Source: Flammula alnicola
Lineage: Eukaryota > Basidiomycota > Agaricomycetes > Agaricales > Strophariaceae
DNA length: 64,000 nucleotides
Assembly: GCA_015499995.1 (NCBI GenBank)
Contig: JADNRV010000117.1
Coordinates: forward strand, 1-64,000
Direction: 5' to 3'
Shown: in pieces, positions 1 through 64,000 of the stretch
Layout: the number at the start of each line of letters is the position of its first letter
Numbering within the stretch: position 1 is the first letter of the stretch
Made by a program: the position numbers and the translations under genes
Notes under the pieces: generated by a model
Told to the model about the DNA's origin: nothing
Databases searched by the model: none
Seen by the model: only the letters and a program-made list of their open reading frames with translations

Positions 1-1279
1 GTTTCTGGGGGTTTCTGCGATTGCCGACACATGCCGTTGATGGAAAACGTGTCGGCGATTGAAATTAATTTGATGAACTTAGTGTTTCCCCGCTGCCTGC
101 GATGTCAATGGTTGCAATTTTGTCCGCAAGAATGTATATTTGATCTATATAAATATATCTAAGAAAGAAAATAAGATTTGATTTGCAGGGATAATGGTAG
201 AAGTTGGAGATAAGACCCAGAAAGGCCGTCTAGCAGCTTGGAATGCTCCCAAGAGATGCTGTACGCCAAATTTTGGCCCAGAAAATATTCGACAAACGAG
301 AGAAGCATTATTGGAGGTAATTACATGGTTGAATATACGAATTTACATGAGGAATTGTTATATCTAGGGGCGCAACGGACCAGTAACAGAAAGCGGCCAT
401 CAATCGGCAGACTCGCATTACGGAAACTTCCGCAGAAACCCTCAGAAACAGGGTTTCTGAATAGTTTTATCCATGTAAAGGAGGCCAGTTGGTACATACT
501 AATTCATCATTGGTCATCGATCGTAGGTTGACGCCAGAGATATTTTCCGATCAGTTAAAACTTACAGTCCCTAAGTACAGTATGTAGATCTCATTCAACA
601 AGAATTGCAGCCAATGGATAGAAAATCCAATGAGACTCTATTGGAAAACTATAAAAAGTCCTCGATTTATAGGAGCGAGCACCCGGCACAATGTTGAATG
701 GTCAAAGGAGTCGAAACGCTGATCCCTGGTAATAGTAATCCTAATTATGGATACATTGAGAACGAAAAAAAACGGAAAGCTGAAGAAGATAAGTTATTTG
801 TCCTTGGTTCAGCTTGTTTTCGTGCAGATTTTCTGGACATTGGAGCCTTCGAAGCCCTTCGAAGCCCAAAGCTCAGAAGCTGCTTTAAACCCCCTTACGC
901 AAACGGCGGTCCGATAACATTGATGGCGACTCGTTCCACGATCGGGAAATCGGGCGATAATCCACGTGGTCACGAATGCAAAAAACTTCTGCAGAATCTG
1001 ATGGACAAATTAGAGTCGTCGACTGTCGGCGATCTGAACTGTTTGGAAGGTGTCCTGATCTCTTGTGATCTCTAGCTGATCTCGGACGAATTTTTTATCA
1101 TCCTCGTTCGCAATTTCAAGGCTTATTCGTTAACGACCAGATACGCGAAGCCCAGTCAAATGGGGGTGAACGCAGGGGACAATCCAGGAGACTTCAAATA
1201 CTTCGGATTCGTAGTCAGACGGGCGGTTGCCTTTTTACCATCCCAAATCCTTTCTCTTTCGAGCGATGTCGTTCCCGGG
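1..1279. other. No confident gene; leading region
   Basis: The first ~1.3 kb holds short open frames only. The longest (698-1075, plus, 125 codons) has no domain I recognise, though a lysine/glutamate-rich stretch near its start looks protein-like. A phrase close to GTTTCTG/CAGAAAC recurs near 1-20 and 430-460. Nothing supports a specific gene, so it is left as intergenic or decayed sequence. Confidence 0.4.
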
Positions 1280-3010
1280 ATGCAGAGAATTAGCACGGGT
1301 AGCGTGAAAGGCCCTGCAGAGGTTGCGTGAGTGATTTCCAGCCTTCCACTCGTGTATGATTTTCTGAAACACCTTTCTTCAAAGTCACCGATGGATGTTC
1401 ATCGGTTTCACTGTCAATGCTCTCCTGCTCGGTGTGATGACGACCCAGGTGTACATGTATTATGCGAAATACAAGAAGTGCGTCACAATTTCTCATGTCC
1501 TCCTGTACGATCTGTACTGACATTTGGACAGGGACAAGTGGTGGTTAAAAGCAATCGTGGGTCTACTCGCCTACTGCATAAAAGACCTGCGATCATATGA
1601 TGTTACTGAGTCTAGGTTGCTCTTCTTTTCCTGGCCGACACGATGAACACCGTGTTTGATTTCATTTATCTATATCGTTCGCTCATCATCCATTTTGGTA
1701 AGTTGTTATTTCGGCAGCTTCACCATTCTCCCTCCTAAAACAATACCTTAGACGACCCCGATTTTCTGTCACAAGCAGACTGGCGTAAGCTTCACGATTT
1801 ATGTTAACCATTCTTTATCGACTCATCGATTCCTTTCAGTGTTTGCAACCGGTATGACGATTCCGACCTATCTTGTCTTAATCTCGTTTTCTTAGCGCTC
1901 CCTATTTTAACGTCCCAGATCCTGCAATCACAGTAAATACATCTAATGGGATTATACACCTTGATTTACTGATATATTTTATTTAGGGCATTATTGCTGC
2001 CTCTGTCCAATTATTCTTCGCCTGGCGCGTCCTTGTTTTAACAAAAACGTGGGTTTACCCAATTGCCATCGGGTCTATGGGACTTGCAGGCGGAAGTCAG
2101 TTCGTTCTTCTAAAGTTTTAGCTGCTTTTCCGACTCACTCGCATTCCAAAGTCTCCGGCATCGTCACTGCATTCGAAGTAGTACGAACACCCAAATTTGT
2201 AGATTTCAGGAATTTTAAAGCTACAGTCATCGTGTGGCTCGCCGCTGAAGCTTGCGGTGATGTTCTGATCACCATCATTCTCGTGTGGTATCTGTTCGTA
2301 TTTTGTCGCTTCCTTACTTCCGCGTTTTACTAACCTTGGGATTTAACAGGGTAAGTCAACGTGGATTTTTTTCAAGAAGTTTGACCAAGACCGTCTTCCA
2401 TCTTTAGCGCAAGCACAAGACAGGTTTCCAGCGCTCTGATATGATCGTCGATCGTATTATCAGACGTAGGCATATTTCCTAATTTTATTGAGTCAGTTAG
2501 CTGACCTTGATTACTATTAGTGACCGTGCAAACTGGTTTAATAACCATGATTGTCGCATCTCTCGATCTTCTGTTCTTCCTCATCGACGTATGTCTCCGT
2601 TCTCGCCCGAATTCCATCAGGTATCTAAATAAAATATCCGCCAGCCGACTGGGACGCACCTTTTGTTCAACTTCCCCCTATGCAAGCTATATTCCAATTC
2701 CCTGATGAGTAGTTTGAACTCCCGCCGTGGATGGAAGTACGGTGGAACCAGTTCGGGCGAGTCGGAGGGACAAATCGTTAGCACAGGCAATATTGGCAAG
2801 CCAAGAGGCGCCAATGTCAATGTGAAGACGGTACGTCCATAACGTTTACTTGCTAGTTTTTCATAGTCTGACGTTATTATGTTGCTATCTACAGAAGGAC
2901 ACCACAAAGTATACCCGGAAGTGTTCGTGCACGTTGAACAACATGAGCTTCGGAGATGCAGACACCTGGTGTGCAAGGCTTCGACGAGAAACGAGAGTTT
3001 TGGACTCTGA
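1280..3010 (+). CDS. DUF6534-type multi-pass membrane protein (multi-exon)
   Basis: Exons joined by eye give a seven-helix-like membrane protein of the DUF6534 family, which is very common and of unknown function in Agaricomycetes. Recognisable stretches in order are WMFIGFTVNALLLGV with TTQVYMYY (helix 1), LLFLADTMNTVFDFIYLY (helix 2), IIAASVQLFFAWRVLVL (helix 3), TVIVWLAAEACGDVLITIIL and TVQTGLITMIVASLDLLFF. The C-terminal tail carries a VFVHVEQHE motif typical of the family. The ATG at 1280 is the first that splices cleanly (donor GTGAGT near 1327) into helix 1; the ATG at 1266 runs into a stop. An intron (GTGGGT...CTAG) joins DKWWLKAI to VALLFLADTMN. The exon join near 1950-1990 and the exon near 2100-2160 could not be resolved, so one lesion there is possible. 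The family is clear; whether the gene is intact is not. Confidence 0.6.
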
Positions 3011-5879
3011 TTCTTCCATGGATAAACAATTGCACACTAAGTGGCCTGCGGAGAGCACATGGTCTCCTGCTTAAGTTGAGTGTTTATATAGAGTTGGGAG
3101 GACCTGTATGGATGTTGGTGCGACCGATTATACCCCAGACTTGTGTGTATTACCGTAAAATAATTGACATAATTGGCAAGAAATTTTAACGAGGGATATC
3201 CTTGCGGAGCCTGCCCTAAACCAGTTCGGCAACCTATATAGCGTCTTTGGTTATCTCTGACACTCTCAGGCGAGTTTGTCTCTCCCCCAACTGAGCTGTG
3301 GATTTCATTGGTGAGATTTCTCCTCATTCTCCTCCGATTCTTGCTTCTAATCGGTATCAATGGTCTGCAGTGTTGCTGTCTGACAGACAAGCCATAGTGT
3401 CTTCGTCTGGTAAGTAGGCTTGGATATCTGAACCTGACGTCCTGATTGCTCACTCCTCTCAGGATGATGTAAATTTACTCTCCGTGATGTAGATTTACTC
3501 TCCAAGATGAAGAATTATCCCGTGCGCTGACACGCGCAACGGATAAGAGGTCTACCCTACTGAGCTAGTTGTCTATCTTCTATCAGGGAAGCCCTGGTAC
3601 GTGTGAATTTTATCGGAGTCCATGATCCATCCCACCAGAGAGTGTTACTCATGCTGCTTGTCTTTCAGGTAGAACAGAATGCTGGCCGCTTAGCCTCCAT
3701 TCACGTATAATCAATCCGATCATATTGAATTTGGAACTACAAAGGGAACATTGTAGAAGGTGTGCGCCTCGACCTGATTCAAGCAGCAATGTTTCCTTGA
3801 TTCTACGTTCAATATGATGGTGTTGATGTACTTTGGGAGTAATTCCAAAGTACTTTGCAAATCAAATACCCCAGGACATTCCTTCCAATGACGAAGCCGT
3901 TAAATACTCGGTCTATTTTATGTCGTAGAATAGACGGAGAGCTTGTTGTTGACTACTCCCAGCTAATGTCAATGAAGTTGGTTGTAGAGACATAATACTA
4001 GTTTGTAAGGCCCTTGAAGTGATTTCGAAACAACATCGATCAGCGCCACTTAGGCAACACTGATAACTACTCCTACTACTGAGTTGCGAATCCGGAAGGA
4101 CACACGTCAACGTACTGAAGCTGCTGCGCCTTGTGACTTGCACACATTCGGCTGCGCACGCCCCAAACTCTCGCCCTTCTCCCCGGGACACGATTCGGCG
4201 GGTGATCGTCGTGTCAAGTATCCAACGAGCCACACCCAAGGCGCCGATGGGTAACCTTGCCCTGCGGTATTACTTGCTTTCTTCTTGTTCGTCCTGTTTA
4301 GACTGCAGCGTCTGACCACCGGTGTCTCTCCACGGAGGCAGTGCCTTGTGGCCCTTGTCACTCCCTTTCTTCATCGATGGCATAGGTGCCGGCCTACGGA
4401 CTGGGGTGCGCGGCAGTGGTTATACCGACACAGTAAGGGGCTGGAGGTTGGGAACCGCCCAGAATGAGCTCGAACGTCGTCGTAGCCACCACGACGATAT
4501 TGACATTCGAGGTTGAAGAGGACACGGCAGAACGACATCGTCTCCTCATATCCTGTGGATAGAAGGGTAAGTGCGAGGGGTGTGGGTGAAGAGAGCAGAA
4601 TGCGAAACGAATCGTATGATCTATGCATGACTCAAGGCAAACTCAAGGCTTCAAGAACCCAGACTTACTGGATGTATACGATGTGTACGCCGCTACTTTC
4701 TCGAGGGCGATGATTAACGCGGGAAGGAAAGTAGACGTCCGATGGACGTGAATGAGCCTGAAGAAAGGGCTCGACGGAATCTCGGAGGGTCTTGGACTCG
4801 GAGGACGTATAATTCTTTATGAAGAGTTGGAGGAGACATCTATTGACGCGAGACGTTGACGCGAGACGGAGCGGAGGCTCATACTGGTAAAAATACCCGA
4901 TTGTTAGGTTGGTCTTGCTTTTTGCTTGCTTTGCTTTTCTCGTGCATTATTTCATCTTGCCTCTCTTTTTTTGCATGTAGGTTTGAGCTGGTATACTTTG
5001 GGCTTTGCAAACCAAACCGCATCTTAGATTGCCCGTATGAGCACTTGCCAGATAACACCAGGATTCTATGTCCTACTCATCTACGTACATCTGTATCCTA
5101 CCATCATCAAAAACAGGCCATTCAACCCAAACACCTCCGGCTCCTCCTCCTAGTACCCCGTCGATGTCGACTTTCACCACTCCTCTCATCGGACCATCGC
5201 TACTTGCTTTCACGGACGTCGGCGTTATGACCAAACGATCAAACTAGTTCCCCTTGGCCTGCCCCTGTCTAATCTCTCCATCGCAAATGAGCACTTCAAA
5301 ATACTCGAGCCATTTGTTGCCGAACACCCTGTCAACACCCGCATCGAAAGCAACCCTTATTAGTAGCGCGAGGTTCATACCAACCACACGTACACCCACA
5401 GCACCCAGTATGATGAGAAGTTTGAGAAGTGGCGTCGGCGTCGTGAGGACGGCTATGTACAAGCCGACAAGTGCAACAGTCTTTGATTGTGTCTTCTGAA
5501 CGGCATCCTTGTCGAGATTTATTTTAAACTTCTCATGTTGAGAGGATTTGGGTGTTTGCAAGGGGTATGTAGCGTACACAAGGTTGACTGTATTGTGACT
5601 AGGAAGTGTGCAACAAGGTGTTGATACTTCATATTGATCCTGCAATATGATACAAAAGTATTTAAATAGAATTTGTGGGGTTGGATAAAAGATACAATTC
5701 ATGCAAAGATATTTAATGCTTTCCAAAAAAATTCTACTGTCTACCAGACAAATTTGCTGAAATAAAACCCAAATAAAACCTCAGTTCACACCAGTATCAT
5801 GCTTTCCAAGTCTTCCTTGGTTGGCCCTATCAAAGTTAATATCAATCTGTAACAGAGCCAGGTGGGCAGAATTCTGAAT
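3011..5879. other. Gene-poor stretch, no confident gene
   Basis: Nearly 2.9 kb with only short open frames. A roughly 20-bp tandem duplication (GATGTARATTTACTCTCC) lies at about 3464-3505. A minus-strand frame at 5244-5726 (160 codons) contains a hydrophobic segment (LLKLLIILGAVGVRVVGM) but has no recognised domain and may be unrelated or decayed. Its position just downstream of the stop at 5880 means it could overlap the 3' UTR of the next gene. Nothing else is supported. Confidence 0.4.
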
Positions 5880-8800
5880 CTATGGATCTACATCCATTAC
5901 ATCTTCTATCAAAAAGCCTCTGCCAATGTCTAATGAATTACCAGTAATCACAGTATCAAAGGAAGAATCTACATCCATCATGTCTTGATGGCCAGACCAC
6001 ATTCATTTAAGGAAAAAAAGGATAAATGGAGGACAGACTCACCTTGACCAATTTCTTCTATTCCAGAGGTTGAAGGAGTGGAATGAATAGGTGCTTTGCA
6101 GACAGAAAGAAAATGAAGTTAAATAATATATGGTGTTACATGACATACAGTTGTTCTGAGGCTTAAGAGTAGCATTCAGCAAGAAAATACAGCATGGCAA
6201 GAGGAAAAAGCACTCACATACTGCAATGCAGAGAGAGATTGCCACTGTCAGCAAGGAAAGACGGCAAGGAGAGAGAGCACTCACATCCTGCAATGCAGAG
6301 AGAGATCGCCACTGTCAGCGAGGGAAGACGGCAAGGAGAGAGCACTCACAAGCTGCAATGCAGAGAGAGATCGCCGCTGTCAGCAAGGAAAGATGGCAAG
6401 GAGAGAGAGCACTCACGTGCTGCAATGCAGAGAGAGATCACCAGTGTCAGTGAGGGAAGAGGGCAAAAAGAGAGAGCACTCACAAACTGCAATGCAGAGA
6501 TCGCCACTGTCAGCGAGGGAAGATGGCAAGGAGAGAGAGCACTCACAAACTGCAATGCAGAGAGAGGTCGCCACTGTCAGCAAGGGAAGATGGCAAGGAG
6601 AGAGAGCACTCACGTGCTGCAATGCAGAGAGAGGTCGCCACTGTCAGCAAGGGAAGACGGCTAGGAGAGAGAGCACTCACGTGCTGAAATGCAGAGAGAG
6701 ATCGCCATTGTCAGCGAGGGAAGACGGCTAGGAGAGAGAGCACTCACGCGCTGCAATGCAGAGAGAGATCGCCACTGTCAGCGAGGGAAGACGGCGAGGA
6801 GAGAGAGCACTCACGCGCTGCAATGCAGAGAGAGATCGCCACTGTCAGCGAGGGAAGATGGCAAAGAGAGAGCACTCACGCGCTGCAATGCAGAGAGGGA
6901 TCGCCACTGTCAGCGAGGAAAGAGGGCGATACGAGAGAGCACTCACATCCTGCAATGCAGAGAGAGATCACCACTGTCAGCGAGGAAAGATGGCGAGGAG
7001 AGAGAGCACTTACAAACTGCAATGCAGAGAGAGATTGGCGAGGAGAGAGAGCACTCACAAACTGCAATGCAGAGAGAGATCGCCACTGTCAGTAAGGGAA
7101 GACAGCGAGGAGAGAGAGCACTCACAAACTGCAATGCAGAGAGAGATCGACACTGTCAGCGAGGGAAGATGGCGAGGAGAGAGAGCACTCACAAACTGCA
7201 ATGCAGAGAGAGATCGACACTGTCAGCGAGGGAAGACGGCAAGGAGAGAGCACTCACAAGCTGCAATGCAGAGAGAGATCACCACTGTCAGCGAGGAAAG
7301 AGAGCGATACGAGAGAGCACTCACGCGCTGCAATGCAGAGAGAGATCGCCATTGTCAGCGAGGGAAGACGGCAAGGAGAGAGCACTCACGTCCTGCAATG
7401 CAGAGAGAGATCGACACTGTCAGCGAGGGAAGATGGCGAGGAGAGAGAGCACTCACATACTGCAATGCAGAGAGAGGTCACCACTGTCAGCAAGGGAAGA
7501 TGGCGAGGAGAGAGAGCACTCACAAACTGCAATGCAGAGAGAGATCGCCACTGTCAGCGAGGGAAGACGGCAAGGAGAGAGCACTCACATCCTGCAATGC
7601 AGAGAGATATCGCCACTGTCAGCGAGGGAAGATGGCGAGGAGAGAGAGCACTCACGTCCTGCAATGCAGAGAGAGATCGACACTGTCAGCGAGGGAAGAT
7701 GGCGAGGAGAGAGAGCACTTACCAACTATACTCCAGTAATATGATTGTTGGGGAAATATCAGATCGTGTGCTTGCTTGATTTTTAGTGACTGACCACTCT
7801 GCTCGAAGCCATGTCAGCCCTTGCAACGGCGTCCTTAACTTTGGCTGGGTCTTGATTGTGGTGCAAAATACACTCCATATCACCAGGAGCTATATCATTG
7901 TCAGTAGTTCTCCCCTCATTTCGTCAAGGACACATAGCTCACATATCAGACGTTGTAACTGCTCTCGATAACGTACAATACTGGATCGCTTGAAAGCCTA
8001 TGACAAAAGATTTAGCAAATTTCATCGTTTCATGTACCTGTCATTTACCATTTTTCTGTCCCTTTTTGAACTCGCTATCAAGCCGCTACATTCAAGAAGA
8101 ATCAAGTCCACAAGAAGTCGACGGTCTAGAGTAAATATCGGTAGGTGCCAAAATTTCGACCAGCTCCAGTCTAACGGACTGAATGATCCTGTGCTGAATA
8201 TGTCCTACGATTTCTCAGATTTTCCATTTATATATATTGATATCGAGATATACACTCACGATTATCTGAAAGTACTGAGCAATGGTCAGTTAGCATCATA
8301 AAACGACAGGAGCTCGATTAATCAGAACGTACATACTGCGTCGCTATCGTTGCTAGGTCTGGGGAACTTCCGGTGAAAACATCCATCAAGGACAAATTAC
8401 CTGCAAGAATTTAATGTCAGGAATAAGTCAATTTTTAGTATGTTCACGCTGCCTGATATCGTACCTCCAGTAAGGACAATGAATCGGTCACCATCGGCGT
8501 TGGCTACAGAAGTTCCGAGGAACTGTGATATATCTGGCCGACGAGCTAGTCTTTGTGCTATGTGTGAGTATCCAGGAAATGTTAAAGCAAAACAAGAAAA
8601 CATACGATGATTTGACGATTGCGAGATGATCATGGAAAATATCCTCTTTATCCCTGTACTCATGAATGCGATATGTTTTAACACGCGAAGTGCATGTCAT
8701 CGGCTCCATCTCCATGGTATAAACGCCTGGCTTAATGGAACTGTGATGGAGATATCGCAGTGTTTGCTGATCGAAGTCGGTCCATCGATAGGCATTCCAC

Positions 8801-9042
8801 TGAATTGCAGTCAGCGTTTGCGATGCGATTGACTGGATCTTACATACGAGAGATTGCTGCTCGGGAGAACGAACGATGACCATATCTCCCCGAACTTCAG
8901 TAAACGTGGATCCGTAGATGCTGACCCCATCCATGTCGCGAAGGAAGCCACCATTCGACGATGGCGTAGAGCCTTCAGGTAGAGATATTTGATTTGCGGA
9001 ACGACGGTTTATCCCATTTTCCCTAGCACGCGGGCGATACAT
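5880..9042 (-). CDS. Unknown protein with a codon-sized micro-exon/intron array
   Basis: Exons follow splice consensus on the minus strand: 9042-8848, 8799-8606, 8550-8465, 8400-8333, 8274-8260 (15 nt), 7997-7943, 7889-7795, then the array of 24 triplets (7725 to 6218), then 6093-6043 and 5983-5880 with TAG. Exon 1 contains GVSIYGSTFTEVRGDM, a motif I associate with N-termini of uncharacterised Agaricomycete multidomain proteins. The following exons (YRDKEDIFHDHLAIVKSS, ARRPDISQFLGTSV, DGDRFIVLTGG) suggest a degenerate kinase-like fold, which is an inference. Exons 1-7 join in frame without stops. The last exons (STPSTSGIEEIGQ, then DMMDVDSSFDTV) also read well, but they need a one-nucleotide phase shift relative to exon 7 plus whole triplets, so at least one junction is unresolved. 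The protein function is unknown. The alternative is that the whole array is one 1.6-kb intron. Confidence 0.6.
6211..7725 (-). repeat. Tandem array of ~67-bp intron-like units with variable triplets
   Basis: Twenty-three tandem units lie between 24 landmark triplets (periods 67, with several 65, one 63 and one 45). On the minus strand each unit begins GTGAGTGCTC, carries CTGAC about 25 nt before its end and finishes CTGCATTGCAG, so it is a minimal fungal intron of 60-64 nt. The next unit's GTGAGT follows after exactly 3 nt. Triplets (minus strand) are TTT x7, CGC x4, CAC x3, GAT x3, CTT x2, TAT x2, GAC x2 and TTG x1. Elsewhere in the unit only a few two-state, mostly transition-type, positions vary. 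Long open frames on the plus strand through here (up to 351 codons) arise from the stop-free repeat and are not considered genes. Confidence 0.95.
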
Positions 9043-9475
9043 TCTAAGAGGGCGTGTTATTGGCACTGAGGAAGGTTGAAATAGAGTGTAGACGGGTGTG
9101 GTACAGAGTTGGGGTGACTTAAAGTTAAATGTGAGCCACACGACTCACCCACACGTCTGACATGTGGGTTGAGCTAATTTATACCAGGAATAGACCTTGA
9201 CAGCATCTCATTCATTACGGTAGACGTTCTCATAATGCATAACGCTGGGAACAACCTGAATGCGTCTGGAGGTTGCAAGTGAATCTGATATCAGTATCTC
9301 TTTATCTGCGTAGGCGAAAAGGCGTACCTCTTCAGACCTCAGTCCTTGAATTTGGTGCATGATCACCTACGCAAACGACAGCTATTGTGGCGGACTTGAC
9401 AAGTTGGGTTTACCCGTTTAAGTCGGACGCCTGTGAAGATGAGTGTCCGCCATCAAAATTCTTTACATACTATTA
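9043..9475. other. Intergenic, upstream of the array gene
   Basis: No gene was recognised. It should hold the promoter of the minus-strand gene starting at 9042; no clear TATA box was identified. Confidence 0.4.
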
Positions 9476-9993
9476 CTACTTACTGTGATGATCGATCACT
9501 TTTATATGGAGTCTAGCAAGACAGAAGAGGTTAGAACGGGCGCTTCTTTGACCTTGGGCGATACTTCCGTCAATGCCACATTCTTCTCGGCGGTCATGGC
9601 CCCAGGCCTGCCGCCACATGAGCTGTTGATCTGCCGAAACCTGACTATAAGTGTCATCCAAGGGCTCAGACGAGGGCGAGGGCGAGCCGCGAGGAGGAGG
9701 TTCGACGACATCCAGAGTCTGAACGACGTTGGATGTGGCGGACTCGCTGGCAGGAGGTTGAGTCAAGGTTGAGTGACAGGGGGCTCGACGCCGCTGTCCG
9801 ACTGAATCGAGATCCACTTGATATCCCGGGGAAGAATGTCCTGAATCGGGTTGACTATGCCATCATAGGTGGTGAAGAGGGTTGCCTGATGCTGCTGGAT
9901 GTCCTGCAGGAGTTGCCTTGTGCAGTCATACTGAGAAAAGGACGGTGTTTGGAAGTGATGAAAGCGCGACAAAGGTTGCTGAAGACAACTCAT
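9476..9993 (-). pseudogene. Hypothetical small gene broken by an 11-bp duplication
   Basis: Two overlapping minus-strand frames look like one protein. The first (9993-9763) reads through DCTRQLLQDIQQHQ and NPIQDILPRDIKWISIQSD to VTQP and then a stop. The second continues QPPASESATSNVVQTLDVV, a Pro/Ser-rich tail, down to about 9476. At the join the 9-bp phrase ACTCAACCT occurs twice, separated by TG. Such an 11-bp tandem duplication would shift the frame, and one copy would restore a single frame. The product is not recognised. It could also be chance overlap of open frames, so confidence is low. Confidence 0.35.
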
Positions 9994-10127
9994 ACTATCA
10001 TAGATTTCTTGATTCCTAGCTCATGGAGGTAGGAACTTGAACTTGAGAAAAAAATCAAGTTCTGTCACGTGCTCGAACTCAGAACTTCTTCCGATTCGAG
10101 CCAGCGACTGACTTGATTATTATTCAG

Positions 10128-10136
10128 ATTCAGATC
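10128..10136. repeat. Target-site duplication, left (ATTCAGATC)
   Basis: The 9 bp ATTCAGATC immediately precede the left terminal inverted repeat and recur immediately after the right one at 16894-16902. A 9-bp duplication is typical of Mutator-like transposons. Confidence 0.75.
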
Positions 10137-10368
10137 CAGGCTCCTAAAACCATCCTCTCGTTCGAGAATCCTCATTATAGAAAGTAGATACAACGTTATC
10201 TAATCTTTTTTATCTAAGGACAAATAAATGACAACACAACTTACGATTGGGATTCTCGACAGAGAGGCTGGCAAAGTTTGGATTCGGTGATCGCCGGCAT
10301 ACCTATTAACACCTAACGTAGGGCTTATGTTTAATACATCAACATCATTATACTTTAATGTGTCAGCA
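10137..10368 (+). repeat. Left terminal inverted repeat of Mutator-like element
   Basis: Its reverse complement matches 16774-16893 followed by 10804-10915, with very few differences visible by eye. Homology stops inward after TGTCAGCA (ends at 10368). Confidence 0.85.
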
Positions 10369-10803
10369 CATCAATCACCAGAGGTCACCGTTTGGTCACA
10401 TCGCAAAATTGTCCTCCACCGGTACTGAGTACTAAGTACTTGCATCGTGCTCGTCACTTTATCAGGCGCTTTCAAATATTACGGAGTATATGTGTTAATG
10501 AACATTATAAACATGTATATAATGAGATGCTGGACCTCAAATCCAAGTCCCATTGACGAAGCTAAGGCTTAAGCTAAACAACTATTATCAGCGTGAATTC
10601 TTGACCTCGGAGGCACCAGAAAGTGACCCAGAGGCTGAAGATGAACCTAAAGATGCACTGGAATGAGGAATCCCTTTGATTGTCCATTCATGCTGAGGGG
10701 AGGGTGGAGTAAATTCTGCGGCCATTTGTTGTTGATATCAAGGCAATGCCTTTTTTTGGATGTCACGCATGTTCGTATTGACGCGCGAATGTCTGCTGAC
10801 ATC

Positions 10804-10915
10804 TGCTGACACATTAAAGTATAATGATGTTGATGTATTAAACATAAGCCCTACGTTAGGTGTTAATAGGTATGCCGGCGATCACCGAATCCAAACTTTG
10901 CCAGCCTCTCTGTCG
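10804..10915 (-). repeat. Right terminal inverted repeat, inner part
   Basis: Inner 112 bp of the right TIR; it is separated from its outer 120 bp (16774-16893) by the Ngaro insertion. Confidence 0.85.
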
Positions 10916-11176
10916 TCTATGTCGCTCAGATGTGTTGTGCTCGACGAGGGGAGGAGAGGGGGCAACGCCGAAAATATACATAATTTTCTTGTAGGTTAAT
11001 TATACATGACATAGCTACAAAGTCGACGTGAGCGGTGTACGTGCACCGTCCATGTCTAGTTTTGGGTAAAGAAGAACCACCCGAACCTGTGGTGGCTTCT
11101 TTAATTTCGAGACGCATGAGTGGGCTGTGTATCTCACCGGAAAAACCAGAGAGGATGGATGAGTTTAAAACACCCA
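10916..11176 (-). repeat. Ngaro split direct repeat B2
   Basis: 261 bp, matching 11447-11707 with a single visible mismatch. Confidence 0.93.
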
Positions 11177-11289
11177 AAGGCACACACGCAAACGCATCGA
11201 AATAAAACAGCAAAGAGACAACAACTTAATGAAAAAACACGAATATTTAATTCCAAAAAGCAGCAAAATTCTTGGGAGAGGTGGGCGGG

Positions 11290-11446
11290 TGAAAAGGAAT
11301 TTCGCTAGGCGGGTTAGAGCTGAGCGCGGGATGGACGAAATGCGTGCGCGACGTTGGAGCGAACGACTTAGAGTTCGCACTTGCATTTCTTCATCACATA
11401 GACCTTGCTCTGTGTCACACATGTTATGCGTGACTTAGATCTCCAA
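11290..11446 (-). repeat. Ngaro split direct repeat A2
   Basis: 157 bp, identical by eye to A1 at 16617-16773. Confidence 0.93.
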
Positions 11447-11707
11447 TCTATGTCGCTCAGATGTGTTGTGCTCGACGAGGGGAGGAGAGGGGGCAACGCC
11501 GAAAATATACATAATTTTCTTGTAGGTTAATTATACATGACATAGCTACAAAGTCGACGTGAGCGGTGTACGTGCACCGTCCATGTCTAGTTTTGGGTAA
11601 AGAAGAACCACCCGAACCTGTGGTGGCTTCTTTAATTTCGAGACGCATGAGTGGGCTGTGTATCTCACCAGAAAAACCAGAGAGGATGGATGAGTTTAAA
11701 ACACCCA
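11447..11707 (-). repeat. Ngaro split direct repeat B1
   Basis: 261 bp, abutting A2 without spacer; partner of B2. Confidence 0.93.
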
Positions 11708-11786
11708 CAACAATAGGAGCCTGACGACGCTTTTAAACGAAATTTGTTGAGGAAAAAACCCCCAAAAGTAGGAGAAAAGGCTCACC

Positions 11787-13049
11787 TTACGCGGTGACGT
11801 GGCGACGCAGCGTGTAACGGATGAACTGCTCAATAGCAGGGGTATCCTGAAGGTACGGAGCAAGGATGCTCGCGTGCTTTCGCAGGTAAATGAGAAAGGC
11901 ATCGCTTGACCAGCGCCCATGAACTTTGACAGCTTCGAAAGGCATCCCTCGGAGCAAGTACTCGAGAACACTGCCAATGCGTATGCTGTGGCCTTGGACA
12001 GCCTCTCCGCCTGAGGCTTTTGCTGCAGTGGTTATCCGCCGTAGGAATATGTTTCTTGTGAGCGGGCGATAAGCGCCATTGGTGTGCTTATAGGCGAACA
12101 GGTGGCCAGCGGGCGGAGGCGTGTTGACACGGAAATGGTTCGCCAGTGCTGCAGTAGGATCCGTCACACCGGATTGAGGTGCCCAGTGTACGTCTTCACC
12201 TTTGTGCTTAGCGATCTTGGTCCAAGGGATGTGCAGTGTCGTTAGGGGGTTGCTGGACGGTCCCCCTTGTACATTGGAGATATTAGACGGCTTGATGTGT
12301 AGCGTTGGGTCGAAAGCATTAAGTGACTTGACAGTAAATTCTCCCAAGCGAGCACAAGCCCAGAATGCGGTTGTTAAGCAGGCGTAGACGGCGGCGTCCA
12401 GACCAGTGGACAGATCTAGATGTCCGTGGATAGCAACGATGTCTCGAAGAAGCAGAGGGGGTCGTTCTGGTCGCTTCGAAGCCTCCGGCGCCAATTTTGT
12501 TGCCGCCATTAGTGCAGTTTTTAAACGCACCTTGTCAGTCAGCCACGGCATGCCATGGACGGTGTGCCAGGCTTTTACGCCATGGACATAGACACTGACA
12601 GAATCTCCTGCAAATGAGGCCGCACAGCTCGCGACGAATTCTAAGATAAGAGCTTCGCTCGCGGGGCCGCGGAGATGATCGGGGACAGGTGGCGTTTTGC
12701 TGTCACAGAAGACATGAAATACGAGCAGACCCGTACCGTAGCCGCTCTTGGTGTCGTCTGACCAGGCGAGACTCAGGAGATCAAGCACACGCTCGGCGAT
12801 GTCAGGGGATGACAAAGCGTAACCTATGGGCGCGCTCGCAGGGTTGGGCGCTACGGGTAACCATAAGCGAATCCGATCTGTACAGAGGCAATGCGGGCGG
12901 TTGACGGCCACGGCAGGTACGAGGCCAGGTCTGTAGGGTTTCGGAAGGGCTCTTGGCTTGGGATTTTCGACCACGAGCGGTGCGTCAAAACGTTGGCGCG
13001 GCATAGTTTGATTGACCCCATTCAGGGCGTGTCGACCAGAGAGGTTCAT
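11787..13049 (-). CDS. Tyrosine recombinase of Ngaro element
   Basis: About 420 residues. The C-terminal half carries the tyrosine recombinase set: the first Arg in CARLGEFTV, the H-x-x-R in GHSIRIG, the HGRW block, and the nucleophile Tyr probably in DAFLIYLRKH. It would integrate the circular cDNA. The reading frame is open far upstream (to 15503, 1238 codons in all), but that extension merely overlaps the RT frame out of phase and has no domain sense. The start at 13049 (MNLSGRHALNG) is chosen because protein-like sequence begins there; an ATG at 13004 is the alternative. The gene overlaps the end of the RT frame (12985) by about 65 nt. The frame is intact. Confidence 0.85.
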   Translation of the reverse strand: MNLSGRHALNGVNQTMPRQRFDAPLVVENPKPRALPKPYRPGLVPAVAVNRPHCLCTDRIRLWLPVAPNPASAPIGYALSSPDIAERVLDLLSLAWSDDTKSGYGTGLLVFHVFCDSKTPPVPDHLRGPASEALILEFVASCAASFAGDSVSVYVHGVKAWHTVHGMPWLTDKVRLKTALMAATKLAPEASKRPERPPLLLRDIVAIHGHLDLSTGLDAAVYACLTTAFWACARLGEFTVKSLNAFDPTLHIKPSNISNVQGGPSSNPLTTLHIPWTKIAKHKGEDVHWAPQSGVTDPTAALANHFRVNTPPPAGHLFAYKHTNGAYRPLTRNIFLRRITTAAKASGGEAVQGHSIRIGSVLEYLLRGMPFEAVKVHGRWSSDAFLIYLRKHASILAPYLQDTPAIEQFIRYTLRRHVTA

Positions 13050-15450
13050 AGTCCGGGGCAGGTTTAGACGAAGTCCTGTGGCTTCGGGCATGGTGTGAGG
13101 AGCTGATAGGTCTTTCTCGCTGGACGCGGACCTCAGACGGTGTGAGAGGGTCGAGGGCGTCGACGAGGAAATCCCATGCGCGGCGTGGAATTGCGAGTTC
13201 GGGGAGGAGGAGGTTGACGTCGCCAAGGATTCCGCGAGAGGGCGCGTCAGCTGGATTGCACTTACTGGGTACGTATGCAGTGTGGATACAATCGACGGAT
13301 CCGAAGTCTTCAAGCTTGTCATGGACGCACTTGAAGACTTCGTTGATCTGTGCATTCCTGCTCCTGCCGTTCCACCACCCTTCGACCACACCCTTGTTGT
13401 CGCCATAGAGCCTAAGGTGCTGACCGGGTGGGTAAAGCCGCAAGACTGCATCGACGAGGAGCTCAAAGCCAATGGCTTCAGCCCACCCGATGTCTCGCGA
13501 GCCTCCGAGAGTTTTCCAACCAGGGAGGAGGCGCCAGGCACGCCAGCGCTTGCCAACGACGATGGCAATCCCAATCTCAGAGCTGGCGTCGGAATATGCG
13601 CCAATGTCGATGGAGTCGACCATGGTTGGGATGGGTCGGTGTACAACGTCTCTGCGGAGACGCTCATCCCACCAAGCAAGGTCTGGCCCAATGCTTTTGA
13701 CCGCATGACGTGGAACGTGAGGTGAGGTCGCATAGAGACCCAGCATAGACTCGAGACCCGTGAGGCGCGCACGGCCAGAAGGAATAACCAAGGTGGCGTG
13801 GAGAAGGCGGCCGTAGATCGACTGTATGTCGTTGAGAGAGTGGGTTTGGCGAGAACACCACTCAGAAATGCTCGTGAGATATTTTTCTCTCTTCGGAACT
13901 GGGAGAGCGACCGTGCGTGAGTCGAGATTCCACAGTAGCCCGATGTAGGTGACAGAAGGTGCAAAGGGAATGTCTTTTGATTTTTCCCATGGGATGCCGA
14001 GGTCCGTTGACAGCCTATCGATGTCAGAGAAGTTATAAGTATAGTTTTGGTCTTCTGCACCACGCGGACTGTCGCCAGAAAGGTCACGCAAGGGAAAAAC
14101 AAAGGTCTCAATAGCTTCGAAACCTGAACCATCAGGCGAGAAGCCATCACCGTACCATAAGCGTCCGCCCACGCGGTGGCTGCCTTGATGGTCCACGAGG
14201 CGTCGCCAGTTCTCGCGGAGACTGTTGTAGACTTTAAGATATTGAGACTGGATTCGGAAGAAAATATTGTCGTCAACCCAGTTGTGTAAAGGCCCGATCC
14301 CTCGAGCGCGAAAGAGGTCGGTGCCACTGTCACTAATGGAACCGTAAGTGCCTCCAGATGGGCAAGCGCCGAACGCGCAGCAAGTGTCCACGTAGAAGAT
14401 GTCATTCCCAACGTGAACGACCCCAGAGTTCCATTGGGAATGATGTAAAGGCACTGTCCGGTACGCTTCACGTACGTCCCGCACAGCCGCCTGGGATCCG
14501 GGAGGCAAGGTAGCAATAACAGCGCAGGTGATCTGAAAAGTCCCCCAAGTACACGGAAAGTTCGAAGCGTTGACGGCAGAATTGATGGAAGGGTTCTTAA
14601 AGTTTCCGGAAGTTGAGTGCGGAAAGGAGAAGTTTTGAATGATACGGTATCTGTCGACTTTGCCAGCTTTAGGAATGATGGAGAAAGGAGAAGTCTGGAA
14701 GGGGCCAATGAGGTCTTCCAGTTGTGTACGAGAGAACGGTCCGATGTAACGCTTTTTGTCGACCTCGGCAGCCACAATGGAGTCAAAATGGGAACGGAAT
14801 TCAGTGACGGAGGGGCGATTGGGAGGAATCTGTGTAGCCAAGATTTTAGGGAAGTCAACGCGAAACCCATAGCGTAAACCAGTGACGACGCCAGAGTACT
14901 TGTCAAGGATGTGCGCGTCTGATAGCGCATCCCGCCAAGCGCGCCATATGTATGGCGTGGTTGGCTCAAGCTTTCTCTGTCCGAGGACACGAGCTGGCTC
15001 CATGGGTGGAAGCGTTGCAGCCCGAGCATCTGTGGCGTTCGTCGTGGCGAGTGGTCGAGCATCGGCCAATTTGCCAGTCGAGGCAAAATAGGGCACCAGA
15101 GGTACGTCCAATGATTTCTCCCTTGGAGTTGCGACAACAGAGGGTGTCTTGAGAGTTGTCCCAGATTCGCTTGGCTTGGCAATCGTTGAATCGGTGGCTG
15201 TGACGCCCGAGGCAGACGGCACAAGCTTTGGCGCCCGAGGAGCCTGTGCCGTGGAAAAAATCCTGACACGGGGCGCAGGGGAAGCCGAGTGACGGCGTTT
15301 CGCAGGAGGCGAGGGTGAACGCCTACGGGGTCTCGGCAACCTTTCACGTTCAGGTGCACGCAAACGCTTGCCCGAGTCAGCTTGGCGGTTCTGGAAAGAC
15401 CCAAGCCACGCAGAGCACGTACATCGACCGCAGCCGGTAGACAGTAGCAA
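12985..15450 (-). CDS. Reverse transcriptase-RNase H of Ngaro element
   Basis: An 821-codon uninterrupted frame. The N-terminal ~150 residues are basic and low-complexity. The RT palm follows: RYRIIQNFSFP, AAVRDVREAYRTVPLHH (first catalytic Asp), and HNWVDDN as the variant of the YxDD box. RNase H is C-terminal, with acidic residues in GAYSDAS, GWAEAIGFE, YGDNKG and NPADAPSRG. These features are shared by DIRS-order RTs. No retroviral-type integrase or protease is present, as expected, because the YR downstream performs integration. The ATG at 15450 opens the frame, but the true start may be internal or depend on ORF1 readthrough. Confidence 0.88.
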   Translation of the reverse strand: MLLSTGCGRCTCSAWLGSFQNRQADSGKRLRAPERERLPRPRRRSPSPPAKRRHSASPAPRVRIFSTAQAPRAPKLVPSASGVTATDSTIAKPSESGTTLKTPSVVATPREKSLDVPLVPYFASTGKLADARPLATTNATDARAATLPPMEPARVLGQRKLEPTTPYIWRAWRDALSDAHILDKYSGVVTGLRYGFRVDFPKILATQIPPNRPSVTEFRSHFDSIVAAEVDKKRYIGPFSRTQLEDLIGPFQTSPFSIIPKAGKVDRYRIIQNFSFPHSTSGNFKNPSINSAVNASNFPCTWGTFQITCAVIATLPPGSQAAVRDVREAYRTVPLHHSQWNSGVVHVGNDIFYVDTCCAFGACPSGGTYGSISDSGTDLFRARGIGPLHNWVDDNIFFRIQSQYLKVYNSLRENWRRLVDHQGSHRVGGRLWYGDGFSPDGSGFEAIETFVFPLRDLSGDSPRGAEDQNYTYNFSDIDRLSTDLGIPWEKSKDIPFAPSVTYIGLLWNLDSRTVALPVPKREKYLTSISEWCSRQTHSLNDIQSIYGRLLHATLVIPSGRARLTGLESMLGLYATSPHVPRHAVKSIGPDLAWWDERLRRDVVHRPIPTMVDSIDIGAYSDASSEIGIAIVVGKRWRAWRLLPGWKTLGGSRDIGWAEAIGFELLVDAVLRLYPPGQHLRLYGDNKGVVEGWWNGRSRNAQINEVFKCVHDKLEDFGSVDCIHTAYVPSKCNPADAPSRGILGDVNLLLPELAIPRRAWDFLVDALDPLTPSEVRVQRERPISSSHHARSHRTSSKPAPDYEPLWSTRPEWGQSNYAAPTF

Positions 15451-15590
15451 ACATCGACCGCAGCCGGTAACGTGTCATCGACATGCGGAGACGCAGCCGG
15501 CAAAATTCATGACATCGACATGCAGAAATGCAGCCGGCAACAAGTCATCGACATGCGTCGGATACGCAGTGGCCGGCATTAACAAAGAGC
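15430..15590. repeat. Short degenerate tandem repeat (CATCGACATGC...GCAGCCGG)
   Basis: Four to five imperfect copies of a ~32-bp phrase combining CATCGACATGC or CATCGACC with GCAGCCGG lie between ORF1 and the RT frame. A poly-G run (about 14 G) follows at ~15645-15660. They could act as a leader or slippage region, but no function is demonstrable. Confidence 0.6.
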
Positions 15591-15599
15591 ATAGATGCA

Positions 15600-16597
15600 T
15601 ACGAAATGCATAAAATTCCGACGTATTGAGGGTGGGGGTAGGAAAAAGGGGGGGGGGGGGCAACAGTTAGATATATGCGCTAAGGAAGTAATCTTTTTTG
15701 GACTGACCCTCTCTTTTTCTGCTTGTAAAAACAAGTGTTCGCGTTCCGCGGCTTCCACCTTGAGTAAGGCCTTTTGTAGGCGTGACTCATCGATGATAGC
15801 GAGGCTGTATAATTTGGTGGTTGGCTCTGCGGTGTTGGCGTGAGCGTGCCATTTCTGGCGCTGGTCATCCTGGTACCACATGAGAGCCTTCGTCTCACTC
15901 GCAACGCGTGAGGATCGCCAGTCGTGGCGTTGGACAGCGTCCCAAAACAAAGTGAACATGTTGACGCGGTCTTCAGGCCAAGACGCGTCTCGCATAGCCC
16001 GAATGAATCGCGGAGTAGCTATGCAGAAGTCGTTAATTGATAATTCTTTGTCTTTTTTACACTCGCCGCAGAACGGGAGGACGCGACATCGGTCCACTCG
16101 ATGGAGCCATCGTCGTTCTTGATCAATTTTCCGATGTTGTTGCTTTCGGAGTTGGGGTTGTGATCCACGGCATCTAAACCTTCGTTCGTGAAATGAAAGA
16201 GTGGGATGTACTCCCATTTTTTGAGTTTTGCCATAACCGAAGGCGGTACAAGTAGGATTCGCCCTTGGGAATCGGTAAGTCAGCGTGTACCTCAGCACAT
16301 TTGTGCTTGTTCTTTCGTCTATCTTCTTTTTCGGCGTCTAAACGCTCTTGCTCTTTCAATTGAATGGCGGCTTGTTCGTCGGCTTGGCGTTGGAGTAGAA
16401 TAGCGTCCGCAGCGGCCTGTTCGGCTTCGACGTTCTGATCCCAAGCGGCGATATTTATTTCCTTGGTTCGATTCCACGGCAGTTAGGCCAGTGACGGCTT
16501 GTTCATTCGTCAAACCCAAGTCGATGAACGTCTGTCGTTGGTCGATGAAGTCCTCGGAATTGAAATTGGGACAGATGGAGTTCCGAGGGTTGTTCAT
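15600..16597 (-). pseudogene. Ngaro ORF1 (gag-like), frameshifted
   Basis: Protein-like sequence continues through four frames. It starts at MNNPRNSICPNF (16597) and shifts near 16450 to a Gln/Glu-rich coiled-coil-like stretch (NVEAEQAAADAILLQRQ, then KEQERLDAEKEDRRKNK). It shifts again near 16260 to VMAKLKKWEYIPLFHF, and again near 16060 to DKELSINDFCIATPRFIRAM and WPEDRVNMFTLFWDAVQRH. The last two blocks resemble an ORF commonly found in Agaricomycete YR elements. Three shifts argue for inactivation rather than programmed frameshifting. This contrasts with the intact RT and YR frames and near-identical repeats. Confidence 0.65.
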
Positions 16598-16616
16598 GAT
16601 GCGGAAGGAAAGGAAC

Positions 16617-16773
16617 TGAAAAGGAATTTCGCTAGGCGGGTTAGAGCTGAGCGCGGGATGGACGAAATGCGTGCGCGACGTTGGAGCGAACGACTTAGAG
16701 TTCGCACTTGCATTTCTTCATCACATAGACCTTGCTCTGTGTCACACATGTTATGCGTGACTTAGATCTCCAA
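16617..16773 (-). repeat. Ngaro split direct repeat A1
   Basis: 5' terminal copy of the 157-bp A repeat; see A2 at 11290-11446. Confidence 0.93.
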
Positions 16774-16893
16774 AGAATCCCAATCGTAAGTTGTGTTGTC
16801 ATTTATTTGTCCTTAGATAAAAAAGATTAGATAACACTGTATCTACTTTCTATAATGAGGATTCTCGAACGAGAGGATGGTTTTAGGAGCCTG
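16774..16893 (-). repeat. Right terminal inverted repeat, outer part
   Basis: Outer 120 bp of the Mutator-like right TIR. It is followed directly by the second ATTCAGATC copy. Confidence 0.85.
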
Positions 16894-16902
16894 ATTCAGA
16901 TC
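16894..16902. repeat. Target-site duplication, right (ATTCAGATC)
   Basis: Exact copy of 10128-10136. Confidence 0.75.
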
Positions 16903-17029
16903 TCGCTTGCGAAGTACTACTAAGTAGTGCTTTGCTACCTAGATTCGCTGCGCTCATTAGCAACCAGCATTGCAAGTTAGTAGTCGGCCCACCATACCGT
17001 AACCGTAGTCACCAATTGGATAGGAAAGG

Positions 17030-18496
17030 ATGCCCAAGGCTCTCTTGTCTCTGCCCTTCGATGTTCTCGATGAGATCTGCAAATTGGTACGAAATATGCA
17101 TGTTATCTTGAGCATTCCCATTGCTAACTTGCCTATTTTTTTCTCTCAGACTTCCGAAGGCGCGACCCAGGCCACTTTTTATCGGGAGCGCGATAACGAT
17201 CCTCGTCGGTTCGAGGAGTTCTGGCATACCAGGCGCAGCATTTGGGCTAGTCCATATAAAACGCGGCTCGTCTGCAAGCGCCTCAATGACGTCCTCGTCA
17301 ATTACCTGTTCCGGGAGAGACGTTCATATCAGGCTTGAATGGGACTGGCTGCAAATAGATCCATCCTTGCGGGAGGTGGCTTCTAACTCGGATCTTTGGT
17401 GAGGGAGGGCAAAACAATGGGATATGCTGATGTGCATAGGGACCACGACTCCTTGCTGTTCGCTCCTCTGGATTTGTATGCCGCATATCCAGAGCTGACG
17501 ACCGCCTCGCAGAAGATGGAAGCCTTGGAGAGTCTTTCGATGGAGATAAGGGGTTACCTGACGTCTGCCATTGCGTCGTTGTCGAACGTAGAGGAGATCA
17601 CGTATGGTCTTTTCCACGTGGTCCGATTTGTTTCGGACGCACAACCTGACCATTTTGATTCCGTTTTATCAGATGGCAAGTATACGAAAACGAAGATCCA
17701 GACTGGTTTCGAACCTCTGTCTGCGACGGCCTGGCTTCATTGAAGAAAATCACGACTGCATCTCGGTCAAAACATGGGCAACGATTGGGGAAGAGTTGTC
17801 TTCCGACTTGGCTCTAAAGATCCCGCTATCCGTTTCTTCAGAGGAATGTTGCCATTTTTTGGCAGATTGACTACACTCAATCACTTCGAGCATGATTTGG
17901 AACGCTTCCACCTTCCTCCTGACCATGACGATTTCTGGCGATGTTTGAAGACGGCGAACGTAAAACTTCTCTCTTTGCGGAGCAACGCTGTAACCATGGC
18001 CGCTCTGGACTATCTGGGCTCGTATTATCGAGCTGCTATCCTTCGACAGTCCCAAGTTGTCGGAGGTAGCGTCGGTCGGTGAATCGGCTGAGCTGGTATC
18101 TTGAATGTTCGGCAGCGTTGTCCTTCCGCGGCATGTGGGCTCTCTACAGGTTCTCGAACTTCATTTCAGCACATCCCGAAAGCTTCTGCATTCGGCAAGA
18201 TGATGCAATCTTGAGTTGCGGTCTCTCTCCGCCTCGTTTGTCGCCACGGAAGATGTTGGCGAAATACCCCGCGAGTTTGTAAGTTACACATCTTTATATT
18301 CCCACTTATCGCCAGTTCATTCACTGCCTTTCATTCTGCACAGGATCGTGTCATGAGGCGTCTCGGCCTAAATCGACGATACAGGATCCCCTACTCCCAG
18401 CATGCCTCCCATCATAACTATGATACACGTCATCGTCATCGCTCCTCGAATTCTCGATATATACAGTCGATCTTGATAGAGCCCCGAATGAGTTAA
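17030..18496 (+). pseudogene. F-box-type protein gene with apparent frameshifts
   Basis: It starts with an F-box-like N-terminus (ALLSLPFDVLDEICKL), a 63-nt intron (GTACGA...CTCAG), then RLVCKRLNDVLVNYLF. The frame then breaks: FRE is followed by four extra bases before VHIRLEWDWLQIDPSLREV, and by another shift before MGYADVHRDHDSLLFAPLDL. Further protein-like blocks (LFHVVRFVSDAQ, RVVFRLGSKDPAIRFFRGM, LECSAALSFRGMWALYRFSNF) lie in different frames without good introns between them. A last exon after a canonical intron (GTAAGT...GCACAG, about 18282-18345) ends at TGA..TAA near 18496. F-box/LRR proteins are a large, fast-evolving family in Agaricomycetes, so a decayed copy is unsurprising. Some shifts could be unrecognised introns. 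Confidence 0.55.
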
Positions 18497-19440
18497 GGGT
18501 GCAAATGAACGCTATCGACCCGATGGTCTATACTTTGTGCGTAGACTCCGAAGGCGCGCGATATACGCCGACACGCGGTGCTCCATCGGGACGTCGACCA
18601 TTCATCCCCCGACCTGCACAACCTGAGACGCCCAGGTACGGAGGAGCGCATCTTGCGACTCCGTTACCTGCAGAGGACAAGGGCAGGATAAGAGCCTCGA
18701 GCCCAAGTTCTGGAGGGACTGTCGAAATGAAGAAGATGATGCCATTTTTGGAATATCGTATGTATTTATATGGCAACAGCATTTATGTCTCCATTTTAAC
18801 AGATTCGAGGAGATACATACTATATCAATCTTGGAAGAAGCTCTACTCGACCTCAGGTATATGGCAGAGAGCAAGCAAGGCTGGATGTCGTGCATTTACG
18901 TAAGTTCTATACAGTTGTGGGGCCTCTTTCGGGTTATAGGTGTACACAAAAATTGACCTCTGGGGGATGGAATACATGGTCGGCGGTTGCGGAAGATGAC
19001 GGACGCGAATGTCGCCACATCGAACGATCCAGCGCTAATTTCTGGCCCATTTACAGTCCATGCGAGGTCGAGGACAGTCGAAGACCCATAGTCGCAGAGA
19101 ATCGTAATGGTTCTAGAGTCGGATATTGATGACCCTCCGTGATATGTACTCCTGATGTCGAGTGCCCTCGAAAGAGCACGTACTGTAGGACGGTCCCAAT
19201 AAATTTCCAAAAGCCAGAAAGTATCGCCCTGTATTTGAGTACTAAATATCCGGAGAATCTGGGTGCTCGAGGGACTGAGTATCTCTTTGAACGCGGGGGA
19301 GGCTGAGGAGCAGACTGGATATCTCGTGCCAACGTAAAGAAAATCATCCCACTAAAATTTGTCCCCAAAGCGGCAATGTCCGATCAGGGTTGCGTTCCCC
19401 ATAAAATGAAATTCTTTTCACAACTCTGGTCTTTATCAGT
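18497..19440. other. Intergenic, no recognised gene
   Basis: Only short frames occur (for example 18499-18903 plus, Pro/Arg-rich), without domains. No repeat or RNA gene was noticed. Confidence 0.4.
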
Positions 19441-19445
19441 CCTTT

Positions 19446-19450
19446 TATAA
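19446..19450 (+). promoter_or_regulatory. TATA-like element of desaturase copy 1
   Basis: CTTTTATAATCCCGC lies 60 bp upstream of the ATG at 19506, followed by a C/T-rich tract. The inverted paralogue has the same TTTATAATCCCGC phrase at the same distance from its ATG, so this core promoter was conserved after duplication. Confidence 0.6.
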
Positions 19451-19505
19451 TCCCGCCCGTCTTCCCTCCCCCCTTACCTTCCTTTCCCCCTTTCTCTCAT
19501 CAAGA

Positions 19506-21214
19506 ATGGCGCGCAAGGACGACGACGAGCAAGTCACTGTGGTCGAGCAGACCGTCTACCCCGTCCCAGATATCCCAATCAAGGATTTACTGGACGCGAT
19601 TCCGTGAGTAACTGAAAGCTCGGCTGCTTTTCTGGATTTCTTACCATGTCTTCAGAGCCCACTGCTACAAGCGCTCGGCGCTCAGGTCCTCCGTATACAT
19701 GTCAGTTCTCTCGATTCAATAAAGCGGTATCTTGCTCAATGGGTCGGCTTTCAGTGTCTGGGACATGGTCGTGATTGCCTGCTTGTACAAGGCAACCACG
19801 TATCTTGATGGGCTCATCAATCCGGAAACATTCTCGCTGCCAAACCCATATCTTTACACCGCCGCGCGATTTTCCCTTTGGTCCCTCTATGGTTTCTGGG
19901 CTGGTCTTTTCGCGACGGGATTGTGGGTTATGGGGCACGAGTGTGGACACCAGGCCTTCTCTGAATCGAAGGCCCTCAATAACAGTGTTGGATGGGTTTT
20001 GCACTCTGCGTACGTTTATTTTTAGCGGACCTTAAATTTTTCCAAAGAACAATACCCTGACACGTGAATTCAATTATAGCCTTGGAGTCCCATACCACTC
20101 ATGGCGTATCACCCACGCAAAACACCATGCCTCCACCGGACATATGACCCAAGACCAGGTCTTCGTACCTCCCACTCGCTCAAGTCTTGGCCTGCCTCCT
20201 TTCGACCCCACTAGAGAAGATATCCTTGGCTCTCGCGTAACCGAGGAAGTTAAAAGGGAGTTGTGGGAAGCCCTTGGAGATTCTCCCATCGGCGCTGTCT
20301 TGTCTCCTGCTTCTTACCTTGTAAGCCGAATCTTCCGGTGTTGCGTTTCGCTCTTTTCTCAACTTTCCACTTTTAGCTTGGCGGATGGATTGCATACATT
20401 ACGATGAACGCATCTGGACAACCAAGGTACCCCAAGGGCACTAACCGTAAGTTTGAACAAATATTCCATGACCTACTTTGTCTCACGAGTTCATCTAGAT
20501 TTCACCCCAAGTGCCGTTATGTTTTCCCCTCACCACTATGGCCAGATTGTTGTCTCCGTCGTTGGTATCCTCATCTGGCTCGCAGGCGTCGCTACCGCCA
20601 TCTACTACAAGGGCTTCCTTGAAGTTTTCAGGGCGTACTTGGTGCCTTACCTCTGGTATGTTCAAACGTAGCATCGCACAATTTATTTCGCTCATCTATG
20701 TTTTCAGGGTCAACCACTGGCTCGTCTTGATCACTTTCCTCCAACACACCGACCCTCTCCTCCCCCATTACCGCGCTCCTGAGTTCACTTTTGCCCGTGG
20801 CGCCCTTGCCACCTTGGACCGTCACCTTCTGGCCGACCTGGGTCCCGTTATGGCTTGGATCGGTGCGCATGCCACCCATGGTATCTCCGAGACCCACATT
20901 TTGCACCACATTTCCAGCAAGATTCCTCACTACAATGCGTAAGTCTATGTCACGTAATTCGATGTCAACCCTCTGATCTGACTTGTATTAGCTGGGAGGC
21001 AAGCACTGCTTTGAAGAAGAAGCTCGGCCCTGCTGGTATTCCCATGGACGGTGCGCCTGGTGGATGGGCTGAGATGTACCGCGTCTTCAAGGAATGCAAG
21101 TTCGTCGAGGACGAAGGCGATGTTATTTTCTTCAAGAATGCCTACGGTCTCGCCAAAATGAAGCCTGTCCTTCCTGAGGCGTCAGGCAGTGATTCGGGTG
21201 TTGAGGTGAAGTAG
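19506..21214 (+). CDS. FAD2: Oleate Delta12-fatty acid desaturase, copy 1
   Basis: Eight exons joined by canonical introns give a full-length ER desaturase converting oleate to linoleate. It begins MARKDDDEQ. Histidine box 1 is HECGH, box 2 HAKHH, and box 3 lies in ETHILHHI, together forming the di-iron site. Hydrophobic helices flank box 1 (YGFWAGLFATGLWVMG) and follow box 2 (IVVSVVGILIWLAG). The start is the first ATG after a C/T-rich leader, and the acidic N-terminus fits fungal FAD2-type enzymes. The stop is TAG at 21212-21214. No frame damage was seen. A close paralogue lies inverted at 24951-26673. Subcellular location (ER membrane) and activity are inferred from the family; Delta12 rather than Delta15 specificity cannot be decided from sequence alone. 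Confidence 0.9.
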
Positions 21215-21408
21215 ATGAGACAATGACAGATATCTTGCTACTTGCATTCGTAGAGCGTCTTATTTTTTTTGCTTTTTTGGTTATACCTTTCACGTATATG
21301 CATACCAAATTAGAGGGCCAGTTGGGCGAGTCCTGATCGTGTACCAATAACACGTAGATCATTATAAAATTAATACAAGAAGAAGCTTCTACTAGGATTT
21401 TAACACTG

Positions 21409-22825
21409 CTACTTTTCGTCCTTCATGCTTTCTTTCACCGACTCCTTCCACATATCTGCGAACTCTTCGATATCGCGCCCGCTGCTCATGTTGACAGCCT
21501 CGAACGGGATCATGTTGTGTTGATGGACAGGCGCATTGGAGACGGCTGCTGGATGCGACGCTGAATCGATGACTCGCAGTACCGGGAGTCGATTGGTGCT
21601 TTCGTTTGACGTCGACTGGTGGTGCAGCTCGTACAGCTCCTCGTACGAGAACAGGAGGGGGTCGGTTTTCGGTGCGTATGGGTTGAAGTCGAGGATGTGG
21701 CCCCGCGAGAGGTCGCGTGTTAGGAGGAAGTCGAAGATGTCTTTTGAGGAGGTATGTCAGTATATGCAGCATATGGGGTCCAGCAATGCAGCACGAAGGC
21801 GAAGGGAAGAGGAAATGGGAGAAGAAGTAATTCTTATTCCCACTCACAATCTTGCTGCGCCGTCCACTTCGGCTTGATATTCGTCTCCCAGAACTCCCGC
21901 ACGGCGGAGGCGACTTGGCGTTGGGTGGCGGGGTCGTTCCAGAACTGGTAGAAGTTGGTGTCCCTTTGGGATATCCCTGTTTAAGGTTCGTCAATTATCA
22001 CCTGTCTCCTGCATTTTTGAGCCAGGCGGCGGCGCTTACCCAGCAGGACGTTCCCGCGCACGAAACACCGCAGTTCCCGACTTCGGTCGACGGGGTACCA
22101 TTTGCGCAGCACCAGCTCCAGATCGTAGGACGTCGGGGAGCCGGTGTCTGATGGGATGCATCCCTCGAACACGCTGTCGACGCTCAGGTCGTGGGTGATG
22201 AAGTCGGAGGATTTGAGGAGGAGGTAGACGTCTGCGGGAGAGGTGCATTTGAGGGGCGATGATGCGGGGAGGAGCCAGGATGCGTCCTGCCCGAGTCGTG
22301 TTACAAGTCGTACCGACGGGGTAATCGTAAGTATAATAATACTAAAGAAATAGACGAGGCAGGCAGGCTAACTTACCTTTGGCGAGGAGAAATTGAGTTT
22401 GGGAAAGACGGCGTCGTACTCCTGCACGCATTGCCGGATACGCTGGTCTAGCTCCGGGAACGCGTAGTGTCTCCTCGTCGATCCGCCGTCGCCATCTTCT
22501 CCATCGTCCGAGTCCTCGTCATCATCGGCTTCGGTTGCGTCCTCGTCGTCCGAGAGCGTGCTATCAGCAGGTCTGTGCAGAGGTCAGGAGGAGAAGGAGG
22601 TCAGACAACACGATACATCGCAAAGAAAAGGGCTAGGGGTCAAACCAACGCGTCTTCGGAGCCCTCGGGGACGAACACCCCGTCTGCGTTCAGGTATTCG
22701 CGAAAGTCGTCGGATAAGGGGCGGATTACGGTGCTCTTGATGCTGTGTTTTGCGAATGTGGGGTACCAGGAGGAGAATTGGAATGCGAGGATGTAGGATT
22801 GGGTTGCAGCTGGAAATAGAGTCAT
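21409..22825 (-). CDS. CDC123: Cdc123/D123-type eIF2 assembly factor
   Basis: The minus-strand exons encode a D123-family protein, the ATP-grasp-like factor that promotes assembly of translation initiation factor eIF2 (family knowledge). The N-terminus YILAFQFSSWYPTFAKHSIK, then DFREYLNADGVFVPEG, is followed by an acidic stretch with many Asp/Glu. Then come ELDQRIRQCVQEYDAVFPKL, DASWLLP, DVYLLLKSSDFITHDL, YDLELVLRKWYPVDRSRELR, CFVRGNVLLGISQRD, and the C-terminal DLSRGHILDFNPY. At least four short introns are present. The start at 22825 is the first ATG in frame, though TTTCCAG just after it could instead be an acceptor from an upstream first exon. Its 3' end is convergent with desaturase copy 1, with only ~195 bp between the stops. 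Confidence 0.85.
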
Positions 22826-22991
22826 CAGGGAGTAAAGAAAGATAATTCGGCTGACTAAAATGGAAGTAAATCCGTTATACTACTACGATATTTCACACGA
22901 TTAGATGATGAGTCGATCAATCAGTTCAGGAGTCTGCCACTACGCGACTCGCGAGCGCTGCGAGAGAGCGTGGGTTCCAGCAAGATGAACT

Positions 22992-24318
22992 ATGTCTAAG
23001 CACTTTGTCCTCTTACCTTCACGAAATCACCACCAACAAATGACGATCGCAGAAACAGGCATTTCCGATATGCCTACCAAGATTCTCGAGATGATCCTGG
23101 ACTTCCTACACAATGATCATGCAGCCCTCTATTCAGCTAGCCTCGTGAGCCGCGAATGGGTCTCTACACCGCGACATCGTCTGTTCAATCGAACGATAAT
23201 CAAAGAATTTCGCATACCATACCGGGGCACAATCCAAGAAAATGTACACTCATTTCTTGCACTCGCGCTATCGGAGCACTGTACCATCCTCCCCGTTATC
23301 CAATGCATCGTTCTCAATGTCACTACTCCGGAATTGATCAGAGATGTGGTCAAAGTTTTGGCGCTCTCGAAAGTGCTTTCCCAAATCGTGTTTATGGACC
23401 TCAGTAAATCGTCGTCGATATCTTGGATTGCTCATGTTCTCCCCAATATCCACGATTTCACTTTCAACACATGGTCCACATTTGGCGATGATGCTTGTCG
23501 TCTAGTTACATCCTTTCCCAGCCTTCACACTCTCGCCGTGTACACCAATGCTGATACCACCATTACCCTACTTCCCGTGGTATCCAGCTCACCTTTTCGC
23601 AATCTTCGGACCCTTCGTCTGAAGTTACTCGGCTCCGAAGAGCTGTTCGATTGGCTGAAGAACCTGGACGGGTCTCACTCCATCCTCGAGACGCTCGATC
23701 TTCGGATTTTCCGCTCATGCCACAGGGGCTGGGGTTCAGTAAATGCGTTGAACTCGTTCCTCAAGAGAAATTCGGGTACCCTGAAGCATCTGAGTCTCGG
23801 CATAGACTATAATCCTGGTTTGAAGGATGATTCACTAAACGAAGGTATGCGTTCTTCATTTCCCATAATTCGAATGGATAATTGAATCGTAATCGACAGG
23901 ATCACGGATAGACCTCAGCCCATTGGTCAATCTCCGCTCCCTTTTCTTTAGAACGCACGACATGAGTGCGGTCTGCGACTCCCTCACATCTCTCAGTTCT
24001 TCCCCCGCCTTGGAGGCTTTAACAGTGCATGCATTACCTTGGGAACCTGATATTTATAACCGGATCAAACAATGTGATTGCGTCCTCTCTGGACTCCTGA
24101 CAAGGTTCGCCAGCATTATTGAGGGAAAGCAGTTCATTGGGACCAAAATACTTGATTTAAATGTTCTGGAAAGTTTGCAGTTGGACGTTGTGGCGGAACC
24201 GTTGACGAAATGGAAGCAGAGGGGAGCTTTGAAGTTGTCCTACGCCTACGCCGACGACGACGATCAACTCAACACGCTGGACTCGATTCAGCACCTCATA
24301 TTTAAAAGGAAATCTTAA
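22992..24318 (+). CDS. F-box/LRR-like protein
   Basis: Two exons. The first (22992-23845, about 284 codons) has an F-box-like segment ISDMPTKILEMILDFL, then LVSREWVSTPRHRLF. This is followed by irregular leucine-rich segments (SFPSLHTLAVYT, FRNLRTLRLKLLG, LETLDLRIF, TLKHLSLGIDYN). A short intron (GTATGC to about 23899) leads to LSPLVNLRSLFFRTHD, ALEALTVHALPW and a C-terminus ending FKRKS at TAA. Proteins of this type usually act as substrate adaptors of SCF ubiquitin ligases; the target is unknown. It sits between the two inverted desaturase genes and appears intact, unlike the F-box gene at 17030. An alternative start is the internal Met in MTIAETGISDMP. Confidence 0.75.
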
Positions 24319-24950
24319 ACATCTTGGGGTTCGAGAATTGTATGCAGTATGTATCCCGTCGATGAGAGCTACGACCATTAGAGTAAATCCTGTCCATCTC
24401 GCCCATCTAATAAGTACACAGCCCACATTAAAGATAGGCCAGAATGAGTTTACAAAGAAAGCGACCCACCATCTCGGGGAAGATCATAACTCCTCTATGC
24501 GCGAAAACATTTCATAGCAATCAGGGATCAATGTCACCAAAATAATAGAACATACTCTGCTGGAGCCCACCGATTTTGCGGGAGGAAGAATCCGTGCAAA
24601 ATGTGAATCCACTTGAAGTATACGAGCCGTTTGACCCGTGCTTCGCACGGGCATGCAGTTGGCCTAGATGTCGAACGTCACCGTGTGACCCGTGCCGGCC
24701 AGCCAATCAGAAGACATAGAGGAGAGACAAACCCGTGAGAACCATCCTTGTTTTATAATATAGATCATAATCATTATGTGGATATATATGTGACACGTGA
24801 CCCACACTGCGGATTTTTCCGTGGGCGCCTGATGAGCGCCAATCACGGCAACCGAGCCCAAGCCAATGAACAAAGCGCATGCTTGAATTCCAATCGAATA
24901 TAACAAGACACTCTACGAATGCAAACAGCATGATATCAGACAATTCTCGT
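24319..24950. other. Intergenic with Helitron-like remnant
   Basis: Noncoding. It contains the degenerate Helitron-type hairpin listed separately, and otherwise no recognisable gene. Confidence 0.5.
24623..24651 (-). mobile_element. Degenerate Helitron 3' end
   Basis: On the minus strand a perfect hairpin CCCGTGC-GAA-GCACGGG (24651-24635) is followed by TCAAACGG and CTCG. Compared with the intact-looking end at 53086-53112 (CCGTGCGAAGCACGG, then CTAG), the terminal CTRR has one changed base here, so this copy looks decayed. The 5' end was not found. Confidence 0.5.
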
Positions 24951-26673
24951 CTACTTCACCTCAACACCCGAATCACTGCCTGATGCCTCCGGAAGGACAG
25001 CTTTCATTTTGGCGAGACCGTAGGCGTTCTTGAAGAAAACAACGTCGCCTTCGTCCTCGACGAACTTGCATTCCTTGAACACGCGGTACATCTCAGCCCA
25101 TCCACCAGGCGCACCGTCCATGGGAATGCCAGCAGGCGCCAGCTTCTTCTTCAAAGCAGTGCTTGCCTCCCAGCTAATACAAGTCGGATCAGAGCGTTGA
25201 CAACGAACTATGTGACACATAGACTTACGCATTGTAGTGAGGGATCTTGCTGGAAATGTGGTGCAAAATGTGGGTCTCGGAGATACCGTTGGTGGCATGC
25301 GCACCGAGCCAAGCCATGACGGGACCCAAGTCGGCCAGAAGGTGACGGTCCAAGGTGGCAAGGGCGCCACGGGCAAAAGTGAACTCGGGAGCGCGGTAAT
25401 GGGGGAGGAGAGGATCGGTGTGTTGGAGGAAAGTGATCAAGACGAGCCAGTGGTTGACCCTGAAAACATAGATGAGTGACATAAATAGTGCATTGCTTCA
25501 TCTGGACACACCAGAGGTAAGGCACCAAGTATGCTCTGAAGACTTCAAGGAAGCCCTTGAAGTAAATAGCGGTAGCGATGGCACCGAGCCAGATGAAGAC
25601 ACCAACGACGGAGATAACAATCTGGCCGTATTGGTGAGGGGAAAACATAACAGCGCTTGGGTCGAAATCTAAGGGACCTCGGTGAGGCAAAGCGGCTCAT
25701 AGAATATTTGTTCAAACTTACGGTTAGTGCCCTTGGGATATCTTGGCTGTCCAGTTGCATTTATCAAAATGTGTGCAGGCCATCCAGCAAGCTACAAGTG
25801 TAAAGTTAAGAAAAGAGCGAACGATCAGTACAGACCTTGATGCAGACCGGAAGCTTCGCCTTACCAGATAAGAAGCAGGGGTCAAGACAGCGCCGATGGG
25901 AGAATCTCCAAGGGCCTCCCACAACTCCCTTTTAACTTCCTCGGTTACGCGCGAGCCAAGGAGATCTTCTCTAGTGGGGTCGAAGGGAGGCAGTCCAAGA
26001 TCTGAACGAGTGGCAGGTACCCAGACCTGGTCTTGGGTCATATGTCCGGTGGAGGCATGGTGTTTTGCGTGGGTGATACGCCATGAGTGGTATGGGACTC
26101 CAAGACTGATAATCGAATTCACGCATCAGCATATTCCCCCATACTATCGAGCGCTAAAAATAAACGTACGCAGAGTGCAAAACCCATCCAACAGTGTTGT
26201 TGATGGCCTTTGATTCAGAGAAGGACTGGTGTCCACACTCGTGTCCAATAACCCACAACCCGGTCCCGAAAAGTCCAGCCCAGAAACCGTAAAGGGACCA
26301 AAGTGAAAATCGCGCGGCGGTGTAAAGGTATGGGTTCGGCAGCGAGAATGTTTCCGGAGTGATGAGGCCGTCAAGGTACGTGGTTGCCTTGTACAAGCTG
26401 GCAATCACGAACATGTCCCAGACACTTAAAAACGAGCTATTGAGAAAGGTATCGCGTTATTACGTCGAGAAGACTGACATGTATACGGAAGACCTGAGCG
26501 CCGAGCGCTTGAAGCAGTGGGCTCTGAAGACAAAGTAAGAAATCCAGTAGAGCAGCCGAGCTGTCAGTAACTCACGGAATGGCGTCCAGCAAATCCTTGA
26601 TTGGGATATCTGGGACGGGGTAGACGGTCTGCTCGACCACGGTGACTTGCTCGTCGTCGTCCTTGCGCGCCAT
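24951..26673 (-). CDS. FAD2: Oleate Delta12-fatty acid desaturase, copy 2 (inverted)
   Basis: Same exon structure and nearly the same protein as copy 1, in opposite orientation 3.7 kb away. His boxes are HECGH, HAKHH and the HILHH block. It begins MARKDDDEQ (ATG at 26673) and ends ASGSDSGVEVK at TAG 24951-24953. Substitutions concentrate in the first half (GLFGTGLWVIGHECGHQSF against GLFATGLWVMGHECGHQAF; LGAIATAIYFKGF against LAGVATAIYYKGF). The exons from VNHWLVLITFLQH onward are almost identical at DNA level. All exons appear open and splice sites canonical, so both copies are probably functional. Activity is inferred from the family. Confidence 0.9.
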
Positions 26674-27255
26674 TCTTGATGGAAGAGAGGGGGAAAAGGA
26701 GGTAAGGGATGGATGGAAGGCCAGCGGGATTATAAAGGGATGGAGGCTTTATCAATACATCGCCATTTGGTCGACATATATGTAACAAGTTGATGGGATG
26801 TGGGCGGATTTCGCAGACCTGAGAAACTCATGTTTGGTGCCGCTCGCTTCACCGCTTCAGCGGGCGCCGAGCGATACATTGCCGTCAGGTTGAATTTTGA
26901 GCTGACCGCTATACATCTAGGGATAAAATCTGTATTTTCACTTAGAAGCTTGTTTTCTTCGATGCAACCTGTAAAATACTATCATAGTAAGTACTACTAT
27001 CCAGACTCCAGTGACAACCACTCTGACATTATTTACTTAGCTCTATGGCAATATGGTTTAACTCTCTGATTGCCGACAAGTCCATGAGGCAGTGCGCGTA
27101 TATGTAAGTAAATTCAAGTATAAACATCGTCGATAATATGAAGCACAACTGTTCAATAGGTATAAGGTATAGCTATGGTGCAAGAAACTAAATAGAGGTT
27201 TTCCGAAAGGTGTGTGCAAAGATGCAAGACTCAAGAGACAAATATATACATCGAA
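26674..27255. other. Intergenic, desaturase promoter side
   Basis: It contains the C/T-rich leader and a TATA-like motif of copy 2 (about 26729-26736, reverse of TTTATAATCCCGC, ~60 bp before the ATG). The remainder has only short frames and no recognised feature. Confidence 0.5.
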
Positions 27256-28819
27256 TCACTTGCTGGCCTTCTTCTGGTTGGCTATATAGTCGGCATACCA
27301 CCACTGCAACGAAGAGGGATCAGATTTCTCATCCAGTCTGTGAGTTTCAGAAAGAATAAAAACTTACCTCCACCATCCGCTTCACACCCTCCTCGACGCC
27401 CACCTGAGGCTCGTACCCGAGTATCCGTCGGGCCTTTTCGATGTTGTGCCACCTCGTCGTGCAGCTAAAAGTCACCTTAAACCTCGTAAAGGTGACGTCC
27501 TTGCCCGTCATATACCCAAACCACTCCGACCCCGTGGCAGCAGCCAGCCCGACGGACTTCGGTAGCTGGAAGACGCCGCGCGGCGACCGCTTCCCAGGGA
27601 AGTACTTGTCGAGCTCGTTCCACACCATCCGCGGGAAGTCCCAGAAGTAGCATGGTTCTCCATTGGTGATGAAGAATACTTGCCCAGCCACTTGTAAGGG
27701 GTTGCTGTCGGGGTTGTAGAGTTTTGCGCGCTGGAGGGCGGGTTCGGATAGTTGGTCAAAGCGCGTCCTGATGACAGGGCGCAGTGTTACTGGTGCATTG
27801 GGATCTTCGAACGCGGCGGCGATTTTTTCGGCGTTTGGTGGCGGGGTGACGTATGGCCCCAGGGGCCGCGCTTCGCAGGTGGGTATCCGGTAATGCCCAG
27901 TTGTGAGGTCAATGGGAAGGACGGGATAGGCGATCAAGTCAGTTTCAGCGTCGTTCAGAGGAGGGACTTCATCTGCAGTTACAGGCAACTTTTCGGACAA
28001 TGCGGACAAGGGTGGTGCTGGAGGTGGGGTCTCGAGTTTGTCTGCTGCGAGGAGATGGGCGCGGGCAACGTTTCCGACGTATGTCCAGTCGAACAAGTTG
28101 GTGTTGTCGCCGATTTGGAAATGCGTCTGGCCGCGCTCGTATACCTGGTGAAGACCAGCCATAACTTGTCGGTCCCCAGGGCTAAATTCAAGATGAGAAT
28201 TGTTCGAAATGTGGGCAAAAAATTGGCGACTTACCCGAAAATACCGGCGGGCCGGAGCGCGACTGTCAGCAGACCTCCCTTGCCGTTGGCTTGGATAACT
28301 GCAGCCTCCGCTTTTGCTTTGGAGTCGTTGTACGCGTCCATAGGAATCTCGGGGAACGCCACACGTTCGTCCACATCTTTAATTTCCTCTCCGTTGAAGA
28401 CGACACCCGCCGAACTCGTGAACACTAGTTTGCGCACTCCCGTTTCAACAGCAGCGGAAATGATAGCGTTCGTTCCTTCGACGTTAACTTTGTGGAATAC
28501 AGCCGGATTGTTTAGGGTAGCGTGTGGTGATGCGGTGTGGATGATACACGTCGTCCCGCTCTAAAGCAAGCTTTGAATGAGTACACTTCGCGCGCGCCCA
28601 CAGACGAGACAAGACAAAATGTACCTTTCGCAGAGCTGACGCGACGGACTCTCGGTCGCTAATGTCCCCAGAGTAAAAGGTGACGTCGCTGTAGCGTTCA
28701 ACGATGTCAAACACCGAAACAATGTCTCCTCTGTCCAGAAGTTGTTGCACAATATGCCGACCGAGGAATCCGTTTCCGCCAATTACCATGTAGACATCGC
28801 GAGTTTTTGTTTGTGACAT
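27256..28819 (-). CDS. ERG26: Sterol-4-alpha-carboxylate 3-dehydrogenase-like (ERG26 type)
   Basis: An extended short-chain dehydrogenase / 3-beta-HSD family protein. The N-terminal Rossmann motif reads GGNGFLGRHIVQQLLDRGD. FTSSAGVVFNG and the catalytic Tyr-Lys pair in YNDSKAKAE follow, then LRPAGIFGPGDR and FDWTYVGNVARAHLLA. The C-terminal domain has ARRILGYEPQVGVEEGVKRM and ends ANQKKASK at TGA 27256-27258. ERG26 oxidatively decarboxylates C-4 carboxysterols in ergosterol synthesis, usually at the ER. A ~60-residue insertion rich in Pro between VGNVARAHLLAADK and the next conserved block is longer than I expect. At least three introns. The paralogous 3-beta-HSD family is broad, so ERG26 itself is likely but not certain. 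It is divergently transcribed from NDUFS4 with a 269-bp shared promoter region. Confidence 0.8.
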
Positions 28820-29088
28820 TGTCCTGGAGGTTTCGCGTTCTTTTGAAGGAGGAGAAATATGTATGGTTTCTTATAAAAAGACTCGTTGAAGGGGGAATTA
28901 ATAGGAGAAAGTAATGAGGCAAAACACGCACTTGAAGATCGAACGACATAGCATCCTTATTTTTGGGCCGATACATTGGCGGGGAACGCCGTCGCCCTTG
29001 GAAACAAACACTTTCAAACAACCGTGTCCGATTTGCGACCATCAACCTCGCTCCGCCGAGAGTCGACTACAAGTTATTCCAACACACC
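28820..29088. promoter_or_regulatory. Divergent promoter region ERG26 / NDUFS4
   Basis: The 269 bp between two opposite start codons must carry both promoters. CTTATAAAAAG at about 28870-28880 is a TATA-like candidate ~55 bp upstream of the minus-strand start. Confidence 0.45.
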
Positions 29089-29857
29089 ATGTCTCTGCTG
29101 CGGTCCTGTACACAATCAGCGTCAATAGCAAGGCGAACAGTCCTTGCTGCTGCACCCCGGCTCGCTCGTAGCGTCTCGACGGAAGGCAGCGCACCCCCTG
29201 CGGAGAAGAAAGAGGCGCAGAAGTCGGGCAGCATCGCAATCCAGCCCACTCGCGATGTCTTGGTCGCGGATGTGATTAGCGGTGCTCCAGGTGCGTCTTT
29301 GCGCTATATAAATGCGACTGTGCGTGCTGACGGTGATGGGTATTCAAGGCGAGCTGCGTCACCGCTCTGTGCGCATCTACCAGCCCACGCGTAACACGAT
29401 GCAATCTGGCTCCGGCAAGACGGAGAGGTGGCGCATTGACTTTGATACTCTTCCAGGAGGTGGACGCTGGGAGAACCCTCTTATGGGCTATGCTAGCTCG
29501 TGAGTGTCGCTGTTGTTGTTTAGGTAACATGAGGTACTGATGGTTTGTTGTTGCAAGCGCGGATTACATGCAAGGAACTCGCATTTCGTTCCGAAGCAAG
29601 GAAGATGCTGTACACTTTGCGGAGAAGCAAGGTATGGAACTTCTGTCCTGGTGATCCACAAGAGATAAGCTGACATGATTGTTTCTGTTCAGGATGGGAT
29701 TACTTTGTGTATGTCTCAAACTGTTTCTGTTTCATAGGACATGGGCTTATTCAGATGCTACAGCCAAGCACCTGCCTCCAAGAGAATCCCTCCCAAGAAC
29801 TACGCAGAAAACTACGTTTACAAACCACACACTCTCAGGATTATGAGGACGAAGTAG
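29089..29857 (+). CDS. NDUFS4: Complex I subunit NDUFS4 (18 kDa)
   Basis: Five short exons encode a mitochondrial accessory subunit of NADH:ubiquinone oxidoreductase. The N-terminus is a typical presequence (Arg/Ser/Ala-rich, SIARRTVLAAAPRLARSVST). The core family blocks are VRIYQPTRNTMQSGSGKT, WRIDFDTLPGGGRWENPLMG, the SKEDAVHFAEKQGWDYFV block, and the ending PPKNYAENYVYKPHTLRIM. The TAG is at 29855-29857. The junction DYFV/CYSQAPASKRI uses a GTATGT donor and TTCAG acceptor. An upstream in-frame ATG at 28963 would add residues ahead of the presequence, so the ATG at 29089 is preferred. NDUFS4 sits near the NADH-binding N module and is needed for its stable attachment (family knowledge). Confidence 0.92.
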
Positions 29858-30141
29858 ACTATCGTAGATTGCGTGCAAGCAATATTATCTTCAATCTCGA
29901 TGTCTTGTCGAGTCATTGGTGTTTCCTTCTATCTGTGGCTTCCGGTGGCCACCACAGCCATTATTTCTCTAGCAAAGTTCTTTCCCCAGCCAAGTGCAGC
30001 AAGTGCTGGGGAAATACGATCACGTGAGGACTATCATTGGACTTAGCGGCATATACGAGGCTCTGTCTTAGTGCTCTTACTTGTTCGCCCTTGTCAAGTG
30101 TTGCTCTGCTCTCCAATTATCACTCTGATACATTCGAAAAG

Positions 30142-31901
30142 ATGACCAGTAAACTCGTCCAGAAATTCAATGCCCTACCTCGAAAACGAAAGGCTCCGTC
30201 TGGGATGGTCGCCAACGACTGGCACTTTGATATTCGCTACATTCACCTCGAGCCACCGTCTCATATCCTTACTCTCATCCAGCCGCAATCTCGCTTCATC
30301 CACACGGAAAGGCTTCCTGTCGGACTCCCCAGGTCTGAGAGCGGGATCGCCTTCTTCCCTGAGTCAGCCAAGGAGGCCGCTCCGGAAGTCGCAAAGGCTC
30401 TACTCCATGCCTTCGCAGATAACCTTGGCCTGAACAAGATGATGGGCTCCAATGCTCCGCCCGCTTTCGGCCCCTGGAAACTAACGACCGAGGACAAAGA
30501 TCTGGCTGACGCCGTCGGGGCGGAGCTCAAACGGTTGGGTGTTCGCCCAGACGAGCTGTGCAGGATCGGCGTGTCGAGCAACTCTGTGAACAAGATTATG
30601 CAAGACACGTTCCATGACCTTTTTAATGGATTGAAGAAAAACATTGGCTTCGAGGGGTCCATCTCCAGCGTTATCTCAACCCCGTCGTCTATTGCGCTAC
30701 ACAATTTGCATGTCCGGCCGCCACCAGAGTCTCGAGTCAAAGAGCAAAACGAATTAGCCCCGCTCATGAAATATATAGAGAGCCTCGAGCAGTCTCGCCC
30801 TCCTCAGACAGATATTGCCGACTCGCATGCCAGGTCAGCGAGGATAAAGGAAGAGGAGCAACTTGTCCGGAGGCTGATCGCTGACAAGCCTGCAAATGTC
30901 ATCAAGGAAGACGCTGACGCTGGCGACCCACACGCCGCATTGGATTATGGGTTGAGGTGGGTTCATTTATTTTATTTTATCTTGCTCCAAAACTCCCACT
31001 CATTTATTTAATTCATGAACTCAGGCTGCTTGTTGGACTGGAGTGCAGATATGATCGCACACTTGCTCGAGCTTACCTTATCAAGGCTCTGTCCTCTCCT
31101 CGGGCTTCTGATGGGCTGAAGTGCACCGCTCATGGCCTCCTCATCCGTTGGTACCTCGAATCTACATCCGGAGGGGCGATACGCGGCAGGTACATATTCG
31201 CCGCATGCTACCACGCGAACATCGCTGCATATCTCTGTCGTCGCGTCTCGCCCCCAGGCACCCATGCATCCCCCGCCGTTTTGACATTTATGATTCACGT
31301 CTTGGAGCCTCAATCACGCAAAGTGCCTGAATTATCCTTGTTCTTCAGCGATGCGTGGAAGGCGTTGGAGGATAGGAAACTGCAGATGGCTACAGGGAGG
31401 GAGAAGATGGAGGAAAAGAGGTTGAAGAACCCGAATAGGTATCGATGTGCGGCTGTTGGATGCACAATCGAGGCTGATGTGGGCAATATGTTATCGAAAT
31501 GTAAGTGCTTTCGAGCTTTTGCGCGACGTTTCCATGCTAAAACCAAGGTGTATGCGTATGATATAGGCGCCGGTAAATGCGACCCGGACAAAAAACCCAG
31601 TTACTGCAGCAAAGAATGCCAGAGAGCGGACTGGAAGAACCATAAACCCTTCTGCACACCAGGAGCGCCGTGTTCTGTCATCGACCCTGGACCGTTTCGT
31701 CCGATGGAGGCAGGACCTTCCTCGAGACAGGGTGCGATCCAGATACCCGTCGCCCGCCCAGACGGATCGACTATGCTTGTCAGTTCGTCGACATTCGATC
31801 CGAAGTTCATGAAGGATTTCGGGGATCATTTAGAGGTACTTATGTCCGCCGACTCTTCCAGCACCCACGAAAATGGAACTAGAGAACGTCGACTGAAGTA
31901 G
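30142..31901 (+). CDS. MYND-type zinc finger protein
   Basis: Three exons. The N-terminal ~270 residues contain a block I associate with Agaricomycete MYND proteins (PSGMVANDWHFDIRYIHLEP) and no other named domain. The middle exon is helical (LARAYLIKALSSP, GRYIFAACYHANIAAYL), possibly TPR/SEL1-like. The MYND finger spans the last intron: CAAVGCTIEADVGNMLSKC, then KPSYCSKECQRADWKNHKPF with the final Cys. MYND fingers usually bind proline-rich peptides. The start at 30142 is chosen because MTSKLVQKFNALPRKRK is basic and compact; the same frame is open to an ATG at 30037. The last Cys/His ligands are intact. The cellular role is unknown. Confidence 0.8.
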
Positions 31902-32609
31902 ATTCTCATTCTACGTTTGTTGAAATAACTTTTCAATTTTTTTCTCGGACCATTATTTAGAAGTCCTTTGGGCTTGTGTGTCTCTTAGCTCTATACCCTT
32001 AGTCTCTTCATAATACACAAGCTCTGGGAGGCCTAGGGCTTTAGCCTCGTTCGCTAGTGCTAGCGGTTAATGTACGAGAAAAAAGTAGCACACTTCGACA
32101 TTCTTCGATACCCTCTGACAGGAGCACCCATGCTCAACAACTGGAGAATAAGATGATAAATCCATAAGCAAATGTTTATATGAAGTAAGACCGACTACGC
32201 CGTCGGAAAGAAAGTACCAGTAAGATGACATGTAAATCAGACAAAACACAACAAAGAAAGGAACAAGTAGAATTGATAAAGAAGCTAAGTCCGCGAATTA
32301 TAGATGTTTTGTATGTATGACAGTACGCCACCATGGATCTCTGTGGCTTGCCGTGGAATTGCAAATAAAGGACGTAAATTGAAGTAAGATGGGCAATAGC
32401 AGCGAAAATGAGCATGAAAGGGCGAGTACAGACAGAATAAGTTCGTAGATGTACAAAGAAAAAAAGACGGTAAGTTTAAACTTACGGCTTTATAAACAAG
32501 TAAAACTAGCGGTCGTGATCAAGCATGAGTGAGCATAAACGTGAAAGACAAAGAAAAGACGGCAACGAGACGCGATAAAGATGAATGCTGGCGATGGCGT
32601 GCGAGGGGT
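31902..32609. other. Intergenic between convergent genes
   Basis: A-rich 3' regions of two convergent genes; no recognised gene, repeat or RNA. Confidence 0.5.
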
Positions 32610-34805
32610 TTACGCTTGTCCGAACCCAACGGTTTGCCTGCGAGGAAGTTAGTGCCTGAAAAAAATAAAATGAAGAGAAACAGTACATACTGAACAGCCA
32701 GCGTCAACTTGTGTTCCAAGGTCGCATAATCCTTGTAACGCGGTAGGTCGATACGATTGAAACAGGTGTGGCTCTTTGGCAGCTGCGATGGATCGCCCGA
32801 CTTTTCGATCGTAAACCGTCTTGGGCCATCACAGCCTTGGAGGTCCTTGAAACCGTTGACTGGAATACGAGACATGCCCGTCGCGAATTGCAGCACGCGC
32901 GACTTCCGTTCGGGAGGCCAGCTCCGCACACACTTCCAGAACCACTGGATAACCTCATCGTTCATCTCATAACCGCGATAATCCGTGAATTTGGTCCAGT
33001 CGTCACTGAATAAAATTAACAGTGGTGATCAGCATACTGAAAAACATCCTTGATTGGCAAAATAAGACGTACACATCGATCTCGGACATGCCACCAATGA
33101 GCAGCTCGAGCTCTCGTTCATCAAATACGGTGATCAGATCTTGAGGAATGAGCTCGTTGAATCCTGACATGAATGCCTCGAACTGTTCCTTCACCCGCTT
33201 GGAGATACGATATTCAACCACAGACTCCACATATTCCTTCTTATTCTCCTCCGTCACCGGCACATCGGCACCACCGGGCTTGAGCTCGATAGTAACCATT
33301 TCGCCAAAGCGCTCTTCCGTCGTCGTGAATGTCTCATCAATAATATCCGTGATGTCATTCTCACTATAACAGAGTCGCTTAATAACAATTTAGAAAGTTG
33401 TAGGCGAGTGCCACTCACAGCATCCAAGTCATACCACGGTGCAGTTCGGCGTCGACGCTCTCCAGATCAGAGAGCGTTACCTTTTTCTTCAGAATCATCT
33501 TGTAGAAACTGACGATGAAGGAAGCGTCCAGGAACTGGCGATGGAAGATATCAAGTCCGAGGCATCGTCCGATAAACTTGAAGTAGTTCAAATGCTCAGG
33601 GTTGACACCAGACGCAGGATTGATCTGCAGGGTATAGTTGTCGTGGGCCGAGTATTCAAAGAGACGGTAGAAGGGACTGAACATCTCGTGAGATAAGAGG
33701 AAGAAGAACTCTCTGAAATGTAGGACCTCTGTAAGCGCTGGTCTATTGGATTAGTCAAAATCAAAACCCACCTTGACAAACCACCATAATCCAAACCATC
33801 CTCGCCTTCGAACTTGATCATCAATCGTTTCTTGAGGTCATTAGGCGTCTGTCGCATGATCTCCGCGTAACTGTCCTCAAAGATATGGTTTCGTCTGATC
33901 TTGATTTGGCAATTGCCAGGCTGAGCACGCATAGCCGGCTGACTTCTGAAGTAAATGAGCTTCCTCCTGAAGTCGCGCTTGTACTGCGGCACATTTGAGT
34001 CCAGGATCGAGGGCAGACGCGGGTCGTCCCAAGTCGTAGTCTTGGTGTTATGATCCACAAAGTACACCCGGGCGGTCGACGTAAGTCGCATCTCCCATCC
34101 TGAGGGCAATGGTCCAAGTTGAGAGATGGTCTGAGGTTGGAGACCCGACCCTTGTCCATTGGGACCCATAACATGGATGATCGTCTGTCGGCGAGGATCT
34201 ACCCATGTTGTAGTTCGACTATTGTGATCGACATAGTAAGGACGACCTTCCGGTGTATATTTCTCTTCCCATCCATTCGGTAGACTTCCTGATCCAGCCG
34301 TAGTGGCTGTACCCGTCACGGAGATGGCCGCAGGTGCTTCTGTTTGTGATGTTGTGGCTTGTCCAGGAACGGTGCTGGCACAGGACCGTGGATTATTAGG
34401 TCGAATCACAAAGTCGTTACTGAGTGGAGGACGTACGTGCCGACCCAACTGTATTGCTTACAACCCCCTAGCTGACTGACAATCGTGGGCAATGCTGTCG
34501 CACCAATGGTCTTGGGTGTCCGGATTGGCGAAACGCTTGGATAGGCGAATGAAAAAGACGAACCTGACCGATGGCAGCTAAAAAGACACAAGCCACGAGT
34601 CCCATAAATACGTACAAAACGGCATCAGGGCTCGGGTCTGCAAACATCAGGCTAATCGACGTACTATCGACAAACGATTTTTTGGCAGCAAATGCGTCTC
34701 ATCCGCCTTCCACGACGATCCTGGGGACGCTTTCTTACTCGAGGTTGGAGGTGCATCTTGACCCTGAGGAACCTGGTCGGCCTTTTTGTGTTCGTCGGAG
34801 GACAT
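32610..34805 (-). CDS. Rsp5/NEDD4-type HECT E3 ubiquitin ligase, N-terminally short
   Basis: Two WW domains ([20 protein letters not shown] and [20 protein letters not shown], each ending with TTTW) precede a complete HECT domain. The HECT blocks include [56 protein letters not shown] and [20 protein letters not shown], with the catalytic Cys in [11 protein letters not shown]. The C-terminus is restored by an intron (GTATGT...CTCGCAG) giving QTVGFGQA, the counterpart of the usual ...GFGQE end. Typical Rsp5 has C2 and three WW domains. Here neither C2 nor the first WW is visible. Upstream there is only a short charged exon ([11 protein letters not shown], start 34805) and a poorly resolved segment at 34430-34640. 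It may therefore be a truncated paralogue, or the first exons are misread. Confidence 0.75.
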
Positions 34806-35634
34806 TGTGGAAATCCAGCTTTGAAAACGACCAAGAGTACGTGAACGCAAATCGAATCAATAGAGGAGAAATGGCAGAAAAAGTTCTCTTGTAGATAGTC
34901 ACTGATTTTATGTATTGTCCAACTCCTTATATGAATGGGATATCCTTACAGTCCGTTTACGATGGATCCGACATCAGCTGAGGCATACGTAGATATCTGT
35001 ATACACGTAATTTATTGGTAATTTATAGATGAGGAAATTGAATCCCCATTCTCGACACTGTCACTCTACACTCGGGAACCCGGCACCCGTGCTGGTCACG
35101 GCACACAGTAGGCTAGGATATTAGGGTTGGTTAATTAGGGTTCACGTTAGGGTGAGGTTGGGGTGAGGGGGAATACCCTTTGGCGCGCGGGAGCGCTTAA
35201 GACTCGTCACTCGAGATAAACATGTTACATAAGGCGAAGGGGTGCCGGAATGCCGAGTGGAGCGATCGGTGTGTGCCGAGGGCAGCGTGACCAAAGTGTG
35301 ACTGTCGTACTTGGTATATCCTCTTTAAGTACTTCTATCTTTGGCTCTCACCGCGTGCTATGTATATAACATTTACTCATGGCTCTCTAACATGATGAAA
35401 GGAAGCATCTGTCTCATGAGGTCCGTATACATACGAGCATTAATGGGCATTTTCAATATCTAATTGTCTTGGGCGATGATCAAATTCCGTTGGAACACAT
35501 CACGTGAGGCATGATGCTTCCTCGAAACCTGGGCCTGACTGTTCTACGTTCGCCATCGCACCACCTTCTCCCGACCAACACTTCATGCCAGCCCCATCTT
35601 GACCTTTTCACTCATCCTTTCTCACAGACAACGA
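34806..35634. other. Intergenic with interstitial TTAGGG motifs
   Basis: Divergent promoter region between the HECT ligase and the CSC1-like gene. TTAGGG occurs three times within 32 bp (35121-35126, 35135-35140, 35147-35152). No gene was recognised. Confidence 0.5.
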
Positions 35635-38600
35635 ATGGGTGATATTCAAACACGGCCATTTTCAAAGAACTACAGGTTGAGTCCAGCGTTCATCTCGCGC
35701 ACCATTTTGGGCGTGTGTGCGCCATGCTGACAGTTATTCATCTCCTATGCACTTTGAATTTACAGTGGTCTTATTAACCAGTCTGTTATTGCCATTGGAA
35801 TAACCGTACTATGTGTTACCGGTCAAGAGCTGATGAAGCGACGGCGGAGGGGCAAAGCCCTGCTCGAGCCAGGCGTAGGGCTGGGGAGCAGAGAGTCATG
35901 GGAATTTGGCTAGTGAGTTCAATCATTATTTACAACCTGGGGCCCCATGCCGTTCACGCAACTAATATTGCGCGATAGCCTCTATCAAGGGAGATCGTGG
36001 GCAAGGTGAGCAACTGAACTACTATATATCAGATTCCGTGTCAATGATGTCAATGCTTTGATTCCAGATTTCCGTCTCCGCCGTCGCCTGCTGGTTGGCC
36101 GTTATCCTGGGTAAAGCAAGCGATTGACTTTCCGGAGGACAAGCTAAATGAGTTACGTGGGTTGGATGCTAGCATTTACATACGTTTTCTGCGGGGCTGC
36201 TGTACGTCTTTTCGAAGCATTCTCCATGATCGATGCTAATTATAGATACAGTCTGGTTCTCCCTCCTCCAGATGCTCACCACCTTCCCGATCCTATTTCC
36301 TATCCATGTCGAATTCTCCGAGAATTCTGTTTCGCCGAAGTCTATGACCCGAGCCTCGATATCCTCGTTGGTCGGCACGCGCAAGGGATTGTCCTTATTG
36401 TGGATCCATATCTGCCTGCTATTCTGGGTTACGCTTTCCTGGATGGGAACACTCTTTTGGGTGTGTAATGGAGCGTTCAAACTGCGTGCCGCCAGGCTCG
36501 AGGCGGCTGCCAAGCGCGCAGTAGAAACTCGCGAAGGCCTTCACGAAGAAGATAAGACATATTACGAGCATCCTCACCCGCAATATGGCTTCAAAGACGT
36601 TCCATCCCGCACACGAGATGCGCCGACCAAAGGGCTTCGTTTGCGCACGATCATGGTCTCCAATATCCCTGGTTCCTTGAGAAACGAGAAAAGTCTTCAG
36701 GAGTACTTCGAGTATTACATGTCGCGCAAGGTCGAGAAACCGTCCCTGGGTATTACGCCATCTACCCAACCCGGATTCCTGAACAAATCGTTCGCGTTCC
36801 TGTTTAATCGAGCGAAAAGGATTCCGGCGCATCTTCCGATCAAACCATTAGTCCAACGACAAGACCGAGACGGCGATTCGGAAGAGGGTGGGGAGAGCAA
36901 AGGCGAACGCAAGAAGTCGGGTTCTCGAAGAAATTTGGATGTCCCAGTGATCGAACGTGTCGTCGTTGCTCGCAAAATGACTGAACTCGCTTCCTTGTTG
37001 GAACGTCGAGAGGACATACTCGTTCTCCTTGAAACGGCACACATTAAGTTGGCTAATAAGGCTCTGTTGGCGGTAAAAACTGCCATGGAACGCAAGTTGG
37101 CCAACAAGTCGATCGCGCAAATGGCATCTAAAGCTTCAGAGGTTGCGAAGCAGCGAAGATCCCTTGCCAATGCCGCCGCCGCCGCTGTGGACCCCGAACG
37201 CGGAGAACCCCAGGAGGAAGGTGCTTTGGATGAAGAGGAGAGGATGGAGCAGCTTATCGAGGTCCTCGGTCCTTTCGTAAACGAGTTTGGCACCCAGCGA
37301 CCGTTGTCGACGCGTTCGAGGAAAGCAGTGTCGAGGACATCGCGACAAGCTTTCCGGAAAGTTCGCACGCAACCTTCCGAAGATTCAGATGGCTCAGACT
37401 CGCCTGTCAATATCAATGGCTATCCGCCTTCGTCTCCTAAAAGCCATTCGCAAGAGAAGACAATATGGGATGCGCTTCTTTCTTTACCACGGACAAGCCT
37501 CGACGCCTACCAGCCGCTTGTCAACCTCAGCCATCTGTTTCGAGGAAAGGTTGTGCCTTCCATCGATTATTACACAGCGAAACTCAACCTCTTGACCTCG
37601 CTCATCACTGAGAATCGGTCGAAAGCGGTCTCCGACTACGATCCTGTTTCCACGGCTTTTGTCACCTTTGCGGACCCTGCAGACGCGAGGAGGGCCTGCA
37701 AGTACTTGGCCGTCCATCCTAACGACCCTCTGGCTTGTCTGGTCACCATGGCCCCGGCATATCAAGATATCGACTGGATACGGGTGATGAAGTCATCCTA
37801 CAGGGGAGAGGTAATCTTCTGTGATATGCATGGCCGTTCATTAGCTGATAAGTTGGATGTAGTTCGTCAAAGACTGGGTTGTCAATATTGGCGTTTGGTA
37901 AGACTTGCACTATCTCTAGCACAGTCCGAAGGCTGAACCCAAACCAATAGGGCGTTTACGCTATTTTGGCTCTTCCCAGTGTCTCTTCTCGTCGGTTTGG
38001 TCTCCATCCAAAACATCAGTTTATTCTGGCCTAGTTTGGTGAGTTGTCCCTATCAAGTCGCTGCGCTCTCCGTTGTCTAATACTCTTTCTAGAAAGCCTA
38101 TCTTGACCGCCATGAATGGCAGAGCGAAGTCATTCAATCCTTCATCCCCACCCTTCTCGTTGCATTGCTAGCCCTCCTCATTCCACTGATCCTGCTCCTC
38201 ATCGCCAAGAAAGCACACACGATAACGACACTTTCCGCACTTCACGACCTCATCATGACACGATACTACAAATTTCTGATTGTCAATGTCCTTGTTTTTT
38301 TCTGTGTCGGCACGGCTGCCCTGCAGTCGTTCCTCAATTCATTCCGGTCTCCATCTCATATCGACGTAATACAAACTGTAGCATCCAGCTTCCCCACCGC
38401 TGGCCCATTCTATGTTGGTTGGCGTGAGTACTTCTTTCGTCTCTCCTCCAAGGTCGTGCTAACGAACAAAATCTAGTCATTTTCACAACTGCTATGCATG
38501 GAGGATTTGAGCTGGCTTTATGTAAGTTTCCAAGCTTATAAAATTTACTCGGAAACTAATTTTTGACATTCAGTCGGCGTACGTCATGTCCATGTCGGCT

Positions 38601-40781
38601 TTGGAATGTAGTTCACATTTGTTTCTAGCTGCCTCTCATTCTATACCCCAAGACATCACGGCAAGTCACACCGTATGTATTAATTTATTTATGTGCATAT
38701 GTGTTCGCTCCTGCAATTGATATGACTTTTATTGCAATAGACGCAAGCGTGCTGTCGGCGTTCGCCCACGAACATTTAATTTTTATTGTGAGATTTTATA
38801 TTTCTGATGAGAAGGTCATCCAGTACCGACTGACTGTCATGCATCAGATTGGCTCCCAAATCATACCCTCGTCATTCATGTGCTACTCTTGTTCTCTGTT
38901 CTCAATCCAGTTGTGTTACCATTCGGAACATTGTACTTCTTTATTCAATCTGGTTCGTAGCGCTTTCTCCGACGTCTTGACACTATCTGATTTTTTTCTG
39001 TGCCTTTTATTTATTCAGGAGTCGTTAAGAACCAAGTAGGACTCCCTCTTACTTGTTACCGCGATTTCATGCTAATTTGTTGAATAGCTCATTCATGTTT
39101 ATGCCAAGAATTACGAAGGAGACGGTCGTGTGCTTATCATTAGAATTGTTCGGTATACCCTCGACGGCTTGATTCTGGCTCAGGTTTGTGATAGATTTGA
39201 CCAGACCTGGTTATTCAGAAAGCTGATAACAGTTTTAGGCGGTCTTCCTCGCCTATATGGTCGTGCTCAAGAAAAGTGCGAATGTCGGACTCGCCGCCTT
39301 TTTGATAGTCTTTACAGCCATCGTTAAGTTGATGTAAGTGACCTCGAAGCCGTGCCAATTGCCGCTGCTAATGGGTATCCAGAATGACTCGAATGTGCCG
39401 TGCGCAGTATGAACTTGACGATATAGTGGAGGCCGATATTGTCTGTCATGGCCACCGTCGGCAACCTTCATATCTACATGATCCCGAAGCTGAGGAACTG
39501 ATCGGCAGCCACGAGAAAGACCATTCTCCTAACGGCATCGCAAAGCCTCATCGGGCTCGAACGTCTATGCTTACCTGGAGAATTCCAGCATGGGTCAACT
39601 TTTCTTATTCGACTATGCATCAAGGAGGGCGTCGTCCTCAGCACAGGCGGCCTAATCCATTTGGCCCTCATAAAGATAAAGATTTGACCGAAGCACCCAC
39701 TCCAGCCAAACCTCAAGCCGCAAAACCTGAACCGAAGCCAACAGACGCTGGAGTCGCTGGACCCTCAAGTACAGCGAAGGTCACTCCGGATGGGTATCCA
39801 TGGAACATGCCCGAAACGAAACCGAAGCACGATCCTGGAGTGATGAACCTTGATATGGATACTTTAACGGTATCGGGTCCTGTGATACCCCATCCACCTC
39901 CTATTCCTTGGGATGATCAAGCTACCATCGACTTGCCCTACGATAACCCATTCTACACAAGGACGATCGAAAATGTATTGTGGTTGCCGAGGAATCCCAC
40001 TGGCATCCTGGATCTAGACGATACAGTGGATTTGAGAGTTGCCATACCTGTCGAACTTTCAGCAGGTCGTTTAGGTACTTGGTTGGGCCTCGGGGAAACG
40101 GAATCGCCCGAAGAGCTGTCTCGAATTGCCAGTAACGAGTCAACGCCCGCCACCTTGAATGTGCCAAAGTCGCCCATTGCAGCACAGACGGCACTACCAG
40201 AAGTCGACGGCACGGAGGAAATTGACTTGCCCCTCATCATCGCCAAACGTGTTCAAGCCAAAGAACCGGATGTTGAACACGCCGTTCGACCTCGAAAGTC
40301 GTCCATGTTTCAACGGAAGGTTAGCGGTGGCGAAAAGGCTAATACCGGTGCTATGTCTCTGTCAATGCGGCGGCAACCCACGGTTATGGACCGACCCACG
40401 CTTCCCACCTTCCGCTCTTTCTCGGACGGTACACCACCTACTGCACGGGGAAGATCTTCGTCCATTATGTCGACGCTCCAGGTACCGCCGTCCACGGTGG
40501 AGCGGGCTCGTTCCTTGGATCAAGAACCCGGCGCCAGACCGGACGCACATGCCCAGGCTGATTTCGTAGCAGCCAATAGCTCCTCTTCGCAGATATCATT
40601 GAACCCACCGAAGTTGTCGCGAGGTCAAAACGTCTCTGCAGCGAAGGCAATTTTCCACGAAGTTCTGGCTGAGGAACGACAGGCACTGCGCGATAGGTTG
40701 GAGGAAGAAACTGCTGAAGCGAGCCAGCCGCAAGGCACGAAATCGTGGCTGACTTCATGGATGTTTAAGAAGAGGGATTGA
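35635..40781 (+). CDS. CSC1/OSCA-like calcium-permeable stress-gated channel
   Basis: A multi-exon gene starting MGDIQTRPFSKNY (ATG 35635). The first helix is LINQSVIAIGITVLCVTG. A second block has ELRGLDASIYIRFLRG and a helix FWVTLSWMGTLFWV. A long cytosolic domain follows (TIMVSNIPGSLRNEKSLQEYF, then DPVSTAFVTFADPADARRAC and APAYQDIDW), typical of the PHM7_cyt region. The RSN1/DUF221 seven-helix core comes next (FWLFPVSLLVGLVSIQNI, FIPTLLVALLALLIPLILLL, YYKFLIVNVLVFFCVGTAAL, TLVIHVLLLFSVLNPVVLPF). The ~450-residue C-terminal tail after MTRMCRAQ is hydrophilic and Pro/Ser-rich, ending SWLTSWMFKKRD. The family forms mechanosensitive or osmosensitive cation channels in the plasma membrane; the specific role here is inferred. 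About ten introns, all short. Confidence 0.87.
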
Positions 40782-41416
40782 TGACCATCTTACTACGGAG
40801 TTTCTTGCATACATATCTCATGGTTGCGCATTTGATACCCTCAGAATAATTATAGAGTATTCCTATTTGCTGTATTTTAAATACCTTGGTGCATGTCCAT
40901 CCATATCTTGAAAAGGCAGGACTAATATAATTGAGAATCCGATCCACAACAGATGTCAGACTGTACTTAGTCTTCGTTCTTGCTTGGTTCCACCATCTTG
41001 TTGGAATATTTAGTCCATCTGAATCTCATGTTCAAGAAACAATCCTACTTGCAAGGGTATTTATGGGGTGATTCAAGCCTGGGACAAGCATCTCACAAGG
41101 CTGTCCACTGTCATTTAAATGGAACATCCAAGTGTACACAATTCAGATTGCAACATGAAAGTACAACATTAGGCAGACAGAGGAAATGGCAAATACAATT
41201 TCTCAAGTGCCCAAAGGAGGCCTACTTCTAAGTTCTTTTCATCTCCGCACAAAATTGCCTGGAAGCCACAAGTGTGAGACTCAATGCCGACTGGAGGACG
41301 ACAAATCTTGTCACTGTCTTTGAATTCGTTGTCTGAATCATCGTTTTTGAAAGGGTAGACAAAGAAGGAAATAATGGTAAAAGTCTTGTATGTACGAAAG
41401 AACTCATGTCGACTAC
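40782..41416. other. Intergenic, convergent 3' regions
   Basis: AT-richer than its neighbours, with an 83-codon plus-strand frame (40980-41231) of no recognised family. Nothing else is supported. Confidence 0.4.
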
Positions 41417-42287
41417 TCAGGCGAGTCCTGTTGGAATATGAGGCGTTGGGAGGTGTTGTAGGAGATAGTACTGCTTACCGATGACTCCACATGCAGCTCG
41501 AGCACCCGCATTACCAGTCTTGAGAGATTCGTCGTTACCTCCACGACCGAGGTCATCCGTGCCCTGCAAAGGATATGATGCATGAACAAAGTGTACTGAA
41601 CGAGCATTTGAGTAGGATGTCCAAACTGACAGCATGTACCACGACAGAGCGCCTGAAGGTAATTCAATAAGGTAAACAACACTGGATTTGGAGGAGCTTG
41701 TACTCACCCAACGATACTGGTAAGACCGCTGAGAGAGATCAGACGGTCCGAAATCACAAAGTTGGCTTCCCCAGACTCGTCGCTTTCTATGTTACCCAAG
41801 TCGCCGACATGTCTCGAGGAGGCATCTGGAGCGCCGTGGGTCTTGCCATATGGATTGAAGTGCGCTCCTGCAGAGAGACAGCCGCCGCTCAAGTCACCAG
41901 AGACACTGAAAATTAAAGATATTATAAACGTTCCGCTTTCTAGAAATCTTTCTGGGAGATGTTGACATACTGTACATGGAAGCCTCTCGAAGCGTTCGGG
42001 GTAAGACCCTTGATTTTTCCGGTAACCTTCACAGGATTACGAGGCGACCTTTGCTCAAAAGTGACTGTTCCAGTGACTGGAGAATCTCCTTTCAGTACGA
42101 CTACAGCCTAGGTAAAGACATTCAGCATAACTATTTTCCAGATAAAACCTCAGCAACAAACCTTAGTGACTCTAGGAGCAGCAGCTTCCCCGAAGAACAC
42201 TTTGTAGCCAAAGAAGAGAGACAAAACTGCCAGTGCTCCCAAAAGAATCGGCTTGAAAGACGACTTTGGTTTGCCGTAGGGATCCAT
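41417..42287 (-). CDS. SOD1: Cu/Zn superoxide dismutase with N-terminal membrane anchor
   Basis: It begins [12 protein letters not shown] (ATG 42287), then a hydrophobic helix [20 protein letters not shown]. The Cu/Zn SOD fold follows: [29 protein letters not shown] (copper His pair), [20 protein letters not shown] (disulfide Cys; His of the HFNP block), RHVGDLGNI (zinc site), RALVVH and [20 protein letters not shown] with the active-site Arg. A terminal intron (GTAAGC...CAACAG) joins CGVIG to LA and TGA at 41417-41419. Short introns elsewhere, one inside [11 protein letters not shown]. Most fungal SOD1 is soluble and cytosolic. The uncleaved-looking helix after a short basic tail suggests a signal-anchored or secretory form. 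Confidence 0.88.
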
Positions 42288-42845
42288 TTTATGTCGACTG
42301 GCTGTATTTCCGGTCTAAGTTCGTCCAAGAGCAGCGTGAGGGATGTTGTGAGAGCACATCGAATTATAAAGCTCAATAGTGATGACGGCATGAGACGAGA
42401 ATGATGATAAATTGGTGCCGGTCCGGGTACCCGTCACACACATCTGATACGACTTCACAACGACGAGTCACGACTCTGAGTCTTACTGACTCTTACTGAA
42501 GACTCTCACTCGGTCCTCATCGCAGCTGATACACCCCTTACGATTCCGAGCAAACTTAATTCTTGACAGAATGTGCTAAATCTTTTCCCTCAAGTTATTG
42601 CTAGGAGGTTCTTGAACGACGTCTTGGTTCGCGAATGGTTTCCAAAATGTTTACAGCTGGGATACAGACATGCCAGTGGCGGACCGATGCGTTGATGAGA
42701 AGGCCCCCTCGTAATCATCTGACAGACTTGCTCTCGTATTCATCCCCCACATTCGTCGCTGTTGGAAATCATTGGATATAAGTTCTTATGATTTCGATGT
42801 ACTTCTGCAAATCAATTGCCAGCACCCTTCTCGAGGAATCCAACC
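42288..42845. other. Divergent intergenic region SOD / GDSL esterase
   Basis: No gene. It must contain both promoters; no definite element was identified apart from short AT-rich patches. Confidence 0.45.
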
Positions 42846-44541
42846 ATGAAGCCATTAGCGCGATTATTCGCAGTTGTTCTGCTTAACGCTGGCTTGTACG
42901 CTCTTGCGTTGTCTTCCCAAGAAAACCCGCTGGAAACGGGTTTACTAAAGCCAAAATTCAACTGGGACAACATCAAATACGTCCATGCTTTTGGCGACTC
43001 TTACTCTTTCGTGCAGGGTACAAGGGGAAATGGCAATTTCAGGTATGTTGTGGCGTCAATTCTTACTTCAATAATATTGACGCGTAATCATTTCAATTGG
43101 GCAGTTTCATAGGAGACGCTTTGCATTTTTCGTTTACGCCTCAGCAACTGTTGACAGACGAGATAATACCGAGGAATGTACGCCGCTGTCGAGTTTCGTG
43201 TGCATATATGCGCGGTACTAACAAGTAACTGGTATGACAGACTAGTTCCGAAGGATCTAATTGGGTGCGAGCATTTTCTGCCATTTGTCGAGACATAATC
43301 TCACTACGACATGTAGCTTGAATTTTTAACAGGATGTTTCGAGGGCAGACCGTCAGATTGCAAGAAGCAGCTCTGGGACTTCGCATTTGCGGGCGCGGAC
43401 ATCGATGGAACTTTGTAGGCCTCCTAAATGTTTTAAACAAGATTTACGGGCCCCGGCGACTGATCATGCTGTTACCCATCAAATAGATTGCCTTTGCACC
43501 ATAATTTTACGATTCCTCTTGTCGACCAAGTGAAGCAATGGATCGAGTTTGCTGCCGATATTATCCCGCATCCTGTTGGCCAAACGCTGACGACCTGGTG
43601 GATCGGAATCAACGACACAGGAGACACGATTACCAACGCCACGGTGCGTGCGACTCGCGGCATGGCCTGACAGCGCTAATCTTGAAACAATTGTAACTGC
43701 GCCATATGTGCCATTAGATCACTGACTTCAAAGCATTTTGGGACGTGGAAATGACTTCGTACTTCAAGGCAGTGGTACGTACGCAGCACTTGAGGCACTG
43801 TTTTCATAGTGGGATAGCTGACTGATTGGGTACATTACCGTTGTGGGATTGCAGCAAGCAGCTACAGACCGTGGATTGCGTACGCACCTCTTCCTTAATG
43901 TGCCCCCAGAAGAACGTGCACCTGACACGATAAGCAGCCCCACGAAAGCGGCGCTGTTGAAGGAGCACATTGACGACTTCAATTCCGTGTTAGCCACCCA
44001 TATAGAGGCCTTTGAAGCTACCAATCTTGGTGTGTGACTCCATATTCGTTCATATCATCGATTGACACGCAGCTGGCTATGCTTCCCGTTCTATTCTGGT
44101 TGTACAGACACCACGGTGCTGACTTTCGACGCCCACTCGTGGTTCAGCATGGTTTTGGATAATCCACAGCCGTTCGGGTTTACAAATACGACCGGGTATG
44201 TTCTTTCTCCATGATCGATCTACTGAAGATTTCCTTCCGTTCCGAATCTGTTCCGTTTATCCGTTCGTCTTAAAAATCAAATAATTCCATGCTAATAATA
44301 ATAACTTTGCCTCCGTCTTCCCCAGATTCTGCACGTGCGCCACCCCGACCGGATTTTTCTGGTTTAGTTGAGTCTAATTCTATCTGTCTCTCACCCTCCG
44401 GCGCCGCTGACGGGATTGTAAATACTCATCCTCGCCTCGCCTTGCGTCATGTCACCGCCTGTTTCAGATACCGGCCATCCGACCGAGCGAGTGCACCAGC
44501 TGTTGGCCCAGGCGATCGAGGCTCAGCTGCGCGCCCAGTGA
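42846..44541 (+). CDS. Secreted GDSL/SGNH esterase (CE16-like)
   Basis: A signal peptide-like N-terminus (LARLFAVVLLNAGLYALA) is followed by VHAFGDSYSFVQGTRGN with the nucleophile Ser in GDSY. Block III is WWIGINDTGDTI. The C-terminal catalytic Asp/His pair is in NTGHPTERVHQLLAQ. This pattern matches fungal carbohydrate-esterase family 16-type acetylesterases, which remove acetyl groups from plant-wall oligosaccharides; the substrate is inferred. Seven or more short introns. The penultimate exon (FCTCATPTGFFWF) joins through GTTGAG...TTTCAG to the last exon, giving the stop TGA at 44539-44541. The residue before TGHPT is Asn here (usually Asp), which depends on the exact donor and deserves checking. 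Blocks between are collinear with the family. Confidence 0.8.
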
Positions 44542-45101
44542 TATATGATACGTCATTTAAGCTGTCATCGACGCTGCCAACGAACGGAACCACAACGCCA
44601 GTTAGTCAGAATAGGTTTGCTCTCGACTTCAATGGAGGTTGTTTTAAAAAACACAAGTCAGTGCGTTAACGCCACAACAGGAACATGATTCTTGACTGGG
44701 TTTTTTCTTCCCGTGTTCTATGTATATGTACGTAGAGAGAGGGAGAAGGAAAAGGGTTGCATACAATGGGGCCGGGTGTGAAGGAAAGAATAGAACAGAA
44801 CTGCGAAGAACGATTTCGAAGTTCGAACCAATGACAGGCATTGCGTGAGTTTTACCGATAAGCACAACAACAAAAGCGGCAAGGCATGCTCAAGGGGAAA
44901 GAGGCGCCGCGGGAAAACAGAGAAGGGGTGTCAAGATGAAAATAATCAAGATAAGGAGGGAAACAGAAAAGGAATTATCGTAGAGTAAAAAGCGCTGTGA
45001 GACAGGTATCCTTCTCTGAGCGTGCAGGGTGGTAATTTCATGTTGCAGTCCACACCAAAAAAATAAATACTAACAAAACAAAAACAGAAGAAAAGGGGCG
45101 C
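44542..45101. other. Intergenic between convergent genes
   Basis: A-rich 3' flanks; no recognised feature. Confidence 0.5.
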
Positions 45102-46506
45102 TCAGAAGAAGAGATATGTCGTAATGAACACTCCTAGCGCGATGATGACGACAATTTGAAGTGGGACACCCTCCTGCTGAATCGGAGCGTCCTCGACGAT
45201 CGTTTGCACGTCCGAGCCAGCAGCGCTGTCCGCGTCCGAGAGCTTTCTTGTTCGCCGGCGCAGCTCCTGTGCGGTCGTGAGAGCGGCGATTTGCGCCTTC
45301 AGCCGCTCGATCTCCACTTGCGCTACGTTGAACTTGGCGTACAGCTCTTCATTTATTGGGTTCTCTCTGGTAATGATAATGGGCGCAGGTTGGGGCACGA
45401 GTGTTGGTTCACGGCGGAGGGGCTCTGGTGCTGCTGGGGGTTCGACGACGGGTTCGGGGGCAGGTGCAGGAATGTCGGGTTCGGGAGCGTATTCGGGGGC
45501 GGGAGCAGCGGGCGGTTCTAATGATGGCTCGGCGACAGGTTCCACGACCACTGGAGCTTGCTGAGGCTCAGGCTCCTGCGATACCGAGCGCTCGAAGTCA
45601 TCCGGGGGCGGCGTGTGCGCACGCTCTTCCTGGATCGTTTGCTCAGAAGGGGCGGGGGCAAAATGGGAATCGAGATTGGGCAGATGACCGTTCGTGACTG
45701 GTTGTCGCACTGTGTCATAATGCTTGATGTGCGTGTCATGCATTAATCAGTTAAATGATTCTTCAACGAGGAGATACTGCGCAACATGTCGCTTACCGAA
45801 TCATTGGCAGTAATCACGGAAGTCATGCCAGCCGCTGCGGTCTCATCCACCTCCTCGAGTGTTTCGCCTTCGGCGGGGAGATAGGTGACACGGAGTTTCT
45901 GTTGGAAGACTTTGCCCTCTTCATTTGTTTCTGGACTGGCCCACTGAAGGTAGAAAGCGACAAAAATTAAAGAATGAGGATTGATGACGCGTTTATAAAA
46001 GGAAAGCAAGAATTGCGCACTATGTCGTGCAACGCCAAGGTCTCTTTGTCAGGAGTGATGATGGTGCTTTGGATGAGGAACTTGTCCTTGCATTTCGTGT
46101 TTAGTGGAGGTTCTTCTTTGAGGGCTTGGAGCATGACTGTAAATACATGTCCGCCTTGTCAATAAAAGTTTCAAACGGAAAAAGGTTAAAAGAAATGCTT
46201 ACCAGAGACATCAATACTCTCTCCGGGCTCAACTCTGCCTGAATTAGGTCGTACACAGTACAACTGATCACTAGAATGTGAGCAAAGGCTATCAAACCAA
46301 CCGAAAGAACCATAAACGCACCTTTGGAGCGGTAGTTTTGACCTTGAATGCTACCGGTTGGGGGTTATTGTTTGTAATGGTCAGAGAACGTTTCACAAGG
46401 GTGGTCAGTGGTCCTAGACGGCAGCTTCAGACACCAGAACAGCCATTAGAGCGGCATACGCACTTCGGAAGCCGAGGGCATTGCTGGGATTGAGGGAGAC
46501 GGACAT
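45102..46506 (-). CDS. SCS2: VAP/Scs2-type ER membrane protein (MSP domain)
   Basis: It begins MSVSLNPSNALGFR (ATG 46506), then the MSP domain: RSLTITNNNPQPVAFKVKTT, CVRPNSGRVEPGESIDVSVM, and DKFLIQSTIITPDKETLALH. A Glu/Pro-rich linker (PAPAPEPVVEPPAAPEPLRR), a coiled-coil-like segment (YAKFNVAQVEIERLKAQIAA) and a C-terminal anchor helix (LQIVVIIALGVFITTYLFF) with TGA at 45102-45104 complete the protein. VAP proteins bind FFAT motifs and tether the ER to other membranes for lipid transfer. Several short introns split the MSP domain. The proline-rich linker is longer than in yeast Scs2, as is common in basidiomycetes. Confidence 0.9.
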
Positions 46507-47063
46507 TTTTGGGCGGGAGGATGGCGGTGGGGTGGGCGAAGAACGATTGAGGTGATGGGCAATGGTCTGCCGACTCAAGAATGAGCTGGCCACGTGGTCT
46601 CGCCCATAGCCATCACTGGACGCGTGGGAAACCCCTGCTACCACTCCATTCAGCACTCCCAGTCCCTCCCCTACAATCACCACCCTCTGGTTCGGTTTCT
46701 TGACCATCTCTTGCAAGATTTTTTCGCGTAGATACGTACCTGGGCCCCTTGGTGGAGTGAAGGGTTTATATACCAGCTCACACCCTCAGGCAAGATCCAT
46801 CTTCTATACTTAAATGTATGCGTTTTGGTCCTCGTGTTGCATGCATGGTCTACGTATTATGAAGTATTAAGGAGGGTATTGAAACAGCTGCTAGTCAGAT
46901 TGAAGAATCCGTTAAAATGGGGGTATGGTAAGCAAGAGCAATCGTTAGTGTTAAGAAATGAGCCCCCATGAGAGATCGTTATAAGAATATGCATCAAGAA
47001 CGAAATAAAAATCCAACGGCCAAGAACAAGAAAGCATAACAAAACGTGCAGTCTATCCATCAT
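46507..47063. other. Intergenic, no recognised gene
   Basis: It contains the upstream region of the VAP gene and the 3' flank of the ABC transporter; no recognised RNA or repeat. Confidence 0.5.
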
Positions 47064-50000
47064 CTACTCGCGTCTGCTCAGTGCTTGTAGTTGCACAAAC
47101 TCGTAGTAATCGCCTCGTTGCGCCAGTAATTGGTCGTGCGTGCCGGACTCACTGACACGTCCGTCCTTGATGAAGTAGCTGTGTAACAGGACATTGCATG
47201 TCAGTAAACATGTTGGAGAGGGGCCCTAGCAACCAGTGCCAAAGAAAAAAACATGACGTACATTCGGTCGGCATTCTGGATGGTTGACAACCGATGCGCA
47301 ATAGCGATCGTTGTCCTGCCTTTCGCCGCTTGGTCAAGAGCAGCTTGCACAACCTTTTCGGAATTCGAATCCAATGCAGACGTCGCCTGAATAGGAGAGC
47401 CGTTATGAGTTAGTAGATCTTTTCTAAATATGTCGCCTTCAGATTACGTACCTCGTCTAGCAGCAGAACCTTAGGGTTCCGCAGCAAAGCACGCGCAATG
47501 GCAATACGTTCTGACAAGAACCATCACAATCAGACAGACCATCGATGCAAATGACAAGCTGCAACTCACGTTTTTGTCCACCAGACATTTGCGAACCCTT
47601 GCCACCGACGTCAGTGTCGAAGCCCCTGCAGAAAAAAAGGTTTAGAATCAATACAGTTCATGAAACAGCCAACGACATACTGAGGCAATTCCTGGATAAA
47701 GTCGAGAATGTTTGCATTTCGGCAAGCATCTTCAATCTCCTCTTGCGTGACCTCGGATTCCGGTTTGATCGCGCCCAACAAAATATTGAATCGTACAGTG
47801 CCAGCGTAAAGGGTTGGTTCCTGAGACACTAACGCCAGATGTTTGCGGTATTCCTGGATATTAAGATCGGTGATACGTTCGCCGTCAAGCTGGAAAGAGG
47901 GAAGACATTGAGTTTCCGCACTGCAGTACACGGTGATATGAGTCACATACGTATATTTCTCCATGAAGGGGATCATAGAACCGTTCGATCAATTGAATGC
48001 TGGCGGAAAAGTGGTGGTCAGAGTCTGGCACCGCAACGACGGATATATGATACTCACGCTGTACTCTTGCCCGACCCACTGGCGCCAACCAAGGCGATGT
48101 ATGTTCCAGGCTCGACCTCCAGCGACAGGTCCCGCAACACACGAACACCAGGGCGAGTGGGATACCGGAAATGAATATTCTCGAAACGGATATGCCCCTG
48201 GACAGTCTTGTCGTCCACTACTTTACCCTCGGTTGATTCAGCGTCAATCTCCGGTCGGGAATCTAGCAATTTGATGATATCTGAGCCAGCACCCTTCGCT
48301 GACGAGATATCGGGCACGAAAGAGAACACGTTCCCAGCTTGGATGGCACCGAAAGTCGTGCTCTGAAAGCAATAAACATGAGGACATGAAATCGTATATA
48401 AGACTGAGAAATTTGCATACCATGAGACCGACGAAGAACTCGAAAGTGGTAGCCTCCTGCCGCGAGACAAGCGTGGCTCCGAACCAGAAAATGAGAGCGA
48501 TGACGAAGAAGACCATCGACTGCGAGAGCGCGTAAAGCATGTTGCTCGTGATAGCGGTCCTGTTCGACTTGCGGAGCGGCTCTTCCAAGCTCTCGCTGTA
48601 CAGTCTCAGGCAGTCGTCTTCCCTCGTGAGCGCAGCGACAGTGCGGATCGAACCAGCGGCTTCACAAGCCAATTGCGCCGAGTCTTCGTGGGCCTTCTTG
48701 TTGGCCTGATCCTTGAGCACGACGACGCGCTGGGAAAGCGAAAATCAGTGTATATAATGGGATATGCTAAAAGGTTGACTTACCAGACGAATGTAACCGG
48801 CGGAAACGAGAAGTGGGGTGCAAGCTTTGCGTCCATCAATACCAGTGGAGTAAAGAGGAAGAGATTGAATAATAACATACCAATACCAACGAGAGCTACT
48901 TTCCAGATGAAAATGAGACCGAGGATAGAACCAGAGACCAAGGTGGCTATGCTCTGAACGATAGCACCAAGGGTGATACCAGCAAGTCCATTAACTTTCT
49001 GAGGGTTATCGCTGAGGTCGGCAGTCAATGCTCCAGTCTGTACATGACAACAAACGTGAGCAACGCAGATCTCAGACGGATTTACAATTCCTTACGCTGT
49101 TTTCATCTTTATCGAAGAATTCGACTGTAAAAAAATAATAATTAGCATTTCGTTCGTGTGTGAAGTATAGATTCTTATATTAAACTTACTATCTTGTCTG
49201 AGGATAGCTTTGAAGCTCAGGGTACGCAACCGTGCAGTTAGCGAAGCGGCAGCCGAGGCAAACAAAAAGTTCTGGAAGCCGATAGACATGGTCGAAATGA
49301 TAGCGATGATGAACATCCTATGACCACAGTCATGAATGTCAAAGTTACAGTGCAGGGCCTGGAGAAGACATACCAAAGAGCATTTCGATCACCATCATGG
49401 CGACGTTGGGATGCTTCGAGCTGAGAGAAGCCATCGATACCCTTAGCGTAAACAACACCAAAGGCGGGATAAACCATTCCAGTCACTAAATGAAGTCGTC
49501 AGAAAACACTACTGAGTTAACGACGAAAAGAACACTCACTGCACGCAAAAATGGCGCCAAGGATGTAGTTCTTCCATTGGTCACGAATAAGGGGTGCCAT
49601 GCGCTTGAAGATGTAGGGCAAGCTGTAATCATCCTCCTCCTCGCGATGTCCTGATGCCTCAGCAGCCTTGCGCTTTTGTTCCAAGATCTCACTCGCAAGC
49701 GACTGGCTTGTGTTCTTGCGACCAAGAGGGATCTCTTCGCGGGCGGCTTTCTCCATATCCTCTTCCTCAGAAGCCTCGGATACACTTCCAGCATCGCCTT
49801 TTTTACCGTTGTCCTTTCCTTCACGCAGCTTCTGGGCTTGTACTAGTCGGGCGTAGGCGCCATCAGCCTGGAGGAGGTCGTTATGGCTTCCGAATTCAAC
49901 GACATGTCCTTCGCCCATGACATAGATCACATCAGCGTCCTTGATAGTCGAGAGACGATGGGCGATGGTAATAGTAGTACGGCCTAAGAATAGTTAGCGA

Positions 50001-52309
50001 CTCCGCTGGTACAATAGAATGAATGGATGTGAATTCACCGGCAGCAGCTTTATCCAATGCGTCTTGCACGATTCCTTCCGATTGCGTGTCTAAAGCACTG
50101 GTGGCCTCGTCTAAAAGCAAAATTCTCGGATCGGACACGATGGCACGCGCGATAGCCACACGCTGCTTCTGTCCACCCGACAGCAGGAAACCACGTTCGC
50201 CCACCATAGTGTCGTAGCCTAGAGGCAATTTCGTGATGAAACCGTCGGCGTTGGCTTTAATACAGGCCTCCTTGATCAACGCTTCCTTCTCTTCGTCTGA
50301 AGCGTGCTCATGTTTGGTACCAATAAGACCGTGAGCGACGTTTCCTCTGATCGTCGTCGCGAACAGAGTGGGCTCTTGAGAAACGAGACCAATCTGGGTG
50401 CGAAGCCATTTGAGGTTAAGATCTTTGAGGTTGTGACCGTCAAGTTTGACAATACCGGAGATAGGATCGTAGAATCGTTCGACGAGAGAAACGATTGTAG
50501 ACTTTCCAGAACCTGAAGCTCCGACCAATGCGGCGGTCTTGCCCGCACGGAAAGTGATGTTGAGTCCTTTGACCACTTGGACAGTGGGGCGAGAAGGATA
50601 GCTGAATTTGACATCTTCCAGAGTGATTTCACCCTCAACCTTGTCGAGCTTCAATCCTTCAGGATTAGCCGAGTCGATGTCGGGAACACGGTCGATTGTG
50701 TCGTAGAGCTTCGCGGCAGCACCACGACCGTGAGTAATTGCTAGTGAGGGGAATTAGTAAAACAAATCTCGGGCCATCTACTCTAAACGACTAACCTTGC
50801 ATTTCCGGGGCGAGAAGGGCGAGGGAAAATGAACCGATCAAAATTGCCAAGAAAACATTCACGACCTTGCCCGGAGTTGCTACAAAAGGATATGAACGTA
50901 ATGCGCTGGGATCTCATAAAGTCTGTAGAGCATGATATGCTTACCATGGCCTTGGTTGATTAGAGTGGTACCAAAGCTGAAAGCTGTTGACAGGTCGTGT
51001 GAGATTTCAAAGATCGGACGGGTTCACGAAGAAAATAAACACACCAAGTGCATATGCCGAGTAGATGACAAAGAAGAATACTGCCAAACCTCCGCCATGC
51101 CAGACGGCAGCCTTCATGTCGACTTTGAGGGATTGGTCGATGCGTTGGTTATAGAGTTTGCCCAAAATTTTTTGGGTTCCAAAGGCCTGAGCAGTGCGAA
51201 TGGTTGAAATGACCTCCTCTGCCAGACTTCCACCTTCGGCGGTGTGTTTGAGGGACATTCTGAATGCCGATCAGCATGATAACATCGGGGGGAGATACAG
51301 AAACTACGCACTGCATGTATGTTGAAATGAACTTGTTCATAACCCCACCAGTGATGGCGATACATGGGAGAATGGAGGACATTGCCAGCGCCAAGCGCCA
51401 AGAACGGCCATATGCGAGAGCGAAACCAGTGACAAAGGCACTTAAAAAGTTGACTACGAGGGCAACCTTTTCCGAAATTCCCTGCTGTACCAAATCTACA
51501 TGACGCCAAGATAAGCCATGAGAAAAATGTGGTTCACCAAAATTCGAACGTACGTGTGTCCGTTTGTATACGCGTTGCGACCTCTCCAGCGCCGACATTG
51601 TCGAAGAATGCAATATCCTGACGCAGAACGGCTTGAAGATATCGTTCTCGAATACGTTTCGCATTAACTTCACCAGTGTACACCCAAAGATACATGTACG
51701 TGTACGTGCAAACGAACATCCCGATACCTATCGAAAGGTTAACTTTAAAGAAACATTGATGGTTATGTAGAACACACCAATGCACACCAGATAGGTTGCA
51801 CTCTTGCTAGCCGAATGGCGGAAATCTGCCGCGGCTTGTGGAATTTCGCCTGACCTAGCTGGATTGGCAACGATCTGCGTGAAATTGACGAAGGCTTGTG
51901 TTAGGTTTCCAAAAAGTAGTGACATGAGAGGCTAATAGCAACAAAAGTAAGTGACTGTAAAATCCAAGAAGATCGTGAAGCCATACCTGGGCTGCTCCCG
52001 CTGCTGCTGCTGCTATCAGCCCAATAAAATCAAGGGAGAGTTCGAATCTTGTGGAGTAACTATTGGCACGGACATGGTAAGCAGGCCTTCGGCAACGATG
52101 GAATGGACTACTCACCGGAACAGCTCTGTAAAGGATATGGCGGGTATTTCCCGCTCAACGGGTGTTACCTCCGTCGAAACGTCTCCCTCCTCATTTTTCT
52201 CATCCTTGACATCTTGCGGGGCTTTCTTTCGGGAAAAGAAGCCCTTGGACTTGGGTTCAGCGACGACGGTGGCCTTCTCGTCTGTGCTGCTTGGCCTGGA
52301 GTCGACCAT
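47064..52309 (-). CDS. ABCB-type full ABC transporter (MDR-like), copy A
   Basis: A complete TMD-NBD-TMD-NBD transporter across many short exons. It starts [12 protein letters not shown] (ATG 52309). TMD1 includes [20 protein letters not shown] and [21 protein letters not shown]1 has Walker [10 protein letters not shown], signature LSGGQKQR, Walker [12 protein letters not shown] and the H-loop IAHRLST. TMD2 includes [18 protein letters not shown]2 has Walker [10 protein letters not shown], signature MSGGQKQR (split by an intron), Walker [13 protein letters not shown] and [12 protein letters not shown]. It ends [11 protein letters not shown] at TAG 47064-47066. Both catalytic sites look intact. 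Such proteins export hydrophobic compounds or lipopeptides (including a-factor-like peptides) from the plasma membrane; the substrate is not predictable here. A close paralogue lies inverted at 60754 onward. Confidence 0.9.
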
Positions 52310-52749
52310 GATAGACGTAGAAAGGGGCCGTGAAAAAAGTAAAGGTGATGAAAGAGCGGATGAGAAAGAGTTGGTTGATGTCAACTGACTTTGTGGGGGA
52401 CACTGGGAGGCATCTTTTATAATAAAAGAGCTCAGACTCTTTCCCACGAGACAAAAAACCCTTGTGATTGGCTATTTCTTTCCGGGGACAAAGACAAAGA
52501 TGTGTTTTGATTGGCTGGGGCACATTCATACTCCGATTCAGCAAGCACCCGGGACATGGGGGACCAGTTACGTAAGACAAAACTTATGTCATATACAAAT
52601 GAGGTGGCGGTGCACTTACGCGTCAAGCCGATCGGCGATCTAGCAGCACTAGCTGACACGTGCATGCGCATACGGCTCGATCTCGCACGCGCAGGTCTCG
52701 CGGTCTCGCGTTCTCATGTCCGAGTGCATCCACTACTGCACACCTCTGG

Positions 52750-52890
52750 GTCACAGGTAAGGGATGCTAAACATGGGTAGGGTACTATGCATGTAGGAGT
52801 TCTATGCACGGGTAAGTGTACTACGCATAGCCCCACGGGTAGGGGTACTATGCACAGGTAGGAATACTATGCATGGGGTACTGTAGTACA
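52750..52890. repeat. Degenerate tandem motif (GGTA..TACTATGCAY)
   Basis: Five to six imperfect copies of a ~20-25 bp phrase with GGTA and ACTATGCA (for example GGTAGGGTACTATGCATG, GGTAGGGGTACTATGCAC). Just upstream of the Helitron 3' end, so it may be part of that element. Confidence 0.55.
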
Positions 52891-53085
52891 GCTACAGGTA
52901 TTACTTTTACTTCTATTGGTTATTTCTTGCAAGTCTTTCTGCTTTAATTTAGTTGGAAATCAAACCAGGCATTTCTTTTATTCAGTGTTGCAATCTGAAA
53001 TATAAATCTTGATTAGTTTAATAACACACATTTTGAACTCATTTCAAGGATCAAGCTCATACACTCCAACATTGAAACATTGAAA

Positions 53086-53112
53086 CCGTGCGAAGCACGG
53101 GTCAACTGCTAG
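53086..53112 (+). mobile_element. Helitron 3' terminus
   Basis: A perfect hairpin CCGTGC-GAA-GCACGG (53086-53100) is followed by GTCAACTG and the terminal CTAG (53109-53112), then T. This matches the Helitron rule (subterminal hairpin, CTRR end, insertion before T). No Rep/helicase frame is nearby, so the element is non-autonomous; its 5' TC end was not located. Confidence 0.6.
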
Positions 53113-56100
53113 TTGAGCATATGTATACTCGGTGGTATATGCGTAATCAGGATGACTACCCGCGCCGAGGTCGATCGAGATCTGGGGTTAATCGCGGTTA
53201 ATCAGATAAGATTTACCGAAAAGGCTTCCCCGCGCTTGTTGCTCCTTTGGTCATCGGCCCAGAAAATATAAAAGATGACTCCAATATCTTTCGATTTCTG
53301 CATCTGCTCTCCTATTTCTCTCAATGATTCAGGCGTGTACAGTTTGGCAATGTCTCCCGCTACTGTTGACTTTGGTCTGACTCGTGCCCGGAACCCGAGT
53401 CATTGACTGCGATCTAGGAGGTGCCGCGCCGAATGACTACGTAGCAATTCAAAGTTCTGGATAAGAACATTCTGAACAGTGAACAGGCCTGATATGTAGA
53501 CTTCCGTTGACTGCGGCATTTTCACCAACCTGATCTAAACATATCCGGGATTCAACCATCGTGGGATCATCGTTGGACACGCAACGCCCTTATCCACCGG
53601 CTGTCGCTCGCTTGCAGACTGAACAACTGACTTATGGCGGTATCGAGGGAACTGAAATCTAACTTGGATATTTTTTTTCCGTGGCCTCCTGAGTCCTGGG
53701 CTGATTCACACCACCTGCAATTGTCGGGCAGCAAACTACCTATGAAATTTTCCGTCAATCCCGAATGATTCTTTCGTCGATTCCATGTCGCCCCCTTGCT
53801 GCCCAGTAAGCGGCCCGCACCTTATGCGACTGCAAGCTTAACTTAAAACGGCCCGGCACTTAGACGGATGCGCATGGTCCGATTAGTCAATACGATTAGC
53901 CTACATACTTCACACACAACTGCATGATGCATTCCAGGTATGTAGCCTACGCTTGCGTGTCTCAGATATGTAGCTCAAAGCCTCATTGACGCAGCACTCC
54001 GACAACGATGCTTGCGGAGGACCTGTTTCGAATAGGTTTTGAAGGTCGCTCCGCCCAAGGCGCCAATCCGATCCCGATTAAATTGTATTTTCGAGGATTC
54101 CATGAATCGAGGAACTCTGCATATGCGCAGCCGTTGTTTATGATGTAAAATTTGGACTCTGGAAAGCTCTGGAGGGATATCGACCTGATTACACTCCGAA
54201 GAGTTGGTCGAAAGAACGCTCTCCCGGAAGTTCTTCGGCCACACATCACCCTCCTACTTTATAGCGACATCATGCAGGGCGATTGTTCGAATCATATGTA
54301 TTCAATTTATTCATTCAAACAATAAGCCGCACTTACTCGTCATTGTGGTGGTTCTTCGGCTTCGCATCCTCCTTCTACTATGGGAAATTATACTGATATA
54401 GCTTTCGTTTGAATTATATTCTACTGTCTTCGTATACAGTCGGCCATTAAGCCGCACGTTGTCTCCGCTAGGCGGTTATCCAAAAATAGACGCTCCGTTG
54501 ATTTGCGATCTGGCCCTGGCCCTGGGGCCTGATCGCGGTAGTGCTGGCCTGACGACTCTGGGCGCCAGCGGATGTCGAGGCTCGACAGGGCAGCACTGTA
54601 CAGAAATTAACTCTTGTGAGCCAATAACCTCAGTGGCTATTCAGGTTTCAATATGGACTTAAATTAAAATAACAGTTCCCGACAACCAGCGGTCGTTCGC
54701 ATGCGCGCCAGTCCCGTCAAGGTCTAAAAAAATGATGCCCATCATCATACGTAGATACAGGTAAATTTACATGAAATTGCAAAGTGAGGGGATCTGAAAA
54801 TTATTCCTGTGCTTTGAGTTCGGCTGTTATTACTAATATATTCGTAGAATCTACAGTACTTCACATCCAGGCAACTGGACGTTTCGACTCAGTTCCAAGA
54901 CGATAATAACTGCAAGACAGGAGACATCAGTCTACGTGGAGATGGGACGTGTGGCTCCTCAAGGCCTCAGGCCTCAACCCCCGTACCCGAGTGGAAATAT
55001 TTGCATAGTTTCCTGAAAAATGTTATGGTGCTATCTCATCCTGTCGTCAGGAGGATAGTGTCGCGCCGTGATATTTAGAGAAACCAAAGCCACGTAGATA
55101 GAAATGCATTTCATCGGCCATGAACTAAGTGTCATGCACAGTGACTTCAGCCACAGTAATACATCGCTGACGCGAGGGTGCAACGTTTCACAGGCGGTCA
55201 TAACGTTTGCGAGGCATATCATAAGCTTCGCTAGTGATGAGCTTTACCCAACGAGTATTGGGAAAGCGGTCAATAAGGATAGTTGGTGACCTCTGTAGCA
55301 TTGACATATCGACCCACATGACCCAAAGGACAGGTCTTCTATCTGTTAAGGCCTGGCTAAGGCATGTCTGAGGTGCGTGGGGCTTGAGCCCGTCACGAAG
55401 ACCTAAAGTCCAAGGGTTGATGAAGCGGCCAAGGAATCACCGAACTTGTGTGCCAGTTTGCAGGATCAAGTCAAGAACAAGAAGCACGAATTGCAGCCTG
55501 CGGTATTGGCCATTCGGAGAAGGTACGCAGGCAATCCAGTACCTACGGCAATCGTCAAGGTCAAAAACTTCCGGTTTCCAACAATGCTATGAAGGACCAC
55601 AGTTTATGTTTCACCGCTTCGCCGCTAAGTCTTCTGTAAATGTCACCCGGTCGTGACTGCACGACAAGCGCCGTAATCTTCCTAATTTTGAATAACGCGT
55701 TGGATAGGCGAGAATTCGCAAGACCGAACGAGCTCATGAGTCCGACGTCTTTGTTTTAAAAATGAAAACAAGAGGGCAGTCGCGCTGGCGCACTTCGATG
55801 AGGCTCGTCGCGCCCTAAATTGCCCCGAAGTATTCCGAGCCATAAGGCCCAGAGAATCGGACAGATGGAAGTTAACAACAAAAAAGCTTATTAAGTTCGT
55901 AAAGCCAGAGAGTCCATCCGCCAAAGATGAAAGGTAAGTGCAAGAGCCTTATCAGATGCAAGCTCCTGGGCCTAGAATGGCGCATCGCTTTCAGTGATAA
56001 AGGAAGAGATTGCACAGTAGAATATCCAGGGTTGCCCACGAGCCCCAGTTCTTGATATATGCGGAGCACTTTAGCACAAATCGAAGTTCGGCAGAGATTC

Positions 56101-56846
56101 GTGGACAGCCGCCTTGATAGCACCAAGTGCCAGTGCAAAGGAGTGAAATGCCTTGAAGTCTCGTAAGCGGCGAAATGAGAAAGATTGTTCCTATGCTGGA
56201 GTAAGTTGGCAAGCGCAAGGTTGCCATCAGTATTCCTATAATACCGAAACCCTGGCGGATGGATCTTTCTGGTCTGTAGGTTAAAATGAGACAGTGTCTA
56301 ATTGTTGCAGTCGCTTATATGCGTCTGTACAGATATCTGACGTCTAATGAAAAGTCAGATGTTTCTGAGGCAACGAATTCAACGCACCGCAAAGCCTGCT
56401 GGTTCAATGCCAATCCCATTGTGTATGCGCGTTTCCCGTATTCCACCGTGGAGAAATTCGAACCCTGTTGATGAGGAATATAGCGTCGGATTGGCGTCGG
56501 ATGGTGAGCATCCACTTGCATTCACCGGCCCTTTCCGAGTACGAAGACAAGAGGAGGCGATGTGGTACAGCATCGGAGTCGAGGCACTCAATGTGCTTTA
56601 TATCTGATCCATGTTGTTGGCAACGACGGCAACAAGGCAAAAAGAAGCGCGTCGGAGACTGTGAATTAACCAATTAGAGAGATGCCGAGGTAAAATAGCC
56701 GCTTTCAAAACGCTGACAACAAGCATAGACAACGACCAAAACCTGACCAAAACACACTCTTTTGCCACCTCACACTGCGATACCATCTCGAAAGCAGGCT
56801 TTCTTTTTATTTTTTATTTACAATTGCCCTCCTTACATCTCTCCAA

Positions 56847-59009
<2,163 letters not shown>

Positions 59010-60753
59010 TCCTATCGTTTTCAACTTTCGAAGTGAGCGTGCGCTCATTGTCTTGTTCTCAGCTCGATTCGACTCATCTCATCAACCTCCTGTCCCCCGG
59101 TCCAACTGCATTTTGTATTTCTGCTGCATATTTATAGCTTTCTAAGTATAATTATCTATTCCCCCTGCACATATTCTCCGGATTTGTTTTCTATCTGTCT
59201 TTTTGGTGGTACATGCATACATTCTACTTAAGCCTCTTACTATCCACTATCTTTTATCCTGACCCCTCGATTTTGTAGTTTTGTTACTGTCACTTTGGGG
59301 TCTCTTTTTGGCGCTTTTGCGTTGGACGGTAACCTCGCAACGGTTACCGGTTACCCCTCGGCCTAATCACTCATTTGACTACCACTGTCCTCAATATTTG
59401 TCTAATTGTTTTTTTTTGTGCACGAAGTTGTTTGCATATTGTTGTTTCGTTGACTTCTGGTTTTGCCGTCATGAACGGTTTCTATGGAAAGTAAGTTTGT
59501 GAGGGTAGCGTTCCCACTGATCATGACCAACAGTTCTGAGTGCTCCTGGAGCCTGGAGCCCGTTCGATTGCGTACAAGTGCGATTTCTTTTGTGCTAAAG
59601 TGCGTCTCCTTTTCACGTACCGGGGCTGAACGTTAACGGTGAATCTCGAAAGCTGACAACATCGGGAATCCTGGAAAATTCCATGTTATAGTTTCTTCTC
59701 TGATATTCAGCGTCATCTTGAAACCGATCCCCGCTCTTTATCTGAAGATATTCCGATTTCACTGTGGCCTTTATGAGTTGGAGCACTTTTGCGGTAATTT
59801 AGGCGAGATGGGCCTTGTCAAAGTCATGGTCCACGGAGTATGATTGGCATCTCTAGTATCTGCGCGGATTTGTTTTCTCTATGTAGATATCCCGATATAA
59901 TTCTATCGTCCTGACGATAGGGTTATTGCAACACCATCACATTTTTTAGGAAACTATGTAGGCATTTCCAAATTCCACTCGAGCATGAGGTTGACGGAGC
60001 CACTCGATCCGTCTCTACGTATGCTGTATGTGTGATAGACTCTAGTACTAGGGCTCTCTCCTTTAAATAACGGCGCATCTCTTGTCCGAGTCATTGTTTT
60101 GCTTGATTATCATGCTCTATCTCGAAGCACTGCCAGTATGCGGGTAAGTCTTAAAGTTACTGCTTACAAGTAGAGAGCACCCAATTTCGCTGTAACCTAC
60201 ATACTATGGCTGAATCGGGAAGGAATCTCTATTTTCGGTTCCCAATTCATTTTGGATAGGCTTGCCGGTGCACACTCTGTACGTACTGTTGATGTACTGA
60301 GACACTCACATTGTAGCACCACGAGTCGGATAATTATGTCAATGGTAAGGGACGCTGCCAAACTGTACGTCTGGACTCTGAACCGATTCTTGAGAAATAA
60401 ACATAGGAGAGATAGAAAGTCGAAAGATATATGTGGCGATATATTTTAGAGTATATATGGGCCGACGTTCAACGTTCAATGCGAATGAGTAAATTTAGGA
60501 GCGCTTGGGAGGCGGCCATTGCGGGAAAGTCTTAAGTATTTGATTAACCCCGTAACCCCAGATCCTTCGGCGCGGTTTGTCATCCCGATTACGAAGTCTA
60601 TCGTTTAGCGCCATGTAATTGGTTGGTTGATGCCAAACGTCAAACTGACACCGCCTGGATGCAAGGATGCAATGAGCCCATATGTAAGTATCTTTCTCAT
60701 CCGCTCTTTCATCATCTTTACTTTTTTCGCGGCCCCTTTCCATGTCGACTGTC
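59010..60753. other. Intergenic, no recognised gene
   Basis: 3' region of the kinase (T-rich) and the upstream region of ABC copy B. Short frames only; no repeat or RNA recognised. Confidence 0.45.
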
Positions 60754-63700
60754 ATGGTCGACTCGAGGCCAAGCAGCACGGACGAGAAAGCCACCGTCGT
60801 CGATGAACCCAAATCCAAGGGCTTCTTTTCCCGAAAGAAAGCCGCCGCTAAAGATGTCAAGGATGAGAACAATGAGGGGGACGTTTCGACGGAGGTCAAG
60901 CCCGTTGAGCGAGAAATACCCGCCATCTCCTTTACAGAGCTGTTTCGGTGAGTCGTCCTTTTTGTCGTCGCCCAACGCCTGCTTACCATTTCTGTCCCAA
61001 TAGTTACTCCACAAGATTCGAACTCTTTCTTGATTTCATTGGGCTGGTAGCAGCAGCAGCAGCGGGAGCAGCCCAGGTATGGACTGATGATTTTCTTTGA
61101 TTTTACAGTCGCTTACTTTTGTCGCTATTAGCCTCTCATGTCACTTCTTTTTGGAAACCTAACGCAAGACTTTGTCAATTTCACCCAGATTGTCCTCAAC
61201 CCGGCTAGGTCAGGTGAAATACCTGAAGCAGGGGCGAATTTCCGTCATTCCGCTGGCAAGAGTGCAACTTACCTGGTGTGCATTGGTACGTCCGACCACA
61301 TGGCCATCAATGTTTCTAAAGTTAACCTTCCGATAGGTATCGGAATGTTCGTTTGCACGTACACGTATATGTATATTTGGGTGTACACCGGTGAAGTTAA
61401 TGCGAAACGCATTCGAGAACGTTATCTCCAAGCCGTTCTGCGTCAGGATATTGCATTCTTCGACAATGTCGGCGCCGGAGAGGTCGCAACGCGTATACAA
61501 ACAGATACACGTGCGTCCGAATTCTAGTGACCCAATTGTTTACGATGGCTCATCTTGGCATCATGCAGATTTGGTGCAACAGGGAATTTCAGAAAAGGTT
61601 GCCCTTGCAGTCAGCTTTATTGGTGCTTTTGTCTGTGGTTTCGCTCTCGCTTACGCCCGTTCTTGGCGCTTGGCGCTTGCAATGTCCTCGATGCTCCCAG
61701 TTATGGCAATTGCTGGTGGGATTATGAACAAATTTATCTCAGCATATATGCAGTGCGTAGTTCTCCAGGGTTCTCAGCATTATCATGCTAATAGCATTCA
61801 GAATGTCTCTCAAACATATCGCCGAAGGTGGAAGTCTGGCAGAGGAGGTCATCTCAACCATTCGCACTGCTCAAGCCTTTGGAACCCAGACGATTTTGAG
61901 CAAGCTCTATAATCAAAGCATCGACAAATCCCAAGAAGTGGACATGAAGGCTGCCATCTGGCATGGCGGAGGTTTGGCAGTGTTCTTCTTTGTCATCTAC
62001 TCCGCATATGCACTTGGTATGTTTATCTTCTTCGTAACCCATCCGACCTTTGAAATCTCACACGACCTGTCAACAGCTTTCAGCTTTGGTACCACTCTCA
62101 TCAACCAAGGTCACGGTAAGCATATCACCCTTTCTAGACTTTACGAGGTCGCAGGGTTAATTGCGTTCGCCTCCTTTTGTATGTAGCAACTCCTGGTTCC
62201 GTTATAAACGTTTTCTTGGCAATTTTGATCGGTTCAATTTCCCTTGCCATGCTCGCTCCTGAAATGCAAGGTTAGTCGTTTTAATCGCCTTGAGATTTGT
62301 TTTGCTCACTTCACTGTCTAGCAATCACTCATGGTCGTGGTGCTGCCGCCAAGCTCTACGACACAATCGACCGTGTTCCAGACATCGACTCAGCTAATCC
62401 TGATGGATTGAAGCTCGACAAGGTTGAGGGTGAAATCACTCTGGAAGATGTCAAATTCAGCTATCCTTCTCGCCCCACTGTCCAAGTCGTCAAAGGACTC
62501 AACATCACTTTCCGTGCGGGCAAGACCGCCGCATTGGTCGGAGCTTCAGGTTCTGGAAAGTCTACAATCGTTTCTCTCGTTGAACGATTCTACGATCCTA
62601 TCTCCGGTATTGTCAAACTTGACGGTCACAACCTCAAAGATCTTAACCTCAAATGGCTTCGCACCCAAATTGGTCTCGTTTCTCAAGAGCCCACGCTGTT
62701 CGCGACGACGATCAGAGGAAACGTCGCTCACGGTCTTATTGGCACCAAACACGAGCACGCTTCAGAGGAGGAGAAGGAAGCGTTGATCAAGGAGGCCTGC
62801 ATTAAAGCCAACGCCGACGGTTTCATCACGAAATTGCCTCTAGGCTACGACACTATGGTGGGCGAACGTGGTTTCCTGCTGTCGGGTGGACAGAAGCAGC
62901 GTGTCGCTATCGCGCGTGCCATTGTCTCCGATCCGAGAATCTTGCTTTTGGATGAGGCCACAAGTGCGTTGGACACGCAATCGGAAGGAATCGTACAGGA
63001 TGCATTGGATAAAGCTGCTGCCGGTAAATCTATATGTTTTTATTTTATTTTGCCAGCGGAGTCCCTGACTGTTTTTAGGCCGCACCACTATCACGATCGC
63101 TCATCGTCTCTCGACCATCAAGGACGCTGATGTCATCTACGTCATGGGTGAAGGTCAGGTTCTCGAATATGGGAGTCATAACGACCTCCTCCAGCGTGAT
63201 GGCGCCTATGCCCGACTCGTCCATGCCCAGAAACTGCGTGAAGGCAAAGACAGCGCACACGGGGAAGGCGATGCCGGAAGTGTATCTGACTCGTCTGAGG
63301 AAGATATGGAGAAAGTTGTCCGCGAAGAAATTCCTCTCGGTCGCAGAAATACGGGCCAGTCGCTCGCGAGTGAGATCCTGGAACAAAAGCGAAAGGCTTC
63401 TGAAGCTGCAGGACGTCACAACACGGATGATGATTACAGCATGTTTTATCTCTTTCGCCGCATGGCACCTCTTATTCAAGACCAGTGGACGAACTACATC
63501 ATTGGTGCCATTTTTGCGTGCAGTAAGTGTTCTTTTCTTCGTCAAGTCCGTGACCTGGTTGCTGACGCGAGCCTTTAGTGACTGGAATGGTTTACCCCGC
63601 CTTAGGTGTCGTCTTTGCTAAAGGTATCGAAGGCTTCTCTCTGCTGGAAGCATCCGAACGTCGTCATACTGGTGATCGAAATGCTCTTTGGTACGTCGTC

Positions 63701-64000
63701 CTCTTTCACTGAACTGTTGCATCTAACATTCGTGACTTTGACCACAGGTTGTTCATTATCGCTATCATTGCTACCATCTGTATCGCCGTCCAGAGCTATC
63801 TATTCTCCGCTGCAGCAGCTTCGCTGACTGCCCGGTTGCGTACCCTCAGCTTCAAAGCCATCCTCAGGCAAGATAGTAAGTTTAATATCCTTTACACACT
63901 TGAACAAAGTTGCTAATCCTTTTGGAAAGTTGAATTCTTTGATAAAGATGACAACAGTGTAAGGAAATTCAAGTTCATCTGAGATCTATGTTGCTCACGC
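60754..64000 (+). CDS. ABCB-type ABC transporter, copy B (partial, runs off window)
   Basis: Paralogue of copy A in opposite orientation. The ATG at 60754 ([12 protein letters not shown]) corresponds to the copy A start; an earlier in-frame ATG at 60742 (MSTV) is absent from copy A, so 60754 is preferred. TMD1 (LVCIG...[15 protein letters not shown]), NBD1 (Walker [10 protein letters not shown], signature LSGGQKQR, Walker [12 protein letters not shown]) and the beginning of TMD2 (YPALGVVFAKGIEGFSLLEA) are open, and exon order matches copy A. The window ends in the intron after FFDKDDNS, so NBD2 is not visible. The linker differs most (EGKDSAHGEGDAGSVSDSS against [18 protein letters not shown]). 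No frameshift was seen. Confidence 0.88.

Follow-up and report, generated by a model that had tools for sequence, protein, structure and literature searches.

A tandem array of intron-like repeats in a Flammula alnicola gene, predicted to encode a run of single-codon exons, and its recurrence across the genome

A stretch of 64,000 nucleotides from contig C21 of Flammula alnicola, hereafter called the window, carries a predicted gene in which 24 three-base spacers alternate with 23 intron-like repeat units. We consider it probable (roughly 65%) that this array is a run of 24 one-codon exons. Splicing is predicted to join them in phase 0, yielding a variable stretch of at most 24 residues close to the C-terminus of the protein. 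This reading is preferred because it accounts jointly for the constant spacer length of three nucleotides, the reading phase, the distribution of variation over the codon positions and the recurrence of the layout. In the mechanism that we propose, the intron-like repeats would be removed singly or in groups with the frame always kept, and transcripts might contain the complete set of array codons or only part of it. The array would lengthen and shorten through unequal exchange or conversion, and the first two codon positions would be under diversifying selection.

The positions of the array and of the predicted exons surrounding it are compiled in Table 1. Read on the coding strand, the spacers form the series TTG GAC GAT TTT TAT GAC CGC CTT TTT TTT TTT TTT GAT CGC CGC CGC CAC CAC TTT TTT CAC CTT GAT TAT. 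Each repeat unit starts with GTGAGTG at its 5' end (GTAAGTG in two units) and terminates with CAG, and the motif CTGAC is present in 22 of the 23 units, being absent only from the 42-nt unit, which lost it. Steps from spacer to spacer measure 67 nt (16 cases), 65 nt (5), 63 nt (1) and 45 nt (1). When junctions were matched by motif and the spacer length was left free, 23/23 comprised exactly 3 nt, which bears out the preliminary description of intron-like units of ~67 bp followed by exactly three bases. The strand opposite the array (6144-7779, plus) contains long open frames of 163-359 aa, likely a side effect of the purine-rich repeat.

Table 1. Predicted features of the window gene in order of transcription; "both copies" refers to the window copy and the paralogue on contig C277.
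Feature	Position	Strand	Basis
E1, predicted first coding exon (MYRPRARENG...EQQSL)	8848..9042	-	frame 0 alone open in both copies
E2, predicted exon (WNAYRW...AIVKS)	8606..8799	-	frame 0 alone open in both copies; in phase with both E1 and E3
E3, predicted exon (LARRPDISQFLGTSVANADGDRFIVLTG)	8465..8550	-	frame 1 alone open in both copies; in phase with both E2 and E4
E4, predicted exon (NLSLMDVFTGSSPDLATIATQY)	8333..8400	-	frame 2 alone open in both copies
Gene middle part	7977..8204	-	frame 0 open across 8204-8049 in both copies
Predicted pre-array exon (PGDMECILHHNQDPAKVKDAVARADMASSRV), phase 0 at its end	7795..7889	-	frame 2 alone open in both copies
Predicted intron of 69 nt (GTCAGT...TATAG), preceding the first one-codon exon	7726..7794	-	sequence, by eye
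Array of predicted one-codon exons (24; LDDFYDRLFFFFDRRRHHFFHLDY) alternating with tandem introns (23; 42-64 nt)	6218..7725	-	
Predicted last intron GTGAGTGC...CTGCAAAG, 124 nt, after the array	6094..6217	-	sequence, by eye
Predicted terminal exon HLFIPLLQPLE, then stop; phase 0	6058..6093	-	stop kept in the paralogue (HLFIPLLQLLE, then stop)

The preliminary description had further proposed to look for other arrays of the pattern CAG-NNN-GTRAGT. Indeed, the layout recurs in the 74.4-Mb assembly, which we searched with patterns consisting of two units and a fixed spacer; such patterns cannot detect single dispersed copies, and all match counts are lower bounds. With a spacer of 3 nt, at least 64 matches were obtained for CAG/GTGAGT, at least 44 for CAG/GTACGT, at least 41 for TAG/GTGAGT and at least 15 for CAG/GTATGT, as compared to 0 in the reversed control of each. 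CAG/GTAAGT yielded at least 4 matches versus 2 in the reversed control, and for TAG/GTAAGT 0 matches were listed in the genome versus 6 in the reversed control. When the spacer in CAG/GTGAGT was set to 4 nt, at least 1 match was returned, which by eye was no repeat, and at 6 nt 0 matches were listed in the genome. A hand count from the pattern matches, in which alleles were counted too, gave at least 18 sites spread over 12 contigs: one each on C21, C183, C277, C859, C790, C490, C93, C479, C560 and C643, and four each on C53 and C157. This count leaves out three GTATGT-pattern matches at C568:136682-152309, where the unit sequence is different and which possibly represent a fifth repeat family.

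Thirteen of the 18 sites were read, C560, C643 and three of the C157 sites being known from pattern matches alone. They belong to four repeat families, between which the intron sequences differ: family 1 comprises the window gene (C21) and its three copies on C183, C277 and C859, family 2 is C790, family 3 consists of C490 and C93 (37 triplets parsed in the latter), and family 4 is formed by the C53, C157 and C479 group. The consensus units of all four families contain CTGAC as well as 5' and 3' splice sites, and units parsed as single introns measure 35-74 nt. Leaving the spacer length free in 12 arrays, we obtained 3 nt in 230/230 motif-matched junctions; as alleles are included, neither these junctions nor the spacer and intron counts given below are independent. 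In C790, the spacer comprised 3 nt in 19/26 junctions, while six of the others had 2 nt and one had 1 nt. These short spacers occur in a stretch with apparently collapsed doubled bases and were tentatively taken for assembly error. In the mid-array units of C790, at about 3900-4770, one base of a doubled pair is often missing, and this part looks like unpolished assembly. In C53c (C53:74000-77500), a family 4 array is split by an insertion of ~1.4 kb, and the remaining units keep the 3-nt layout. Arrays in which intron identity has fallen to about 75% still retain their splice motifs.

The series of one-codon exons requires that the flanking exons join the array in phase 0. In the window gene, E1 to E4 chain in frame and a single frame fits the pre-array exon. 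However, by eye no splice path was found that connects the gene middle (8204-8049) in phase with the pre-array exon, and downstream of the array two non-0 frames are also open across 6093-6043, and longer, so that phase 0 at the terminal exon is not forced. The proposal that good coding exons flank the array on both sides thus holds in part. When the window gene was compared to Pfam using an early exon model that was incorrect in part, no domain was detected, and a protein database search with its N-terminus found no homologue. For the other families the phase was assigned by eye: in family 2 (C790), ...FPHIW precedes the array and VSDIMSLSVIKQ follows it; in family 3, ...MMERVIIHM lies upstream and a terminal exon of 28 residues downstream, whose frame and stop are identical in C93; in family 4, ...VPVEK lies upstream, while W and then IEL... 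follow downstream, this downstream exon corresponding to the C-terminus of the Flammula database protein P0005. Hence, phase 0 fits on both sides of the predicted array in 4/4 families, with splice sites assigned by eye except upstream in family 1.

Host domains were assessed by Pfam on typed partial models with exons joined by eye. The family 4 host (C479) matched ULD_2 (E 5.6e-16) and, below cut-off, PigL_N; the family 3 host (C490) matched MMR_HSR1 (3.6e-6), and the family 2 host (C790) matched MMR_HSR1 below its cut-off (1.4e-3). ULD_2 proteins are annotated on three contigs with family 4 arrays. No NACHT or NB-ARC (NOD) domain and no ANK was detected in the partial host models. The annotated ULD_2 proteins bear on the idea that the arrays are relics in dead genes, in which the repeats would persist via homogenisation without being translated. 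The incomplete gene model of the window copy and the insertion splitting the C53c array speak in favor of this idea, but in the paralogue, which has 89% identity, the exon frames have stayed open, those three array contigs carry annotated ULD_2 proteins, and diverged arrays retain splice signals and 3-nt spacing. We therefore regard decay of the host genes as quite improbable and retain the reading as one-codon exons.

Diversity was tallied for introns of 58-75 nt, leaving out the last unit of each array as well as C859, C157d and C53c. Spacer position 1 was the most variable column in 6/6 unit groups when compared to 64-68 intron columns, position 2 ranked 1-5 and position 3 ranked 3-31 against the same columns (six groups, four families). 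The diversity of the spacer triplet exceeded that of every three-column intron window in 6/6 groups. Conversely, the 5' site, the CTGAC stretch and the 3' site were less diverse than the remaining intron in 6/6 groups, although for the 5' site of the C53a group this difference was minimal (0.091 vs 0.095). The spacers had initially been called hypervariable, which applies to positions 1 and 2 but not to position 3, which is mostly T or C. As in the hypervariable repeats of fungal NLRs, the excess variability of the spacers amounts to homogenised repeats with few hypervariable, putative codons. Stop codons were absent from all 269 spacers (0/269); this is weak evidence because position 3 is T in 204/269 (alleles included in both counts). 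One of the 269 (TAC in C53c) is a misparse, and the units parsed in C790 lie outside its collapsed middle. Retention without stop or frameshift would be possible for only 12/245 introns, a tally restricted to introns of 30-90 nt that excludes C53c and the last unit of each array.

The concentration of variation in the spacer also speaks against a role of the array as host of tandem intron-encoded small RNAs, for which similar tandem introns are known from the SNORD115/116 host gene, according to the available text of PMC11608373. Moreover, the part of the window that was scanned for small-RNA families (5200-9400) gave no Rfam match up to E=1. A function of this kind appears very improbable to us, and the spacers are better explained as predicted codons.

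Allelic and paralogous copies allowed us to follow the array over different times. From 20.7 kb to its end, C183 matches window 5.3-57 kb in order, with 94-97% identity in longer blocks, and C277 and C859 match each other as C21 and C183 do. A search with the upstream flank hit four places, i.e. itself, C183 (99%), C277 and C859 (89%). We read C21/C183 and C277/C859 as allele pairs of two paralogous loci. Window 10.1-16.9 kb has no counterpart in the allelic contig C183. By eye, two long overlapping frames of 829 and 1239 aa within this segment (11787-15506, minus strand) recall the proteins of DIRS-like retroelements, namely a reverse transcriptase/RNase H and a tyrosine recombinase; neither frame gave a Pfam match at E 1e-4. 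Elsewhere in the window, two very similar ABC transporter pieces (49932-50753, minus strand, and 62294-63130, plus strand; both ABC_tran E 1.4e-32) lie in opposite orientation about 11.5 kb apart, resembling an inverted duplication.

Between the alleles C21 and C183, 8/815 differences were counted in seven predicted exon segments upstream of the array and 1/51 downstream, whereas within the array 36/63 positions differed in paired spacers and 110/1125 in intron cores, the unit pairing being uncertain. Here and in the following pair comparisons, units with introns of 30-90 nt were kept. The best-matching units of C21 and C183 were often out of order, as expected from turnover of the array. Codon series are kept in other pairs: the paralogues C479 and C53b have the same codon at 16/20 positions, a synonymous one at 1 and a changed one at 3, and intron length changed in 8/20; the alleles C53d and C157d have 20/20 codons in common, with intron length changed in 8/20; C277 and C859 share 22/23 codons, with intron length changed in 1/23. 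In recent pairs, differences in spacers and introns amounted to 1/69 vs 26/1243 (p=1), 0/60 vs 40/1124 (p=0.26) and 7/60 vs 144/1167 (p=1). Since the spacer rate thus does not differ significantly from that of the introns, purifying selection on single codons is not supported. In more diverged pairs, spacers change faster than introns, e.g. 19/48 vs 89/902 in C490/C93, so that the predicted codons do change faster over longer times.

Next to these comparisons, database proteins provide information on how the arrays may be spliced. The codon series is absent from all five Flammula database proteins (P0001-P0005), of which P0001 reads into an array intron. The protein P0010 of a relative (289 aa, on a contig of 1486 nt) is unbroken through the positions of the Flammula introns and for this reason looks spliced. 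It reads ...FRNIRILLVER SLL W VELVELLALARRREKW CQAEAEEANRFVEIS, i.e. it crosses the array region in frame and its C-terminal end resembles the Flammula terminal exon. Alignment to fully included C479 codons is gap-free across the array, with 19 residues followed by W, but of 100,000 shuffles 5,298 (C479), 18,118 (C53b) and 6,334 (C53d) reached the match, which is therefore weak. In the combinations tried, full inclusion scored 59-70 and full skipping 59-67, while retention of three codons plus W, taking the highest-scoring selection of three, gave 76-85. In consequence, P0010 was rejected as support for full inclusion. It supports crossing of the putative array in phase 0 and is compatible with differing codon numbers. 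A search with the C-terminal part of P0010 returned P0010 itself as the only match.

P0008 from Galerina marginata back-reads as a 68-nt intron plus 3 nt plus the next GTACGTG, and the array layout is thus likely shared by this species. At the C-terminus of P0009, about ten residues, which by eye could represent ten micro-exons or one ordinary exon, are followed by an apparent retained intron of the array family. The C-terminus of P0013 from Gymnopilus junonius (..FLISRKLMYTNKLIEHWPPL) resembles read-through of a family 4 intron, possibly with a longer spacer. Altogether, the proteins of relatives appear to support the one-codon-exon reading only partly.

An alternative is that the entire array is a single intron of 1.6 kb spliced at its outer sites only, which would make it an ordinary minisatellite of intron origin. 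In its favor, the codon series is missing from the Flammula database proteins, and P0010 also permits a reading in which the array is largely or entirely skipped. However, removal of the array as one intron would explain neither the constant 3-nt spacing nor the phase, nor the codon-position pattern, nor the recurrence. Specifically, there would be no account of why 230/230 junctions outside C790 comprise 3 nt, why four repeat families share the same layout, why the spacer displays its codon-position pattern and excess variability, and why splice motifs are kept in arrays at about 75% intron identity. Removal as a single intron is therefore judged unlikely, and serial one-codon exons remain the preferred reading.

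How many of these predicted exons an individual mRNA contains is a separate matter. Compatible with the one-codon-exon reading, the codons might constitute a combinatorial pool from which each mRNA retains a random or regulated subset. The splice sites are near-identical in every unit, 3-nt exons make every skip frame-neutral, and the best fit of P0010 corresponds to about three codons plus W. In addition, the available text of the papers cited below reports that exons of this type are alternatively spliced in Tuber melanosporum, and together with P0010 these reports favor selection among codons. On the other hand, P0010 may stem from a species with short arrays, and codon order is kept between the paralogues C479 and C53b, which suggests that the ordered series matters and favors complete inclusion. 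A combinatorial use of the codons is thus conceivable, but we lean against it. Taken together, the preliminary notion of serial single-codon exons carried by a minisatellite that turns over is partly supported, through recurrence in four families, the fit to phase 0, the specificity for 3 nt and the variability of the codons.

Should transcripts confirm the one-codon exons, splicing would be the assembly step for a region that varies codon by codon. The intron would then serve as recombination substrate and the codon as the diversity, and the segment could be lengthened, shortened and reshuffled without damage to the frame. The presence of four repeat families in one genome suggests that the same trick evolved repeatedly. 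A more far-reaching possibility, which we advance as speculation and find rather doubtful, is a genome-wide codon-cassette system of the Agaricales, in which unrelated recognition-type genes would independently have acquired intron minisatellites that supply one hypervariable codon per repeat, with alleles rewritten by unequal exchange and exon skipping giving rise to up to 2^24 in-frame isoforms. Within our preferred reading, the weakest step is to regard the ULD_2 and GTPase-type hosts as recognition-type proteins. If the one-codon exons are confirmed, the array loci would make it possible to examine directly how serial 3-nt exons are defined by the spliceosome and whether fungi diversify recognition proteins in this manner outside NLRs.

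The preliminary description knew of no described gene with serial single-codon exons, which does not hold: NACHT-ANK (nank)/NLR genes of Tuber melanosporum reportedly contain tens of codon-sized (3-bp), alternatively spliced microexons, as stated in the available text of PMC3689799, PMC4986451 and PMC10197012, citing Iotti et al. 2012. This disagrees with a statement in the accessible part of PMC11121469 that functional microexons were previously undescribed in filamentous fungi. Judged from these citing descriptions, the Tuber genes resemble the Flammula arrays in having tens of 3-nt exons in series (24 spacers in the window gene, their exon status being predicted), and the exons are said to diversify a recognition protein through alternative splicing. 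They differ in that the Tuber hosts are NACHT-ANK NLRs of an ascomycete, whereas the Flammula hosts are ULD_2 and GTPase-type proteins of a basidiomycete, with no Pfam match in the window gene, in that the predicted codons turn over between Flammula alleles, and possibly also in that the Flammula introns form a minisatellite. Micro-exon genes of Schistosoma, according to the available text of PMC10526429, likewise possess serial short exons, mostly multiples of three as predicted in Flammula. However, these exons mostly comprise 15 bp as opposed to the predicted 3 nt, and are separated by introns of 100 to almost 5000 bp rather than by tandem repeats of 35-74 nt. The Schistosoma proteins carry signal peptides. 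The repeats of fungal NLRs (HNWD and others) are homogenised, with positive selection on few codons in each and polymorphic repeat number, as outlined in the accessible text of PMC4986451. There, the repeat itself is coding (WD, ANK or TPR), whereas in Flammula the homogenised part is intron-like and each repeat contributes one predicted codon.

Introners or introner-like elements and stwintrons, as far as described in the available sources, are also multiplying, sequence-similar fungal introns, but they are dispersed over genes or nested, in contrast to the head-to-tail arrays at one gene position in Flammula. In the literature searched, which mostly did not extend to subscription papers, no series of codon-sized exons was found for a basidiomycete, for non-NLR genes or in an intron minisatellite. 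As far as searched, the kind of arrangement is thus already known from Tuber, while its occurrence in a basidiomycete and in non-NLR hosts, the minisatellite form and the allelic turnover are new.
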